Source of the DNA: Martinezella rhizogenes | GTDB taxonomy: Bacteria; Pseudomonadota; Alphaproteobacteria; Rhizobiales; Rhizobiaceae | Assembly: GCF_007002745.1 (NCBI RefSeq) | Contig: NZ_SGNY01000002.1 | Coordinates: forward strand, 124,001 to 188,000 | Length of the DNA: 64,000 nt | Direction of reading: 5' to 3' | Shown: positions 1 through 64,000 of the stretch, one piece after another | Position numbering within the stretch: the first letter of the stretch is position 1 | How the letters are laid out: each line of letters starts with the position of its first letter | Notes under the pieces: generated by a model | Seen by the model: the letters and a program-made list of their open reading frames with translations, nothing else | Told to the model about the DNA's origin: nothing | Database searches by the model: none | Position numbers and translations under genes: made by a program

Positions 1-836
1 TTCAAGGCCACAGCAAAAGGCGTACGCGGCGCAACCGAAAGCCCCATGACCTCGATCTGCGGTGCACCGAGCGCCTCGCCCGTTGCGCGCGAAACACTGG
101 CGACATCGCTGCCGACCATCATGCGCGCCAACGACGCCGGCGTTTCCTTGCGCGGATCACACGCTCCCGTCACCTTGCCGTGACGCAAGACGGTGGCGCG
201 ATCACAGATGCGCTGCACTTCTTCGAGGCGATGGCTGATATAAAGCACCGAGCGGCCTTCGGCCTTCAGCTTTGCCAGCGTCTCGAACAGCTTGTCGGCC
301 TCCTGCGGCGTCAAAACCGAGGTCGGCTCATCGAGAATGATCAGGCGCGGGTTCTGCAACAAAGCGCGGACGATCTCGATGCGCTGGCGCTCGCCGACCG
401 AAAGATCGGCCACATGCGCATTGGGATCGAGCGGCAGACCATAGGCCCGCGACAACGTTTCCGCCTCCTTGGCAATTTCCTTCAGCGAAATTTTCGGGTC
501 GAGCGACAGGGCAATGTTTTCAGCAACCGTCAGCGCCTCGAACAGGGAAAAATGCTGGAAGACCATGCCGATACCGAGCCTGCGGGCCTCGCTGGGCGAG
601 CCCACGGAAACCGGCTGGCCTTGCCAGATGATGTCGCCTTCCGTCGGCGCAAGGACGCCGAACAGCATCTTGACCAGCGTCGACTTGCCGGCACCGTTTT
701 CACCCAGAAGCGCATGGATTTCGCCCGGCGCAATATCGAGATCGATACCGTTGCAGGCGGCGAAATTGCCGAACAGCTTTGTCAGCTTGCGAACCGACAG
801 GAGAGGCGTGGCCTCTGGCGCCAGATTTCCAGTCAC
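1..836 (-). CDS. Sugar/nucleoside-type ABC transporter ATP-binding protein (3' end off window)
   Basis: Energises uptake through an inner-membrane importer. Reading leftward from a GTG at 836 preceded by AGAGGGG, the protein shows Walker A (GENGAGKST), a Q-loop (FQHFSLF), a signature (LSVGERQRIEI) and Walker B (LIILDEPT). The window cuts it after about 278 codons, inside the second half. Two-domain ATPases of the RbsA/YufO class, used with BmpA-type binding proteins, normally run to about 500 residues, and the SVGERQR signature fits that class. Its permease and binding-protein partners are not visible here. Substrate unknown. Confidence 0.85.
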   Translation of the reverse strand, partial: MTGNLAPEATPLLSVRKLTKLFGNFAACNGIDLDIAPGEIHALLGENGAGKSTLVKMLFGVLAPTEGDIIWQGQPVSVGSPSEARRLGIGMVFQHFSLFEALTVAENIALSLDPKISLKEIAKEAETLSRAYGLPLDPNAHVADLSVGERQRIEIVRALLQNPRLIILDEPTSVLTPQEADKLFETLAKLKAEGRSVLYISHRLEEVQRICDRATVLRHGKVTGACDPRKETPASLARMMVGSDVASVSRATGEALGAPQIEVMGLSVAPRTPFAVAL

Positions 837-1035
837 TGATCCCCTCTTTCACCGGCTGTCCACGCTTTCTTCGAAGCATTTCAACAACAGTGGTCATTGT
901 TCCCAATCCGGCGGCAATGCGTATGCAATGCTACGGGACCATGATTTATTGATAACCGTTTTGCTGCTGCGCACAACAGAAAAAGAAACTGCTTAAATGC
1001 AATTTGCACAAGCAATAAACGGCTTTAGATTTTTC

Positions 1036-1761
1036 TTACTTCGCACCGAGCGAGGGGAAGAACTGCAAGATTCCACCGATGCAATAAAGATAGATGCCGC
1101 TCGTCACGAATGCGATCACCGCCCATGTCGGCGTTTCGAAATGCGCCAGCAGCGCATAACCGCCAAGCGCGCACCAGACGAACACGACGGCCAGATTGAG
1201 CGGACGCAACCTCTTCACCCGCACCGGATGCAGGAAGTTGATCGGCAGGAATGTCAGGAAAACCGAAACGGTGACGACAGTCATGGCCGTGGTTGCACTC
1301 GCGTCCATGACGAACAGCGTGAAAACCACCATGTTCCACACGACCGGGAAACCCGAGAAGAAATATTCATCCGTCTTCATGCCCATATCGGCATAATAAA
1401 TGGCGCTAGAGACCACGATCATGCCGGCGGCCACAAAGGACAGCGGCTCGCCGATCATGCCGCTCTGGTAAAGCGCAAAGGCGGGCAACAGCACATAGGT
1501 GACGTAGTCGATGATATTGTCGAGCGTATCCCCGGACCAGTTGGGCAGAACTTCCTTCACCCGTACCTTGCGGGCGATGGGTCCGTCGATACCATCGACC
1601 AGAAGCGCAAGCCCCAGCCACCAGAACATATCGACGAAACGATGCTCGGCAGCGGCGACGACGCCGAGAAAAGCCAGGAACGAACCGGACGCCGTGAGCA
1701 TATGCACGGAAAAGGCGCGGATTTCCGCGTAGGGAACACGCTTGTAGTTGAAAATTTTCAT
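1036..1761 (-). CDS. pcs: Phosphatidylcholine synthase
   Basis: Membrane CDP-alcohol phosphotransferase that condenses choline with CDP-diacylglycerol to give phosphatidylcholine, a route typical of rhizobia and agrobacteria. The Pcs form of the family motif is visible at about residues 59-85: DG-x2-AR-x12-G-x3-D-x3-D (DGPIAR ... GDTLDNIID). Several hydrophobic helices follow to the end; length about 241 aa matches the family. I chose the ATG at 1761 (MKIFNYKR), where relatives begin; an in-frame ATG at 1788 with AAGG close by would add nine residues. Monocistronic, pointing away from the next gene. Confidence 0.93.
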   Translation of the reverse strand: MKIFNYKRVPYAEIRAFSVHMLTASGSFLAFLGVVAAAEHRFVDMFWWLGLALLVDGIDGPIARKVRVKEVLPNWSGDTLDNIIDYVTYVLLPAFALYQSGMIGEPLSFVAAGMIVVSSAIYYADMGMKTDEYFFSGFPVVWNMVVFTLFVMDASATTAMTVVTVSVFLTFLPINFLHPVRVKRLRPLNLAVVFVWCALGGYALLAHFETPTWAVIAFVTSGIYLYCIGGILQFFPSLGAK

Positions 1762-1970
1762 GGTCAGCGTCTGCGCCCCGCTTTTCATCCGCCTTGTTCA
1801 TTCCGGTATGCGGCCATTCACCACGCTTTGCAACCGGCTCAATCCGCTTATCCTAAGACTAATATAGTGGCGCAACCAACGAATGTTTGCGCCCGGATGT
1901 TCCGGCGTCCAAGTGGATTTACCGGCGCAAAGCCTCTATGATGCTCTGGAAATTACAACGGATCAGGACC

Positions 1971-3179
1971 ATGAGACACTTCGATATCGCCATCACCGGT
2001 GCGGGACTTGCAGGCCAGATCGCCGCCATAGCACTCGCCCGGGCCGGCCGCCACGTGGCGCTCGTTGCTCCTTCAAGCGAGAAGAAGGACCAGCGCACCA
2101 CGGCGCTGATGGACCAGTCAATCCGTTTCATGGACCGTCTCGGCCTGTGGTCACGCATCGCGCCTGCCGCCGCACGTCTTTCCACCATGCAAATCATCGA
2201 CGGTACCGACCGCCTGCTGCGCGCGCCGACGGTACAGTTCCGCTCCTCCGAAATCGGGCTTGATGCTTTCGGCTGGAATATTCCCAATAAGGCACTGCTC
2301 GGTGTTCTCTCGGAAGCAGTCGAGCAGGAACACAATATTACCCGTCTCGACACTTTCGCCGAAACGATCGACATCGGTAACGATCGCATAACGGTGACGC
2401 TGGCGAATGGCGAAACGCTATCGGCCGATTTTCTGATCGGCGCCGATGGCAGGAAATCGATGGTGCGGGACGCGGCCGGTATCGGCGTCAAATCCTGGTC
2501 ATACCCGCAGACCGCCGTCGTCCTGAACTTCGGCCACGGCAGGCCGCATGGCAATGTCTCGACGGAATTCCACACGCCCACCGGGCCTTTCACCCAGGTT
2601 CCCCTGCCCGGCAACCGTTCCAGCCTCGTCTGGGTCGTCACGCCACAGCAGGCCGAGGAACTGACGGCGCTGCCGCTGGAAGCCCTGAGCCTGAAGGTCG
2701 AGGAACGCATGCAATCCATGCTCGGCGCGGTTACCGTCGAAAACAGTGTGCAGGCATGGCCGCTGTCTTCCATGACGGCGCACCGCTTCGGCAAGGGCCG
2801 CGTGGCGCTGATCGGCGAGGCCGCGCATGGTTTTCCGCCCATCGGCGCGCAGGGACTGAACCTCAGCCTGCGCGACATCATCGTGCTGACGGAACTGCTG
2901 GGCGCCGTCTCCGACCGGCCGATCGCGGCGGACGCCGGCAGCAGCTTCGACCGCAAACGGCGGGCGGATGTTTATAGCCGCACCCTGAGCGTCGATCTCC
3001 TGAACCGGTCGCTGCTTTCGGATTTCCTGCCGGTGCAGATGGTGCGCGCGGCGGGCCTGCATGTGCTCTCCGGCATCGGCACGCTCAGAAGCATGGTCAT
3101 GCGCGAAGGCATCGAGCCGGGTCGTGGGCTGAAGGCCCTGCCCTCGCTGCTGTTCGGCAGCTTCAAAAAGGCTGGATGA
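1971..3179 (+). CDS. UbiH/UbiF/COQ6-family FAD-dependent monooxygenase
   Basis: Aromatic-ring hydroxylase of the ubiquinone-biosynthesis type. An N-terminal FAD-binding fold is visible (ITGAGLAGQIAA, residues about 7-18), the mid-protein motif GADGRKSMVR fits the DG motif, and the second FAD motif GRVALIGEAAHGFPPIGAQGLNL is characteristic of UbiH/VisC proteins. Start ATG at 1971 has AGGA just upstream; the frame is open further 5' but without family similarity. About 402 aa, normal length. The 3' end overlaps the convergent AEC permease gene by 17 bp. The exact ring position hydroxylated cannot be read from sequence. Confidence 0.85.
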   Translation: MRHFDIAITGAGLAGQIAAIALARAGRHVALVAPSSEKKDQRTTALMDQSIRFMDRLGLWSRIAPAAARLSTMQIIDGTDRLLRAPTVQFRSSEIGLDAFGWNIPNKALLGVLSEAVEQEHNITRLDTFAETIDIGNDRITVTLANGETLSADFLIGADGRKSMVRDAAGIGVKSWSYPQTAVVLNFGHGRPHGNVSTEFHTPTGPFTQVPLPGNRSSLVWVVTPQQAEELTALPLEALSLKVEERMQSMLGAVTVENSVQAWPLSSMTAHRFGKGRVALIGEAAHGFPPIGAQGLNLSLRDIIVLTELLGAVSDRPIAADAGSSFDRKRRADVYSRTLSVDLLNRSLLSDFLPVQMVRAAGLHVLSGIGTLRSMVMREGIEPGRGLKALPSLLFGSFKKAG

Positions 3180-4101
3180 AATACACCACGCCGGTCAGCG
3201 TGAAGACCGACAGCACCGTCGAAATCAGGATCGTCGCCGAAGCCCGCTCCTGCCAGACATGATATTGCTGGCCGATGACGAAGACATTCGTCGCGGTCGG
3301 CAGCGCCGCCAATAGCACGGCGGAATAAATCCACACCGGTTCGAACCGCCCGAGCGACGACAGGACGAGATAAGCGGCGAGCGGATGCAATATCAGCTTG
3401 GCCGGCACGATATAGCTGATTTCTACCGGCACCCGCTTCATGGGCCGCAGCGCCAGCGTCACGCCCATGGCAAAGAGCGCGCAGGGTGCTGCTGATTGCG
3501 CCAGATAATCCACCAGCCGCTGCACCGCCTCCGGCGGCTGCCATGACAGCGAAGCGGCAAGAAATCCGGCAATCACCGAGACGATGAACGGGTGAGTGAT
3601 GACCTTGCGCGCCACATCCAGCGCAAGCCTTCCAGCCGAGCGCTTGTCGCCGCCCGCAACAGCCATCATCGCCGGTGCGACGATGAAATGCGCGGCGTTT
3701 TCAAGGCACACGATCAGCGCCACCGGCACCGCCGCTTTTTCACCGAGCGCCAGAAGCGCAAGCCCTGGCCCCATGTAACCGATATTGCCGTAACTTGCCG
3801 CGAAACTCTGGACTGTGGTTTCGGCGATGCTGTTCTTGCGGATAAACCGGCCGATCAGGAACACCAGCAGAAAAATGCCATAGGTGCAGGCAAGGCTGGC
3901 GGCGACGAAATCCATCCGCGCCAGCTCTTCCACCGGCGTTTTCGACACCAGCTTGAAAAACAGCGCCGGTAAGGCCGCATAGATGATGAAGGTGTTCAGC
4001 CAGCCCATCGCCTCGACCGGCTGCCTGGTGATGCGCGCCGCACCGTAACCGATGAAAATCAGGCCGAAAAACGGCAACAGCAATCCAACGATATCAGCCA
4101 C
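3163..4101 (-). CDS. AEC-family (auxin efflux carrier-like) transporter
   Basis: Inner-membrane permease of about 312 aa with roughly ten hydrophobic segments, beginning MADIVGLLLPFFGLIFIGYG, the usual N terminus of AEC proteins. Conserved small and proline residues in helices (NIGYMGPGLALLALG; LPTATNVFVIGQQY) support the family. Substrates in bacteria are often malonate or other organic acids, but nothing here fixes it. Convergent with the flavin monooxygenase, overlapping its stop by 17 bp. Confidence 0.85.
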   Translation of the reverse strand: MADIVGLLLPFFGLIFIGYGAARITRQPVEAMGWLNTFIIYAALPALFFKLVSKTPVEELARMDFVAASLACTYGIFLLVFLIGRFIRKNSIAETTVQSFAASYGNIGYMGPGLALLALGEKAAVPVALIVCLENAAHFIVAPAMMAVAGGDKRSAGRLALDVARKVITHPFIVSVIAGFLAASLSWQPPEAVQRLVDYLAQSAAPCALFAMGVTLALRPMKRVPVEISYIVPAKLILHPLAAYLVLSSLGRFEPVWIYSAVLLAALPTATNVFVIGQQYHVWQERASATILISTVLSVFTLTGVVYFIQPF

Positions 4102-4114
4102 GGTCGTCCCTCAA

Positions 4115-4214
4115 GAGCATTTCCAGTAAAAGTGCGTAGCGGTTTTACGTCCGGAAAATGCGTAAAACAAAGAGGCAGGGCGTTTTCGCGTTTCGGGGAA
4201 AAACGGAAATGCTC
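4115..4214. repeat. 100-bp GAGC/GCTC-ended palindromic element, copy 1
   Basis: Begins GAGCATTTCC and ends GGAAATGCTC, so the termini are inverted repeats. The interior carries AGTAAAAG, TAGCGGTTTTACGTCCGG and GCGTTTTCGCGTTTC. Copies of exactly 100 bp occur at 60566-60665 (same orientation) and 53296-53395 (inverted). It lies between the divergent-side start of the AEC gene and the stop of the CcdA gene. No coding potential. Confidence 0.8.
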
Positions 4215-4230
4215 CAAGTCCGCGAGAGGC

Positions 4231-4977
4231 TTAGCCGATTTTCATCAGGATCGGAAAGGTCTCCTGGAACCAGATCGCCACATTGGTGATAAAACCGGAC
4301 ATGAAAGCGATACCGGTAAGCACCAGAAGCACACCCATCACCTTTTCGACGAGACCGAGATGGCGGCGGAAGCGCACGAGGAAACGCATGAAGGAACCGG
4401 AAAACGCCGCCGCAATCCAGAACGGCACCGCAAGACCGAGCGAATAGACGGCAAGCAGCATCGCGCCGTCGCCAACCGTCTCACGCGAGGCGGCAACGCC
4501 GAGAATGGCCCCCAGAACCGGACCGATGCAGGGTGTCCAGCCGAAGGCGAAGGCAAGGCCCATGATATAGGCCCCGGAAAGCGTTGCCGGTTTGCCCGCC
4601 CCCTGAAACCGCGCCTCGCGCGAAAACAGGCTGATGCGGAAAACGCCGAGAAAATTCAGGCCCATGAGAATAATGATGAAACCACCGATCTTGGCGAGAA
4701 TATCGAGGTTCTGGCGCAGCAAGGTACCGATCGTCGAGGCGCCTGCCCCGAGCGCCACAAAAACAGTGGCAAAACCGAGGGTGAAGAAGAAAGCCGAAAA
4801 CATCACGGCCCTGCGAATCTCCGGCCGCGGCGCGGTCTCCTCCGTCCGGAACTGCTCGACGGAAACACCGGCCATATAACAGAGATAAGGCGGTACCAGC
4901 GGCAGCACACAGGGCGACAGAAACGAAAGAGCGCCGGCCAGGAGCGCGGTGAACAGGGAAATATCGGCAATCGACAA
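4231..4977 (-). CDS. ccdA: CcdA-type cytochrome c biogenesis/thiol-reductant transmembrane protein
   Basis: Six-helix membrane protein that carries reducing equivalents from cytoplasmic thioredoxin to periplasmic thiols for cytochrome c maturation. The first helix contains SFLSPCVLPLVPPYLCYMAG and the fourth GWTPCIGPVLGAIL, supplying the conserved redox cysteines of the DsbD/CcdA core. Length about 248 aa fits CcdA. The start is uncertain: TTG at 4977 gives the usual N terminus (LSIADISLFTALL), whereas a GTG at 5034 would add 19 atypical residues. No cytochrome maturation genes are adjacent. Confidence 0.88.
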   Translation of the reverse strand: MSIADISLFTALLAGALSFLSPCVLPLVPPYLCYMAGVSVEQFRTEETAPRPEIRRAVMFSAFFFTLGFATVFVALGAGASTIGTLLRQNLDILAKIGGFIIILMGLNFLGVFRISLFSREARFQGAGKPATLSGAYIMGLAFAFGWTPCIGPVLGAILGVAASRETVGDGAMLLAVYSLGLAVPFWIAAAFSGSFMRFLVRFRRHLGLVEKVMGVLLVLTGIAFMSGFITNVAIWFQETFPILMKIG

Positions 4978-5192
4978 GAGGAACTCCGCATCCCGCAAAG
5001 CCGCCACGAATTTGAAGATTCGCCGGCACTTCACGCTTCATTTTCGCGCATGTCATTGCTGCAAAACGATTTCACCCGTTTGCCCGACACGCCTGAAGCC
5101 GGTTTTATCCCCAGCCGCCCCCTCTCTCCAATCACCTTTTTGGGGGTGCGACAAAAAAAACCAGATTGATTGTCGAAAGCGCTTTTTTTGGG

Positions 5193-5222
5193 TTGACCGA
5201 ACGGATCGCTCTACATATGTTC
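5193..5222 (+). promoter_or_regulatory. Putative promoter of tRNA-Lys
   Basis: TTGACC at 5193-5198 and TATGTT at 5217-5222 are separated by 18 bp, placing a start near 5229, about 30 bp before the tRNA. Inference from consensus only. Confidence 0.35.
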
Positions 5223-5258
5223 CGCGCACTTCCGAAGGGCAAATCAGCCCCGACACGG

Positions 5259-5334
5259 GAGAGCGTAGCTCAGCCGGTAGAGCAACTGACTTTTAATCAG
5301 TAGGTCCAGGGTTCGAATCCCTGCGCTCTCACCA
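5259..5334 (+). tRNA. tRNA-Lys (TTT)
   Basis: 76-nt cloverleaf with encoded CCA. The acceptor arms GAGAGCG (5259-5265) and CGCTCTC pair fully. The anticodon loop is CTTTTAA, giving anticodon TTT, and the T-arm reads GGTTCGAATCC. Confidence 0.98.
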
Positions 5335-5504
5335 TTATTTCAATACCTTAGCATCTGATCGCTTAAGCGGATAACGCGTAGATATCCATGCGCTTGTCGG
5401 CGCACGCGCACTTTTACGGCCAGAGGTCGTCACCGCCTGTCAACTTGCGGGACGGACTTATCTGGCCGAAAGGCAACGTCCCACAATGCGGTTTTCCCAT
5501 CCTT

Positions 5505-6224
5505 TCAGGTCACTCCGGCCCTGATCAAAACGCCGGTTGCCGAATCGAAGTGTTCGCTCATGGCGGCTTCCGCCATGTCGATGTTCTGAAGGCTGATGGC
5601 CTGGGCGATCCTTTGGTGGCAGCGGATGTTTTCCGTGCGGTTCTCCACCGTTGCCCGGCTGCGCCAGCCGATGTCCCATGTCTGCTGCGTTATGACCCGG
5701 AACGAGCCGACGATGATTCCGTAAAGCGAATTTCCTGAGGCCTGGGCAATTAGCTCGTGAAAACGGATGTCGAGTTCCATCAGAACATCTGGCGTATCGA
5801 GCGATGCGAACATGTCCTCCACGATTTGAAGGAGTTCCTGTGCCTGCGCATCCGTTCTGCGCAGGGAAGCAAGGCTTACCGTGCGCAATTCCAGCGTGCG
5901 GCGCACGTCCAGGACCTGCTGAACAGTCAGTTGCTTCATGCTCACCGTGTGGTCGAGGATCATGCTGAGCGGCGCAGCATCTGGCGCGGCCACACGCGCG
6001 CGCCGCCCCGAGCTCACCTCCAAGATACCAAGCGCCGCAAGGGCGCGAAACGCCTCCCGGGTGACGGATCGCGACACGTCGAGCTCCGCCGCCATCGACG
6101 TTTCGCTGGGCATCAGGCTACCCGGCCTCAGTTCGTTTTCACGCATATAATGCCGAATGCCGACAACCGCACGCTCCACGAGACCGTCGGGAACACCCTC
6201 AACCTGTCCTACAGCTTTATCCAT
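5505..6224 (-). CDS. GntR-family (FadR/FCD subgroup) transcriptional regulator
   Basis: DNA-binding regulator, 239 aa. The N-terminal winged helix (about residues 15-80) contains LRPGSLMPSETSMAAELDVSRSVTREAFRALAALGILEVSSGRRA. The C-terminal all-helical FCD effector domain carries DIRFHELIAQASGN and a late histidine (HQRIAQAI), fitting its metal/ligand site. It is transcribed away from the enolase-superfamily/SDR/TRAP genes, with about 200 bp between, so it is probably their local regulator and responds to a sugar acid or related acid. That role is inferred from position. Confidence 0.9.
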   Translation of the reverse strand: MDKAVGQVEGVPDGLVERAVVGIRHYMRENELRPGSLMPSETSMAAELDVSRSVTREAFRALAALGILEVSSGRRARVAAPDAAPLSMILDHTVSMKQLTVQQVLDVRRTLELRTVSLASLRRTDAQAQELLQIVEDMFASLDTPDVLMELDIRFHELIAQASGNSLYGIIVGSFRVITQQTWDIGWRSRATVENRTENIRCHQRIAQAISLQNIDMAEAAMSEHFDSATGVLIRAGVT

Positions 6225-6250
6225 TTCGGAACAATCCTTTGAATATTTCG

Positions 6251-6280
6251 GTTGACAGCATAACGCCGAACTGTCAGACC
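6251..6280. promoter_or_regulatory. Candidate operator in the GntR/catabolic divergent intergenic region
   Basis: GACAG (6254-6258) and CTGTC (6271-6275) form an inverted repeat. The second arm is embedded in CTGTCAGAC, itself near-palindromic (GTC-A-GAC), as seen for GntR/FCD operators. TTGACA at 6252-6257 could be a -35. Assignment is by pattern and position only. Confidence 0.35.
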
Positions 6281-6431
6281 TATAACAGAATATCAGGCAG
6301 AAAGATTAGCAACTCAGACTAAAAGTAGATAGGGCCGCTCGCTCCAGTGGGCGGTCAACGGATTTCCTTTGTCTTTGCGCTTTCAGGCCTCGTAGGGCAG
6401 CCCGGCAATGTCCGGACAATTGACGGAAGCA

Positions 6432-7634
6432 ATGATGAAAATTACGGCGATCAAGACGTTTCGGGCGGAGGAGTTCTCGAATGTTCTCTGGGTCCATGTG
6501 GAGACCGATGCAGGCGTGACGGGCCTGGGGGAAACTTTTTACGGCGCTGCTGCCGTCGAAGCCCACATTCACGACACATTGGCGAGCCGGCTGGTGGGCC
6601 GTAATCCGCTTCACATCGAGGCGCTTCACCGGGAGATGCTCAACCTGCCAATGGCTCACGCCTCGACGGGCGCAGAACACAGGGCGGCCTCTGCAGTCGA
6701 CATCGCGTTGTGGGATGTCTTCGGCAAGGTATGCGGGCAGCCAGTGCACCAGATGCTGGGCGGGCTGTGCGTCGACAAGATGCGGATCTACAACACCTGC
6801 GCCGGAAGCCGCTATGTGCGCACGAAAAAGATCAAGCCGGTAGACACCTGGAACCTCGGTGAAGAAACCGGACCCTATGAAGATCTTGACGGCTTCATGA
6901 ACCGGGCCGGCGAGCTTGCCGAAGACCTCCTCTCCAACGGCATCACGGCCATGAAAATCTGGCCGTTCGATCCTGCGGCTATGGAGAACCGCGGACTGTT
7001 CATAACGCCGGAACAGATGAAGACGGCGATCCGCCCCTTTGAGCTGATCCGCAAGGCCGTTGGCGACAAGATGGACATCATGGTCGAGTTCCACTCACTC
7101 TGGAACCTGCCCGTCGCCAAACAGATCGCGCGGGCGCTCGAGCCTTTCAAACCGACTTGGTACGAAGATCCGATCAGGATGAACTCGTCGCAGGCGCTGG
7201 CGGAATATGCGCAATCGACGGATGTGTGGACCTGCGCGTCGGAGACGCTTGGCACCCGCTTTGCGTACAAGGAATATCTAGACCGCAACGCCGCCCATGT
7301 CGTGATGGCCGACCTCTGCTGGACAGGCGGCCTGACGGAAGGCCGCAAGATCGCCGCCATGGCGGAAACCTATCACCGTCCGTTCGCCCCGCATGATTGC
7401 ATTGGCCCCGTTGGTTTCGCAGCTGCGATCCATATGAGCTTCTCTCAGCCCAACACGCTCATTCAGGAGAGCGTGCGCGCATTCTACAAGGGCTGGTATC
7501 GCGAACTGGTGACAGAGGTTCCGCGTATCGAAGGCGGATTTGTCTATCCAATGGAAGGTCCCGGCCTCGGCACCGAGTTGCAGCCATCCTTCTTCGAGCG
7601 CACGGATCTGACCGTGCGCGTATCCGAACTCTGA
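6432..7634 (+). CDS. Mandelate racemase/muconate lactonizing enzyme-like protein (enolase superfamily, probable acid-sugar dehydratase)
   Basis: About 400 aa from ATG-ATG at 6432/6435, preceded by GGAAG. The enolase-superfamily capping domain is followed by a TIM barrel with metal ligands in VEFHS (E219), WYEDP (E245) and SETLG (E271), a D294 in ADLCWTGG and a catalytic histidine in PHDC (H321). The second-strand motif reads MKIW, so only one lysine of the usual KxK pair is present. Cytoplasmic. First gene of a unit with an SDR and a TRAP transporter, which suggests dehydration of an imported sugar acid. The substrate cannot be assigned. Confidence 0.85.
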   Translation: MMKITAIKTFRAEEFSNVLWVHVETDAGVTGLGETFYGAAAVEAHIHDTLASRLVGRNPLHIEALHREMLNLPMAHASTGAEHRAASAVDIALWDVFGKVCGQPVHQMLGGLCVDKMRIYNTCAGSRYVRTKKIKPVDTWNLGEETGPYEDLDGFMNRAGELAEDLLSNGITAMKIWPFDPAAMENRGLFITPEQMKTAIRPFELIRKAVGDKMDIMVEFHSLWNLPVAKQIARALEPFKPTWYEDPIRMNSSQALAEYAQSTDVWTCASETLGTRFAYKEYLDRNAAHVVMADLCWTGGLTEGRKIAAMAETYHRPFAPHDCIGPVGFAAAIHMSFSQPNTLIQESVRAFYKGWYRELVTEVPRIEGGFVYPMEGPGLGTELQPSFFERTDLTVRVSEL

Positions 7635-7646
7635 AGGTAGATCGCC

Positions 7647-8414
7647 ATGAGTATTTCGCTGTTTGACCTGAGCGGCAAGACCGCTCTTGTGACCGGTTCT
7701 TCCCGTGGTTTGGGCCGCGCCTTTGCAGAAGGGCTGGCTGATGCCGGCGCGAGAGTAATCCTCAACGGTGTGGACGCCGTCAGGCTTCAGGATGCAGCTG
7801 CAGCGATGAGCGCGACCGGCCGTGACGTTTTGACCGCTGCGTTCGACGTCACCGACGAATCGGTCGTCATCGCAGCTTTCGAGCAATTTGATCGCGACGG
7901 CATCGAGGTGGACATCCTCGTCAACAATGCGGGCATCCAGTTCCGCAAGCCCATGCTCGAACTGGCGACGGAAGACTGGCGAAGGGTGATCGACACCAAT
8001 CTGACCTCGGCCTTTCTGGTGGGCAGGGAGGCCGCAAGGCGGATGGCAAAGCGCGGTTCCGGCAAGATCATCAATGTCGGATCGCTCACCTCCGAACTCG
8101 CGCGCGCAACTGTCGCCCCCTACACGGTGGCGAAAGGCGGCATCAAGATGTTGACGAAGGCGATGGCGGCCGAATGGGCGGAAAAGGGCATTCAGGCGAA
8201 TGCGATCGGCCCAGGCTACATGATCACGGACATGAACGAGGCCTTGCTCGCCAATCCGGAATTCGACGCCTGGGTCAAGGCAAGGACACCTGCCCGCCGT
8301 TGGGGCCGGCCCGAAGAGCTGGCGGGTACCGTCATCTACTTTGCCTCCGCCGCATCGGACTATGTCAACGGGCAGATCGTCTATGCCGATGGCGGCATGA
8401 TCTCTGTGTTGTAA
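7647..8414 (+). CDS. SDR-family oxidoreductase, gluconate 5-dehydrogenase-like
   Basis: 255 aa classical short-chain dehydrogenase. TGSSRGLG (residues 16-23) binds NAD(P), NNAG is at 93-96, and the catalytic set is S146, Y159 and K163 (PYTVAKGG). The C terminus YFASAASDYVNGQIVYADGG is typical of 2-keto-sugar-acid reductases such as gluconate 5-dehydrogenase or 2-deoxy-D-gluconate dehydrogenase. Starts 12 bp after the enolase-superfamily gene, so it is co-transcribed and probably acts on the same carbon source. Confidence 0.88.
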   Translation: MSISLFDLSGKTALVTGSSRGLGRAFAEGLADAGARVILNGVDAVRLQDAAAAMSATGRDVLTAAFDVTDESVVIAAFEQFDRDGIEVDILVNNAGIQFRKPMLELATEDWRRVIDTNLTSAFLVGREAARRMAKRGSGKIINVGSLTSELARATVAPYTVAKGGIKMLTKAMAAEWAEKGIQANAIGPGYMITDMNEALLANPEFDAWVKARTPARRWGRPEELAGTVIYFASAASDYVNGQIVYADGGMISVL

Positions 8415-8494
8415 GCGGCGTCGGGAGCGCGCGCTTCAATTATCAAACGCCCTGGGAACGGCGTCACAGGTTCCTGTAACAAAGGGAGGAATGC

Positions 8495-9589
8495 ATGGAA
8501 TTCTTGTCGTTTAAGCGCATCCTGCGTGCAGGAGAGCGCCAATTGATGTCGTGCGTGCGCATGGCAGCCACGCCCGCTTTATCGCGTCGCGCGGTCGCCT
8601 TCGGCATGTGCGCGGCCGTGGCGCTGTCGCTGGTGCCGGCGGCCCCTGCCCTGGCGCAGGATGCCAAGGTGGCAAAGCTTGGCCACGGATTTGCCGATAC
8701 ACATCCGCGTTCGGCAGCGATGAAATATTTCGCCGAGGAAGTGGCGAAATCCACCGGCGGCAGCGTGAAGATCGATATTTTCGGCAACTCCGCAATCGGC
8801 TCTGAAGAGAAAATGCTGATGGCCGTTCAATCTGGAACAGTCGATCTTTACATGGGCGCGCTTGCACCCATTGCGACGCACCAGAAGGAACTGCAGATCT
8901 TCGACTTCCCCTTCCTCTTCGCCACCGATGCCGAAGCGGCAACCGTGCTGGATGGCCCGGAGGGGCAGCGTCTGCTCGACAATCTCTCCGCCCTGAAAAT
9001 CCACGGTCTCGTCTGGTCTGGCGGCGCTTTCCGCAACCTGTCCAACAGCAAGCATGCTGTCGGCGCACTGGCCGACATGAAGGGCCTGAAGGTTCGTGTG
9101 ATGCAGAGCCCAATGGCGCTTGCAAGCTTCAAGGCGCTTGGCATGAACGCCGTGCCGATGGCCTTTACGGAGGTTTATACGGCGCTGGAGACCGGCGCAC
9201 TCGATGGTTATGAACACCCCTTCGTCGATATGTATGCCAACAAGATGTATGAGGTGCAGAAATACCTCACGGTGACAAACCACGTCTACACGCCGGTCGC
9301 ACTGCTCACCTCCAACCGGTTCTTCGATTCGCTGACGCCGGATCAGCAGAAGGCCTTGCAGGCGGCAGCGGAAAAGACCCGCACATTCCAGCGTGAGGCA
9401 GAATTGCGCGAAGCCGGCGAAGCTCTGAAAAAACTTGAGGCAGAAGGCATGGCGGCGACCGTGATGCCGGCTGCAGAACTCGATGCCATCAGAAGCGCCA
9501 TAGAGCCCGTCATTGCCAAGAATAAAGAGACGATTGGTCCGGCATTTGTCGATCAATTTTACGCCGAGATCGCAAAACAGAGAAAATAG
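8495..9589 (+). CDS. TRAP transporter solute-binding protein (DctP family)
   Basis: Periplasmic binding protein of a tripartite ATP-independent periplasmic transporter. A long N-terminal stretch precedes the signal peptide, whose hydrophobic core and ALAQ-D cleavage site lie near residue 53. DctP features include GSEEKMLMAVQSGTVDLYMG, MKGLKVRVMQSP with its carboxylate-binding arginine, and ALETGALDGYEHP. Start ATG 8495 follows GGGAGGA; an out-of-frame ATG four bases earlier stops at once. A strong hairpin directly downstream separates it from the permease genes. Confidence 0.92.
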   Translation: MEFLSFKRILRAGERQLMSCVRMAATPALSRRAVAFGMCAAVALSLVPAAPALAQDAKVAKLGHGFADTHPRSAAMKYFAEEVAKSTGGSVKIDIFGNSAIGSEEKMLMAVQSGTVDLYMGALAPIATHQKELQIFDFPFLFATDAEAATVLDGPEGQRLLDNLSALKIHGLVWSGGAFRNLSNSKHAVGALADMKGLKVRVMQSPMALASFKALGMNAVPMAFTEVYTALETGALDGYEHPFVDMYANKMYEVQKYLTVTNHVYTPVALLTSNRFFDSLTPDQQKALQAAAEKTRTFQREAELREAGEALKKLEAEGMAATVMPAAELDAIRSAIEPVIAKNKETIGPAFVDQFYAEIAKQRK

Positions 9590-9600
9590 ATTTTCATCTG

Positions 9601-9630
9601 AAAGAGCCGGCCGAGAGCCGGCTCTTTTCT
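9601..9630 (+). terminator. Hairpin between TRAP binding-protein and permease genes
   Basis: AGAGCCGGC (9603-9611) pairs perfectly with GCCGGCTCT (9617-9625) around a 5-nt loop. AA/TT extends the stem and a TTTTCT tract follows. It probably acts as a partial terminator or mRNA 3'-end stabiliser that keeps binding protein more abundant than permease. Confidence 0.75.
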
Positions 9631-9706
9631 ACGATTTGATCGGGACGCGTGAAATTTGAGGCGGACGCACAGGCGTGCGGAGGCCCGTCTCGTTTGGGAG
9701 AAAAAA

Positions 9707-10273
9707 ATGCGTGCATTTCTGGATGCGGGGGTCAACGGTTTTTACCGGGCCATCGAAATCATCCTCGTCCTTTGCATGGCAACGATGCTGGTAATGGTCT
9801 TCGGGAATGTCGTCCTGCGGCTATTTTTTAACACCGGCATCGATATTTCGGAGGAGCTTCCGAGATTTGCTTTTGTCTGGATGACATTCCTCGGCGGCAT
9901 CATCGGCCTTCATAGGCGCAGCCATCTCGGCGTGGATATCGTCGTGCTGGCGCTGCCCCTTCTGGGCAGGAAAGTGTGCTGGGCCATCAGCCAGGTGGTG
10001 ATGCTCGTCTGCGCCATCTTCATCTTCTACGGAACCTGGCTTCAGCACGATATCCTGAAAATTACGGAATCTCCCGTGGCGGAGATCAGCATGCTGTGGG
10101 TCTACGGCGTCAGTTACGTCACCGGCGCGGCCATCGCTCTTATCTGCATTTCAAATCTGCTGCGCCTGGCAAGCGGCCGCCTCTCGGATGACGAACTCAT
10201 CGGCGTTCACGAGGAAGGCCTCGACGAAGGTCTTCATGCCGCACGCGCTGCGGACCAACACAAGGGACGCTGA
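9707..10273 (+). CDS. TRAP transporter small permease (DctQ family)
   Basis: Four-helix membrane subunit of 188 aa that partners the large permease. ATG 9707 follows GGGAG; the frame is open upstream but lacks a start with a ribosome site. DctQ hallmarks are VFGNVVLRLFFNTGIDISEELPRFAFVWMTFLGG in the first half and a WVYGVSYVTGAAIAL helix near the end. Stops two bases before the large subunit ATG, so translation is coupled. Confidence 0.92.
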   Translation: MRAFLDAGVNGFYRAIEIILVLCMATMLVMVFGNVVLRLFFNTGIDISEELPRFAFVWMTFLGGIIGLHRRSHLGVDIVVLALPLLGRKVCWAISQVVMLVCAIFIFYGTWLQHDILKITESPVAEISMLWVYGVSYVTGAAIALICISNLLRLASGRLSDDELIGVHEEGLDEGLHAARAADQHKGR

Positions 10274-10275
10274 TC

Positions 10276-11556
10276 ATGATCGTATTTGTATTTATCGCGT
10301 CTCTCCTCGGCCTGATGGCGCTTGGAATGCCGGTTGCTTTCGCGCTGATCGGATGTGGCCTTGTGATGATGTTCTACATGGGCATCACCGATCCGCAGAT
10401 CATAATCCAGAACATGTGGGACGGCGCCAACAGTTTCCCGCTGCTCGCGGTTCCCTTTTTCATGCTGGCTGGCGAGTTGATGAACGCCGGCGGCATGACG
10501 CGGCGCATCATCACCATGGCCATGGCCTGGATTGGCCATATCCGCGGTGGGCTGGGTTATGTGGCGGTTCTGGCCGCCGTCGTTATGGCGTCGCTCTCCG
10601 GCTCGGCGGTTGCCGATGCGGCAGCACTCGCCGCCGTACTTGTTCCGCTGATGCGAAACGCCGGTTATGACATTAATCGCTCGTGCGGCCTCATTTCCTG
10701 CGGCGGCATCATCGCGCCGGTGCTTCCGCCATCTGTCGGCATGATCATCTTTGGTGTTGCCGGCGGTGTTTCCATCACCAAGCTTTTTCTGGCAGGCATC
10801 GTCCCGGGTCTGTTGATGGGCGTTGCCATCATGCTCGCCTGGCGCTGGAGCATCGGCAGAGACAATCCGCGGGTGGAGCAGAAAAAGACCTTCGGCGAGC
10901 GGTTGACTGAAACCCGCAAGGCGCTCTGGGCGCTGGTCATGCCCGTCGTCGTCATCGGCGGCCTGAAAGCCGGCGCTTTCACCCCAACGGAGGCAGCAGT
11001 AATCGCCGCAGTCTATTCCCTGTTCGTCGGCGTCTTTGTCTATCGCGAGATCAAGTTCTCGGATCTCTTCGGCCTCATGTATCGCGCGGCCGAGACGACT
11101 GCCGTCGTCATGTTCCTCGTCGCCGCAGCAGGTGTTTCCGCCTGGCTGATCACGACGGCAAATATTCCGCAGCAATTGGCCGACATGGTCCAGCCCTTCA
11201 TGGATAACAAGATCCTCCTGATGGCGATCCTCATGGTCATCGTGCTAATCGTCGGCACGGCGATGGACTTCACCCCGACAGTGCTGATTCTGACGCCGGT
11301 GCTGATGCCCATCGTCAAGCAGGCGGGTATCGACCCTGTTTATTTCGGCGTGCTGTTCATCATGAATAATGCCATCGGCCTTGTGACGCCGCCGGTCGGC
11401 ACCGTCCTCAACGTCGTGTGCGGTGTTGCCCGCGCACCAATGACCGGGGTTATCAAAGGCGTGGTGCCCTTCATGGTCGCGCAGATTGCGGTGCTTGTTC
11501 TTCTTGTCATCTTTCCGCAGATCGTGCTGTGGCCGCTGGAAATGATGTCAAAATAG
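10276..11556 (+). CDS. TRAP transporter large permease (DctM family)
   Basis: 426 aa membrane subunit with about twelve hydrophobic segments, which uses an ion gradient to move the solute. Recognisable DctM stretches are GMPVAFALIGCGLVMM, SGSAVADAAALAAVLVP, CGGIIAPVLPPSVGMIIFG and NAIGLVTPPVGTVLNVVCG. Last gene of the catabolic unit, closed by a strong terminator 17 bp after the stop. Confidence 0.94.
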   Translation: MIVFVFIASLLGLMALGMPVAFALIGCGLVMMFYMGITDPQIIIQNMWDGANSFPLLAVPFFMLAGELMNAGGMTRRIITMAMAWIGHIRGGLGYVAVLAAVVMASLSGSAVADAAALAAVLVPLMRNAGYDINRSCGLISCGGIIAPVLPPSVGMIIFGVAGGVSITKLFLAGIVPGLLMGVAIMLAWRWSIGRDNPRVEQKKTFGERLTETRKALWALVMPVVVIGGLKAGAFTPTEAAVIAAVYSLFVGVFVYREIKFSDLFGLMYRAAETTAVVMFLVAAAGVSAWLITTANIPQQLADMVQPFMDNKILLMAILMVIVLIVGTAMDFTPTVLILTPVLMPIVKQAGIDPVYFGVLFIMNNAIGLVTPPVGTVLNVVCGVARAPMTGVIKGVVPFMVAQIAVLVLLVIFPQIVLWPLEMMSK

Positions 11557-11572
11557 GTCTGGGCATTACAAA

Positions 11573-11610
11573 AAAACTCGCTCCGCCAGCAAACTGGCCG
11601 AGCGAGTTTT
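11573..11610 (+). terminator. Rho-independent terminator after TRAP operon
   Basis: AAAACTCGCTC (11573-11583) pairs with GAGCGAGTTTT (11600-11610). The inner arms GCCAG/CTGGC enclose CAAA, and T-rich sequence follows. The A and T tracts make it usable from both sides, so it may also stop the convergent glycosyltransferase transcript. Confidence 0.85.
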
Positions 11611-11700
11611 GCGTTGTTTTCGACTGCATGCAAACGGCGGCGCAAATATCAGGGCAAGAGCAGACCTCGGCGTTCTCCTCGGCCAGTCAATCGCAGCGAC

Positions 11701-12444
11701 CTACCGATACGCATACACATACCGCGCAATATTGTCATAGAAGCTCGAGAGATAGGCCGGAATCCGTTTAATACGGGCGAACTTGCTGCCGCGATATTCC
11801 GCCCGGGTGCCGACCAGCGTGTCCGGGTCACCGAATGGCAGGAAGTCCCTGTCGGTTACATAGACTTCCGTGCCATAGCCCCAGCCGCATTCCAGGGCAC
11901 GGTCGAAAGGCAGCGTCATCACCCTAGCCGTTTTTAGAAACTGCTGCGCCCCGCCCCGCGAGATGATGTAGCAGGCGGATGATCCCTGCGGACCGTAGAT
12001 GCAGCGGCCAAGCGTATCGCCAAGCGCGCTGGTTTTCCGGCCCTTGAAACCGCTGCGGCGGTGATTGGTCAGTTTGACGACGGCATTTTCCGGCATTACC
12101 GCAACCATTGCCTTGACCCGTTCGGAAAACTCCGGCGTGAAGGCAACATCATCCTCGACGATCACAGCCACCGGCGCATCGGTGGCAAGGAATATCTCCA
12201 GTGCCTTTATATGGCTGGCATAGCAGCCATATTCACCGGCGAGCGCATGGCGGCCATTGCGCAGCTCGAAACCGCTCCGGTCGAAATCTGCCCACTCGGC
12301 GGGTGGAACAGTCTTGCCATCGACACCTTCCACCGGGCGCAGATCCAGCCCAAGGCCGGCAGCGCCCTCCAGCATCTTCTCAAGCCGCGCCCGCGCCCGG
12401 GCAATGGAAATGATGTAGATGGGGAAAGTGGAAATCGGCAGCAT
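11701..12444 (-). CDS. Glycosyltransferase family 25 (LPS biosynthesis-type)
   Basis: 247 aa cytoplasmic or membrane-associated sugar transferase. The start IYIISIARARARLEKM and the stretch AGEYGCYASHIKALEIF match the GT25 (LpsA/LgtB-like) N terminus, VIVEDDVAFTPEF carries the acidic metal-binding cluster, and GSSACYIISRGGAQQFL is the conserved middle. Likely adds a sugar to LPS core or other surface glycan. Stands alone, convergent with the TRAP operon. Confidence 0.86.
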   Translation of the reverse strand: MLPISTFPIYIISIARARARLEKMLEGAAGLGLDLRPVEGVDGKTVPPAEWADFDRSGFELRNGRHALAGEYGCYASHIKALEIFLATDAPVAVIVEDDVAFTPEFSERVKAMVAVMPENAVVKLTNHRRSGFKGRKTSALGDTLGRCIYGPQGSSACYIISRGGAQQFLKTARVMTLPFDRALECGWGYGTEVYVTDRDFLPFGDPDTLVGTRAEYRGSKFARIKRIPAYLSSFYDNIARYVYAYR

Positions 12445-12602
12445 TCAGAACACACCATGCGCATGAAGACGGGAGACCGTCTCCTACAGCAAGGCGCGTG
12501 CGGCGTCCATTCGGACACCAAAACGCGCGATCTCATCAGGCGGAATACCGGGATTTCGGCGACAGGAGGTTTCAGACCCGAAACACAGGCAGTCGCTGGT
12601 TT

Positions 12603-13850
12603 TTACTTGCGCGCGGCGGTGCGACGGCAGCGCCAGTTCCAGTCTCTGGGCTCGCCCGTGTCCATATGAACTGATTCGGTGTGGCAATAGGTGCCGACGC
12701 CACCGCGTTCAGGCAGGGAACGCAGATAGGTGGCAAGCTCCCATTTGGAGACGCCCTTGATCTGAATATCGGCGGCATCGCAGGTATAATGCTTGGAACC
12801 CTGCCTCACGCCCTTTGGCGGACGATAGCCCGAAGTGACGATCGCCGGGCTGTTATAATGCCGCTCGACATCCTTGATCATGCGGACCAGTTCCGGCTTG
12901 AAGCAGCCAACTTCGACGCGATCCGTCTGCAGGAAAAGACCATTCGGGGAAACACGGGTCAGGCCGGAAAGCGACGCCAGCTTCATGAGGCCGGTCGGCT
13001 GGTCATCCTCGTCTTCGAGATGGGCATCGTCGAATTCCTCCGACATCATCGAACGGCCGGAAAGCGCGATGCCCATTGTCGGGTCCGACCCGCCGGGCAG
13101 TGACGCAATCTCGGTCGTCGCGGCCGTGCCGCTCTCGATCATTTTCGGCAGCCGTTTTTTAGCGGCGCCGGCGAAAAATGCCGCAAGCGTTACGCCCGTG
13201 CCTTCGCTTTCCTGTTTCTCGCCTGCGGGCACCGCGTTTGCCGCGGGTTGCGCAGCGGCGGCGGCTGCAAGCTGCTGCGGCGCGGGTGTAGGAACAGGCT
13301 GGCGGTTTTCGCTATGCTGTTCCGCCACCGGCACCGGAGCTGGCGCGGAGACAGGCTGCGGCTGGAATTGCGGCTGCGCCGGCGCTGAATAAACGCTGCT
13401 GACGGCGGGAATGATCTTCTGTGATGGGGCGGCGGCAGCGGAACCATCTGCCGCTACGGAAGGGGTTGCCGCGCGGGCGGTGGAATAGATGCTGGATGTG
13501 CCGGCGGAAATTGCCGTTGGCTGCGTCGTCAGCCCGCCAATATCGGCGGCGGCACCATAAACCTGCGCCGGGCCACCCGGTGTCTGCGGCTGGGCCGGCA
13601 CGGCGCCACCGGATGCCGATGCAACGGCGGGATCCACATAATGCCCCGGCTGGGCACCGGCCGCGGGTGCCGCGACGGCCGCTGCAGCCGTCTGCGGGCG
13701 CTGTTGCGCGGCGATTTCCGGCTTCTTGGTGTTGGCGGCCATCTCATCATCCGTCACCGCCGAAACGCAGCCGGAAAGCCCGAGCAGCGAAACCGCAATA
13801 ACGAGACGCTGACAGGAAACGCGTCCTTTCGCGCCCTCGACAGTTTTCAT
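12603..13850 (-). CDS. M15-family peptidase-like lipoprotein (DUF882/YcbK-type C terminus)
   Basis: 415 aa from ATG 13850, which has GGAGG seven bases upstream. A lipoprotein signal with lipobox LSGC puts the acylated cysteine at about residue 28. A long Ala/Pro/Gln-rich low-complexity linker fills most of the protein. The C-terminal 110 residues hold a Zn-peptidase-like fold with SGYRPP, KHYTCDAADI and CHTESVHMD, the H/D/H ligand set of peptidase M15A. It probably acts on, or binds, peptidoglycan from the envelope; catalytic activity is inferred. Confidence 0.85.
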   Translation of the reverse strand: MKTVEGAKGRVSCQRLVIAVSLLGLSGCVSAVTDDEMAANTKKPEIAAQQRPQTAAAAVAAPAAGAQPGHYVDPAVASASGGAVPAQPQTPGGPAQVYGAAADIGGLTTQPTAISAGTSSIYSTARAATPSVAADGSAAAAPSQKIIPAVSSVYSAPAQPQFQPQPVSAPAPVPVAEQHSENRQPVPTPAPQQLAAAAAAQPAANAVPAGEKQESEGTGVTLAAFFAGAAKKRLPKMIESGTAATTEIASLPGGSDPTMGIALSGRSMMSEEFDDAHLEDEDDQPTGLMKLASLSGLTRVSPNGLFLQTDRVEVGCFKPELVRMIKDVERHYNSPAIVTSGYRPPKGVRQGSKHYTCDAADIQIKGVSKWELATYLRSLPERGGVGTYCHTESVHMDTGEPRDWNWRCRRTAARK

Positions 13851-14008
13851 GGATGGCCTCCGTATCTTGCATTTCCAACAGCAGCACGGGAACGGGCGCG
13901 TGTGCTTTCCCCAAACGGGACGGGCCGTTTCGATTCGCGGACTATGCCTCATCCCGTCAGGATAAGGCAAGAGCGCCCGAAAACGCCGCTATTGGCCGGG
14001 AAAATCCC

Positions 14009-14449
14009 TTACCAGGAACCGGTATTCTGCATAGATATCCACGGTTCGGCTGGTGCGAGGCTTTCGCCCTTCTGCAAAATCTCGAAAGAAATGCCGTCAG
14101 GCGAACGAACGAAGGCCATGTGCCCATCACGCGGCGGCCGGTTGATCACGACGCCATTCTGCTGCAGCCTGGCGCAGAAGTCGTAGATATTGTCCACCTC
14201 GTAAGCCAGATGGCCGAAATTGCGGCCGCCGGTGTAATCCTCGGTATCCCAATTATAGGTGAGTTCGAGGCTCGGCGCCTTTTTTTCCTTGGCCACAGCA
14301 ATGTCATCACGTGCGGCAAGAAAAACCAGAGTGAATCGGCCTTTTTCGTTTTCGATTCGGCGTATTTCTTCGAGACCCATGAGGTCGCAATAGAATTTCA
14401 TTGATTCGCCAAGGTCTTTGACACGAACCATTGTGTGCAGATACCGCAT
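14009..14449 (-). CDS. VOC-family lactoylglutathione lyase-like (glyoxalase I)
   Basis: 146 aa, from ATG 14449 with GAGGAAG upstream. It begins MRYLHTMVRVKDLGESMKFYCDLMG as glyoxalase I proteins do, with later NFGHLAYEVDNIYD and the C-terminal RSPDGISFEILQ supplying His and Glu ligands. Converts the methylglyoxal-glutathione hemithioacetal to lactoylglutathione in the cytoplasm. Other VOC enzymes share this fold, but the His/Glu pattern favours glyoxalase. Confidence 0.85.
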   Translation of the reverse strand: MRYLHTMVRVKDLGESMKFYCDLMGLEEIRRIENEKGRFTLVFLAARDDIAVAKEKKAPSLELTYNWDTEDYTGGRNFGHLAYEVDNIYDFCARLQQNGVVINRPPRDGHMAFVRSPDGISFEILQKGESLAPAEPWISMQNTGSW

Positions 14450-14641
14450 TTTCTTCCTCTCCAATACACGGGTCCGGAGCCGTTAAACGCATGATCGCAA
14501 GCCCCGGACAAGGACGGCGACATAAAAGCAGCTGCGCAAATCAAAAACTAGGGCTTGCGTGGAACCGTTACCAAGATGTTAATCTGGTACACAGGAATCA
14601 GTTGACCGGTGTATGGCGCGTAATCGAGGGGTTGGCAGGAT

Positions 14642-15220
14642 ATGGCTGATAGGATGTCATCGAAGACGATAGTCGATGTCGAGGACCTTTCGGGCGATGC
14701 CGTGGACCTGACCGAAATTACCGGCGTCGTGAAATGGTTCGACGTCGCCAAGGGTTTCGGATTTATCGTGCCTGATAACGGCACGCAGGATGTGCTGCTG
14801 CACGTCTCCTGCCTGCGCCGCGACGGATACCAGACCATTCTCGAAGGCACCCGCATCGTCGCCCTCATCCAGCGGCGCGACCGCGGCTTCCAGGCTTTCC
14901 GCATCCTGTCGATGGATCAATCGACCGCCGTTCACCCCTCGCAGCTGCCGCCGGTGCGCACCCATGTGCAGGTCACACCCTCAAGCGGGCTGGAGCGCGC
15001 CATCGTCAAGTGGTTCAACCGCACCAAGGGTTTCGGCTTCCTGACGCGCGGCGAAGGAACGGAAGACATTTTTGTGCATATGGAAACGCTGCGTCGTTTC
15101 GGCCTGACGGAACTGCGCCCGGGCCAGGTGGTGCTGGTGCGTTTCGGCGATGGCGACAAGGGTTTGATGGCGGCGGAAATCCACCCCGACAATCCGGTTT
15201 CAGTCGGGATGTCGCACTGA
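14642..15220 (+). CDS. Double cold-shock-domain protein
   Basis: 192 aa with two CspA-like nucleic-acid-binding domains at about residues 27-90 and 118-185. Each has an RNP1-type KGFGFI/L motif (VKWFDVAKGFGFI and VKWFNRTKGFGFL); the RNP2-like strands are DVLLHVS and DIFVHME. Tandem-domain CSPs of this kind are common in Rhizobiales. Likely an RNA chaperone or regulator. The stop overlaps the next gene's ATG (TGATG), so the two are translationally coupled. Confidence 0.9.
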   Translation: MADRMSSKTIVDVEDLSGDAVDLTEITGVVKWFDVAKGFGFIVPDNGTQDVLLHVSCLRRDGYQTILEGTRIVALIQRRDRGFQAFRILSMDQSTAVHPSQLPPVRTHVQVTPSSGLERAIVKWFNRTKGFGFLTRGEGTEDIFVHMETLRRFGLTELRPGQVVLVRFGDGDKGLMAAEIHPDNPVSVGMSH

Positions 15221-15702
15221 TGGCCGGCCTGTTGCCTAAAATAATGAAGAGCGCCGTCATGGCGCTTCTTTTTTTCTCGCTCGCAGGCGCCGTTCAGGCC
15301 CAGCAACAGACTTTCACGACCGAGCCGCTGACGATCGAAACCACGTCAGGAAAAAACCACGATTTCACGGCGGAGCTGGCGCTTAGCAATGCCCAGCGCG
15401 AACAGGGACTGATGTTCCGCAAAGCCATGCCGCTTGAAAGTGGCATGTTGTTCGATTTCGGCCAGGAACGCGACGTGGCCATGTGGATGCGTAACACGCT
15501 CATCCCGCTCGACATGCTGTTCATCGCCCGCGATGGGCGTATCACCCATATTCACGAAAATGCAGTTCCGCATTCGGAAGCGATCATAAGCTCCCGTGGT
15601 CCGGTTAAATTTGTGCTTGAACTGAATGGCGGCACCGCAAAGCGCTATGGCATCAAGCCGGGCGATATGGTCCGCAGCGGACAAATCGGCAACCGGAAAT
15701 AA
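15220..15702 (+). CDS. DUF192 family secreted protein
   Basis: 160 aa with a signal peptide ending near AVQAQQQ. DUF192 hallmarks are visible: NAQREQGLMFRKAMP, GMLFDFG, MWMRNTLIPLDMLFIARDGRI and the closing GGTAKRYGIKPGDMV. Probably periplasmic, function unknown. Starts inside the cold-shock gene's stop codon; an ATG eight codons later (15244) is an alternative start giving a shorter signal peptide. Confidence 0.85.
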   Translation: MAGLLPKIMKSAVMALLFFSLAGAVQAQQQTFTTEPLTIETTSGKNHDFTAELALSNAQREQGLMFRKAMPLESGMLFDFGQERDVAMWMRNTLIPLDMLFIARDGRITHIHENAVPHSEAIISSRGPVKFVLELNGGTAKRYGIKPGDMVRSGQIGNRK

Positions 15703-15763
15703 CGTTGCCGCGTTATTGCATCTGAATGATGCCGGACGATGTTTCGCCCGGCTGGTGCAACAT

Positions 15764-16012
15764 TCAGTAAACCGGCTCGATATGGCTCAGAATCCGGCAA
15801 TTGGAGATGGAAGCAGCAAGATTGATGGCGATATCGATCGCCTCGACCGAATCAGCCGTGCCTTCCAGATAGATCACATCGTTTTCAACGGTTGCGGAAA
15901 TACGCGACTTTTCGAGACCTGATTCGAAGGCAAGAGCCGAGGTGATCGCCTGGCAAACGCCTGCCATGCGGTCTCCGAAGAAGCTTTCCTGAATGCCTGA
16001 CAAATTGAACAT
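15764..16012 (-). CDS. Small BON-like domain protein
   Basis: 82 aa from ATG 16012, with an excellent AAGGAG upstream. The segment SRISATVENDVIYLEGTADSVEAIDIAINLAASI has the alpha-beta-beta pattern of a single BON domain (OsmY-like). No signal peptide is apparent, so it is probably cytoplasmic. The BON call is a pattern match, not certain. Confidence 0.65.
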   Translation of the reverse strand: MFNLSGIQESFFGDRMAGVCQAITSALAFESGLEKSRISATVENDVIYLEGTADSVEAIDIAINLAASISNCRILSHIEPVY

Positions 16013-16223
16013 GTGCGTTCTCCTTCTTATGGACTTTACAACGCGCCAGTAGCGGTTTTGTTCATCTCCGGTTCATCATTCCGTTCATCTTCCATTCATC
16101 TTGCAAAATTGGAACCCCCCAATCGATCACATTTTAGGTGATCGGGAACCATTTCGTGAGGCGGGCATTACGCGCATGGGAGTGAAAACCGCCATGAAGG
16201 CGCTGAAAACAGGGAGGAATGAC

Positions 16224-16493
16224 ATGCTGATTAACAGGACGGAGCCGTGTCACCACGCCTCGTGGATGAAGCCCGTTGCCATTCATCTGCCGCTGTGCGT
16301 AGCCGTGGAAATCTACAGCCCGCTGGTGGCGCTGGACATGCTGATGTACCGCTGGCCGGAAGAACATGGGCCGGAATATGAAGAAGCGCGCAGAAACTGT
16401 CTCGATGCGATCGCCGGCAGGTGCGACATCGAAAAAGCCCGGGAATCGTTTCTCGTCGCAAGCAGTCACGCACATATTCTGAACATCCACTAA
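16224..16493 (+). CDS. DUF982 domain protein
   Basis: 89 aa from ATG 16224, five bases after AGGGAGGA. The segment AVEIYSPLVALDMLMYRWPEEHGPEYEEARRNCLDAI ... SFLVASSHAHIL matches the short DUF982 family, which is expanded in Rhizobiales and of unknown function. The frame is open further upstream without a ribosome site. A terminator follows. Confidence 0.8.
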   Translation: MLINRTEPCHHASWMKPVAIHLPLCVAVEIYSPLVALDMLMYRWPEEHGPEYEEARRNCLDAIAGRCDIEKARESFLVASSHAHILNIH

Positions 16494-16517
16494 AGTTCAT
16501 GCCATGGTGACGATTGG

Positions 16518-16540
16518 GCCCTTCTCAATGAAGGGCTTTT
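16518..16540 (+). terminator. Terminator after DUF982 gene
   Basis: GCCCTTC (16518-16524) pairs with GAAGGGC (16530-16536) around a 5-nt loop, followed by TTTTCTTT. Confidence 0.8.
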
Positions 16541-16693
16541 CTTTGCGGTACGCCGGATGCTTAAGCGCCTTTTCTCATGCCATGCAGCCTGCCCGCCCGC
16601 CGATGATGACATGTAACTGTCACCTAAACGTTATAATCGGCAGAGACGAATTCCATGGAATCGGTTGGCGGGTGAACCGCCGGAAGCTAGGGA

Positions 16694-17851
16694 GTGGAAC
16701 TGGCCAGCATGGAAACTGTCTTTGCCCTTTGCGCAATTCTGCTGCTTGCCTTCAATCTTCTCGGCATTTTTCTGGCCGGCTGGCGCCTGAGGCGGCGCGA
16801 CACGGAAAACGCACTTGTGCGACAAAAGCCACCCGTCTCGATCGTGGTGCCCCTGCGCGGTGTCGAAAACTTCACGTCGCTGACGCTGTCGCGGGCGTTT
16901 GAACTCGACTGGCCGGATTATGAATTGCTGTTCTGCATCGCCGATGAATTCGATCCGGTGATCGAGGAGGTGCGCCGGACGAGCGCCGCCTTCCCGGCGG
17001 TCTCGGCGCAGGTGCTCCTCGGCGACGACCGTATCAGCGCCAATCCGAAGCTGAACAATTGCGTCAAGGGCTGGCGCGCCGCACGGCACGAATGGGTCAT
17101 CCTTGCCGATTCGAACGTGCTGATGCCGAAATCCTACATAGCGACCATGATGTCAGCCTGGCGGCCGGATAGCGGGCTGGTCTGCTCGCCGCCGCTTGGC
17201 TCACGTCCGGCAGGCTTCTGGGCGCATGTGGAATGCGCCTTCCTCAACGGATCACAGGGGCGCTGGCAATATGCGGCGGAAGCGATCGGCATCGGTTTCG
17301 CACAGGGCAAGTCGATGTTGTGGAACAAGCCATTCCTCGAAGACCATGGCGGCATCCGCGCGCTCGCCGCCGAAATCGCCGAAGACGCCGCCTCGACCAA
17401 ACTGGTCCGAAACGCCGGCCGCAGGGTGCATCTGGTCTTGCCGCCTTTCGAGCAGCCGCTCGGCCAGCGCCACCCCAGTGAAATCTGGTCGCGCCAGACC
17501 CGCTGGGCGCGGCTGAGGCGCGTGACCTTCCCGCAATATTTCGCACCGGAAATCCTGACCGGCGCCCTTCCCCCGCTCCTCCTTGCGCTCGCTGCCGCTG
17601 CGATGATGGACATAAACCTCGCCATTACCGCTTTTGCCGTGCTTGCCACCATGTATGTGCCGGAACTGGTGCTCGCAGCCCTCAATGGCTGGCCGCTATC
17701 CCTCTATACGCTGCCTGCCATGATCGCCCGGGATATGATCATGCCCGTCGTCTGGACCCGCAGCTGGATCGGCAGCGCGGTTGCCTGGCGCGGCAATGTC
17801 ATGACAATCGGCACGGCCGAAAGCACATTGGCCGGGCCATCCGCAGACTGA
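16694..17851 (+). CDS. Glycosyltransferase family 21/2 (ceramide glucosyltransferase-like)
   Basis: 385 aa membrane glycosyltransferase, probably using a lipid acceptor. An N-terminal helix is followed by the GT-A core: SIVVPLRGVENF, NPKLNNCVKGW, VILADSNVLM, then ED and the (R/Q)xxRW motif as RQTRW. Two or three C-terminal helices finish the protein. This is the GT21 pattern of glucosylceramide and related glycolipid synthases known from Agrobacterium. Start: GTG 16694 is preceded closely by AGGGA; ATG 16709 would remove five residues. Acceptor not provable here. Confidence 0.82.
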   Translation: MELASMETVFALCAILLLAFNLLGIFLAGWRLRRRDTENALVRQKPPVSIVVPLRGVENFTSLTLSRAFELDWPDYELLFCIADEFDPVIEEVRRTSAAFPAVSAQVLLGDDRISANPKLNNCVKGWRAARHEWVILADSNVLMPKSYIATMMSAWRPDSGLVCSPPLGSRPAGFWAHVECAFLNGSQGRWQYAAEAIGIGFAQGKSMLWNKPFLEDHGGIRALAAEIAEDAASTKLVRNAGRRVHLVLPPFEQPLGQRHPSEIWSRQTRWARLRRVTFPQYFAPEILTGALPPLLLALAAAAMMDINLAITAFAVLATMYVPELVLAALNGWPLSLYTLPAMIARDMIMPVVWTRSWIGSAVAWRGNVMTIGTAESTLAGPSAD

Positions 17852-17904
17852 AAAGAATCATGTTTGAAGGGATTACGCCGGAAAGCTGATGTTCTGCTTT
17901 AAAA

Positions 17905-17981
<77 letters not shown>

Positions 17982-18248
17982 CCGAGGCGATGGCTGGGGA
18001 ATACACGGTTCACCTGAAGTCCGCAACAGGGAAATTCATCTTTGTTCAGCCATTGTCTTGATCGGCGGAGCACGGTGCCGATGCGGGAGGATCACCGCGG
18101 GAAAGCGAGGGGATAATCATCTTGACTCTCAGGGTAAGTCAGTCCATTCCAAATTCAGCGTTCCTGACACGATTTGGTTATTCTATTCAGGTACGTGAAG
18201 AATAATCCGGGGTGCCACGCCCCGCCGCCCAACCGGAGCAGTTTCGAC
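17982..18248. other. Intergenic stretch between tRNA-Pro and the complex I subunit gene
   Basis: No coding frame with a ribosome site, no clear terminator and no repeat was found. A TTGACT at about 18122 could be part of a promoter for the downstream gene. Confidence 0.4.
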
Positions 18249-18554
18249 ATGTCTGCGAAGATTTACCGCCCTGCAAAAACCGCCATGCAATCCGGCACGG
18301 CGAAGACCAATGTCTGGGTCCTGGAATTCGACGCCGAAGTTCCCCGCAAGATCGACCCGATCATGGGCTACACTTCCAGTTCCGACATGAAGCAACAGGT
18401 CAAGCTGACATTCGAGACGCAGGAGCAGGCCGAAGCCTATGCGCAGCGCAAAGGCATCGAATACCGCGTCATCCTGCCGAAGGAAGCGACCCGCAAGGTG
18501 GTTTCCTACACCGACAATTTCCGTTTCAACCGCACCCAGCCCTGGACGCACTGA
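18249..18554 (+). CDS. NADH:ubiquinone oxidoreductase accessory subunit, NDUFS4-like
   Basis: 101 aa. The sequence AKIYRPAKTAMQSGTAKTNVWVLEF, then PIMGYTSSSDMKQQVKLTFETQEQAEAYA, and the closing YTDNFRFNRTQPWTH match the ETC complex I subunit (NDUFS4/AQDQ) found in alphaproteobacteria and mitochondria. It would sit on the peripheral arm of complex I. Start ATG 18249 has GGAG about 11 bases upstream. Followed by tRNA-Arg. Confidence 0.92.
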   Translation: MSAKIYRPAKTAMQSGTAKTNVWVLEFDAEVPRKIDPIMGYTSSSDMKQQVKLTFETQEQAEAYAQRKGIEYRVILPKEATRKVVSYTDNFRFNRTQPWTH

Positions 18555-18603
18555 AACACGATCATTTTAAGATTTCTGCCGGAGCATCTTTGCCCGGCAT
18601 GAC

Positions 18604-18680
18604 GGCCCCTTAGCTCAACTGGATAGAGCAACTGCCTTCTAAGCAGTAGGTCGCAGGTTCGAGTCCTGCAGGGGTCGCCA
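18604..18680 (+). tRNA. tRNA-Arg (TCT)
   Basis: 77 nt with encoded CCA. Acceptor arms GGCCCCT/AGGGGTC; anticodon loop CTTCTAA gives TCT. The gene is complete. Its 3' 45 nt are repeated exactly at 20496-20540, so it served as an integration site. Confidence 0.98.
18636..18680 (+). repeat. attL: 3' end of tRNA-Arg, left copy of a 45-bp direct repeat
   Basis: From the anticodon loop to CCA these 45 bases are identical to 20496-20540. Sequence diverges at once on both sides of each copy. An identity block running to the tRNA 3' end is the usual product of tyrosine-recombinase integration. Confidence 0.9.
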
Positions 18681-18907
18681 ATCTTTTCAAGCACTTAGCG
18701 GCATTTCCTGAATCACCAGTTTGCAGTTTTCTGGCGCAGTTTGCAGAATTCGTTCTGCGAGCGTTCTCGTGGTGCAACTTATGCGATGGCAGATTGACGG
18801 AGCCTGAAACAGGGCGTTTGAAGCAGCTGTTAAACTTAAGGTTGCTCGACGCTTGATTTTTTCGCTAACATGCGTGATTACCCCTTCGTTCATTTTGGGG
18901 GCAAAAT

Positions 18908-19813
18908 ATGAATTTAAGAGACTTCACCTACACAATAAAGAGGATCAGGCGTTGCGTCATTCGTACATGGAATAAACTGTCTTTATTTTCTAGGTCGTTG
19001 ATCCTCTTAATTTCAAAATCTCTTGTCGCATCTTTTATTCTTGGCCAGCTGACGCCCATAGCTACAGCATATTATGCCATGAGCTTAGGCTTTCGCGTCC
19101 CCATAGAGGGAGTACAGTATGTCTCAGCAGCCATGGCCACTCTTACTTTTCTAGGTTTTCTCGCGACCGGCCTATGCATGTTGTACTTCGTTGTAAATCT
19201 AAGACAAGCCGCCTTTGTTATTCGGATTTCATCTTACCTTACAAAGAAAATACCATGGCTACCAGAATCAGTAGCACTACCAATTGAGCAGATTTTGAGC
19301 GCTCGAGAAGCTTGGCTTGCTCTCATAACGTCTGCGATTGTTTGTACCGTTTTATTTGTCTACGTTTATTCCTATACAACGGACGATCCGAACTACATCC
19401 TTGCCGCAGCATTTATATTAATCTGCTCTTCAATCGTGATAGTAGCTCTCGCTGTATTTGCTAACTTGGCGTCTTTTTTTCAGTTCCAAGTTGGTCTTTC
19501 GGCGGTAGTCCTGCTTGTTTCCATCGTATGCCTCTTCAACGTTGGCCTCTATGGAAGCTTCCTAAGGGTAATCCGATACGGCGGTGGCATTGAGTATGAG
19601 GTGCAACTTACACAGTCTACTACGCCCGCGCTTGTGCGTGGTTTCCTGCTAATACAAAATGACCAAATGGTCGTTCTAATGAGCGCTGACAAAACGAGTG
19701 TCATCGAAATCCCCACCCGCTTGATTGAGACAAGACGGACCCCAATCTCGCCTGAATGGCAACTGCCTACTGGTACACTCGCTGGTCAAGCACGTTATCT
19801 GCGTTTTCCGTGA
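18908..19813 (+). CDS. Unknown five-helix membrane protein, island cargo
   Basis: 301 aa, not recognised. ATG 18908 follows GGGGGC. A basic N terminus (KRIRR, residues 11-15) precedes hydrophobic segments at about 30-58, 72-97, 137-156, 163-190 and 194-215. A soluble C-terminal domain of about 80 residues follows, rich in beta-type sequence (YEVQLTQ, GFLLIQNDQMVVLMSA, SVIEIP). Third positions are AT-rich compared with neighbours, indicating recent acquisition. As the only intact-looking cargo of a tRNA-integrated element, a phage-exclusion or similar role is conceivable, but no motif proves it. Confidence 0.75.
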   Translation: MNLRDFTYTIKRIRRCVIRTWNKLSLFSRSLILLISKSLVASFILGQLTPIATAYYAMSLGFRVPIEGVQYVSAAMATLTFLGFLATGLCMLYFVVNLRQAAFVIRISSYLTKKIPWLPESVALPIEQILSAREAWLALITSAIVCTVLFVYVYSYTTDDPNYILAAAFILICSSIVIVALAVFANLASFFQFQVGLSAVVLLVSIVCLFNVGLYGSFLRVIRYGGGIEYEVQLTQSTTPALVRGFLLIQNDQMVVLMSADKTSVIEIPTRLIETRRTPISPEWQLPTGTLAGQARYLRFP

Positions 19814-19872
19814 AAATGTTTCGCCGTAGTTCTCGGTGCCAAACTCTGGAAATTCTAACGAGTGGAGGCTGT

Positions 19873-20541
19873 TTAGGCCGTTTGCGAAAATATTGTTTCT
19901 GAGACTAGATTACTTTCCAGGCGCTCGTTGAAAGCGTCCCTCGATCCGTTGTTCAAGATAATCCGATCAACCTCACCACACCCAGCCTCGCTCTCATGGC
20001 TGCCGGCAATCCCGCCACGGCCGACTAGGCGCCAGACAACGCCGCCAAGCTTGCGCACCTCGTCGGCCTCATTGGGGAATCGGCAGTCGTCAACAACGAC
20101 GCGGCCGCCAAAAGCAAGCACGCCGTCTACGCGTGAGCGCCGGAGATTGGTCCAGAAGTCCTCACCCATGCACTTGCGGCCCCATTCTGTGCCGAGCGTT
20201 TGCATGGCATGCCTTGGCGTGTGCCCCGACAACATCGCAAGCTCGGTCTCCTTGTGCGCGCCCTCGATGTGACCCTCACCCAGACCAATCGCCCGCAGCA
20301 TGTCTTTCAACGGCCCAGCGAACTTTACCAGCTGGTAGCCAGGCTTCTCGACAAGGTACTTGCTGGCCGTGCTCTTACCGCCGCCAGCAAGACCGGTGAG
20401 AGCGATGACGGGTGGCAGGGTGGCTGTGCTGGCCTTCCCGATCGCCGCGCCGAGTGCGCGCAGCTCGGCAGGAACGTTATCATTCGCCGGTACGGCTTCT
20501 AAGCAGTAGGTCGCAGGTTCGAGTCCTGCAGGGGTCGCCAC
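19873..20541 (-). pseudogene. Phage-type deoxynucleotide monophosphate kinase, 5' end replaced at attR
   Basis: The kinase domain starts near residue 43: PPVIALTGLAGGGKST (P-loop), LVKFAGPLKDMLRA, ETELAMLSGHTPRHAMQTLGTEWGRK and VVVDDCRFPNEADEVRKLGGVVWRL. This is the dNMP kinase fold of tailed phages, which phosphorylates dNMPs for phage DNA synthesis. The frame extends upstream to a GTG at 20541, but its first 14 codons are the antisense of the duplicated tRNA-Arg end (reading ATPAGLEPATYC). No credible start lies between there and the P-loop. The natural 5' end was probably lost on integration; expression is doubtful. Confidence 0.72.
20496..20540 (+). repeat. attR: right copy of the 45-bp tRNA-Arg 3' repeat
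   Basis: Exact copy of 18636-18680 lacking the tRNA 5' half, so it cannot give a functional tRNA. It marks the right end of the island. Confidence 0.9.
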
Positions 20542-20594
20542 CGCTTCTCACATCATCCATGAATGACTGGTTTGGGTCCGATCGCAGCGCGCGA

Positions 20595-20813
20595 TCAGTC
20601 TGCGTTAGTATCGCGGCTATTCTTCATGTTTCTCCATTTCACGAGATAACCGAAACCCGGTCCGATCAGCATGCCGCCGATAACCCACTCGGCGAGCGTC
20701 AAGGGTCGCTCATCAGGGTCGTGGCCTGTCACATAGAGGAAGAGGAAAAACACGACCACGCCGCTGATCAGGAGGGTGATCGGAAAAAGCACACTGTCGC
20801 GAAAACCTTTCAT
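20595..20813 (-). CDS. Small two-helix membrane protein, unknown function
   Basis: 72 aa from ATG 20813, nine bases after AAGGGAG. Hydrophobic helices at about residues 10-27 (FPITLLISGVVVFFLFLYV) and 38-52 (EWVIGGMLIGPGFGYLV) are joined by TGHDPDERPLTLA, and the tail is charged. Diverges from the methyltransferase gene. No family recognised. Confidence 0.6.
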   Translation of the reverse strand: MKGFRDSVLFPITLLISGVVVFFLFLYVTGHDPDERPLTLAEWVIGGMLIGPGFGYLVKWRNMKNSRDTNAD

Positions 20814-20958
20814 ACATTCCATCTCCCTTGGCCGTGTTGATTGGGCGGTATTGTACCATAGCTGTCGCCGCGGTGCTCGCTGTCCTGATATGAGGTATTG
20901 CACCGGTGTATTACGTAACTTATGTTGTTACGATAGACGCAAAAAAGGAGTTGTCGCT

Positions 20959-21621
20959 GTGGGTACATTTGATGGAAGGCAGGCTGATTATATCGAAGGA
21001 GCTAGACGCAACGTTCCAGGGCTCGATGGACTTCATCGCATGGCAGGACTGCTTTTGGCCGAACGGGTGCCCCAGGACGGGCGAGTGCTCGTGGTCGGTG
21101 CGGGTGGTGGCCTTGAGCTAAAAGCACTGTCTGAACAGCAGTCAGGTTGGAAATTTGATGGTGTCGATCCGTCATCGGACATGCTTGCATTGGCACAAAA
21201 AACGATTGGAAACCTTAGTGAGCGCATAGCTCTTCACAATGGCAACATCTCTGTTGCACCCGCTGGGCCTTTCGATGGTGCAGTATGTCTGCTCGTATTC
21301 CACCATATCTCGCCCGAGGATAGGAAGGTCACGCTTGATGGCATTCGCCAGCGTCTACGACCGGGCTCGCCGTTCGTGCTAGCTCACGTCAGTTTCCCAT
21401 TGAGTGAACCAGCTTACTCAACCTGGATCGAACGGCATGTCAAATTTGGCGCTTCTTCACAGATGGACGCCGATAGACATAACGCAGCTAAGATAGGGAT
21501 GAGAAAAGCCTTCATAAGGTCACCGGAAGAAGAGCGAGAATATCTGCAGGAAGCAGGTTTCACGAGCATCACACAATTTTATCAAGCAATCAGTTTCCGC
21601 GGCTGGGTAGCCTACGCATGA
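20959..21621 (+). CDS. Class I SAM-dependent methyltransferase
   Basis: About 220 aa. GTG 20959 is eight bases after AAAGGAG; the frame is open further upstream but without a ribosome site. SAM-binding motif I is VLVVGAGGGLEL and motif II FDGVDPSSDMLALA; then FDGAVCLLVFHHI and LRPGSPFVLAHV (motif post-III). The acceptor is unknown. Codon use is less GC-biased than the core genes, and it lies directly beyond the tRNA-Arg island, so it may belong to the accessory segment. Confidence 0.82.
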   Translation: MGTFDGRQADYIEGARRNVPGLDGLHRMAGLLLAERVPQDGRVLVVGAGGGLELKALSEQQSGWKFDGVDPSSDMLALAQKTIGNLSERIALHNGNISVAPAGPFDGAVCLLVFHHISPEDRKVTLDGIRQRLRPGSPFVLAHVSFPLSEPAYSTWIERHVKFGASSQMDADRHNAAKIGMRKAFIRSPEEEREYLQEAGFTSITQFYQAISFRGWVAYA

Positions 21622-22001
21622 GCGAACATAATTTCTTGCAAATGATATCCGTTCAGGGCCACACAGCGACTAGCGTGCTATGGTCCGATTGCCTGGCGGA
21701 GGCGACGCGGTGGGAGAAGTGGCGGAGGCTTTGGTATGGACACCGCCGTACTGCGTAATTGATGCCTGCCTTAATCGTTATGCAAAAGGAAGCCGGCTAC
21801 CCCTCCTGAGATGAGCTAAACCCTCTGCAATGGCCGCTTCGTGTATGAAGGTTATGACCGCTATGGGCCAATAGCCGGCAACAGAACCAGCGACGCCACC
21901 CCTAGGTCCAAATCGTCTCCAGAGACACCCGTCTTGCCCGTCTTGAATACTTACGCCGTCCATTCCGCCCCAAGCAGGAGCGCCAACGCCGGCCTTATGC
22001 C
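21622..22001. other. 380-bp stretch without a confident gene
   Basis: Contains short open frames only: rightward from an ATG at about 21679 (44 codons, MVRLPGGG...) and leftward 21778-22035 (85 codons), neither with convincing family features. No terminator or repeat seen. It may be degraded accessory DNA linked to the nearby island. Confidence 0.4.
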
Positions 22002-22157
22002 CTACCCCTGCCCCATCAGCGTGAAATACCCCCACGCCGCCACAAAAAACGCGATGACAACCACAATCGTCAGCGTCGTTTTCGCTTTCGGCCCCAGCGG
22101 TTCGCGCGGTTTTTTCGGCGGCACCGGTTTGCGGAACTTCACCACATTGTCGTTCAT
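22002..22157 (-). CDS. Small single-helix membrane protein, 51 aa
   Basis: Leftward frame from ATG 22157 (AGGA about ten bases upstream) to TAG. It begins MNDNVVKFRKPVPPKKPREP, a positively charged proline-rich N terminus, followed by one hydrophobic helix (TLTIVVVIAFFVAAWGYFTL) and a short tail. This layout recurs in small rhizobial inner-membrane proteins of unknown role. The + strand frame overlapping it lacks such a pattern. Confidence 0.7.
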   Translation of the reverse strand: MNDNVVKFRKPVPPKKPREPLGPKAKTTLTIVVVIAFFVAAWGYFTLMGQG

Positions 22158-22394
22158 TCTATCATCGTCCTGAATGTCGCTGCTGAAGCCTCAGCCGTAT
22201 CGCTGGCATCGGCCTTTCCGGAATTATCTCTAACAGACCAGAACTATCATAAATATTACCAAGTTTTCACTTCACCCTTTGGGCAAGCTATGTCACTTCC
22301 CACAATCAGAGGAATACAAATAGCAATGGACCGAGCGGAAAACACGGGGTGGCGACAATCCCCTGTGGTGTTTTGAATTTTGCAGGTGACAAGA

Positions 22395-23693
22395 ATGAAT
22401 GACGCCAACAGCCAAGGCCGCGACACGGAAAACAGCCAGCCCGATCTGCGGGAGATTCTGGGCACGAACAGATCCGGCAGGAAGAAGAAATCGCGTCGGT
22501 ATCTTTATGCCGTGGCTGCCATCGTGCTGATCGGCGGCGGTCTCGGTTATTATTACCAGTCGCGTGCCGCAGGCGTCGCCTACAACTATGTCACGGAACC
22601 GGCAAAACAGGGTGATCTTTCCGTCATCGTCACCTCCACCGGCTCGGTCCAGCCAACCGATCAGGTCGATATATCGAGCGAATTGTCCGGCACGGTCCGC
22701 AAGGTCAACGTCACATACAATACCCCGGTAAAGTCCGGCGATATTCTGGCCGAGCTCGACACCAACAAGCTCGAAGCTGACGTGCAGAGCGCCCGCGCCA
22801 AGCTTGCCTCCGCCAAGGCCAGCGTGCTGAAGGCGCGCGCCGATCTCGGTTCGGCGAAAACCTCCATGGAGCGGCTGAGATCGCTGGTGCAGAACCGGGT
22901 CTCCAGCCAGCAGGATCTGGATGCGGCCCAGTTCAGCCACGATGCCGCCGCCGCCACGCTTGACGTCAACGAGGCGACAGTGCTTTCAGCGGAAGCGGAT
23001 CTGAGGCTCGCCGAGGTCAATCTCGGCAAGGCCAAGATCGTTTCGCCCATCGATGGCGTCATCCTCACCCGCAGCGTCGATCCCGGCGCCACCGTTGCCT
23101 CCTCGCTGAATGCCCCGGTGTTGTTCACCATCGCCGGCGATCTGCGTCACATGGAACTGCAGGTCTCGGTCGATGAGGCCGATGTCGGCAAGGTCGAGAC
23201 CGGGCAGAAAGCGACATTCAATGTCGATGCCTATCCCGATCGCAGTTTCCCGGCCGAAATTGAGACCGTGCGTTTCGCCTCGGAAACCGTATCCAATGTC
23301 GTGACCTACAAGGGCATATTGACCGTCGATAATGAGGAACTGCTGCTGCGCCCGGGCATGACTGCGACCGCCAATATCATTGTCGAGGAAATCAAGGACA
23401 CGCTGCTGGTGCCGAATTCGGCGCTCCGTTATACGCCGCCGCGCGAATCCGCCTCGCGTAGTGGCGGGTTGATGAGCCTGTTCCGCCCGCCCCGCATGGG
23501 CCGGTCGCAGAACCGCGATGCGGGTCAGGCCGCGACGGGCAAAAGAACGGTGTGGGTGCTGCGCAACAACAATCCCGTCTCCGTCTCCATCGAAACCGGT
23601 TCCACTGACGGCCAGCACACCGTGGTCAAATCGGGCGAGTTGAAAGCCGATGATCAGGTGATTACCGACGCAACGGCCCGCAACGCCGGCTGA
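22395..23693 (+). CDS. Periplasmic adaptor protein of a MacA/HlyD-type efflux system
   Basis: 432 aa with one N-terminal membrane anchor (about residues 36-53, YLYAVAAIVLIGGGLGYYY). A biotinyl-lipoyl-like hairpin and a coiled coil of Ala/Leu/Lys heptads (residues about 115-185) follow, with the beta-barrel segment GKAKIVSPIDGVILTRSVDPGATVASSLNAPVLF. Links an inner-membrane ABC transporter to an outer-membrane channel. Followed after 14 bp by the ATPase. No TolC homologue lies in the window. Confidence 0.92.
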   Translation: MNDANSQGRDTENSQPDLREILGTNRSGRKKKSRRYLYAVAAIVLIGGGLGYYYQSRAAGVAYNYVTEPAKQGDLSVIVTSTGSVQPTDQVDISSELSGTVRKVNVTYNTPVKSGDILAELDTNKLEADVQSARAKLASAKASVLKARADLGSAKTSMERLRSLVQNRVSSQQDLDAAQFSHDAAAATLDVNEATVLSAEADLRLAEVNLGKAKIVSPIDGVILTRSVDPGATVASSLNAPVLFTIAGDLRHMELQVSVDEADVGKVETGQKATFNVDAYPDRSFPAEIETVRFASETVSNVVTYKGILTVDNEELLLRPGMTATANIIVEEIKDTLLVPNSALRYTPPRESASRSGGLMSLFRPPRMGRSQNRDAGQAATGKRTVWVLRNNNPVSVSIETGSTDGQHTVVKSGELKADDQVITDATARNAG

Positions 23694-23707
23694 CGGAGGA
23701 AGAGCTG

Positions 23708-24427
23708 ATGCAAAAGCCGCCGCTCATCGAATTCCGTAACGTCGTCAAGCAATATGGCCGCGGCGAAGCAACCATTCGCGCGCTCGACGGCGTCAGCCTG
23801 TCGATCCACGAGAAGGAATTCGTCGCCATCATGGGCCCATCAGGCTCGGGCAAATCCACGTCGATGAACATCATCGGCTGTCTGGATGTGCCAACGGCTG
23901 GCGAATATCTGTTTCAGGGCGTGCCGACCAGCGGCTTCGACAATGAGCACCTGACGCTGCTGCGCCGCCACATGCTGGGTTTCGTGTTTCAGGGCTTCAA
24001 CCTTCTGTCACGCACCTCGGCGGTGGAAAATGTTGAGCTGCCGTTGGTCTATCGCGGCATGAAGGCGTCTGAACGGCGCGCCCGCGCCATGGAGGCACTG
24101 GCACAGGTGGGTTTGAAGGGCCGCGAGGATCACACCACGCAGGAGCTTTCCGGCGGCCAGCAGCAGCGTGTGGCCATTGCACGGGCCATCGTCACCCGCC
24201 CTGCCCTGTTGCTGGCCGACGAGCCGACCGGTAACCTCGACACGAAGACCAGCAACGAGATCATGGACCTCATCACAGCGCTCAATCGCGACCGGGGCAT
24301 CACGGTCGTCATGGTCACGCATGAAGAGGATATCGCCGCCCATGCGGGGCGCCTGCTGCGCTTTGTTGACGGACATCTCGCCTCCGACAGTGCCGCGGAA
24401 AAAAAGGAGAGCTCCGATGTTCTTTGA
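23708..24427 (+). CDS. ABC transporter ATP-binding protein (MacB/LolD type)
   Basis: 239 aa. Walker [10 protein letters not shown] (about residues 40-48), signature [14 protein letters not shown], Walker [13 protein letters not shown] and the [12 protein letters not shown]-loop are all intact; the GNLD extension is typical of the MacB/LolD exporter subfamily. Its 3' end overlaps the permease gene by 11 bp. In Escherichia coli MacB these two domains are fused; here they are separate. Confidence 0.94.
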
Positions 24428-25625
24428 AACGTCGCGTCTGGCGCTGCGCGCCATCAGCCGCAACCTCCTGCGCTCCTTCCTCACCGTGCTCGGCGTCGTC
24501 ATTGGTGTGGCCGCCGTCATCGCCATGGTCACCATCGGCAACGGCACCACGGAACAGGTGAAATCGGAACTGTCGCGGCTCGGCACCAACATGCTGTTCG
24601 TGCGCCCCGGCCAATTTGGCCCCGGCCGTGCCAGCACCGAGGCGAAGCGCTTCGACGACCGCGATGTCGAGGCCATCCGCAACCAGATATCAGGCATTCG
24701 CGCCGTCGCACCGCAAAACCGCAGCTCAGCCGCGACGGTGATTTTCGGCGGCAAGAACCACCAGACCAGCGTCATCGGCACCACCAACGACTATCTGATC
24801 GCGCAGGACTGGACCATCGCGCTCGGCCGCGACTTCCAGCCAGCCGAAGATCGCGGCGGCCAGATCGGCTGCATCATCGGCGAAACGGTGCGCCAGGAAC
24901 TGTTCGGCGCGGAAAACCCGGTGGGACAGACGATCCGCGTCAGCAACATCTCCTGCCCCGTCATTGGCGTTCTCGCCAGAAAAGGCCAGTCCGGCCTCGG
25001 TGACGATCAGGACGACACCATCATCATGCCGCTGAAAATTCATCAGCGGCGCATCGGCGGCACCACCACCATCTCCTCGATCATGGTCTCGGCGCAGGAC
25101 GGCGTTTCCACCGCCAAGGTGCAGAGCGACCTGCAGAACCTGCTGCGCGAGCGCCGCCGCATCAACATTGGCCGCGAGGATGATTTTACCGTCAACGACA
25201 TGACGCAGATCGCCTCGGCCATGACCGGCACGACGACGCTGCTGACCGGTCTCTTAGGCGCGGTCGCCGCCGTCAGCCTTCTGGTCGGCGGCATCGGCAT
25301 CATGAACATCATGCTGGTTTCGGTGACGGAACGCACCCGGGAGATCGGCATTCGTCTCGCCATCGGCGCGCTCGAAAAACAGGTGCTGACTCAGTTTCTG
25401 GTGGAAGCCGTCATGCTGTCGGCCTTCGGCGGCCTCGTCGGCATATTGACCGGCCTCGGCCTCGCTTATGCCGTCGTCGGTTATCTCAACGTGCCCTTCG
25501 TCACCAGCCCGTCAATCATCTTCCTTGCCTTTGCCTTTTCGGCGGCCATCGGCGTGATTTTCGGCTATTTCCCGGCGCGGCGGGCGGCAAGTTTAAGTCC
25601 GATCGAAGCATTGCGACATGAATGA
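24417..25625 (+). CDS. MacB-type ABC transporter permease (FtsX domain)
   Basis: 402 aa. ATG 24417 inside the ATPase gene follows AAAAAGGAG. The N-terminal helix [21 protein letters not shown] is followed by a large MacB periplasmic domain (about residues 45-260) and three C-terminal helices of the FtsX domain ([28 protein letters not shown]; then [19 protein letters not shown]). With the adaptor and ATPase it forms a tripartite exporter of macrolide, peptide or lipid substrates; the substrate is unknown. Confidence 0.93.
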
Positions 25626-25709
25626 AAGCCGGCGTTCAAACCGCAACCGGCTTTTTGTGAGAAGAAATCGCAACCTCCACGTCTTCCTGGTGGATTGACC
25701 CGATCCGCT

Positions 25710-26189
25710 CTAATCGCTCGCCGGGGAATGTGCACTATCCGCCCATTCTTCGAGCGCGCGCTCCACATCGTCCTGATAGGACGGCAGGTTTTCCTTTTCA
25801 CTGATGACGCGGAGATACATTTCCACGGCATTCCGCTGCAAAGGGGTCAATAAGGAAAACGTCTCCTGGCATCCGCATAAATAGGGTGCGAATTCATGCC
25901 TGTAGTCGCCATCAAGATCAGCGATCATATAGGCAGGCAGATGAAATCGCATCCCTTCAGCATCAAGGAAGGCGGGGCTGCCGGAATGTCTGTTGAGGTC
26001 CTTCAGCGGGATCGCCGCCCAATCATTCTTCTCATCGCCAGCACGACATGCGCCGCGAACCTCATTGCTCGCGTACTCGTCAAGCGCCTGCGCCTCGGAG
26101 AGGCCGACGCCGCCACCCAAAGTGACACCCGCAAATGCCGCTCGCACCGTGGCTTTTGCATTCGCAATCATATCGGGTTCCGGCCTCAT
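25710..26189 (-). CDS. DUF6714-like protein
   Basis: About 159 aa cytoplasmic protein. The pattern MIANAKATVRAAFAGVTLGGGVGLSEAQALDEYA, WAAIPLKDLNRHSGSPAFLDAEGMRFHLPAYMIADL and SLLTPLQRNAVEMYLRVISE resembles the DUF6714 family, whose members often look like immunity or accessory proteins. Family call is from memory. Start chosen at ATG 26189, after the upstream gene's stop; a GTG at 26258 would overlap that gene. Downstream partner of the small membrane protein. Confidence 0.62.
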   Translation of the reverse strand: MRPEPDMIANAKATVRAAFAGVTLGGGVGLSEAQALDEYASNEVRGACRAGDEKNDWAAIPLKDLNRHSGSPAFLDAEGMRFHLPAYMIADLDGDYRHEFAPYLCGCQETFSLLTPLQRNAVEMYLRVISEKENLPSYQDDVERALEEWADSAHSPASD

Positions 26190-26205
26190 CACGTAGTCTG
26201 CCTGT

Positions 26206-26439
26206 TCAATGATGCGCTCCCCCACTGCCGTCGCCGTGCGCTGTCGGCCAGTCTCCACCCTCAGTCCGTTCGAGCGGCGGGCTATTCAACGCGTCACCCT
26301 TGGATGCGGCAGTTCCCTTTGTCTCCTCCCAGTAAAACGCCAGGCAAACAATACCGGCAATCAGCGTCAGGCCAGCCACGACGCTGGCGACGATCACACC
26401 TATCGTCCAGATATCAATCGAGGCGCTGCTGATGTCCAT
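26206..26439 (-). CDS. Small single-helix membrane protein upstream of the DUF6714-like gene
   Basis: 77 aa from ATG 26439, preceded by GTGGGGAG. One strong hydrophobic segment at about residues 11-36 (WTIGVIVASVVAGLTLIAGIVCLAFYW), then a polar tail with Glu/Lys and Gly. Stops 16 bases before the next gene's start, so the two form a likely operon. No family recognised. Confidence 0.55.
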   Translation of the reverse strand: MDISSASIDIWTIGVIVASVVAGLTLIAGIVCLAFYWEETKGTAASKGDALNSPPLERTEGGDWPTAHGDGSGGAHH

Positions 26440-26614
26440 CCCGGCACTCCCCACGATCAATCCTGCCGGCGGCCCGAAACGCCTTCCCACAGCATGGAAG
26501 GCTTGCGGTTACGCATCTCCGCCAAACCTAGCAAAATATCCGACAAGCTCGCTGATAGTGCGTCAGGGCGCTAATCGGATACGCTCGCTCTCAAGTTTAC
26601 CGGATAGAGTTTGG

Positions 26615-26821
26615 ATGTTCAAATCGGTATCGGACAGCGCCGCTGCCGCAGACGGCGGTTCGCTCGCCCTCTTCGTCGAACGGATTGACGGACAGACGGA
26701 GCGGTTTGTGATCAATCGCTCCCTCGCGTCACACCCGACTATAACAAAGTCAGCTCAAGCCTTCGGTCACTTGCTGGGGAGGATTGCGGGACGATCGCTG
26801 CGGCTCTCGAGCCGCTGTTGA
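26615..26821 (+). CDS. Doubtful 68-codon open frame
   Basis: Begins MFKSVSDSAAAADGGSLALF and includes ERIDGQTERFVINRSL, which could be a short domain fragment. No clear ribosome site and no recognised family; may be a remnant or chance frame. Confidence 0.25.
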   Translation: MFKSVSDSAAAADGGSLALFVERIDGQTERFVINRSLASHPTITKSAQAFGHLLGRIAGRSLRLSSRC

Positions 26822-26922
26822 TGACGACGCCATCAATTCATCCCCTGGCGGATTTTATCGAAGCCCTCAAACAGCGGTCGCGGGGCGCAGTTTGCAGAAA
26901 AACAATCTGACCCCTCTTATCC

Positions 26923-27007
26923 GTCATCCTCGGGCTTGACCCAAGGATCTACAAACGTCTCAAGCGATTTGACGGGGATGGATCCTCGGGTCAAGCCCGA
27001 GGATGAC
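26923..27007. repeat. RIME-like palindromic repeat, copy 1
   Basis: Outer arms GTCATCCTCGGGCTTGACCC and GGGTCAAGCCCGAGGATGAC are inverted, with a variable centre. The same arms occur at 31371 and 38041. The left inner arm has decayed (AAGGATCT). Lies after the suf operon's last gene, where it may stabilise the mRNA 3' end. Confidence 0.85.
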
Positions 27008-27076
27008 GTCGCGTTTGTGGGAGCGCTGTGTGCATAAGAATGGTCTGTCTCTCCATCGCAGAGATAGCGTAACCAA

Positions 27077-27466
27077 TCAAACGCTGGCTTCTGCCTCGCG
27101 CTGCTTTGCCAGCGCCGCCAGATCGGCGGGCTTCAGCTCAACCGATTCACCGCAGCCGCAGGCGGATGTCTGGTTCGGATTGTTGAAGGTGAAGCCGGAG
27201 CGCATCTTGGTCACTTCGAAATCCATCTGGGTGCCGAGCAGATAAAGCACGGCGGACGGCTGAACCCAGACCCTGGCGCCTTCGAATTCGACCAGATCGT
27301 CTTTCGCATCCGGCTCGGTCACGAGGTCGATGGTATATTCCATGCCCGCGCAGCCACCCTTCTTGATGCCGACGCGCACGCCCCTGGCGTCCGGGGCGGA
27401 ATTTTCGACGATTGCTTTAACACGCGAGGCAGCAGCCCCGGTCATGGTCATGATCGCAAAGCCCAT
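27077..27466 (-). CDS. sufA: Fe-S carrier/assembly protein of the HesB/IscA/SufA family
   Basis: 129 aa A-type carrier that receives clusters from SufBCD and delivers them to apoproteins. The three conserved cysteines are present in GGCAGMEY and the C-terminal SACGCGES. The ATG at 27466 follows GGAGAATGG; relatives vary in N-terminal length. Last gene of the leftward suf operon, separated from sufT by about 110 bp. Confidence 0.93.
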   Translation of the reverse strand: MGFAIMTMTGAAASRVKAIVENSAPDARGVRVGIKKGGCAGMEYTIDLVTEPDAKDDLVEFEGARVWVQPSAVLYLLGTQMDFEVTKMRSGFTFNNPNQTSACGCGESVELKPADLAALAKQREAEASV

Positions 27467-27577
27467 GGGCCCATTCTCCTTCGACAATCGAGTTCAAGGC
27501 TCGATGCTTATGGAATTCAATTTAAGTGCACCCGACAATGTCATCAAGAGATGACACCTGTCAAAATCGCGTCAGAC

Positions 27578-27961
27578 TTAATACCAGCCGACGGCGACCT
27601 GCGCTTCTTCCGACATGCGGTCCGGTGTCCACGGCGGATCGAATGTCATTTCGACGGTAACACCGGAAACACCCTCGACAGCACCAACCGCGTTTTCCAC
27701 CCAGCCCGGCATTTCACCGGCCACCGGGCAACCGGGTGCCGTCAGCGTCATGACGATCTTGACCATCCGGTCGTCTTCGATGTCGATCTTGTAGATCAGA
27801 CCAAGTTCGAAAATATCGGCCGGAATTTCCGGGTCATAGACGGTTTTCAGCGCCGAGATCACGTCGTCGCTGAGACGCGCCAGCTCGTCAGGCGGAATGG
27901 AAGACGGCTTTGCCGCTTCTTCGGTCGCATCGGGTGTCTTTGCAGTGGCTTCCGCAGTCAT
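27578..27961 (-). CDS. sufT: SUF system Fe-S maturation factor (DUF59/MIP18 family)
   Basis: 127 aa. An Ala/Thr-rich N terminus precedes the DUF59 core (residues about 27-125): VYDPEIPADIFELGLIYKIDIE, then MTLTAPGCPVAGEMPGWVENAV with the conserved Cys, and VEMTFDPPWTPDRMSEEA. Helps transfer clusters to client proteins. In Agrobacterium literature this position of the operon is called sufX. Lies between sufS and sufA. Confidence 0.9.
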   Translation of the reverse strand: MTAEATAKTPDATEEAAKPSSIPPDELARLSDDVISALKTVYDPEIPADIFELGLIYKIDIEDDRMVKIVMTLTAPGCPVAGEMPGWVENAVGAVEGVSGVTVEMTFDPPWTPDRMSEEAQVAVGWY

Positions 27962-27997
27962 GGTCTGATCCTCAATCCTGATCTCTTGATGACGATA

Positions 27998-29248
27998 TCA
28001 GGCGAAAAATTTGCGCGCATAGTCCAGCGCCTCAACAAGAGAGTCTACTTCGGCGCGGGTATTGTAAAGGCCGAACGATGCCCGGCATGTGGAGGTGACG
28101 CCGAACCGTTTCAAGAGCGGCATGGCGCAATGGGTGCCGGCCCGCACGGCAACGCCGCGCCGGTCAATCACCATCGAGACATCATGGGCATGGATGCCGG
28201 CAAGCTCGAAGGAGAAGATGCCGCCCTTGTCAGGCGCATTGCCGATGATGCGCAGCGAATTGATTTCGCGCAGGCGCTCTGCGGCATAAGCGGCAAGATC
28301 GGCCTCATGTGCAGCAATCGCGGCACGGCCGAGATTATCCATGTAATCAAGCGCGTAACCGAGGCCGATCGCCTGCACGATGGGTGGCGTGCCGGCTTCG
28401 AAACGGTGCGGCGGCTCGTTATAGGTGACATTGTCTTCGGAAACGTCGAGGATCATCTCGCCGCCGCCCTGGAACGGCTGCATCTCGCGCAGGCGATCCG
28501 CCTTGCCATAGAGCACGCCGATGCCCGAGGGACCGTAAAGCTTGTGGCCGGTCATCACATACCAGTCGCAATCGATATCGCGCACGTCGACCGGCATGTG
28601 AACCGCGCCCTGCGAACCATCGATCAGCACCGGAATACCGCGCTCATGCGCGATGCGGCAGATTTCCTTGACCGGCACGATGGTACCGAGCGCATTCGAC
28701 ATATGGGTGATGGCAACGAGCTTGGTGCGCTCCGTCAGGCTCTTTTCGAAAGCCTCGATGTGGAACGCGCCGTCATCATCAACAGGCACCCAGACGAGCT
28801 TCGCACCCTGCCGCTCGCGGATGAAATGCCACGGCACGATGTTGGAATGATGCTCCATGATCGAGATGACGATCTCGTCGCCCTCACCGATCTTGGGCAT
28901 GCCGTAACCATAGGCAACCGTATTGATCGCCTCGGTCGAGGATTTGGTGAAGACGATCTCGTCCACCGAACTGGCGTTCAGGAACCGGCGCACCTTTTCG
29001 CGCGCCGCCTCATAGGCGTCGGTTGCGGCATTGGAGAGGAAATGCAGGCCGCGATGCACATTGGCATATTCGTTCGCATAAGCATGCGAAACGGCGTCGA
29101 TCACCACCTGCGGTTTTTGAGCGGACGCGCCGTTGTCGAGATAGACCAGCGGCTTGCCATAGACCTCGCGCGACAGGATCGGGAAATCCCGGCGCACGGC
29201 TTCGATGTCATAAGGGGCCGCCACTGCGGCGCGTTCGCTCTCAGGCAT
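27998..29248 (-). CDS. sufS: Cysteine desulfurase, SufS type
   Basis: 416 aa PLP enzyme that takes sulfur from L-cysteine for the SufBCD scaffold. Group II features: PLP lysine in MTGHKLYGPSG, N-terminal VYLDNGASAQKPQVVIDA, and catalytic cysteine in VRAGTHCAMPLLKRFG. Its ATG overlaps the end of sufD by 8 bp, indicating coupling. No sufE is adjacent, so the sulfur-transfer partner must be elsewhere. Confidence 0.96.
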   Translation of the reverse strand: MPESERAAVAAPYDIEAVRRDFPILSREVYGKPLVYLDNGASAQKPQVVIDAVSHAYANEYANVHRGLHFLSNAATDAYEAAREKVRRFLNASSVDEIVFTKSSTEAINTVAYGYGMPKIGEGDEIVISIMEHHSNIVPWHFIRERQGAKLVWVPVDDDGAFHIEAFEKSLTERTKLVAITHMSNALGTIVPVKEICRIAHERGIPVLIDGSQGAVHMPVDVRDIDCDWYVMTGHKLYGPSGIGVLYGKADRLREMQPFQGGGEMILDVSEDNVTYNEPPHRFEAGTPPIVQAIGLGYALDYMDNLGRAAIAAHEADLAAYAAERLREINSLRIIGNAPDKGGIFSFELAGIHAHDVSMVIDRRGVAVRAGTHCAMPLLKRFGVTSTCRASFGLYNTRAEVDSLVEALDYARKFFA

Positions 29249-30512
29249 GATGTTCCAGCCAGCCGGAGATGATCGTCTCCAGCGCCTCTACCAGATTTTC
29301 TTCTTCCAGTTCCTCGACGATCTCGGCGACGAAGGCGTTGACGAGCATCGCCCGCGCCTTTGCCCGCGGTACGCCGCGCGCCATCAGGTAATAGAGATGG
29401 TTGTCGCTGATATCGGCAACCGTCGCACCATGGCCGCACTGAACGTCGTCAGCGAAGATTTCCAGTTCCGGCTTTGCCGAGAACTCGCCATCGTCAGACA
29501 TCAGCAGCGTATTGCACGCCATCTTCGCGTCGGTCTTCTGGGCATCGGGCGCCACCCGGATCATGCCCTGGAAAATGCCCTTGGCACGGTCGAACACCAC
29601 GTTGCGGAACACTTCCGTCGAGGTCGTGTTCGGCACGTTGTGGCCAAGAACCATCGTCACGTCGGTATGGGTTTCACCACCCAAAAGGTTGACGCCGCGA
29701 ACGATGAGGTCCGTGCCCTCGCCTTCCACGTCGATGCGCAGTTCCTGCCGCACCAGCTTGCCGCCGGCATTGACAATGAACAGGCGGATCTTGGCATCCG
29801 CGCCGATTTTCATGCGCAGCTGGGCAAGATGGATATCGGCTGCACCCTGTTGCTGCAGGATGATCCAGGTCACTTCCGCACCGTCTTCAACGACGATGTC
29901 GGTAACGGAGGAAACAAAGGCTGCATCGGACGTCACCGAAAGGTGACGCTCGATGACGGTTGCCTTGGAACCCTTGCCGAAACGAACCGGGAAGCGGCTG
30001 TGAACCTGGCCTGCGCCATGGACCGCCTGCAACTCGATCGGCTTTTCGATCTCGGCATCGGCAGGGATATCGAGCACCAGACCATCGCGCACGAAGCTGC
30101 CGTTGATGCGGCCGATCGCGTCATCCTTGCTGGCTTCCGCAAGGCCTGCGGCCGCGGAACCGTCAGCCAGGCTTTCGGCAAAGCGCGACACGCGGATGTC
30201 TTCGATCTTGCCGACATCGGCCGTGCCGTGCTGCATATAGGCAACCAGAGAGCCGGCAACCGTCGGCGCCTGCTTCTCGATGACCGGCGCGGGCCGGTCT
30301 TCCGGAACGGCACGCAGCAGGCTTTTCAGATCGGTATAGTGCCACGCCTCGATGCGGCGGGTCGGAAGACCACCGGTCTTCAGATCATCAAACAGCACGT
30401 CGCGGGCAGCGACAACGGCACCGTCACCGGGCAATTCGCTGAACTTGGCGGTATAGGCATCGACCAGCGCGGTTTCCGCTGGCGTCAGCCGGTTGGTAGC
30501 TTGAATGTTCAT
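29241..30512 (-). CDS. sufD: Fe-S cluster assembly protein SufD
   Basis: 423 aa scaffold subunit pairing with SufB. The conserved C-terminal part shows DVQCGHGATVADISDNHLYYLMARGVPRAKARAMLVNAF, typical of SufB/SufD. ATG 30512 sits seven bases after GGAGGT; other candidates at 30518 and 30521 are too close to that site. Co-directional between sufC (24 bp) and sufS (8 bp overlap). Confidence 0.96.
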   Translation of the reverse strand: MNIQATNRLTPAETALVDAYTAKFSELPGDGAVVAARDVLFDDLKTGGLPTRRIEAWHYTDLKSLLRAVPEDRPAPVIEKQAPTVAGSLVAYMQHGTADVGKIEDIRVSRFAESLADGSAAAGLAEASKDDAIGRINGSFVRDGLVLDIPADAEIEKPIELQAVHGAGQVHSRFPVRFGKGSKATVIERHLSVTSDAAFVSSVTDIVVEDGAEVTWIILQQQGAADIHLAQLRMKIGADAKIRLFIVNAGGKLVRQELRIDVEGEGTDLIVRGVNLLGGETHTDVTMVLGHNVPNTTSTEVFRNVVFDRAKGIFQGMIRVAPDAQKTDAKMACNTLLMSDDGEFSAKPELEIFADDVQCGHGATVADISDNHLYYLMARGVPRAKARAMLVNAFVAEIVEELEEENLVEALETIISGWLEHHA

Positions 30513-30536
30513 GGACATCACCTCCTGGCCTCTGGC

Positions 30537-31292
30537 TTAGGCCGCTTCACCGATGATGTCGGCGTAACCATTGTTTTCCAGTTCCAGCGCCAGCGCCTTG
30601 TCACCCGAGCGGATGATCTTGCCCTTGTAGAGAACGTGAACGCTGTCAGGCACGATGTAATCAAGCAGGCGCTGATAGTGGGTGATGACGACGGTGGCGC
30701 GATCCGGCGACTTCAGCGCGTTGACGCCGTCAGCAACGATCTTCAGGGCGTCAATGTCGAGACCGCTATCGGTTTCGTCGAGCACGCAGAGTTTCGGCTC
30801 CAAGAGCGCCATCTGCAGGATTTCGGCGCGCTTCTTCTCACCGCCGGAGAAGCCGACGTTCAGCGGACGCTTCAGCATCTCCATGTCGATCTTCAGATCG
30901 CCGGCCGCTTCCTTGACGCGGCGGATGAAGTCCGGCGTCGTCAGCTCGGACTCGCCGCGCGCCTTGCGCTGCTCGTTCATCGCAACCTTCAGGAACTGCA
31001 TGGTGGCGACACCGGGAATTTCAACCGGATACTGGAAGGCAAGGAAGATGCCCTTGGCCGCACGCTCGGCAGCATCCAGTTCCAGAATGCTTTCGCCGTT
31101 GTAGAGAATGTCACCGGAGGTGACTTCATAATCTTCGCGACCCGACAGGATGTAGGACAGCGTCGACTTGCCGGAACCGTTCGGCCCCATGATGGCGGCA
31201 ACCTCACCGGCAGCAACCTTCAGGTTGAGACCCTTGATGATCTCGGTTTCGGTATCGGCGATCTTTGCGTGCAGGTCGATGATTTCAAGCAT
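30537..31292 (-). CDS. sufC: Fe-S cluster assembly ATPase SufC
   Basis: 251 aa ABC-type ATPase that drives the SufBCD scaffold. Walker A GPNGSGKST, SufC-specific signature SGGEKKRAEILQMA, and Walker B CVLDETDSGLDIDAL are all present. ATG 31292 follows CAGGAACAAAACC; the frame is open six codons further. A RIME-like palindrome lies in the 180-bp gap from sufB. Confidence 0.97.
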   Translation of the reverse strand: MLEIIDLHAKIADTETEIIKGLNLKVAAGEVAAIMGPNGSGKSTLSYILSGREDYEVTSGDILYNGESILELDAAERAAKGIFLAFQYPVEIPGVATMQFLKVAMNEQRKARGESELTTPDFIRRVKEAAGDLKIDMEMLKRPLNVGFSGGEKKRAEILQMALLEPKLCVLDETDSGLDIDALKIVADGVNALKSPDRATVVITHYQRLLDYIVPDSVHVLYKGKIIRSGDKALALELENNGYADIIGEAA

Positions 31293-31370
31293 GGTTTTGT
31301 TCCTGTTCATGGTGCGGTTTCAAGGACCGCCTCGTGCGCCCCGTCAGGGCTTGTCTCAAATCTCTCATCC

Positions 31371-31462
31371 GTCATCCTCGGGCTTGACCCGAGGATCCAG
31401 GAAGTGGGTTGTCTCTGCTCAGGCCAAGGGCCGTAGATCCTCGGGTCAAGCCCGAGGATGAC
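31371..31462. repeat. RIME-like palindromic repeat, copy 2 (inside suf operon)
   Basis: Inverted arms GTCATCCTCGGGCTTGACCC...GGGTCAAGCCCGAGGATGAC flank a variable centre. Located between sufB and sufC, within one transcript, so it would fold as a long hairpin in the mRNA. Confidence 0.9.
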
Positions 31463-31474
31463 GTCGAGCAAGAG

Positions 31475-32944
<1,470 letters not shown>

Positions 32945-33142
32945 GTCGTTCTCCAATCTCGCCGGAGCCAAGGTCCGGTGGCTTGTCAACGTATCAAGGC
33001 GGAAAGCCGCCTTATTCATCTTCGGGCAAATCGTTCCGAGCCGTCAGCCGGGGCGGAGCTTATACCCATGTAGGTGCGGGATGGCGCTTTTCACACATCC
33101 CGGCAAGCGGAAAATTGCTATTCCGCAATTCTTTGCCGCATT

Positions 33143-34312
33143 TTACGCGGCCTGACCGGCCAGCCTGCGCCGCCCGGCAATTTTCGTGAACGCTGCAAGC
33201 GTCCTGTCTATGTCCGCCTCGTCAGTCGCATGGCCAAGCGAAATCCTGAGCGCGCCGAGCTTCGGATCACGCCCCATCGCGCTCAGCACATGGCTTTCCC
33301 CCACCTTGCCGGACGAGCAGGCCGAACCGGCAGACAGCGCAATACCTTCTATATCGAAGGCGATCTGCCCCGTTTCCGCCTTCAGGCCAGGCAGGGTGAA
33401 AAACGTGGTATTGCCGACACGGGCGACATCCTCGCCGTGAATGATCACGTCGGGCGCACTCACCCGCATGCCGTCCTCCAGTCGCGCCCGCAAAACGGCA
33501 AGACGCGCCGCTTCAACGCCCACAGTCAGGGTCGCAACAGCCGCCGCAGCACCGAAACCGATGACAGACAGGGTATTTTCCGTACCCGAGCGATGTCCCT
33601 TCTCCTGCCCGCCGCCATGGATCAGCGGCTTCGGCATCATCACCTCACCGCGCGAGATGAGAGCGCCGACACCCTTGGGTCCACCAAGCTTGTGCGACGA
33701 GACGACGAGGAAATCGGCATCGAGTGCATTGATATCGAGCGGAATACGGCCTGCCGCCTGCACGGCGTCGACAACCATCAATCCGCCGGCCGCATGCACC
33801 AGCCGCGCCGCTTCCGCCACCGGCTGAACTATTCCGGTCTCATTGTTCACCAGCATGCAGGCAACCATCGGCAGGCCGGCAGCGGCATCGTGTGACGCCA
33901 GCAGCACCTCAAGCGCCGCAAGGTCAAGGACACCCGCTGACGTTACGGGAACTTCCGCAACGTCATCCTTGCCGAACCGTCCGCCTTCGCGGAAAGCCGG
34001 ATGTTCGATGGCCGAAACGTAAAGGCGGCTGACCCGCACCGGGCTGCGCCCCATTTTGAATTCGGGTGTCAGCACCAGATTGGCAGCTTCCGTCGCCCCG
34101 CTGGTGAAGGTGACATGGGCAGCCTGCGCACCGGCAAGCGCTGCAACCTCGCGGCGGGCGGTCTCGATGGCAGCGCGGGCCGCACGCCCTTCCCGGTGAA
34201 CCGAAGACGGGTTGCCGGCAAGATCGAGCGCAGCCACAAGAACATCACGCACGGCGGGCAAAAGCGGCGCCGTGGCGTTCCAGTCCATATATGTGCGCGT
34301 CAAAACCGTCAT
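33143..34312 (-). CDS. sufS2: Cysteine desulfurase, IscS/NifS-like (sufS2 position)
   Basis: 389 aa PLP enzyme, group I: PLP lysine in VVSSHKLGGPKG, the catalytic-loop signature SAGSACSSGKVGESHV, and N-terminal YMDWNATAPLLPAV. First gene of the suf operon. In Agrobacterium tumefaciens the operon sufS2BCDS1XA begins the same way. Having both group I and group II desulfurases in one operon suggests sulfur supply is split between the SUF scaffold and other users. Confidence 0.93.
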   Translation of the reverse strand: MTVLTRTYMDWNATAPLLPAVRDVLVAALDLAGNPSSVHREGRAARAAIETARREVAALAGAQAAHVTFTSGATEAANLVLTPEFKMGRSPVRVSRLYVSAIEHPAFREGGRFGKDDVAEVPVTSAGVLDLAALEVLLASHDAAAGLPMVACMLVNNETGIVQPVAEAARLVHAAGGLMVVDAVQAAGRIPLDINALDADFLVVSSHKLGGPKGVGALISRGEVMMPKPLIHGGGQEKGHRSGTENTLSVIGFGAAAAVATLTVGVEAARLAVLRARLEDGMRVSAPDVIIHGEDVARVGNTTFFTLPGLKAETGQIAFDIEGIALSAGSACSSGKVGESHVLSAMGRDPKLGALRISLGHATDEADIDRTLAAFTKIAGRRRLAGQAA

Positions 34313-34398
34313 GGCGGTGAAGCTTTATCCAATCTTCAATGCGCAAAAACGCATTTTTCTTGAAATTACAGTTGCGCTTGCCTTATGACACCACCCGA

Positions 34399-34448
34399 GT
34401 GCTTAAGCACACGCAAAGTTTCGAATTGTTCTAAACTGCGTTCTAGAA
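34399..34448. promoter_or_regulatory. Candidate iron/Fe-S regulatory sites upstream of the suf operon
   Basis: GTGCTTAAGCAC (34399-34410) is a perfect 12-bp palindrome. TTCTAAA (34429-34435) and TTCTAGAA (34441-34448) are spaced one helical turn apart and resemble Irr/ICE-like half sites. They lie in the divergent region between suf and the hydrolase gene. Rhizobial suf operons are known to answer to RirA, Irr or IscR; assignment to a particular protein is inference. Confidence 0.35.
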
Positions 34449-34524
34449 AAGCTGACACAGTTCGTCAAGTCTTCTCATTGGCAGAATGCGGTTCGGGAAC
34501 GAAAAAACACGGACCGGAGTACCA

Positions 34525-35202
34525 ATGCCCGAAGTCATCTTTAACGGCCCTGCGGGTCGCCTCGAAGGCCGTTATCAACCCTCCAAGGAAAAGAGCGCGC
34601 CGATCGCGATCATCCTTCATCCGCATCCGCAGTTTGGCGGCACGATGAACAACCAGATCGTCTATCAGCTGTTCTATCTTTTCCAGAAGCGCGGTTTCAC
34701 GACGCTCCGGTTCAACTTCCGCTCCATCGGCCGCAGCCAGGGTGAGTTCGACCACGGCGCCGGCGAGCTTTCCGATGCCGCCTCCGCGCTCGACTGGGTG
34801 CAGAGCCTGCATCCCGATTCGAAAAGCTGCTGGGTCGCCGGTTATTCCTTCGGCGCCTGGATCGGCATGCAGCTTCTGATGCGCCGTCCGGAAATCGAAG
34901 GCTTCATGTCGATTGCGCCGCAGCCCAATACCTACGACTTCTCCTTCCTCGCTCCCTGCCCGTCCTCCGGCCTCATCATCAATGGTGATAGCGACAAGGT
35001 CGCGCCTGAGAAGGACGTCAACGGTCTGGTCGAAAAGCTGAAGACCCAGAAGGGCATCCTCATCACCCACCGCACCCTTCCCGGCGCCAACCACTTCTTC
35101 AACGGCAAGGTGGATGAGCTGATGGGCGAATGCGAGGACTACCTCGACCGCCGTCTGAACGGTGAGCTTGTGCCGGAACCGGCGGCGAAGCGTATTCGGT
35201 GA
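34525..35202 (+). CDS. Alpha/beta hydrolase (COG2945-type)
   Basis: About 225 aa cytoplasmic hydrolase. ATG 34525 follows CCGGAG. Features: ILHPHPQFGGTMNNQIV, LRFNFRSIGRSQG, the nucleophile elbow VAGYSFGAWIG, LIINGDSDKVAP for the acid, and PGANHFFNGKVDEL with the His. Substrate unknown. Diverges from the suf operon. Confidence 0.85.
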   Translation: MPEVIFNGPAGRLEGRYQPSKEKSAPIAIILHPHPQFGGTMNNQIVYQLFYLFQKRGFTTLRFNFRSIGRSQGEFDHGAGELSDAASALDWVQSLHPDSKSCWVAGYSFGAWIGMQLLMRRPEIEGFMSIAPQPNTYDFSFLAPCPSSGLIINGDSDKVAPEKDVNGLVEKLKTQKGILITHRTLPGANHFFNGKVDELMGECEDYLDRRLNGELVPEPAAKRIR

Positions 35203-35252
35203 TTGGCTGCCCGGTATCCGGGCAGGCTTGAATTCCTATAGTGATATCCGGC

Positions 35253-35430
35253 GGGCTGGGCTTACCCCCCTCTGCCCTGCCGGGCATCTCCCCCACAGGT
35301 GGGGAGATTGGCAAGACGCCTGCTCCTCGCCTAGACTGCCAGGTTAAAGATGGCCAGAAGGTCGCCACGATTCGATCTCCCTCCTTGTGGGGGAGATGTC
35401 CGGCAGGACAGAGGGGGGTAAGCCCCACCC
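35253..35430. repeat. Long imperfect inverted repeat, about 180 bp
   Basis: The left arm (35253-35309: GGGCTTACCCCCCTCTGCCC ... CATCTCCCCCACAGGTGGGGAGAT) and right arm (35375-35430: ATCTCCCTCCTTGTGGGGGA ... CAGAGGGGGGTAAGCCC) are reverse complements with few mismatches, around a unique centre of about 65 bp. Lies between the 3' ends of two convergent genes. Looks like a MITE-like or RIME-class element. Confidence 0.8.
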
Positions 35431-35449
35431 ACCATCTTATTCATGATCT

Positions 35450-36574
35450 TCATGGGGATCGCACCAAAACCCCACCCGTCACCGGCTCCTTCACCCCCGT
35501 CGTCCCAGGATAAGTCAGCGGCAGCCCTTGAAGCGAACGCACCGCCAGATAGGCCCAGGCCTCCGCTTCCATCGCACCGCCATCAAACCCCGCCTCTTCC
35601 GCCGCGATCACCCGCGCACCCGACTTTGCTGCAAGCTCGGCAAATTCCCCCATGATCACAGGGTTGAGCCGCCCACCACCGCAAACCACATAGGTCTTCG
35701 CCGTTTCCGGCAAATAGCTCGCCGATTTGAGGATCGCGGCCCCCGTCAGATGCGCCAGCGTCCGCGCCCCATCCGCCAGAGAAACCTCACCCTTTTTCGG
35801 CGGCACAAAATCACCGCGGTCCAGCGATCGGCGAATATTCGCCGAAAAGAACGGGCTTTCCATATAACGCGCCACCAGCGAGGCAACCACGCTGCCGCCC
35901 GCCGCCGTCTTCCCGCCTTTGTCGAAGGCCTTTCCCGTATGCGCCTCGATCCACTGGTCGATCAGCATGTTGCCGGGGCCGCTATCGAAAGCGGCAAGCC
36001 GCCCCGCCTCACCGATATAAGTCAGATTGGAGATACCGCCGATATTGACGAAAACGGCGGGCGTTTCGAACCCATCAGGCAGATTGGCGGAAAGCGCCAT
36101 GTGATAGGCGGGGATCAGCGGCGCGCCCTGCCCGCCATGCACCATGTCGTTGGCCCGCATGTCGTACACCACGTCGATGCCGGTTTCGGAGGCCAGCAGC
36201 GCGCCGTCGCCGATCTGTACGGTCAGTGCCTCATCCGGCCGGTGCAGCACGGTCTGTCCATGAAACCCGATGACATCGATATCACCGGGCAGAAGCCGGT
36301 GACGATGGAGAAAGGATTTCACCGCCGCCGCATGGGCAAGCGTCAACTTGCGCTCGGCCTCGCCCAGATCACCCGGACGCTCACGCCGTTCGCGGATGGA
36401 TTTGGCTGTCGTGAGCGCCTTCTGCCAGATGGCGCGCAGACCGGGATCATAGGGGAAATAACCGCTCGGCCCGTGTCGCACCACGTTTTCGCCATCCGTG
36501 CGTAACAGGGCTATATCGATACCGTCCATCGATGTGCCGCTCATCAACCCGATTGCCGTTTTAACCTCACCCAC
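35450..36574 (-). CDS. anmK: Anhydro-N-acetylmuramic acid kinase
   Basis: 374 aa. Phosphorylates and opens 1,6-anhydro-MurNAc during peptidoglycan recycling in the cytoplasm. The N-terminal phosphate motif [14 protein letters not shown], the middle [25 protein letters not shown], and the C-terminal [12 protein letters not shown] are family signatures. Divergent from tyrS with about 150 bp between. Confidence 0.96.
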
Positions 36575-36721
36575 GCGCCGCTCCCTTGCAATATCGAATC
36601 ATGCTGACATGAATCGCGGTTATTCATGGCCGAAACGGGTGCACTTTTTAAAAAACAGTGATAAAGCCCCGGCGTTCATTGGCTCCAATGAAGCAAATAT
36701 CCAACCAGAAAGTAAAAGGTT

Positions 36722-37975
36722 ATGTCCAGGTTCAAGTCCGATTTCCTCCGCACGCTCGATGAGCGCGGCTTCATTCACCAGATCTCCGATGAGGCAGGTC
36801 TCGACGAACTGTTCGCCAAGGAAACCGTGACCGCCTATATCGGCTATGACCCGACGGCTTCGAGTTTGCATGTCGGTCACCTCACCCAGATCATGATGCT
36901 GCACTGGATGCAGAAGACCGGCCACCAGCCGATCTCGCTGATGGGCGGCGGCACCGGCATGGTGGGCGATCCCTCCTTCAAGGAAGAGGCCCGCAAGCTG
37001 ATGACGATCGACATGATCGAGGACAACATCACGTCGCTCAAGCATGTCTTCGCCAACTACCTCGATTATGAACGCGCCAATAATCCGGCGCTGATGATCA
37101 ACAATGCCGACTGGCTGCGTGGCCTGAACTACCTCGAATTCCTGCGCGATGTCGGCCGCCATTTCTCGGTCAACCGCATGCTGTCCTTCGACAGCGTGAA
37201 GACGCGCCTCGACCGCGAGCAGTCGCTGTCCTTCCTCGAATTCAACTACATGATCCTGCAGGCCTACGATTACGTGGAGCTGAACCAGCGCACCGGTTGC
37301 CGGCTGCAGATGGGCGGTTCGGACCAGTGGGGCAACATCATCAACGGCATCGACCTCGGTCACCGCATGGGGACACCGCAGCTTTACGCGCTGACCTCAC
37401 CGCTTCTGACCACCTCTTCGGGTGCGAAGATGGGCAAGTCGGCATCGGGCGCCGTGTGGCTGAACAAGGACCTGCTGCCGGTCTATGATTTCTGGCAATA
37501 CTGGCGCAACACCGAAGATGCGGATGTCGTGCGCTTCGCCAAGCTCTTCACCACCCTGCCGATGGACGAAATCGCCCGCATTGCGGCGCTTGGCGGATCG
37601 GAGATCAACGAAGCGAAGAAGATCCTCGCAACCGAAGTGACGGCGATCCTGCATGGCCGCGCTGCAGCGGAAGAAGCGGCTGAAACCGCGCGCAAGACCT
37701 TCGAGGAAGGCGCGCTGGCTGAAAACCTGCCCTCCATCGAGGTTCCGGCATCCGAACTCGAAGCCGGCGTCGGCGTCCTCTCCCTCATCGTCCGCGCCGG
37801 CCTTGCCGGTTCGAACGGCGAAGCCCGCCGCCACGTTCAGGGCGGCGCGGTGAAGATCAACGATCAGGGTGTTTCCGACGAACGCCAGACGATCGGCACC
37901 GGTGAAGTGACCGGCGACGGCGTCATCAAGCTGTCCGTCGGCAAGAAGAAGCACGTTCTGGTTCGCCCGGCGTAA
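36722..37975 (+). CDS. tyrS: Tyrosyl-tRNA synthetase
   Basis: 417 aa class I synthetase charging tRNA-Tyr. HIGH-type motif LHVGHLTQ, tyrosine-pocket [16 protein letters not shown], and KMSKS-type [12 protein letters not shown] are visible, and a C-terminal S4 RNA-binding domain (about residues 350-415) ends the protein. Normal bacterial length. The anmK-tyrS divergent pairing places the tyrS promoter at 36575-36721. Confidence 0.97.
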
Positions 37976-38040
37976 GGGCAACGGAGAGATGTTCTTCCGG
38001 GGGAACGAAAGCATCTCCCGGGACAACTCCACCCCTCCCC

Positions 38041-38114
38041 GTCATCCTCGGGCTTGACCCGAGGATCCACAGCCCGGCGCAATGATGGATCCTCGGGTCA
38101 AGCCCGAGGATGAC
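38041..38114. repeat. RIME-like palindromic repeat, copy 3
   Basis: The cleanest copy: arms GTCATCCTCGGGCTTGACCC/GGGTCAAGCCCGAGGATGAC plus inner GAGGATCCA/TGGATCCTC. Sits between the convergent tyrS and AsmA-like genes. Confidence 0.92.
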
Positions 38115-38149
38115 GTCGAGTGTGTGGCCGCCTTGTGATGTGGGCCCTG

Positions 38150-41100
38150 TTACTGAAATTCGAAAATCTGCCGGAAGACACCCGGCGCGATCAGCGACAG
38201 CGGGTTGATGGTCAGCTTCGGCTGGTCCGTCTGGCCGGACAGTTTGAAGGTAATGCCGAGCAGTCCCCGGTCGCGGCCGTTGCCGAGGAAGATGCCGATG
38301 AAGGGCAACTCGCCAAACAGCCGGTTCAGGCCATAAGCGGGCATGAAGGTACCGGTCATGTCCATGCGGCCGCTCTGGTCCTTGAGCAACCCCTGGAACG
38401 TCGCGCCGATCTGTTCACCGCGCACCACGCCGTTTTCCACCGCAACCGAACCATTGACGTAAACCACGCGGGCAAAACCGCGCTGGAACTTCTCCGAGCT
38501 GACATCGATGTTGCGGCGAACCGCATTGTTGAGGCTTCTGCCATCTTCACCGGCGGGGGTGGCGACGATATCCTGCAATTTCGCTTCGTTGACCACGGCG
38601 AAATTGCGCAGGTCGAGCGAACCGCTCCAGTCGCTGCCATTGGCGGTCGTCAGCGCCAGATTGAGAAGACCGCCACGGATGCGGCTGTAGATATTGGCGA
38701 AACGGGCAAGCGAACCGGCATCACTGCTGGTCAGCGTCACGGTTCCCGTCGCGCCGCGATTGGTGGTCTGCGCCACCACCGCCTGGCCGTTGCCGGTGAC
38801 ACCGCGAAAATCGATCGAACGCACCTTGCCGTCGCGCACGCTGATATCGGAACTGACATTGGCGAGGATTTCGTCGTTGAAACCATAGACCTTGTCGAAC
38901 TGTGTCTTGATGGCAAGCGAGGGCTGCGAGCGCGACGTGCCATCACCGCCGCCGGAAGAACTGCGCAGTTTCGAAAGGAACGGCCGGACATCGGCGGATT
39001 TTCCCGAGGCGGTGATGATATAGCCGTTTTTGGAGGCCGCGACGGAAACGGCATAATTGTCGGAGGGCGACAGCTGCACACGGCTGAGATCGGCTGAAAT
39101 CAGCCCGTTCTTGCTGAAGGCGATATCGCCGGCGGCGCCGAAACCGTCCCCGTCGAGGGAAAAATCACTGATCGTCGTGCGGCCATCCACTGTCTCGGTG
39201 GTGAAAGCGGCTTTTGCCGGAATGCCGATACCCTTGCTCCAGCCAAGCCCCGGCAGAATGATCGACGCCCGGGTCAGATCAAGCTTGATGTCCTGCCGTT
39301 TCGGATCCGCACCATCAACTTCCAGCACCGTCGTGCCGCCAAGAACCGAGGACAGTTCCGGCGCAAGCTTGGCGACCTGCGTTTCGTTCAGGGTCGCCTT
39401 CAGCGACAGCGTTGAGGGGACATCGCCGTTCTTGCGCACCGGCTCCGTCATCTCGATATCCATCGGCACATCGTCCACACGGCCCTTGCCCTGAAGCTTG
39501 AGCTGCCGGTCGTTCAACGCCATGAAACCGTCCAGCGCCGTCACCTTGTGACCGGCAAAGGGCTTCGTCAGCGCCAGGTTCTTCAAATCGAGATCGGCCG
39601 TCCACACCGGCGGAGGCGGGTTCTGGCTGGACAGCAGGCCAACGGTCAGCTTCGCACTGGCCTTCACGTCACCGGTGAAATCTTCCGGTTTGAACTGCGT
39701 ATCCTTCAGCGCATTGATCGGCTTCAGCGTCGCAAGCTCGGCAACGGCGTCGGCAGAGCCGGAAACATTCAACTCGACATTTCCGAGCAGCGGCTTGTCA
39801 TAAACATTGGAGATGAGGAACCGGCTGTTCTCCAGCGCAAGCGACCGGTTGGACGGGAAATAGGATGTCGCCCGCTCGATGTCGACGGTCATGCCGCCGC
39901 CGACCATATTGAAATGTGCATCGACATCCCGAAGCGGCGGAATATCGCCCGTGGTGTTCAGCCGCGTATCGTCAATATCGAAGCGGATCTGCATTTCGCT
40001 CTCGCCGAGCACCAGCGGGCAGCCGGGACCGCACATCCGCCCCTGCGGAATGAAGATCGCAATCGAGCCATTGGTGACCGTGCCGCCATAAAGGTTGGTT
40101 ACCACCCACTCACGCGGCTTGTGCGCCATCCAGAACGGCCAGAGCTGCTTGACCGCCGTGGCCTCCATCTTCGGAATCTGGCCGCCAAAGCTGATTTCCG
40201 GCGAGCCTTCACCGAAGCGGACTTTCAGCGATCCCGCCATGTCTCCAAGCGGACCGGTAACGTAAAGCGCGGGAACGTCGAGCTGCTTTGTCGCCGCCGT
40301 AAATTGCCCATCCGCCTTCAGGCTGAAGGGAACCGGCTCCTCGCCCGAGGCTTCGGCCGAAGCAATTCCGTTGTCGACCCGGAGTGAAAGGCCGAAACCC
40401 TCCTCCGTATCGCGGATTTCACCGGTAACCGGTATAATCGTCCGTCCCAGCTCAAGCCGCGAATTGGCGATTACCAGGGTACTTTTTTCGAAATCATAGC
40501 GCGCATTGACGCTGCCGGCCGTGAAGGGCTGGGCTTCGCCACCAATCAGAAGCGTTCCGTTGCCCATGCCGACAGAAACTTCCAGCTGCGGCTCATGCCC
40601 TTCCGCAGCGCGCCGGGCGACGATGCTGACACCGGTCTTGACGTTTAGCCCCTCATGCAGATTGCCCTGCGGATCGAATTTTTCCAGAAACGGCCCGATA
40701 TCGAAACCGTCGATCCGCGCCTGAAAACCGTCGATCACGCCGCCGGACCCAGATGTCGTCAGCGAGAGACTGGCGATCTCGCCGTTAAACAGCGTCTCCC
40801 CGTCAAGCGAATATCCACCCTGCTGGTCGGGTGTGAGCGACAGCTCGCGTATCTCGATGGTGCGTGGTTTTCCAAGCTCGCCGGGCGGCAGATGCACCGA
40901 AACGCTGGAAATATCGATTTCCTCGGTCCCGCTGCTTAGGAAAGCCTGGGCAAGCTTGTCGAGTTGTCCGAAGGCAGCCTGCAATTGCTGCGGTACGGCG
41001 TCGAGCTTGATGCTGGAAAGATCAAAACCGTTACCCTTGGGCAAAAGTGCCGTGTCGAGCTCCATGCCATCGGCTTCGAGGCTCTGTACCGAGATGCGGC

Positions 41101-41533
41101 CGGTCAGCAGCGCAAGCGGATCAAGCGCCATGCCGATCGCCCGGGCCCTGCTCAGATGCTGGCCGGAATCCTTCTCGACGATATCCACATCCTCGGCCAC
41201 CAGCGCCAACCGCAGCCCGGTGGAGAACCTTATGGCCGAAGAGCCGATCCGGGCGCTGTAATGCGGTCCAAGCGCCCTCTCCAGCGCCTGTTGCGCCTGG
41301 CTGGAGAGCGTCTTGTCGATCGATCCCGTCTCGACGGAAAGAATGATGCCGCCGATGGACAGGAAGGCCAGCACGAAAAGAGCCGCGAAAATCTTGATAA
41401 AGGCGCGCAGCATGGAGCGCGGCGCCGGGCAATGCACGATGATGGGATCTTCGGCCTGTGCCGAAGGAAGATCGTGCAGGGCAATGATATCGCGCCTGCC
41501 GAACTTGACCTTTTCACCCCTGACTTCAGCCAT
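38150..41533 (-). CDS. AsmA-like/DUF3971 (YhdP-type) envelope protein
   Basis: 1127 aa. A cytoplasmic N terminus of about 40 residues is followed by one membrane helix (FIKIFAALFVLAFLSIGGIILSV) and a very long periplasmic region of repetitive beta-type sequence, as in AsmA/YhdP/TamB-like phospholipid-transport bridges. The C terminus FKLSGQTDQPKLTINPLSLIAPGVFRQIFEF is the typical AsmA-C ending. It likely helps carry lipids to the outer membrane or control envelope integrity. ATG 41533 has AGGGG upstream. Gene stands alone. Confidence 0.87.
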   Translation of the reverse strand: MAEVRGEKVKFGRRDIIALHDLPSAQAEDPIIVHCPAPRSMLRAFIKIFAALFVLAFLSIGGIILSVETGSIDKTLSSQAQQALERALGPHYSARIGSSAIRFSTGLRLALVAEDVDIVEKDSGQHLSRARAIGMALDPLALLTGRISVQSLEADGMELDTALLPKGNGFDLSSIKLDAVPQQLQAAFGQLDKLAQAFLSSGTEEIDISSVSVHLPPGELGKPRTIEIRELSLTPDQQGGYSLDGETLFNGEIASLSLTTSGSGGVIDGFQARIDGFDIGPFLEKFDPQGNLHEGLNVKTGVSIVARRAAEGHEPQLEVSVGMGNGTLLIGGEAQPFTAGSVNARYDFEKSTLVIANSRLELGRTIIPVTGEIRDTEEGFGLSLRVDNGIASAEASGEEPVPFSLKADGQFTAATKQLDVPALYVTGPLGDMAGSLKVRFGEGSPEISFGGQIPKMEATAVKQLWPFWMAHKPREWVVTNLYGGTVTNGSIAIFIPQGRMCGPGCPLVLGESEMQIRFDIDDTRLNTTGDIPPLRDVDAHFNMVGGGMTVDIERATSYFPSNRSLALENSRFLISNVYDKPLLGNVELNVSGSADAVAELATLKPINALKDTQFKPEDFTGDVKASAKLTVGLLSSQNPPPPVWTADLDLKNLALTKPFAGHKVTALDGFMALNDRQLKLQGKGRVDDVPMDIEMTEPVRKNGDVPSTLSLKATLNETQVAKLAPELSSVLGGTTVLEVDGADPKRQDIKLDLTRASIILPGLGWSKGIGIPAKAAFTTETVDGRTTISDFSLDGDGFGAAGDIAFSKNGLISADLSRVQLSPSDNYAVSVAASKNGYIITASGKSADVRPFLSKLRSSSGGGDGTSRSQPSLAIKTQFDKVYGFNDEILANVSSDISVRDGKVRSIDFRGVTGNGQAVVAQTTNRGATGTVTLTSSDAGSLARFANIYSRIRGGLLNLALTTANGSDWSGSLDLRNFAVVNEAKLQDIVATPAGEDGRSLNNAVRRNIDVSSEKFQRGFARVVYVNGSVAVENGVVRGEQIGATFQGLLKDQSGRMDMTGTFMPAYGLNRLFGELPFIGIFLGNGRDRGLLGITFKLSGQTDQPKLTINPLSLIAPGVFRQIFEFQ

Positions 41534-41580
41534 ACGCCCGTGCTTGCCCCTGAATAGCTTTTGTTTCGCCGCAACACCGG

Positions 41581-41696
41581 AGCGGGATGGCGAAAAGTGT
41601 AAGCGGTTTTCGTCTGGAATCCCGCTTTAATTCTTTAATCCAGATCACGATTGAGATTTCGGACCGATTAGACCTGAAATCTCAATCGTGATCTGG
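41581..41696. repeat. Composite palindromes in the AsmA-like/bcp divergent region
   Basis: First part: AGCGGGAT ... AATCCCGCT (41581-41626), related in its core (AAAAGTGT-AAGCGGTTTTCGTC) to the 100-bp element. Second part: a perfect 21-bp inverted repeat, CCAGATCACGATTGAGATTTC at 41640-41660 against 41676-41696, around a 15-nt loop. No T tract follows either arm. Confidence 0.85.
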
Positions 41697-41768
41697 ACGA
41701 CGCGCGGTTTCGCTATATATCAAATGTGGCGACTTTCACTCAACATCCCGGCGAAAGAAAGGTAGATT

Positions 41769-42236
41769 ATGACAGACTTGACGATTGGCAGCCCGGCTCC
41801 GGATTTTACTTTGCCCCGTAACGGTGAAGGAACGGTGACATTGTCCAAACTTCAAGGCAAGGCCGTCATTCTCTATTTCTATCCGAAGGACGATACTTCG
41901 GGTTGCACCGCAGAAGCGATCGACTTCAGCGCGCTGGGCGGCGAATTTGAAGCCGCCAACGCCGTCGTCATCGGCATTTCGCCGGACAGTGTCAAAAGCC
42001 ACGACAAATTTGCCGCCAAACACGCGCTTTCCGTCATGCTGGCCTCCGACGAGGACCGCAAGGCTCTCGAAGCCTATGGCGTCTGGAAGGAAAAGAGCAT
42101 GTATGGCAAGAAATACATGGGTGTGGAACGCACCACCGTCCTCGTCGCACCGGACGGCACAATCGCGGAAATCTGGAACAAGGTGAAGGTTGCAGGCCAC
42201 GCGCAGGCCGTTCTCGAGGCTGCAAAAAAGCTCTGA
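41769..42236 (+). CDS. bcp: Thioredoxin-dependent peroxiredoxin, Bcp/PrxQ type
   Basis: 155 aa thiol peroxidase reducing H2O2 and organic peroxides. Peroxidatic Cys lies in DTSGCTAEAIDFS; the second cysteine found five residues later in many Bcp proteins is replaced (Ile), so it is a one-Cys or atypical form at this site. C-terminal ERTTVLVAPDGTIAEIW is typical. ATG 41769 follows AAGGTAG. A DUF455 ferritin-like gene begins 17 bp later, so co-transcription is likely. Confidence 0.93.
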   Translation: MTDLTIGSPAPDFTLPRNGEGTVTLSKLQGKAVILYFYPKDDTSGCTAEAIDFSALGGEFEAANAVVIGISPDSVKSHDKFAAKHALSVMLASDEDRKALEAYGVWKEKSMYGKKYMGVERTTVLVAPDGTIAEIWNKVKVAGHAQAVLEAAKKL

Positions 42237-42253
42237 AAAAAAACGGATCTTAT

Positions 42254-43081
42254 GTGACGCCCCCGTTAAAAATCATCTCGCTGCGCGGCGGAGCGACGGA
42301 TGCCATTGCGAGCGCCGATCTCGACCGTAAAACCGCGCTGGCACAGGAAACGGCGACACGGTGGTTCGAGCGTCGGCTGTCGTTGCGCTCTCCGCTCGAT
42401 CCGCCCTTGCCCGAACGTCCGGGCAGACCGGAGAAGCCGGAACTCGTGCCGCCGACCGCCGTCGAGCGCCGCTCGCTTCACACCGTAAAGGGCCGCATCG
42501 CCCTGCTGCATGCCATCGCCCATATCGAACTCAACGCCGTCGATCTCGCGCTCGACATCGTTGCCCGTTATACAAGCGAACCGGTGCCGCACTCCTTTTT
42601 CGACGGCTGGATGCAGGTCGCCTTCGAGGAGGCGAAACATTTCCGGCTGGTGCGCGACCGGCTCAGAAACCTCGGGGCGGATTATGGCGATCTGCCCGCC
42701 CATGACGGGCTGTGGCAGGCGGCGCATTCCACCCGCAACGACCTGACCGCGCGGCTGGCCGTCGTGCCGCTCATTCTGGAGGCGCGCGGACTGGACGTTA
42801 CCCCTTCCCTGCAGGCCAGGATGCGGGAAACCGGCGATCTCGAAAGCGCTGCCGTTCTCGATGTCATCTATAACGACGAAAAGGGCCATGTCGCCATCGG
42901 CGCCAAATGGTTCCGGTTCCTGTGCGCCCGTGAAAAGAAGGATCCGGCTGCAACCTTCAGACAACTGGTGCGTGCCAATTTCCGCGGCCCCCTGAAACCG
43001 CCCTTCAACGACCTCGCCCGTGCCGAGGCCGGCCTGACACCGTCCTTTTATCGCTCGCTGACCTCCGTCAGCCACAGCTAA
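42254..43081 (+). CDS. DUF455 ferritin-like protein
   Basis: 275 aa. Four-helix ferritin-like di-iron candidate: ligand-type motifs HAIAHIELNAVDLALDI, VAFEEAKHFRLV, and DVIYNDEKGHVAIG supply Glu/His pairs on separate helices. Function unknown; related to MiaE-like oxygenases. GTG start at 42254; no in-frame ATG is near. Follows bcp closely, suggesting a link to oxidative stress. Confidence 0.85.
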   Translation: MTPPLKIISLRGGATDAIASADLDRKTALAQETATRWFERRLSLRSPLDPPLPERPGRPEKPELVPPTAVERRSLHTVKGRIALLHAIAHIELNAVDLALDIVARYTSEPVPHSFFDGWMQVAFEEAKHFRLVRDRLRNLGADYGDLPAHDGLWQAAHSTRNDLTARLAVVPLILEARGLDVTPSLQARMRETGDLESAAVLDVIYNDEKGHVAIGAKWFRFLCAREKKDPAATFRQLVRANFRGPLKPPFNDLARAEAGLTPSFYRSLTSVSHS

Positions 43082-43192
43082 AACCGCACCAGGCAACACG
43101 GCACAAGCGCAGATAGATGCTTCCGGCAAAACTTCGTTAACCTTAACGAATTATGATTTCCTGTGAGAAATCGGCCAGTCCGGAGAGAGATT

Positions 43193-44491
43193 TTGACTGA
43201 TACAGCGGAAAACCGGGTATTCGGCAAAAAGCGGCCGCAGCACGTCCTCATACTGGCGAGCGGCGAAAAAGTTCGGCACATGACCATTCGGCCGTGGATG
43301 GCCGCCCTTGCCGGCTGCACCATTGGCCTGTTTTCGCTCGGCTATCTCGGCGCTACCGGCTACCTCATCCTGCGTGACGACCTGATCGGTGCGACCATGG
43401 CGCGCCAGACCCGCATGCAGAACGATTATGAAGACCGTATCGCAGCACTGAGGGCGCAGGTGGACCGGGTCACCTCCCGGCAATTGCTCGACCAGCAGGT
43501 CGTTGAAAAGAAAGTGGAAAAGCTACTGGAACAGCAGGCGGCGCTGACCTCCAGGCACGGGCGAATGAGCGAGTTGCTGGAGCGCGCCGAAAATTCCGGC
43601 GTCGCCGCCACACCCGCCACGCCCTCTTCCCTTTCAAACGCCATGGCGCCGGAAAAACGCGCCGATCTGACGGGCGGCCTGTCGGCAATCGAAAAGCTTA
43701 TGGCGCCGCGCAAGCCGCAGCCGGAAACCCCCGCCGCAACCGACAGACGCGCCGCTTACGTGCCTCAGTCCGGCGAAACACCCTCGGACCGGGCCGATCG
43801 GGTGTTTTCCAAAGTGACCATTTCGTTGAAGGATATCGAGCGCCAGCAGATATCGCGCATTGCCAGATTGACCAACGACGCCGAAGACAAGGCAAGCGCG
43901 ATGCAGGACATCATCCGGCAGGCCGGATTGAAAATCGACGAAAGCGGCACGGACGATATTGGCGGCCCCTATGCGGCGCCCGAACGCAGCGAAACTGACC
44001 CGTTCAACCTGTCGCTGAACAATCTCGACAATGCGCTGAACCGGCTGGACATCGTCAAGGAAACCGCAACCGCCCTGCCCTTCGGCAACCCCGCTCCCGG
44101 CAGGACGATCACCAGCCGCTTCGGCAATCGCATTGATCCGTTTCTCGGGCGGCCGGCTCTGCATACCGGCATCGATTTTCGTGCCGAAACCGGCGCCGAC
44201 GTCAAGGCCACTGGGGCGGGCAAGGTAACAGTAGCGGAAAATTCCGGCGGTTACGGCAATATGGTCGAGATCGATCACGGTCAGGGCGTCTCGACGCGAT
44301 TCGGCCATCTCTCCGCAATCCTCGTCAGGGCCGGCGACAAGGTGGAGGCCGGCGACATCATCGGCCGCGCCGGCAGCACCGGCCGTTCGACCGGTCCACA
44401 TGTGCATTACGAGGTGCGCCGCAACGATACGCCGGTCGATCCGATGCGGTTCCTGATCGCCGGTGCCGAGCTTAAAACCTATTTAAAATGA
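43193..44491 (+). CDS. M23-family (LytM/NlpD-like) murein endopeptidase
   Basis: About 432 aa. A membrane anchor lies at about residues 37-60 (WMAALAGCTIGLFSLGYLGATGYLIL), then a coiled coil (about 70-125), a linker, and a C-terminal M23 domain with HTGIDFRAETGADVKATGAGKV and the HVHYEV ligand motif. Cuts or regulates peptidoglycan cross-bridges during growth or division. TTG at 43193, after GGAGAGA, is the best start; a GTG at 43163 is possible. Confidence 0.86.
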   Translation: MTDTAENRVFGKKRPQHVLILASGEKVRHMTIRPWMAALAGCTIGLFSLGYLGATGYLILRDDLIGATMARQTRMQNDYEDRIAALRAQVDRVTSRQLLDQQVVEKKVEKLLEQQAALTSRHGRMSELLERAENSGVAATPATPSSLSNAMAPEKRADLTGGLSAIEKLMAPRKPQPETPAATDRRAAYVPQSGETPSDRADRVFSKVTISLKDIERQQISRIARLTNDAEDKASAMQDIIRQAGLKIDESGTDDIGGPYAAPERSETDPFNLSLNNLDNALNRLDIVKETATALPFGNPAPGRTITSRFGNRIDPFLGRPALHTGIDFRAETGADVKATGAGKVTVAENSGGYGNMVEIDHGQGVSTRFGHLSAILVRAGDKVEAGDIIGRAGSTGRSTGPHVHYEVRRNDTPVDPMRFLIAGAELKTYLK

Positions 44492-44710
44492 CGCCCCAGA
44501 TTTAACGCTTTTTTTGCGCTTTTTACGATAAATCGCACGAAACTGCGCCACGGGCTGAAAAGCCTCGTCAGAACCGCGACGTTTCGCGTGCTTTTCCCGT
44601 TGTTTCCTTGACTTTCCGGCAATTTGGGCATATCCCCGCGCCAAGTCTTTGCAAGTGTCGCAGCGGCACGCAGGTGTTCTTACCGAACCAGAACGGAAAA
44701 AGTTCTTCCT

Positions 44711-46210
44711 TTGACAACATTCTCTGATCTTGGCCTGAGCCAAAAAGTTCTTTCCGCTATTGCAGATGCCGGCTACACGACGCCGACACCCATTCAGGCC
44801 GGCGCCATTCCGCCCGCACTGGAAAAGCGTGATATCTGCGGTATCGCACAGACCGGCACGGGCAAAACCGCGTCCTTCGTGCTGCCGATGCTCACCCTGC
44901 TCGAAAAGGGTCGCGCCCGCGCCAGAATGCCGCGCACGCTGATCCTTGAGCCCACCCGTGAGCTTGCGGCGCAGGTGGCCGAGAATTTCGAGAAATATGG
45001 CAAGAATCACAAGCTGAACGTCGCCCTGCTTATCGGCGGCGTGTCGTTCGAAGATCAGGATCGCAAGCTCGAGCGTGGTGCCGATGTTCTCATCTGCACC
45101 CCCGGCCGCCTTCTTGACCATTGCGAGCGCGGCAAGCTGTTGATGACCGGCGTTGAAATCCTCGTCATCGACGAAGCCGACCGCATGCTGGACATGGGCT
45201 TCATTCCCGATATCGAACGTATCGTGAAGATGATTCCCTTTACCCGGCAAACGCTGTTCTTTTCGGCCACCATGCCGCCGGAAATCCAGAAGCTGGCCGA
45301 CCGCTTCCTTCAGAACCCGGAACGCATCGAGGTCGCCAAGCCCTCCTCCACCGCGAAAACCGTTACGCAGAACATCGTCGCTGCGCATAACAAGGACTAT
45401 GAGAAGCGCGCTGTCCTGCGCGATCTCGTCCGCGCCGAAGAGGCCGAACTCAAGAACGCGATCATTTTCTGCAATCGCAAGAAAGATGTCGCCGACCTGT
45501 TCCGTTCGCTTGACCGTCACGGCTTTTCCGTCGGCGCGCTGCATGGCGACATGGACCAGCGTTCGCGCACCACGATGCTGCAGAACTTCAGGGATGGTAA
45601 TCTGACGCTGCTCGTCGCCTCCGACGTTGCGGCGCGCGGACTTGATATCCCCGATGTCAGCCACGTCTTCAACTTCGACGTTCCCATTCATGCCGAAGAC
45701 TATGTCCACCGCATTGGCCGCACCGGCCGTGCGGGCCGTTCGGGCAAGGCCTTTACCATCGTCACCAGAAATGACGCTAAATATCTCGACGCGATCGAAA
45801 AGCTGATCGGCGAAAAGATCGAGTGGCTGAATGGCGACCTCTCCTCGCTGCCCGCACCCATGGAAAGCTTTGAAAGCAATTCCGGCCGCCGGGGCAACAA
45901 GGAACGGGGTGGCAGGGGTCGCGACAGGAACCGTCGCGATGCGGCTCCGGTCGAAAACATTAATCAGGATGCACAATCCGCTGCGGTTACCGAGATCGTG
46001 GCTCACGGAGACGACAAGGTGAAAGCAGAACGCAGACCGGAAAAGACCCCGCGCAATTCCGACCGCAACATCCGTAATCCGCTGCACGCCAATGACGACA
46101 ACCGCGAGCGCCGCCGCCACTATCGCGACCATGATGACGGCCCGACCCCGGTCGGCTTCGGCGACGACATTCCCGCCTTCATGCTGATCGTCGCCAACGC
46201 CAAGGGCTGA
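44711..46210 (+). CDS. DEAD-box RNA helicase, RhlE-like
   Basis: 499 aa. Contains AQTGTGKT, PTRELA, TPGRLLD, DEAD, SAT, and HRIGRTGRAG in order, then a basic Arg/Gly/Asn-rich C-terminal tail (about residues 390-490). TTG at 44711 gives the usual L/M-TTFSDLGLSQKVLSAI start; the frame runs upstream to 44624 without similarity. Remodels RNA in ribosome assembly or cold adaptation. Confidence 0.93.
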   Translation: MTTFSDLGLSQKVLSAIADAGYTTPTPIQAGAIPPALEKRDICGIAQTGTGKTASFVLPMLTLLEKGRARARMPRTLILEPTRELAAQVAENFEKYGKNHKLNVALLIGGVSFEDQDRKLERGADVLICTPGRLLDHCERGKLLMTGVEILVIDEADRMLDMGFIPDIERIVKMIPFTRQTLFFSATMPPEIQKLADRFLQNPERIEVAKPSSTAKTVTQNIVAAHNKDYEKRAVLRDLVRAEEAELKNAIIFCNRKKDVADLFRSLDRHGFSVGALHGDMDQRSRTTMLQNFRDGNLTLLVASDVAARGLDIPDVSHVFNFDVPIHAEDYVHRIGRTGRAGRSGKAFTIVTRNDAKYLDAIEKLIGEKIEWLNGDLSSLPAPMESFESNSGRRGNKERGGRGRDRNRRDAAPVENINQDAQSAAVTEIVAHGDDKVKAERRPEKTPRNSDRNIRNPLHANDDNRERRRHYRDHDDGPTPVGFGDDIPAFMLIVANAKG

Positions 46211-46223
46211 GGCCAGTACCAAT

Positions 46224-46640
46224 ATGACGCCGACAATCAAACCAGGGCTCGATTTTCCGGGTGTCGGCGTAGGCCTTGCGATATTGCGCGATGGCCAGTT
46301 GCTTCTCTGCCGGCGCTTGAAAGCGCCGGAAGCCGGATACTGGAGTATTCCGGGCGGCAAGGTTGATCACCTCGAATCCTCCCTCGCCGCAGCACGGCGA
46401 GAGGCCGAAGAAGAGACCGGGCTGACCATCGGCAAGGTCGAATTTCTCTGTCACAGTGAATATATCGATACCGAAGAGCGGCACCATTGGGTGTCGCTGA
46501 TCTTCGTCGCCCGCGATACCCGTGGCGAGCCGGCACTGACCGAACCGGACAAGCTTTCCGATATTGGCTGGTTTTATCCCGACAATCTTCCTGCACCCAT
46601 TTCCGCCTTCGCGAAGGACGCGCTGGCCGCCCTGAAATGA
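46224..46640 (+). CDS. Nudix hydrolase (MutT/ADP-ribose pyrophosphatase-like)
   Basis: 138 aa. The Nudix box reads GGKVDHLESSLAAARREAEEETGL, with both catalytic glutamates. Hydrolyses a nucleoside diphosphate derivative; exact substrate unknown. Starts 13 bp after the helicase gene and is likely co-transcribed. Confidence 0.92.
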   Translation: MTPTIKPGLDFPGVGVGLAILRDGQLLLCRRLKAPEAGYWSIPGGKVDHLESSLAAARREAEEETGLTIGKVEFLCHSEYIDTEERHHWVSLIFVARDTRGEPALTEPDKLSDIGWFYPDNLPAPISAFAKDALAALK

Positions 46641-46849
46641 AGCCGAATAAGGGACCGGCAAGTGCGACGGTTGCCGCAGGCCGGGCATCTTTCAAATCTG
46701 GAACGGGTGCGTCGAAAAAGGCGGAAGCCTCTCCTGCCTGCAATGAAGGCAAGCCGGCAGAGCGATTTCTTTTCGGCAAATATAATAATAAGAGAACAGC
46801 TTTGCGTGAAGCTTTTCAGATTCAATTTTAAATTGCTTAAATTAGCTTT

Positions 46850-46992
46850 ATGTAAAAAACCGCCCCAGTTTCCCGAAGCGGTTTATACGTAATGAAAATA
46901 ATAGAATATAGAATGTAATATAGTCTGGCAGTGCTTATAATCGGAACACTTTCCGAGGCTGGTTACAGCCAATTTCAGTCGTCCCCTGAAAC
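46850..46992 (-). ncRNA. Candidate trans-acting small RNA, about 143 nt
   Basis: Leftward unit with all parts of an sRNA gene. A promoter lies just upstream, predicting a start near 46992. The transcript would then form TTTCAG/CTGAAA (46973-46991), GGCTG-TAAC-CAGCC (46957-46970) and CGGAA-AGTG-TTCCG (46942-46955). A 57-nt A/U-rich single-stranded stretch follows, then a terminator hairpin with a six-U tract. No open frame of note lies within it. Not recognised as a named family. Confidence 0.55.
46854..46884 (-). terminator. Leftward rho-independent terminator
   Basis: On the minus strand, AAACCGC pairs with GCGGTTT and TTTTTT continues the 3' arm (the A run 46854-46859 on the + strand). No T tract follows in the + direction, so it serves a leftward transcript. 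Confidence 0.7.
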
Positions 46993-46998
46993 ACGTAT

Positions 46999-47027
46999 AT
47001 CTAAGCTAAACATTTACTTTCCGTCAA
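46999..47027 (-). promoter_or_regulatory. Putative sigma-70 promoter of the small RNA
   Basis: Minus-strand TTGACG (47027-47022), a 17-bp spacer, and TTAGAT (47004-46999). Near-consensus for this group. Confidence 0.55.
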
Positions 47028-47525
47028 GCAAATCTTCTCGCAAATGCGAAAAAAGACACGAAGAAAAATTGACGGAGAGCTAAAAAACTAATTTTTTTCT
47101 TTTAATATCAATAATTTAAATATATGAAAATAAAATGTGCACTTTTCACGGCTGCACTTTAAAGGGCAAAACAGCGCACAAGCCATTGCTAAACTGTGCT
47201 TATACGCATCGCGTGTTACAGTTTTATAAAGTAAAAATCCTCTCAACAAGTAATGGAGATACTTCTCCCGTCACGCTTTTCACAAGCGACTTGTCGATCA
47301 GCAAAAATGAATCCGCAATCAAGACAGTAGCGCACAATCATATTGGATAGCAGCAACTACAACGTGTCTTTAGGCCCGGTTTGCTTGAATCGGACAACTG
47401 GCGATCAAAACCGCTGCCTCGTGCACCGCGATATGCGATTATGCTGGGGTTCCGGCGATTTTTCCTTTGGAAAACCGTTTGTTGCCGATAAACATCAAGC
47501 GGGACAACAGGATTTCGCTCACGTC

Positions 47526-48605
47526 ATGCTTTCACTTCGCCTGCTAACGATCATCGCCGGTTTTGCCTTTGCGGGCTCAGCAAGCGCGGCGTCGATCGGC
47601 ATTGTTGCTCCGCAGAACGGGCCATATGAGCTTCTGGGGCAGCAGGTGCGACAGGGCGCGAAGGCCGCTGCCGCCAAACTCGGGCTTGATGTCGTCGAAA
47701 TCCACGAAAGCTGCGAGGATGGCAGCGGCGGCGCCATCGCCGATGGCCTTGTGGCCGCCAAAGTCAGCGCGGCGATCGGCTTCCTGTGCACCGAAACGCT
47801 CCAGGATGTTCTGCCGCCATTGAAGGCGGCCGCCATCCCGGCAATCACGCTTTCCAGCCGCGCACCTATCCTGATGGAAGATGCGTTGAAATATGGCTGG
47901 CCGCTTTTCCGCCTCGCCCCTTCCGACAGGGCCGAATCGGAAAGGACAGCGGAAATCATCCTGCGCGACTGGAAAGGTCACTCCATCGGACTGGTGGATG
48001 ACGGCACGATCTACAGCCGCGACCTGGTGGACAGGATTCGCTCCAAGCTGGAGGAAAACGGGCTGAAGCCCACCTTCACCGACACGATGCGCCCCAACCA
48101 GGAACAGCAGGTAGCGCTGGTGCGCCGGCTGGCGCGAACCGGCATCACCCATGTCTTCATCGGCGCGGAACGCAACGATGTTGCCATTGTCGCCCGCGAC
48201 GCCGCCTCGGAAAGTTCCCCCCTCACCATCATGGGCGGCGATGCCATGAATGCGGCCAACGCCCCGGTAGCACTTACGGTAAATGTGCTCGCCATCACCC
48301 GCCCGGCCTATGACACATTGCCATCGGCCCAGGCCGTCACCGGTGAATTGCGCGCCGCCGGCATTGAACCGGAAGGTTATGTCCTGCCCGCCTATGCGGC
48401 CTCGGAACTGACGGCAGCGCTTTCGGAAGCGGCGCAGGCACAGTCGAAACCCGCGCCGGAAATATTGACGACCGGCACCGTCTTCAAAACCGTGATTGGC
48501 GACCTGAGCTTTAATCCCTCGCACGAACTTGCCGACAATCCCTACCGCCTGCAGCGCTGGAACGGCCAGCGCTTCGAACCGGCGGACAAGGCCGAAAAAC
48601 AATAG
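47526..48605 (+). CDS. ABC transporter substrate-binding protein, LivK-like (branched-chain amino acid type)
   Basis: 359 aa from ATG 47526. Signal peptide MLSLRLLTIIAGFAFAGSASA, cleaved near residue 22. Type I periplasmic-binding fold: IGIVAPQNGPYELLGQQVRQGAKAAAAKLG, then VSAAIGFLCTETLQDVLPPL and ITLSSRAPIL. Its own permease and ATPase are absent, so it is an orphan binding protein, possibly sensing rather than importing. Ligand unknown. Confidence 0.85.
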   Translation: MLSLRLLTIIAGFAFAGSASAASIGIVAPQNGPYELLGQQVRQGAKAAAAKLGLDVVEIHESCEDGSGGAIADGLVAAKVSAAIGFLCTETLQDVLPPLKAAAIPAITLSSRAPILMEDALKYGWPLFRLAPSDRAESERTAEIILRDWKGHSIGLVDDGTIYSRDLVDRIRSKLEENGLKPTFTDTMRPNQEQQVALVRRLARTGITHVFIGAERNDVAIVARDAASESSPLTIMGGDAMNAANAPVALTVNVLAITRPAYDTLPSAQAVTGELRAAGIEPEGYVLPAYAASELTAALSEAAQAQSKPAPEILTTGTVFKTVIGDLSFNPSHELADNPYRLQRWNGQRFEPADKAEKQ

Positions 48606-48737
48606 GCAAAGCCAGTGCGGCGGGAAATTTGAGGAAGCCGGGCTGAAAAGCACCGCCAACCGCGCGGCAGGCCGTTTCAAACCCGGATACTTGGTGCTAA
48701 AGGCAGCTTACGCAACGCGTCGAGAGGAGTTTGCCCC

Positions 48738-49415
48738 ATGTCCCTGCCCATCCGGATAGCCCCGTCGATCCTGGCTGCCAATTTCGCCAAGCTCGGACAG
48801 GAGGTCGCCGATGTCACGGAAGCGGGTGCCGACTGGATCCATCTCGATGTCATGGACGGTCATTTCGTCCCCAACATCTCGTTCGGGCCTGACGTCATCA
48901 AGGCACTTCGCCCGCACAGCAACGCCTTTTTCGATTGTCACCTGATGATCGCCCCCGTCGATCCCTATCTCGAAGCCTTCGCCAAGGCCGGTTGCGACAG
49001 CATCACCGTGCATGCGGAGGCCGGACCGCATCTGCATCGCTCGCTGCAGACCATCCGCACACTCGGCCGGAAGACCGGCGTGACCCTCAATCCCGCCACG
49101 CCGCTTTCCGTTATCGAAAACGTGCTTGATGATGTTGATCTCATCCTGATCATGAGCGTCAATCCCGGTTTCGGCGGCCAGAAATTCATTCCCGCCATGC
49201 TCGACAAGATCCGCGCGGCAAAGGCGATGATCGGCGACCGGCCGATCGAGCTTGAAGTGGATGGCGGCGTAACGGCGCAGACAGCCGGCGCGATCATCGC
49301 TGCCGGGGCCAATGCGCTGGTGGCCGGCTCGGCGGTCTTCAAGGGCGATGGTGTCGAAGACTACCGCAAGACAGTGTCATTGTTGCGCACGGCGGCGGAG
49401 GCCGGAAGGTCCTGA
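48738..49415 (+). CDS. rpe: Ribulose-phosphate 3-epimerase
   Basis: 225 aa TIM barrel interconverting ribulose 5-phosphate and xylulose 5-phosphate in the pentose phosphate pathway. Signatures: [50 protein letters not shown] and ELEVDGGV, including the metal-binding His and Asp. ATG 48738 follows GAGAGGAG. Confidence 0.97.
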
Positions 49416-49470
49416 CCCACGGAGAAAACACGCCGGAAGCAGGACTACGGGGCGTTTGGATGAGGGCTTG

Positions 49471-49977
49471 ATGGACAGCGACAGGCAGGATTTCCGCAAT
49501 ACAGTATCGGCATCGCTGTTCCCTCTCCTTGCCCCGCTTGTCTGGGCCGTCTGTTCGGCGGCCACCGCCGCCCTCGGCCTCTATCTCCGAAACCGGCTGG
49601 AAACCGACCATGCCGCTGATATCTGGATATTGTTCTTCTGCGGTGGCCTTCTCGGCTGGCCGCTGGCCATGGTGGCACTGCGCTTCCTGCCCGCTTCTAC
49701 CAGCCTGACGCTGCGCTTTGCGGCAAGCTGTCTCGCCATCGCATTCTTCACCCTGGCGGTCGCGGCGATATTTTTCGCTTTTCAGTACCGCATCTTTTAT
49801 GCGCAGTGGCATGCGCCGGCGTTTTCCCGCATCTGGTTTTTCCAGCAGATCTTCACCTCGCTCGGCGCAATCTACCAGTTTTGCATTCTCGGCCTCGGCC
49901 TTTATTTCCCCTATGCAGCCGTTCCGCTGACCCTGGCGGGCGCAATCCTTTGCCGGCGGGCCCATCGCGCTACATAG
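49471..49977 (+). CDS. Small integral membrane protein, unknown
   Basis: 168 aa from ATG 49471 (GAGGG upstream). Four hydrophobic segments at about residues 13-35, 47-68, 78-100 and 125-155 (FPLLAPLVWAVCSAATAALGLYL; IWILFFCGGLLGWPLAMVAL; ...). No family recognised. Lies between rpe and purB. Confidence 0.72.
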   Translation: MDSDRQDFRNTVSASLFPLLAPLVWAVCSAATAALGLYLRNRLETDHAADIWILFFCGGLLGWPLAMVALRFLPASTSLTLRFAASCLAIAFFTLAVAAIFFAFQYRIFYAQWHAPAFSRIWFFQQIFTSLGAIYQFCILGLGLYFPYAAVPLTLAGAILCRRAHRAT

Positions 49978-50090
49978 CCATGTAGCTTTAGATTGAGATT
50001 ACCGGAACACTTTGCTAAACGGGCAGCAAAACTCCCACAAAGCCAAGTTCCTCCACCAAGCCAAGCCTCTCTACGAAGAAAGTCATTGCC

Positions 50091-51398
50091 ATGATCCCTC
50101 GTTACTCCCGGCCGGAAATGGTCGCCATCTGGTCGCCGGAAACAAAGTTCCGCATCTGGTTCGAGATCGAGGCATATGCCTGTGACGCACTGGCCGAGCT
50201 AGGCGTCATTCCGAAATCGGCGGCCCAGACGATCTGGGAAAAGGGCGGCAGCGCCACCTTCGACGTCGCCCGCATCGACGAGATCGAGGCCGTGACCAAA
50301 CATGACGTCATCGCCTTCCTGACCCACCTTGCCGAATTTGTCGGTCCCGACAGCCGTTTCGTGCATCAGGGCATGACCTCGTCGGACGTGCTCGACACCA
50401 CGCTCAACATCCAGCTCGTGCGGGCCGCCGATCTGCTGCTTGCCGATATGGACCGTGTACTCGCAGCACTTAAGACCCGCGCCTTCGAGCACAAGAACAC
50501 GGTGCGCATCGGCCGCAGCCACGGCATCCATGCCGAGCCGACCACCATGGGCCTGACCTTTGCCCGCTTTTACGCCGAGATGCACCGCAACCGCGAGCGC
50601 CTCGTTAATGCCCGCGCGGAAATCGCCACCGGCGCGATCTCCGGCGCCGTCGGCACCTTCGCCAATATCGACCCGCGCGTTGAGGAGCATGTCTGCGCAA
50701 AGCTCGGCCTCATCCCCGAGCCGGTCTCCACGCAGGTCATCCCGCGTGACCGCCACGCCATGTTCTTTGCCGTTCTCGGCGTCATCGCCTCGTCGATCGA
50801 AAACGTCGCCATCGAAATCCGCCACATGCAGCGCACCGAGGTTCTGGAAGCCGAAGAGTTCTTCTCTCCCGGGCAGAAGGGTTCCTCCGCCATGCCGCAC
50901 AAGCGCAACCCGGTTCTGACCGAAAACCTGACCGGCCTTGCCCGTCTGGTGCGCATGTCGGTCGTGCCGGCCATGGAAAACGTGGCGCTCTGGCATGAGC
51001 GCGATATCAGCCACTCCTCCGTGGAGCGCGCCATCGGTCCCGACACGACCGTCACGCTGGATTTCGCGCTGAACCGCCTTGCCGGCGTCATCGAAAAGCT
51101 GGTGATCTATCCGGACAACATGTTGAAGAACATGAACAAGTTCCGCGGCCTCGTGCATTCGCAGCGCGTTCTTTTGGCGCTGACGCAGGCCGGCGTTTCC
51201 CGCGAGGACGCTTACCGTCTGGTCCAGCGCAATGCCATGAAGGTCTGGGAACAGGGCGCAGATTTCCTTGAGGAACTGCTGGGTGACGAGGAAGTGCGCG
51301 CCGCCCTTCCCGAAGCGACCATCCGCGAGAAATTCGACCTTGGTTACCACACCAAGCATGTCGACACGATCTTCGCGCGCGTCTTCGGCAAGGCGTAA
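50091..51398 (+). CDS. purB: Adenylosuccinate lyase
   Basis: 435 aa, fumarase/aspartase superfamily. Splits SAICAR in purine synthesis and adenylosuccinate in AMP synthesis. Signatures: the histidine region GRSHGIHAEPTTMG, and the catalytic loop PGQKGSSAMPHKRNPVLTENLTGLAR. It begins MIPRYSRPEMVAIW as other family members do. Heads the local purine genes. Confidence 0.97.
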   Translation: MIPRYSRPEMVAIWSPETKFRIWFEIEAYACDALAELGVIPKSAAQTIWEKGGSATFDVARIDEIEAVTKHDVIAFLTHLAEFVGPDSRFVHQGMTSSDVLDTTLNIQLVRAADLLLADMDRVLAALKTRAFEHKNTVRIGRSHGIHAEPTTMGLTFARFYAEMHRNRERLVNARAEIATGAISGAVGTFANIDPRVEEHVCAKLGLIPEPVSTQVIPRDRHAMFFAVLGVIASSIENVAIEIRHMQRTEVLEAEEFFSPGQKGSSAMPHKRNPVLTENLTGLARLVRMSVVPAMENVALWHERDISHSSVERAIGPDTTVTLDFALNRLAGVIEKLVIYPDNMLKNMNKFRGLVHSQRVLLALTQAGVSREDAYRLVQRNAMKVWEQGADFLEELLGDEEVRAALPEATIREKFDLGYHTKHVDTIFARVFGKA

Positions 51399-51467
51399 GG
51401 CAGGGTCTCCAAAGTTAATGCCGTCGCGGCCTTGATCGCGGCGGCATCACAACACAGATATGGGCGC

Positions 51468-52031
51468 ATGAAAGTTTCAGAAGCAGATATCCTCATGGTA
51501 CCGGGCTATACCAATTCCGGCCCCGACCACTGGCAGACCCGCTGGGAGCGCAAGCTTTCCACCGCCCGCCGGGTCGAGCAGGCGGAATGGACAAAACCCG
51601 TGAAGGAAGACTGGGTCGCCCGGCTGGTGGAAGAGGTCAATGCCTCCACCAAGCCCATAGTCCTCGTCGCCCATTCACTCGGCGTGCCGACCGTGATCCA
51701 TGCGTTGCCGGAAATCGGCAAGAAGGTCTCGGGCGCGCTTTTCGTCGCGCCGCCCGATGTCGCCAATCCCGATATCCGCCCGAAACATCTGATGACCTTC
51801 GGCCCTTATCCGCGCGATCCGCTGCCATTTCCGACGATCACCATCGCCAGCCGCAATGATCCCTTCGGCACTTACGAACATGCCGATGACATTGCCGCCG
51901 CCTGGGGTTCGCTGCTGATCGATGCCGGCATGTCCGGCCATATCAACGCTGAGTCCGGCCACGGCCCATGGCCGGAGGGCGGCATGGTCTTCGCCCAGTT
52001 CCTGAGCCGACTGAAGGCGAACGAACCCTGA
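51468..52031 (+). CDS. RBBP9/YdeN-type serine hydrolase
   Basis: 187 aa compact alpha/beta hydrolase. ILMVPGYTNSGPDHWQTRWE is the usual N terminus, VLVAHSLGV holds the nucleophile serine, ASRNDPFGTYEHA the acid, and INAESGHGPWPEG the histidine. Start ATG 51468; the frame is open 12 codons further. Substrate unknown. Lies between purB and purC. Confidence 0.88.
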   Translation: MKVSEADILMVPGYTNSGPDHWQTRWERKLSTARRVEQAEWTKPVKEDWVARLVEEVNASTKPIVLVAHSLGVPTVIHALPEIGKKVSGALFVAPPDVANPDIRPKHLMTFGPYPRDPLPFPTITIASRNDPFGTYEHADDIAAAWGSLLIDAGMSGHINAESGHGPWPEGGMVFAQFLSRLKANEP

Positions 52032-52233
52032 CGAGGGGCTGAGGCAAGACCCGTCCCGCCACTTGCCAGTTGCACCGGCCGGTTTCCGGCCGGACAACCT
52101 TCCGGCCCGACACAAGAATTGAAGGGAAGATATGCGAGCTGCATTGTAGAATGCACTCTTTTCCTTTATGGGACCGCTCAAAGACAGAAACGTAACGCCA
52201 CCAGAATCGGCGTCAACCAAGAGACCTGCCATT

Positions 52234-52998
52234 ATGAACCGTCGCCGCCGTATTTACGAAGGCAAGGCCAAGATCCTCTACGAAGGTCCGGAGCCAGGCA
52301 CGCTTATCCAGTTCTTCAAGGACGATGCGACCGCCTTCAACAAGAAGAAGCACGAAGTCATCGACGGCAAGGGTGTGCTGAACAACCGTATCTGCGAATA
52401 TGTCTTCACGCATCTGAACAAGATCGGCATTCCCACCCATTTCATCCGCCGCCTCAACATGCGCGAGCAGTTGATCAAGGAAGTGGAGATGATCCCGCTT
52501 GAGATCGTCGTGCGCAATGTTGCCGCCGGCTCGCTTTCCAAGCGCCTCGGCATTGACGAGGGCGTGGTGCTGCCGCGCTCCATCATCGAGTTTTATTACA
52601 AGTCGGATGAGCTGGAAGACCCGATGGTCTCCGAAGAGCACATCACGGCTTTCGGCTGGGCCAACCCCGCCGAGCTTGACGACATCATGGCGCTTGCCAT
52701 CCGCGTCAACGACTTCCTGTCCGGCCTGTTCCTCGGTGTTGGCATCCAGCTCGTCGATTTCAAGATCGAATGCGGCCGCCTGTTCGAAGGCGACATGATG
52801 CGCATCATTCTGGCCGACGAGATTTCGCCAGACAGCTGCCGCCTGTGGGACATCGAGACCCAGAAAAAGATGGACAAGGACCTGTTCCGCCGCGATATGG
52901 GCGGGCTCGTGGAAGCCTATTCCGAAGTGGCGCGCCGTCTCGGCATCATCAATGAAAACGAACCGATCCGCGGCACCGGCCCAGTCCTGGTAAAGTAA
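52234..52998 (+). CDS. purC: SAICAR synthetase (phosphoribosylaminoimidazole-succinocarboxamide synthase)
   Basis: 254 aa. ATP-dependent joining of aspartate to CAIR. Begins [16 protein letters not shown], then [60 protein letters not shown], the usual PurC signatures. ATG 52234 matches family length; the frame is open 22 codons upstream without similarity. Followed by purS after 55 bp. Confidence 0.97.
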
Positions 52999-53053
52999 TA
53001 TCGGCCTCGTGAAGTAATATTGGCCTCTTAAGGTAAAATCAGGAGAAGATCAG

Positions 53054-53296
53054 GTGATCAAGGCACGGGTGACTGTTACGCTGAAGAACGGCGTTCTCGA
53101 TCCGCAGGGCAAGGCAATCGAAGGCGCGCTCGGCAGCCTCGGTTTCGGCGGCGTCGGCCATGTCCGTCAGGGCAAGGTCTTCGATCTGGAACTGGAAGGC
53201 GCCGACAAGGCCAAGGCCGAGACCGACCTGAAGGCAATGTGCGAAAAGCTTCTGGCCAATACGGTTATAGAAAACTACGCTATCGCCATCCTCTAG
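53054..53296 (+). CDS. purS: FGAM synthase subunit PurS
   Basis: 80 aa. Small subunit that helps move ammonia from PurQ to PurL. IKARVTVTLKNGVLDPQGKAIEGALGSLGFGGVGHVRQGKVFDLEL is typical. GTG start at 53054 after AGGAGAAG. A 100-bp repeat begins at its stop codon and separates it from purQ. Confidence 0.95.
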   Translation: MIKARVTVTLKNGVLDPQGKAIEGALGSLGFGGVGHVRQGKVFDLELEGADKAKAETDLKAMCEKLLANTVIENYAIAIL

Positions 53297-53395
53297 ATCG
53301 TTTTGGCTTTTCTTCGAATCTCCAAACCGACCTATGTCTTTGATTTTGCGCGTTGTCCGGACGTAAAAGCGTTTCCGCTTTTACTGGAAACGCTC
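53296..53395. repeat. 100-bp GAGC/GCTC-ended palindromic element, copy 3 (inverted)
   Basis: Reverse-complement orientation relative to the copies at 4115 and 60566: contains CGTAAAAG, CCGCTTTTACTGGAAACGCTC. It starts at the last base of purS and ends 21 bp before the purQ ATG, inside the operon. Confidence 0.78.
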
Positions 53396-53416
53396 TAAGC
53401 CGCAGGAGCCGTCCCG

Positions 53417-54088
53417 ATGAAATCCGCTGTCGTCCAACTTCCCGGCCTCAACCGCGACCGCGACATGATCGCCGCGCTGACGAAAATCTCCGGAAGCGCG
53501 CCCGTCACCATCTGGCAGACAGAAACGGATATTCCCGACGTCGACCTGATCGTCATTCCGGGCGGCTTTTCCTATGGTGACTATCTGCGTTGCGGCGCGA
53601 TTGCCGCCCGCATGCCGGTCATGCAGGCCATTCGCGAAAAGGCGGAAAAGGGCGTCAAGGTTCTCGGCGTCTGCAACGGTTTCCAGATCCTGGTCGAGGC
53701 GGGCATGCTGCCGGGTGCCTTGATGCGCAACGCCTCGCTGAAATTCGTCTGCCGGGAAGTGAAGCTAGAAGTCACCAATAACGACACCGAATTCACCCGC
53801 GCTTATGACAAGGGCCAGATCCTGCGCTGCCCCGTCGCCCATCACGACGGCAACTATTTCCTCGATACGGATGAGCTGAAGTCGGTGGAAGACAATGGTC
53901 AGGTCGTGTTCCGTTATGCTGAAGGCACCAATCCCAACGGCTCGCTGAACGACATCGCCGGCGTCATCAACGCAAAGGGCAACGTTCTCGGCATGATGCC
54001 GCATCCGGAAAACCTCATCGAAGCCGCCCATGGCGGCAATGACGGGCGTGGCCTCTTTGCTTCGGCGCTCGGCGTCATCGCAGCCTGA
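53417..54088 (+). CDS. purQ: FGAM synthase glutaminase subunit PurQ
   Basis: 223 aa class I glutamine amidotransferase. Nucleophile in [21 protein letters not shown]; His and Glu in [10 protein letters not shown]. Supplies ammonia to PurL for the fourth purine step. A strong terminator directly follows, so purL is transcribed separately. Confidence 0.97.
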
Positions 54089-54095
54089 TAGATCG

Positions 54096-54120
54096 GGCGG
54101 GCTTCGGGCCCGCCTTTTTT
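54096..54120 (+). terminator. Rho-independent terminator after purQ
   Basis: GGCGGGC (54096-54102) pairs with GCCCGCC (54108-54114) around a 5-nt loop, followed by six T. Confidence 0.92.
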
Positions 54121-54166
54121 AATGCCGGCTTCCGGCTAAGTTTCGGCTTCTCTTCTGGATGACCTG

Positions 54167-54571
54167 ATGCCTCGTCTTCTTCGCCACAATGCTTATAAAG
54201 CCACCGCATTGCTGCTCGCGGCAGTAGCGCTCGCCGCCTGCCAGCCGAAAACGCAGCCGGCTGCCTCCGTATCCCGCGCCGCCCTGCCGACGATGGAACG
54301 GATTGCTCTTGGCGCGAATGCCTGCTGGTTCAAATCGGGTGATGCGGCGTTCAAGGCCTATCGTCTGGCCCCGGAACTCAACTCTTTCTCCGGCCGTCCG
54401 CGCATCCTGCTCGTACCACGCAACAGCCCGGAATCACGCCCCATGCTGGTCGTTCAGGCAGAAGGCAATCCGGCGAAGCTCGATGCTTTCGGACCCGTCA
54501 TGAACGAAGCCATCTCCGGCCGCATCGCAACCGATGTCAAGCGCTGGGCGAATGGCGGCAAGGGCTGCTGA
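54167..54571 (+). CDS. Small lipoprotein, unknown function
   Basis: 134 aa. Signal with lipobox LAAC (cysteine at about residue 25), then a Pro/Ala linker and a compact domain with two cysteines (NACWFKSG and C-terminal GKGC) that could form a disulfide. Envelope-located. No family named. Confidence 0.78.
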   Translation: MPRLLRHNAYKATALLLAAVALAACQPKTQPAASVSRAALPTMERIALGANACWFKSGDAAFKAYRLAPELNSFSGRPRILLVPRNSPESRPMLVVQAEGNPAKLDAFGPVMNEAISGRIATDVKRWANGGKGC

Positions 54572-54608
54572 CTAGATACGTCTACGTCAAAGACGTCAGT
54601 CTCGCCCC

Positions 54609-54680
54609 GTGCCGAGGATCTGATGACCTCGAATAAAATCAATCCGTCGCAGATCCTCGGGACAAGCCCGAGGATGACGG
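54609..54680. repeat. RIME-like repeat, copy 4 (decayed)
   Basis: The right arm CAGATCCTCGGGACAAGCCCGAGGATGACGG is intact; the left arm keeps only GCCGAGGATCTG. Lies between the lipoprotein and DUF1127 genes. Confidence 0.7.
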
Positions 54681-54809
54681 CGGGCCATTTGCCTGCATCC
54701 CCGCGCAAATCCAATAAAAAAACCCGCCGACGCCGGTTGGGAGTGGCGTGGCGGGCTGCCGAATGGCTTGATGGCGCCGGGGAAAGAAGGCACCGCTCTT
54801 CGACAAAAA

Positions 54810-55115
54810 TTATAAAGACCGCGACGGCCATGAGAAAAGCTGCGATTTCGCGGCTTCCTTCAAGGCTTCGTCCCGTGTAACGCCGATATCCTCCAGAAGA
54901 TCGTCAGGCAATTCCCGCAAGGCGAGCCGTCCCCGTCGTTTCTGCTGCCAGCGCAACATGCCCATAATCAGGCGACCAATAAGCGTGCGGGCGATCTCGG
55001 CCGGAAAGGGCGCCGGTGCGACCATGTCGCCGGCATCGCGGAACACGCGTTCCCGTTCGTAGCCATCAGGATAAAGCGTATCCGCTGTCGAAAGGTATTG
55101 ATCCATCTTGCGCAT
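54810..55115 (-). CDS. DUF1127 domain protein
   Basis: 101 aa. The C-terminal half has MLRWQQKRRGRLALRELPDDLLEDIGVTRDEALKEA, the DUF1127 pattern; in Agrobacterium DUF1127 proteins affect RNA turnover and nutrient uptake. Diverges from the MocR-type regulator across a 93-bp region with repeated ACAAT/ATTGT motifs, so the two may be co-regulated. ATG 55115 used; ATG 55106 is an alternative. Confidence 0.85.
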   Translation of the reverse strand: MRKMDQYLSTADTLYPDGYERERVFRDAGDMVAPAPFPAEIARTLIGRLIMGMLRWQQKRRGRLALRELPDDLLEDIGVTRDEALKEAAKSQLFSWPSRSL

Positions 55116-55208
55116 ATTGCACCTATTGTCTCCGTGCGTTTAATCTCAATCAATGCAGACAATAAATACAATTGACTTGCTGACAGATACAATGCATAAA
55201 TTGTCACC
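55116..55208. promoter_or_regulatory. Divergent control region of DUF1127 and MocR genes
   Basis: Contains several ACAAT/ATTGT half sites: ATTGTC, GACAATAAATACAATTG, GATACAATG and AAATTGTC. Repeated TACAAT-like boxes are usual for MocR self-regulation. Inference from pattern. Confidence 0.45.
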
Positions 55209-56627
55209 ATGACAAATTGGCTTCCTGATCTCACCGAGGGCGACGGCCCGATTTATCTGCGCCTTGCGGACAGTATCGAAGGCGCGATTTCCGACGGCAC
55301 CCTGCAGGCCGGCTCGAAATTGCCGCCTCAGCGCAATCTCGCTTACGATCTGGGCGTGACAATTGGTACAATCAGCCGCGCCTACGCGCTGATCCATGAA
55401 CGTGGTCTCGTCAGCGGCGAAGTCGGCCGCGGCACTTATGTCAACGAGCGCAAGAGCCCCGCCCCGTTGTCGCGGGTAGAACCGGCGGCGGCGGCATTTG
55501 GCGGCACGCGTTATGCCATCGACACCAGCGCCGAGTTCCGCCTGAACACCACGGCGGCACCCGATGTTGGCCAAAGCGTGCTGATCGGCAAGTACATCGA
55601 GGCGCTCGCGAAAGAGCATCCCTTCGAAATTTCCAACTACACCCGCACCCTTCCAGACAACTGGTGCATGGCGGGCGCTCGCTGGCTGTCCCAGAACGGC
55701 TGGTCACCCAAACCGGAAAACATCGTTTCGACGCTCGGCGCCCATGCCGCAGTGATGAGCGTGGTAACGGCAATGACCGCGCCGGGGGACCGCATCGTCT
55801 TCGAACCGGTCACCTATTCCCATATCAGCCGCAGCGCCGCCCTTGCCGGACGCCGCGTGACACTGGTGGAAGCGGATGAAAAGGGCATTGTTCCCGATGA
55901 TTTCGAGCGCGTTTGCGCCCAACAGCATCCGAAAATGATCTTCCTGATGTCGGCGGGCCAGAACCCCACCTGCGCCACCCTGCCTGAAGATCGGCGGCGG
56001 GCAATTGCCGATATCGCCCGCAGATACGGCGTATGGATCATAGAGGACAATCTCTACGGCGCTATGACCCGGGATGCGATCCCGCTCATCGCGGAATTTG
56101 CACCCGACATCACCTTCGTCGTCGGCGGCCTGTCGAAATCCGTTTCGGCCGGCACCAGGGGCGGCTGGGTGGCCTGCCCCTCGCAATTTTCATCGAGAAT
56201 ACGGATTTCGCATTCGATGCTGACCGGCGGCCTGCCCTTCATGCTGGCCGAACTGAATGCCCGCCTCGTCAATAGCGGCGACGCCGACGATATCCGCAAG
56301 GATTGCATTGCCGAAATCAACCAGCGCGAAGCGATCGCCCGACGCGTCTTTTCCGGGCTGGAATTCAATTCGCTGCCCGATATTGCCTTTTTGTGGCTGA
56401 GACTGCCCGAACCGTGGCTTTCGGGAACCTTCCGCAGCGCGGCCATGAAGGAAGGCGTGCTGATCGACGACGAGGACGAGTTCAAGGCCGGACGGACGGA
56501 CAAGGTTTTCCACCGCATCCGCATCAGTTTTTCCGGCCCATCCGAACAAAAGGAAATGACGCAGGCCTTCGGCATCCTCAGACATCTGCTCGACAATGGG
56601 TCGGTGGGTTACGAAAGCGTGGCGTAG
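55209..56627 (+). CDS. MocR-type (GntR-aminotransferase) transcriptional regulator
   Basis: 472 aa fusion. Winged helix at about residues 15-80 (LADSIEGAISDGTLQAGSKLPPQRNLAYDLGVTIGTISRAYALIHERG), then an aminotransferase fold of type I: AGQNPTCATLPEDRR, IIEDNLYGAMTRDAIPL and PLP lysine in VVGGLSKSVSAGTRGGW. PLP-responsive control, probably autoregulated. Target genes unknown; the divergent DUF1127 gene is the obvious candidate. Confidence 0.9.
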   Translation: MTNWLPDLTEGDGPIYLRLADSIEGAISDGTLQAGSKLPPQRNLAYDLGVTIGTISRAYALIHERGLVSGEVGRGTYVNERKSPAPLSRVEPAAAAFGGTRYAIDTSAEFRLNTTAAPDVGQSVLIGKYIEALAKEHPFEISNYTRTLPDNWCMAGARWLSQNGWSPKPENIVSTLGAHAAVMSVVTAMTAPGDRIVFEPVTYSHISRSAALAGRRVTLVEADEKGIVPDDFERVCAQQHPKMIFLMSAGQNPTCATLPEDRRRAIADIARRYGVWIIEDNLYGAMTRDAIPLIAEFAPDITFVVGGLSKSVSAGTRGGWVACPSQFSSRIRISHSMLTGGLPFMLAELNARLVNSGDADDIRKDCIAEINQREAIARRVFSGLEFNSLPDIAFLWLRLPEPWLSGTFRSAAMKEGVLIDDEDEFKAGRTDKVFHRIRISFSGPSEQKEMTQAFGILRHLLDNGSVGYESVA

Positions 56628-56779
56628 TCCTTTCTGGACCCGCAGGCATCACCCATGAGCCGCCGTGAACGGCACAAACCGCCAATTAGCGGGTGAATCC
56701 ACGCATTTTCCTGTCGCACCATTGAGCCTCTTGCGCTAAAGAACCGGAAACTTTCCTCGGCTCGAACCGCGTGAGACCT

Positions 56780-59014
56780 ATGTCTATCTCAAACTCCATC
56801 AAGATCACCCCGGAACTCGTTGCATCCCACGGGCTGAAGCCCGACGAATACCAGCGTATCCTCGACCTGATCGGACGGGAGCCGAGCTTTACCGAGCTTG
56901 GCATCTTCTCGGCCATGTGGAACGAGCACTGCTCCTACAAGTCTTCCAAGAAGTGGCTGAAGACCCTGCCGACAACAGGACCGCGCGTCATTCAGGGCCC
57001 CGGTGAAAATGCCGGCGTGGTGGATATCGACGATGGCGACTGCGTCGTCTTCAAGATGGAGAGCCACAACCACCCGTCCTATATCGAGCCCTATCAGGGT
57101 GCGGCAACCGGCGTCGGCGGCATCCTGCGTGACGTCTTCACCATGGGCGCCCGCCCGATCGCGGCCATGAACGCGCTGCGCTTCGGTGCGCCTGACCACC
57201 CGAAGACCCGCCACCTGGTTGCCGGCGTCGTCGCCGGTGTCGGCGGATACGGCAATTCCTTCGGCGTGCCGACGGTTGGCGGCGAAGTGGAATTCGACCC
57301 GCGGTATAACGGCAACATCCTCGTCAACGCCTTCGCAGCCGGCCTTGCCAAATCCAATGCGATCTTCCTCTCGGAGGCCAAGGGCGTCGGCCTGCCGGTC
57401 GTTTATCTCGGCGCAAAGACCGGCCGCGACGGCGTCGGCGGTGCGACCATGGCTTCGGCCGAATTTGACGAATCCATCGAAGAAAAGCGCCCCACCGTTC
57501 AGGTCGGCGACCCCTTCACCGAGAAATGCCTGCTGGAAGCCTGCCTTGAACTGATGAAGACCGGCGCGGTCATCGCCATTCAGGATATGGGCGCCGCCGG
57601 CCTCACCTGCTCGGCCGTCGAAATGGGCGCCAAGGGCGACCTCGGCATCGAGCTTGACTTGAACGCCGTGCCGGTGCGCGAAGAGCGCATGACGGCTTAC
57701 GAAATGATGCTGTCGGAAAGCCAGGAGCGCATGCTCATGGTTCTCGAGCCTTCCAAGGAAGAAGTCGCCAAGGCGATCTTCGTCAAATGGGGTCTGGACT
57801 TCGCCATCGTTGGCAAGACCACCGATGATCTGCGTTTCCGCGTCATTCACAATGGCGAGGAAGTCGCCAACCTGCCGATCAAGGAACTCGGCGACGAGGC
57901 TCCCGAATATGACCGCCCATGGACGCCCGCCAAGGTGCCGGCGCCGCTGGCCGAAACCGACGTTCCCGCAGCCGATATTGCCGATGCACTGGTGTCGCTG
58001 CTCGGTTCGGCCAACAACTCCTCGCGCCGCTGGGTCTATGAGCAATATGACACGCTGATCCAGGGCAATTCCCTGCAGCTACCGGGTGGCGATGCCGGCG
58101 TGGTGCGTGTTGAAGGCCACGACAAGAAGGCGCTCGCGTTCTCCTCCGACGTAACCCCGCGTTATGTCGAGGCCGATCCCTTCGAGGGTGGCAAGCAGGC
58201 GGTTGCCGAATGCTGGCGCAATATCACCGCGACAGGCGCTCTGCCGCTGGCGGCCACCGACAACCTCAATTTCGGCAATCCGGAAAAGCCCGAGATCATG
58301 AGCCAGCTGGTCCATGCCATCAAGGGCATCGGCGAAGCCTGCCGCGTCTTGGAGTTCCCGATCGTTTCTGGCAACGTCTCGCTCTATAACGAGACCAATG
58401 GCCAGGCGATCCTGCCCACCCCCACCATCGGCGGCGTTGGCCTCCTGAAGGATTGGGGCCGCATGGCACGCATCCGTTTCGCTGCCGAGGGCGAAGTGGT
58501 GCTTCTGGTCGGCGCACCTGCCGGCCTCGGCACGCATATCGCCCAGTCGGTTTACATGCGTGACATCCATAACCGTATCGATGGCCCGGCGCCGCATGTC
58601 GATCTGGCTGCCGAGAAGCAAAACGGCGATTTCGTTCGTGGCGTCATCACCGACGGCCTGGCCACCGCCGTCCACGATTGCTCCTCGGGCGGTCTGGCGC
58701 TTGCGATCGGCGAAATGGCGATTTCCTCGGGTATCGGCGCAACGATCGATGCGGTCGAAGGCCACAATCCGGTCCTCACCTTCTATGGCGAAGATCAGGG
58801 CCGTTATGTCCTCACCGTCAAGAAAAGCGATCTCGACAAGGTGCAGGCGGCTGCCAAGACGGCGGGCGTTTCCTGCGTGGCCATTGGCGTTACCGGCGGT
58901 TCCACCGTAAAGCTGGGCACGGCGCGCGCTGTCGAGATTAAAGAATTGCACTTGGCCTATGAATCGTGGTTCCCTCAATTCATGGACGGCGAAACTTTGC
59001 TCGCCGCAGAATGA
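56780..59014 (+). CDS. purL: FGAM synthase subunit PurL (small type)
   Basis: 744 aa ATP-dependent synthetase that works with PurS and PurQ. Signatures: [77 protein letters not shown]-type stretch, and a C-terminal half repeat. Length fits the small form lacking the glutaminase domain. ATG 56780 preferred over 56771. Confidence 0.97.
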
Positions 59015-59030
59015 ATTAAGGAGAAACACC

Positions 59031-59264
59031 ATGCCCATGAAACCCGGCGACATTGAAGACATGATTAAGGCGGGAATTCCCGGGGCAAAGGTCACGATCC
59101 GCGATCTGGCCGGTGATGGCGACCATTACGCGGCAGAAGTCGTTGCGGAAGCATTCAAGGGCAAGACCCGCGTGCAGCAGCACCAGATGGTCTATGACGC
59201 GCTGAAGGGCAATATGGGCGGCGTTCTGCATGCCCTTGCCCTGCAGACCTCGGCTCCCGAATGA
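59031..59264 (+). CDS. BolA family protein
   Basis: 77 aa. IEDMIKAGIPGAKVTIRDLAGDGDHYAAEVVAEAFKGKTRVQQHQMVYDAL is the BolA/YrbA fold. Partners with monothiol glutaredoxin (CGFS) to hold Fe-S clusters for iron sensing. ATG 59031 follows AAGGAG, 17 bp after purL, so it is co-transcribed. Confidence 0.93.
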   Translation: MPMKPGDIEDMIKAGIPGAKVTIRDLAGDGDHYAAEVVAEAFKGKTRVQQHQMVYDALKGNMGGVLHALALQTSAPE

Positions 59265-59336
59265 TTGCGACCGTGAAAGCGATGCCGGCGAGACAGTTTC
59301 ACTGTCCCGCCGACGCATAAAGGCTCCGGACTAAAT

Positions 59337-59371
59337 AAAAGGCCCGCGTGACACTCTCACGCGGGCCTTTT
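59337..59371 (+). terminator. Terminator after purL-bolA
   Basis: AAAAGGCCCGCGTGA (59337-59351) pairs perfectly with TCACGCGGGCCTTTT (59357-59371). Symmetric A/T tails make it bidirectional, serving the convergent hydrolase gene too. Confidence 0.92.
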
Positions 59372-59398
59372 CACATCGATGGAATGGCAAAACGCTGC

Positions 59399-60547
59399 TT
59401 ACAAGGCAGGCGGCGTCTGCGAATCCAGATCGGCAAAAGACGCGGCCGGCACCGGCCCTGCCGTCAGCAGCGTAAAATCGTAGCCGGACCTGCGATCCGG
59501 ACCGAGAACATATTGCCGGTGCATGCGCAGGAAATTGCGCTTGTTCTTTTTATAACGCTCCGGCGAAAGCGAGTGCTTGAAACGGATCGGCACGATCTTG
59601 GGCTGCGGCGCATCTGCGTGACCGGTCAGGGCCACGGTATTGCACCGGTAAAGATGGATTGGATCGGTCAGACACTGGATGTCGAACCACGTCACTTGCT
59701 GGTGACGTGCGATCGTGCCGACGCTCTCACGCAGCCTGCCCGCACTCGACAGGAACGCGCATTGCAGCGCCGCCCCACCCAAGGTGGCGAAAGACAGTTT
59801 CCGGCCTTCAAGCGCGTCCGGCTTCAGCTCCAGCACGCGGCCGATGGTGGCGAGCGCAAGACTGGCGCCCATGCTGTGTGAAACGACCAGAACCTCGTCC
59901 GAGGGCTGTTCGAGCGCCGTCAGGACAAGCGCCGCCCTCTCCTCGATCCAGTCGCGCGCAATCGGTTCATCGCGGCCGACCGCAAGCGCGAACCGCCAGT
60001 CCGCGTAAAGGTGCAGGGTGTGAAACCGCTCGGCAAACGGCAGAAACGCCTTCACGAAAAACAGCGCGGCGGCAGGAAGGCTGATCACAAACAGCCAGAG
60101 TGGCAAAGCGAACAGCCATGGCGAAAGGGCAATAGCGGCAGCAAGCCCGCCACCGACAAGCATCAGCAGGAACGGAAAGATGAAGAACAGGCCGAAACGC
60201 CAGGCATGGCGAAAGTAGCGCGCCGCACCCCCTTCACTGACGATGCCCGCCCCGGCCTTGAATCCGAGCCAGATCTGCCGCCAGACCGGTTCATCCCGCA
60301 GCTCGGAGATGACCCCATTATGATCATAGACAAAAATCTCCGAACGGGTTCGCCAGTCGCCCGCCGAGGCCTCCACCGTGAATGTTTCACCCCCTGGCGC
60401 ATTCTCCAGCGGCCCCACCGCATAATCGACATCCCAGGTCTTGCCGGCAAGCGCCGCCGCCCGCTGGTAACGCAGATGATGGGCCGCCGCATCAAGCGGA
60501 TCGAAACCGGGGAAATAAAGAACAAGTCGTGACTTGACGGTCGGCAT
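59399..60547 (-). CDS. Alpha/beta hydrolase with an internal membrane hairpin
   Basis: 382 aa. Near the start YFPGFDPLDAAAHHLRYQRAA; two hydrophobic helices at about residues 120-170 (LFFIFPFLLMLVGGGLAAAIALSP; WLFALPLWLFVISLPAAALFF); then VLVVSHSMGASLALA, the serine nucleophile elbow, and a C-terminal region with FKHSLSPERYKKNKRNFLRMH. Predicted inner-membrane lipase/esterase; substrate unknown. ATG 60547 has GAAGG upstream. Lies on the opposite strand between bolA and grxD. Confidence 0.75.
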   Translation of the reverse strand: MPTVKSRLVLYFPGFDPLDAAAHHLRYQRAAALAGKTWDVDYAVGPLENAPGGETFTVEASAGDWRTRSEIFVYDHNGVISELRDEPVWRQIWLGFKAGAGIVSEGGAARYFRHAWRFGLFFIFPFLLMLVGGGLAAAIALSPWLFALPLWLFVISLPAAALFFVKAFLPFAERFHTLHLYADWRFALAVGRDEPIARDWIEERAALVLTALEQPSDEVLVVSHSMGASLALATIGRVLELKPDALEGRKLSFATLGGAALQCAFLSSAGRLRESVGTIARHQQVTWFDIQCLTDPIHLYRCNTVALTGHADAPQPKIVPIRFKHSLSPERYKKNKRNFLRMHRQYVLGPDRRSGYDFTLLTAGPVPAASFADLDSQTPPAL

Positions 60548-60565
60548 GCACAAACCTTCGGGCGG

Positions 60566-60665
60566 GAGCATTTCCAGTAAAAGCGGGGCCGCTTTTACGC
60601 CAGGACAATGCGTAGAAACAAATAGATAGAGCGTTTTCGCGTTTCAGAGAAAAGCGGAAATGCTC
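60566..60665. repeat. 100-bp GAGC/GCTC-ended palindromic element, copy 2
   Basis: Begins GAGCATTTCC and ends GGAAATGCTC, the same termini, orientation and length as 4115-4214. Upstream of the hydrolase gene start. Confidence 0.85.
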
Positions 60666-60759
60666 TAGAGACACCCGAAAGGATCGCTTGATACAGTGGG
60701 CGATGCACGTATAGTAAAAATCGCGACGGAAATATGATTTATTTAGCGGTGAGGGAAAT

Positions 60760-61008
60760 TTGTCTAGCATCGTCGATCAATTGCTCAACGGCGTCGTCAA
60801 GGGCGCGCTCTCTGAAATCCTCACCAAGACCGGTATCCGCAAAACCCGCCGCACGCGCCGGACGAAAAACAGCGGTTCCCTCGCAGGCGGCATCGTCGGC
60901 TCCGTTCTGGAAGCCGCGATCAACGCCGCCGTCAAACCCAAGCCGGCCAAGAAGCAGGTGAGCAAAAGGCGCACCGCCGCCGCCCGCAGCCGGCAGAGAT
61001 ATCGCTAA
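60760..61008 (+). CDS. Small very basic protein, unknown
   Basis: 82 aa from TTG 60760 (GAGGG four bases upstream). Hydrophobic or amphipathic N-terminal half (IVDQLLNGVVKGALSEIL; GGIVGSVLEAAINAAV) split by KTRRTRRTKN, and a Lys/Arg-rich tail (KPAKKQ, KRRTAAARSRQRYR). Might bind nucleic acid or membrane. The basic content and unusual start make it tentative. Confidence 0.5.
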   Translation: MSSIVDQLLNGVVKGALSEILTKTGIRKTRRTRRTKNSGSLAGGIVGSVLEAAINAAVKPKPAKKQVSKRRTAAARSRQRYR

Positions 61009-61155
61009 GGCGTCTCAAGCCACGTTTTTGGCATGTCGTGCATTGCCACACCCGCGCATTTTTTACGCTTTCCGGGTGGAAATCGCGCCGCGACATGTTA
61101 TCTAGGGACAAACAGAAAGCAGCGGCCTTGAACCGCATGTGAAAGGAATAAGCCT

Positions 61156-61491
61156 ATGAGCGGCATTAACGACATGATCGACAGCGAAGTGAAGAGCAAC
61201 GACATCGTTCTTTTCATGAAGGGCACCCCGCAATTTCCGCAGTGCGGTTTTTCCGGCCAGGTGGTACAGATTCTCGATTATCTCGGCGTCGACTACAAAG
61301 GCATCAACGTGCTTGCCGATGCTGACATCCGTCAGGGTATCAAGGACTATTCCAACTGGCCGACCATCCCGCAGCTCTATATCAAGGGCGAATTCGTCGG
61401 CGGCTGTGACATTGTAAAAGAGATGTTCCAGTCCGGCGAACTTCAAAACCACTTCCAAGAACAGGGTATCAGCGTCCGCGGCGCGGCCTGA
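61156..61491 (+). CDS. grxD: Monothiol glutaredoxin
   Basis: 111 aa. CGFS active site in [20 protein letters not shown]; then [20 protein letters not shown]. Cytoplasmic carrier of [2Fe-2S] clusters with BolA. ATG 61156 follows AAAGGAATAAG. Terminator-like hairpin follows the stop. Confidence 0.97.
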
Positions 61492-61537
61492 TTTCGGCCG
61501 GTTAACCGGCCCACCCTGATTGTCAGAAATGTATGCC

Positions 61538-61566
61538 AGGCGTTGCTTCAAGCAACGCCTTTGCCG
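61538..61566 (+). terminator. Hairpin after grxD
   Basis: AGGCGTTGCT (61538-61547) pairs with AGCAACGCCT (61551-61560) around TCA. The T tract is interrupted (TTGCCGTTCTTTTT), so termination may be partial. Confidence 0.65.
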
Positions 61567-61585
61567 TTCTTTTTGGGGCAATCCT

Positions 61586-62836
61586 GTGACAGAACTTTCA
61601 CAATCCACCACTTCGCGCGCAGGCTCGATGGGGCGCACGGAATTTATCGCGCTTGCCGCCATGCTGATGGCGCTGAACGCGCTTGCCATCGACATCATGC
61701 TGCCCGGTCTTCAGGAAATCGGCGCATCACTGGGCGTCGTCAATGAAAACCACCGCCAATACGTGATTTCCACCTATCTTCTCGGCTTCGGCGTCGCCCA
61801 GCTTCTGTATGGGCCGATCTCGGACCGTTTCGGCCGCCGCAAGCCGATGCTCGTCGGTTTGGCCATCTATATCATCTCCGCCATTGCCGTGGTCTTCGTG
61901 CCGTCATTCTCCGGCCTGCTGGTCCTGCGCTTCATTCAGGGCATCGGTTCGGCGGCGACGCGTGTCATCACCATCTCGATCGTCCGTGACATCTATGGCG
62001 GCCGTCAGATGGCGGAAGTCATGTCGCTGATCATGATGGTCTTCATGGTCGTTCCGGTCATCGCGCCCGGCACCGGCCAGATCGTGCTTTTCTTCGGCAA
62101 CTGGCATCTGATCTTTGCCTTCATGGCCGGCATCGCCGCCGTCGTGACGGCCTGGATGTATTTCCGCCTGCCGGAAACCCTGCATCCGGATGATGTCCGT
62201 CCTTTCACCGCCCGTTCGGTGCTCGGCGGCTTCAAGATCGTGCTCACCAACCGTATCGCGCTCTGTTATACGCTTTCGAGCACCTTCATCTTCGGCGCGC
62301 TGTTCGGCTTCATCAACTCGGCTGAACAGGTCTATAAGGGCATTTATGGCCTCGGCGCCTGGTTTGCGGCGGCCTTTGCCGGCGTTGCGCTGTTCATGGC
62401 CTTCTCGTCCTTCATCAATGCAAGGCTGGTCGGCAGGTTCGGCATGCGCAAGCTGTCGCACGGATCGCTGCTCGGCTTCATCGCCATCACCTTTATCTGG
62501 CTGGTGGTGCAGGTGGTGGGACCGGAGCCAATGCCCTTTGCCATCTTCATCGTGTTCTTTGCGCTGGCCATGTTCCAGTTCGGCTGGATCGGCTCGAACT
62601 TCAACTCGCTCGCCATGGAACCGCTCGGCCATGTTGCCGGCACTGCCTCCTCCGTCATCGGCTTCATGGGAACCGTCGGCGGTTCGCTGATCGGCGCCGG
62701 CATCGGCCAGGCTTTCGACGGCACGGCGCTGCCGATGGTGGCCGGCTTCTTCGTCGTCTCCATCATCGGTCTGATCTTCGTGCTGATCGGCGAAAAGGGC
62801 ATGCTGTTTCAGGCTCACAACAAGCCGACACGGTGA
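61586..62836 (+). CDS. Bcr/CflA-type MFS drug-efflux permease
   Basis: 416 aa with twelve hydrophobic helices. MFS motif between helices 2 and 3: YGPISDRFGRRKPMLVG, and RFIQGIGSAATRVITISIVRDIYGG in helix 4-5 as in Bcr/CflA pumps. Proton-driven export of small molecules; substrate unknown. GTG 61586 with GGGGCA upstream is preferred; ATG 61628 is the first methionine. Confidence 0.88.
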   Translation: MTELSQSTTSRAGSMGRTEFIALAAMLMALNALAIDIMLPGLQEIGASLGVVNENHRQYVISTYLLGFGVAQLLYGPISDRFGRRKPMLVGLAIYIISAIAVVFVPSFSGLLVLRFIQGIGSAATRVITISIVRDIYGGRQMAEVMSLIMMVFMVVPVIAPGTGQIVLFFGNWHLIFAFMAGIAAVVTAWMYFRLPETLHPDDVRPFTARSVLGGFKIVLTNRIALCYTLSSTFIFGALFGFINSAEQVYKGIYGLGAWFAAAFAGVALFMAFSSFINARLVGRFGMRKLSHGSLLGFIAITFIWLVVQVVGPEPMPFAIFIVFFALAMFQFGWIGSNFNSLAMEPLGHVAGTASSVIGFMGTVGGSLIGAGIGQAFDGTALPMVAGFFVVSIIGLIFVLIGEKGMLFQAHNKPTR

Positions 62837-62853
62837 GAGCCATTGGAAAAAAG

Positions 62854-62886
62854 AAAGGGCGCGGAATTCTGTTCCGCGCCCTTTTT
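62854..62886 (+). terminator. Terminator after MFS gene
   Basis: AAAGGGCGCGGAA pairs with TTCCGCGCCCTTT (core 62857-62866 and 62872-62881), followed by TTTTTG. Confidence 0.93.
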
Positions 62887-62918
62887 GTTTGGATACAAGC
62901 TGACCTCATCCACCCGCC

Positions 62919-63029
62919 GTCACCCCGGGCCTGGTCCGGGGTCCAGCCAGCCCAAGTCCTTGGGCTGAGAAAAGTCTTTCCGCCGCGCAGACGCGCCGCG
63001 GCTGGATGCCGGATCAAGTCCGGCATGAC
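62919..63029. repeat. RIME-like repeat, copy 5 (different sequence class)
   Basis: Arms GTCACCCCGGGCCTGGTCCGG...GGATCAAGTCCGGCATGAC with an inner imperfect palindrome (AGCCCAAG/CTTGGGCT). Same layout as the others but different arm sequence. Between the convergent MFS and phosphatase genes. Confidence 0.7.
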
Positions 63030-63067
63030 GGTGGAGGGTGTTGCGTCGTCCCCACGAATCTGAAGCT

Positions 63068-63892
63068 TCACACCGTAAAAATCTTCTCGCGCAGCAATTC
63101 CCAGGTCTCCTGATCCGGAGCCAGCAGCAGCCCGCCATCCACATGACGCGGCAGATAGGGCGAACCATCGAGACGGGCAGCATAGGCGCCCGATTCCTGC
63201 GAGATCAACGTACCGGCCAGATGGTCCCACGGCATCAGCTTGTTATACATCAGAAAGTGCATGTGGCCGCCGCAGAACAGGCGGTATTCGTGCGCAGCGC
63301 AGCGATAGCTGGTGAACAGCCGCACATCCGCAAGGTTCATCAAGATCTTGCGGCGTGTTTCCACATCGAAATAACCGGTATTGGCGATGCCGACCATCTG
63401 CGACAGGTGCGGCGCCGTCACCACCGACATCTGCGTCTGGGTACCATCTGCGCCACAAAGCCACGCGCCGGAACCCTTTTCGGCGATTGCCCAGTCATTG
63501 CCCATGGGATCGAAGATCAGACCGGCTACGGTCTCGCCCTTGGAAATGACGCTCATCATCACACCGAAGAGCGGCAGGCCCGACGCGAAATTATAGGTGC
63601 CGTCGATTGGGTCGACCACCACGGTAAGATCGGCATCCGCAAGCTTGCCGAGCAGCGAAGCATCGGCCGCGACGGCCTCTTCGCCGATGAACAGCGCATC
63701 AGGCATGATTTCCTGCACGCGGGCACGTATCAGCCGCTCGGCAGCCTCGTCAGCCTCGGTGACGAGATCGATCGCCTCGGACTTTATCCTGACGTCGCCA
63801 TCGCCCAGATTGCGGAACCGCGGCAGGATTTCCACTGCCGCCGCCTCCTGAAGCGCGTTGGCAAGAGAGGCGATGTCGAGTTCGAGAGCCAT
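63068..63892 (-). CDS. Inositol monophosphatase family protein
   Basis: 274 aa. Mg-dependent phosphatase: LFIGEEAV, VVDPIDGTYNFASGLPLFGV and PWDHLAGTLISQESGAYAA provide the metal ligands. Substrate could be inositol phosphate, fructose bisphosphate or PAP. ATG 63892 follows AAGGAAGGAT. A second copy lies immediately upstream. Confidence 0.92.
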   Translation of the reverse strand: MALELDIASLANALQEAAAVEILPRFRNLGDGDVRIKSEAIDLVTEADEAAERLIRARVQEIMPDALFIGEEAVAADASLLGKLADADLTVVVDPIDGTYNFASGLPLFGVMMSVISKGETVAGLIFDPMGNDWAIAEKGSGAWLCGADGTQTQMSVVTAPHLSQMVGIANTGYFDVETRRKILMNLADVRLFTSYRCAAHEYRLFCGGHMHFLMYNKLMPWDHLAGTLISQESGAYAARLDGSPYLPRHVDGGLLLAPDQETWELLREKIFTV

Positions 63893-63921
63893 GGGCGATA
63901 TCCTTCCTTGTGATGTACCTG

Positions 63922-64000
63922 CTATAAGGCGACGATTTCCCGTCGCAGCATCTTCCAGCTTTCCCTGTCGGGCGCCGACAGGATGCCGCCCGCCGTCTGT
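63922..64000 (-). CDS. Second inositol monophosphatase-like protein (C-terminal end only)
   Basis: Leftward frame entering from the right edge: ...GGILSAPDRESWKMLRREIVAL then TAG. It aligns with the last residues of the neighbouring phosphatase (GGLLLAPDQETWELLREKIF), so it is a tandem paralogue. Only about 25 codons are visible; it ends 30 bp before its partner starts. Confidence 0.78.
   Translation of the reverse strand, partial: QTAGGILSAPDRESWKMLRREIVAL

Follow-up and report, generated by a model that had tools for sequence, protein, structure and literature searches.

Organization of the locus

The window, the full stretch of 64,000 nucleotides analyzed here, contains a tRNA-Arg(TCT) gene whose 3′ end recurs downstream, with two large open reading frames (ORFs) between the copies. 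One of these, designated MEMB, encodes a membrane protein and the other specifies a phage deoxynucleoside monophosphate (dNMP) kinase. The features of the locus are listed by position and strand:

18604–18680, plus strand: tRNA-Arg(TCT), the integration target (Rfam tRNA, 70.2 bits over 18604–18677)
18636–18680, plus strand: attachment core, left copy, 45 nt (exact repeat)
18681–18791, plus strand: phage P′ arm, containing CAGTTTGCAG at 18717 and again at 18737
18908–19813, plus strand: MEMB, an intact gene for a membrane protein of 301 amino acids
19873–20497, minus strand: phage dNMP kinase gene that has lost its start codon and first 12–13 codons
20493–20500: deletion junction where the kinase gene abuts the left core edge and at which both parents have GCT (3 nt)
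20496–20540, plus strand: attachment core, right copy, a displaced tRNA fragment without the phage P arm
20541–20850, plus strand: host flank, located directly 3′ of the tRNA in empty-site relatives

A direct-repeat search revealed that 18636–18680 and 20496–20540 are 100% identical over 45 nt, which bears out an earlier note on this DNA. The second-best direct repeat listed for the region 17000–23000 was only 24 nt long with 71% identity, and the 45-nt exact repeat is therefore far beyond chance. Identity begins two bases 5′ of the anticodon at the 5′ edge of the anticodon loop, and stops at the final A of the CCA end as the note also had described. A core that extends from the 5′ edge of the anticodon loop to CCA is a usual footprint of tyrosine integrases that use this loop. 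The copies had been placed 1.86 kb apart, but this figure is the start-to-start spacing (1860), and the intervening DNA measures 1,815 nt. The intact tRNA-Arg(TCT) gene beside a displaced fragment represents a regenerated target gene, as in a prophage remnant at a tRNA gene, and the 3′ 45 nt of the gene are presumably phage-derived, corresponding to the attL core.

The two large ORFs agree with the membrane protein and the phage-type dNMP kinase that had been noted from the sequence. The kinase ORF (19873–20541, minus strand) matched PHROG 139 (E 1.6e-41) and the Pfam family DNMK (PF21448; E 1e-10), and includes a GLAGGGKST P-loop that we take to be a Walker A motif. Neither ORF is an integrase or structural gene as judged with Pfam and PHROG profiles. 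Moreover, tblastn searches of the whole window with three phage integrases (E 1e-5) detected no integrase, in keeping with the element having been described as integrase-free. No sigma-70-like promoter sites were predicted in 18560–20960 compared to a mean of 1.9 in shuffled sequence, and four terminator-like sites were found in the same region vs. 2.5 expected; neither figure was informative.

Occupancy of the tRNA-Arg(TCT) site in the genus

The sequence 3′ of tRNA-Arg(TCT) was read in all 39 genomes of a genus sample that includes the window's own genome (G000) and in which the window's species is represented by two genomes only, G000 and G005. The flank that begins at 20541 in the window directly adjoins the tRNA in G003, G006, G015, and G016, which therefore possess empty sites. 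The cleanest of these is in G015, where the tRNA (1531326–1531402) is followed by the flank in a collinear alignment of 3,160 bp at 93% identity. The tRNA is joined to the same flank for 35 bp in G027, and the arrangement in G037 resembles an empty site as judged by eye. The phage P′ arm is present directly 3′ of the tRNA in eight genomes (G000, G005, G010, G025, G013, G022, G035, and G036), with only 18–20 bp of the arm retained in G010, which is Agrobacterium leguminum MOPV5. Other sequence occupies this position in the remaining 25 genomes. The earlier note had proposed that relatives be compared for empty sites, with 18680 directly adjacent to 20541, and for larger elements sharing an end; both exist, the latter as full prophages at the same tRNA.

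The 1.86-kb unit itself was found in 2 of the 39 genomes, G000 and G005, both of the same species. These genomes differ at 2 of 1,957 positions across the unit, both within the kinase gene, and at 38 of 1,500 positions to the left of it. When compared in 500-bp bins, identity was 99.6–100% over 19.0–26.0 kb and mostly 96–99.8% in the surrounding DNA, where one bin reached 100% and one fell to 84%. The unit may have spread by recombination within the species, although such near-identical blocks are not unique to the locus, as a second one is located at 36–40 kb.

Two further matches were considered and set aside. A 34-nt match to the tRNA end in G000 (C1:320387) was not regarded as a second copy of the element because much the same surroundings are present in G016 (C7). 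In G001, an AbiU/AIPR-type gene is located directly behind tRNA-Arg(TCT) (L040, 6213–7880). This gene was treated as unlinked to the pattern described here because no phage arm follows the tRNA.

Full-length prophages at the same tRNA

Full-length prophages occupy tRNA-Arg(TCT) in G035, G013, and G022, with core-to-core distances of 60,426, 56,270, and 63,106 bp, respectively. G036 possesses the same kind of integrase, with the two prophage ends on two contigs. The attL layout at the window tRNA matches that in G035, G013, and G022, and the P′ arm in the window is 96% identical to that of G035 and 94% identical to that of G013. The motif CAGTTTG is located at the same two offsets in the P′ arm of all four full prophages and the repeats are likely to be arm-type sites for the integrase. 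Two CAGTTTG motifs also are present in the P arm of G035 and G013, in both of which the integrase gene adjoins attR. Integrases with at least 84% identity to that of G022 were confined to 4 of the 39 genomes (G035, G013, G022, and G036), each of which has a prophage at this tRNA, whereas the best match in the window's own genome has only 40% identity to the G022 protein and is located elsewhere.

The second core in G013 is followed by the host flank of the window (81% identity over 283 bp). However, the host flank past the second core in G035 and G022 differs from that of the window, which counts against derivation of the unit from such a prophage. Among IMG/VR sequences, the exact 45-nt core was found in 25 stretches, some from the same contig. 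The P′ arm follows in 8 of the 25, and the kinase gene is next in 6 of these 8. The core and P′ arm are 93–96% identical in these six prophages, in which 207 to 720 bp separate the end of the kinase match from the core, compared to about 1.2 kb in the window.

Overall, with the ends, the empty site, the full prophages of relatives, and the junction detailed below all in evidence, the unit is very probably (roughly 93%) a prophage stub, that is, the deletion remnant of a tRNA-Arg prophage and not a mini-element. Thus, the decayed prophage end that the earlier note had offered as one of two possibilities is well supported by empty sites, by full prophages with the same ends, and by a deletion junction.

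Two features of the prophage family were observed in addition. The phage bodies have opposite orientations: the end with nucleotide genes adjoins the tRNA in G035 and G013, and the integrase end adjoins it in G022 and G036. Both attachment arms keep their polarity despite this difference and the integrases are 84–95% identical (L074–L086, L071, L078), so that the attP cassette seems to be flipped relative to the phage between the two pairs. Separately, a core in L219 (at 9056 of the reverse complement) has a foreign left arm and the P′ arm of this tRNA-Arg prophage family, and perhaps is the junction of two tandem prophages at the same tRNA.

The kinase gene and the deletion junction

The kinase ORF opens at a GTG codon inside the displaced tRNA fragment, so that about 15 residues at the N terminus represent tRNA antisense rather than kinase sequence. 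At the DNA level, homology to intact relatives extends over 19974–20497 and stops one base inside the core, with the reading frame continuing into the tRNA fragment. Intact kinases share the leader SKD(T/A)GCL(T/A)(A/D)VPANDN in 13 aligned rows from 12 distinct contigs, whereas the window protein begins TYCLEA-VPANDN, encoded by the tRNA fragment. As the kinase gene is fused directly to the beginning of the right tRNA copy, this copy lacks a phage arm. No CAGTTTG motif was found on either strand in the 400 nt to the left of the right core. Excision requires the P arm and, with both the arm and the motif missing, normal excision should fail. The absence of an integrase match and the loss of the P arm are the losses of excision functions anticipated in a prophage remnant. 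The ANDN motif occurs near a terminus in several proteins of these rhizobial prophages (L077, L082, L215–L234). Two unrelated enzymes begin with the leader MTITSKDTGCLTAVPANDN, one being the kinase and the other having a dATP/dGTP diphosphohydrolase N-terminal domain.

The second possibility in the earlier note was a minimal satellite or cassette with two attachment sites that is moved in trans by the integrase of a related phage. In its favor, the two 45-nt copies have not diverged, the P′ arm is complete, and candidate helper phages reside at this site in 4 of the 39 genus genomes. However, kinase sequence occupies the place of the P arm at the right copy, which therefore is not an attachment site with arms for excision. 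Furthermore, the unit is confined to the two genomes of one species instead of several hosts or sites, a close relative of the integrase is lacking in its own genome, and neither of its large ORFs is a gene for replication initiation or packaging. The exact junction gave no matches in IMG/VR. Of 394 family genomes, a sample that includes just seven genus-mates and not G005, only that of the window contained it. Thus, excision in trans is unlikely, and the satellite proposal as a whole is highly improbable.

The prophage stub is best explained by the following series of events. A temperate phage with a tyrosine integrase specific for tRNA-Arg(TCT) would have integrated in an ancestor of this Agrobacterium species. 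By analogy with the prophages of relatives, the phage would have been about 56–63 kb in size, and the lysogen probably carried MEMB as an additional left-end gene flanked by the P′ arm and the kinase gene. A single deletion from approximately codon 13 of the kinase gene up to the right-end core would have removed the integrase and the right phage arm, and left MEMB and a headless kinase gene between attL, with its P′ arm, and the displaced tRNA fragment. The stub that resulted would be immobile. The deletion itself may have arisen when the integrase reacted aberrantly at a core-like site within the kinase gene, or by a plain microhomology event.

Microhomology deletions are common, and the sole sequence shared exactly by the parents at the junction is GCT, which is compatible with an ordinary 3-nt event in which the integrase was uninvolved. 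The kinase site also is unremarkable in wider alignment windows in which 4–9% of positions are equal to it. In contrast, one end of the deletion is within 3 nt of the core edge in about 60 kb, and in a 12-nt window at the junction the kinase sequence matches the core side in register at 8 of 12 positions, a score attained at 164 of 62,110 positions (0.26%) in pieces of G035. Both of these features were noticed after the fact, and the core-likeness varies with the alignment window, as 0.7 to 9% of positions match equally in others. The proximity of the deletion end to the core points to the attachment site as cause and, accordingly, the aberrant integrase reaction is slightly favored, with microhomology nearly as likely.

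The retained gene MEMB

The MEMB gene has a G+C content of 45% compared to 59% for the window. A Kyte-Doolittle scan identified five hydrophobic stretches of 19 residues in the window protein and four in the homologue from A. leguminum. No family match to MEMB was found in Pfam, PHROG, PADLOC, or NCBIfam; specifically, comparison with 5027 PADLOC models yielded no families at E values up to 1, within HMMER's filters, and MEMB is not assignable to a defence family in these models. Structure prediction from the two available sequences was poor (mean pLDDT 51.3, pTM 0.30), and the low-confidence model of six long helices and a strand-rich C-terminal part is not to be trusted.

The gene is present in 3 of the 39 genus genomes, including the window's own. 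A search of contig databases recovered one relative, that of A. leguminum MOPV5. Within 394 family and 397 order genomes, which are even samples that omit most genus-mates, MEMB was found only in its own genome. A tblastn search revealed no homologues in plasmid or phage records, and exact peptide patterns, a low-sensitivity search, confirmed none in IMG/VR.

The A. leguminum gene is intact, its product is 57% identical to that of the window, and it is located at the same tRNA in the same orientation. The order is tRNA, 18–20 bp of arm, MEMB, and a 134-bp decayed piece of the kinase gene (70% identity, E 1e-10). The two MEMB copies are 59% identical in DNA compared to 89% for the adjoining host gene, and therefore probably were acquired separately. 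Differences between the copies number 113, 61, and 194 at the three codon positions, with pN of 0.27 vs. pS of 0.82, the latter being saturated. The disparity indicates that the protein has been under constraint, in hosts or phages, and with pS saturated this constraint may date from phage life.

MEMB probably arrived as phage cargo. However, it was not found in any of seven kinase-type left ends (G035 and six IMG/VR contigs), nor in 114 scanned IMG/VR loci. As the gene was unseen inside any full prophage, it could have entered after prophage decay, in which case the prophage stub would be genuine and MEMB a later arrival, inserted by recombination at a neutral position 3′ of the tRNA. Other single genes, such as the AbiU-like gene of G001, indeed are located behind this tRNA without an arm. 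Nevertheless, MEMB occupies the same slot between the arm remnant and the kinase sequence, in the same orientation, in two copies that apparently were acquired separately, and late entry is considered rather unlikely.

A third species displays a comparable arrangement. In G025, a single gene separates the same P′ arm from host sequence. This gene encodes an AbiJ N-terminal domain (E 1.3e-8) and also matches PADLOC PDC-S32 (E 5.5e-57). The window, A. leguminum, and G025 thus provide three independent-looking stubs with one intact gene each, a small sample noticed after the fact. The earlier note had raised the possibility of one protective cargo gene. A second species with a MEMB homologue at this tRNA, and a third in which a match to a defence-candidate profile follows the P′ arm, lend this idea partial support. 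A cargo gene was likely retained selectively. The more specific idea that MEMB is kept for benefit to the host, perhaps against other phages, is doubtful, and an anti-phage function is a guess. A broader proposal is that Agrobacterium repeatedly strips 56–63 kb tRNA-Arg(TCT) prophages to one defence gene beside attL, with MEMB as a new membrane-anchored anti-phage family captured at least twice. This proposal is speculative and improbable.

Relationship to known elements

Cryptic or grounded prophages become stranded once the recombinase or an attachment site has been lost, after which the DNA varies and decays and may keep useful genes, according to the accessible parts of one account (PMC6379469). 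The prophage DNA in the window is similarly stranded without a recombinase and one attachment arm, but differs from what is described there in its decay to under 2 kb by a deletion that ends at the core. Due to this endpoint, the two tRNA repeats are still present and give the appearance of a complete small element. In Islander, as outlined in the excerpts available, a regenerated tRNA gene and a displaced 3′ fragment mark the two ends of an integrated island (PMC4383910), and 44-bp repeats surround a 21-kb island in a second partial source (PMC9897764). Unlike the islands in those excerpts, the marks in the window bound a deletion product and enclose less than the entire island. A deletion that ends at the core leaves perfect-looking repeats around less than 2 kb, and automated searches could annotate such a remnant as a complete mini-element.

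Among phage records, Rhizobium phage RHph_X2_25 has the same kinase as the window (69% in DNA) and RHph_TM3_3_14B has the nearest integrase (69%). In both, the integrase gene faces genes on the opposite strand across a gap in which attP is presumed to be located. The RHph_X2_25 integrase was unmatched to those at tRNA-Arg(TCT), and the 16.5 kb of this phage that was read did not contain the tRNA-Arg core.

P2-like phages and P4-like satellites harbor hotspots of anti-phage genes, in which a slot of constant position in the prophage holds variable cargo, as set out in the available portion of PMC9122126. The tRNA-Arg prophage likewise has a variable cargo slot at a fixed place but, in contrast to the hotspots as described in that portion, MEMB lacks a defence-family match and the slot is without a MEMB-sized gene in the seven kinase-type left ends. 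In a study of Sinorhizobium integration hotspots (PMC11476347), the accessible text made no mention of tRNA-Arg, Arg-TCT, or a remnant, and a literature search yielded no paper title on this tRNA-Arg locus. The stub is ordinary in kind; the retained MEMB gene is the part that deserves attention, as a modest lead to a useful gene. The short list of candidate retained genes comprises MEMB in two species and the AbiJ-like gene in a third. If MEMB is protective, the tRNA-Arg(TCT) site would be a simple place to seek new defence genes.

Other features of the window

Two further observations were made outside the unit. To its right, a methyltransferase stretch (20930–21640) is 99% identical to G015, whereas the host gene at 22380–23700 is only 90% identical, a pattern in the sequence that suggests a recent exchange between species. 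In addition, the DNA behind the tRNA-Lys(TTT) gene (5259–5334), from 5335 to about 11700, is absent from the stretches of G005 and G015 that were compared and may constitute another island of about 6 kb.
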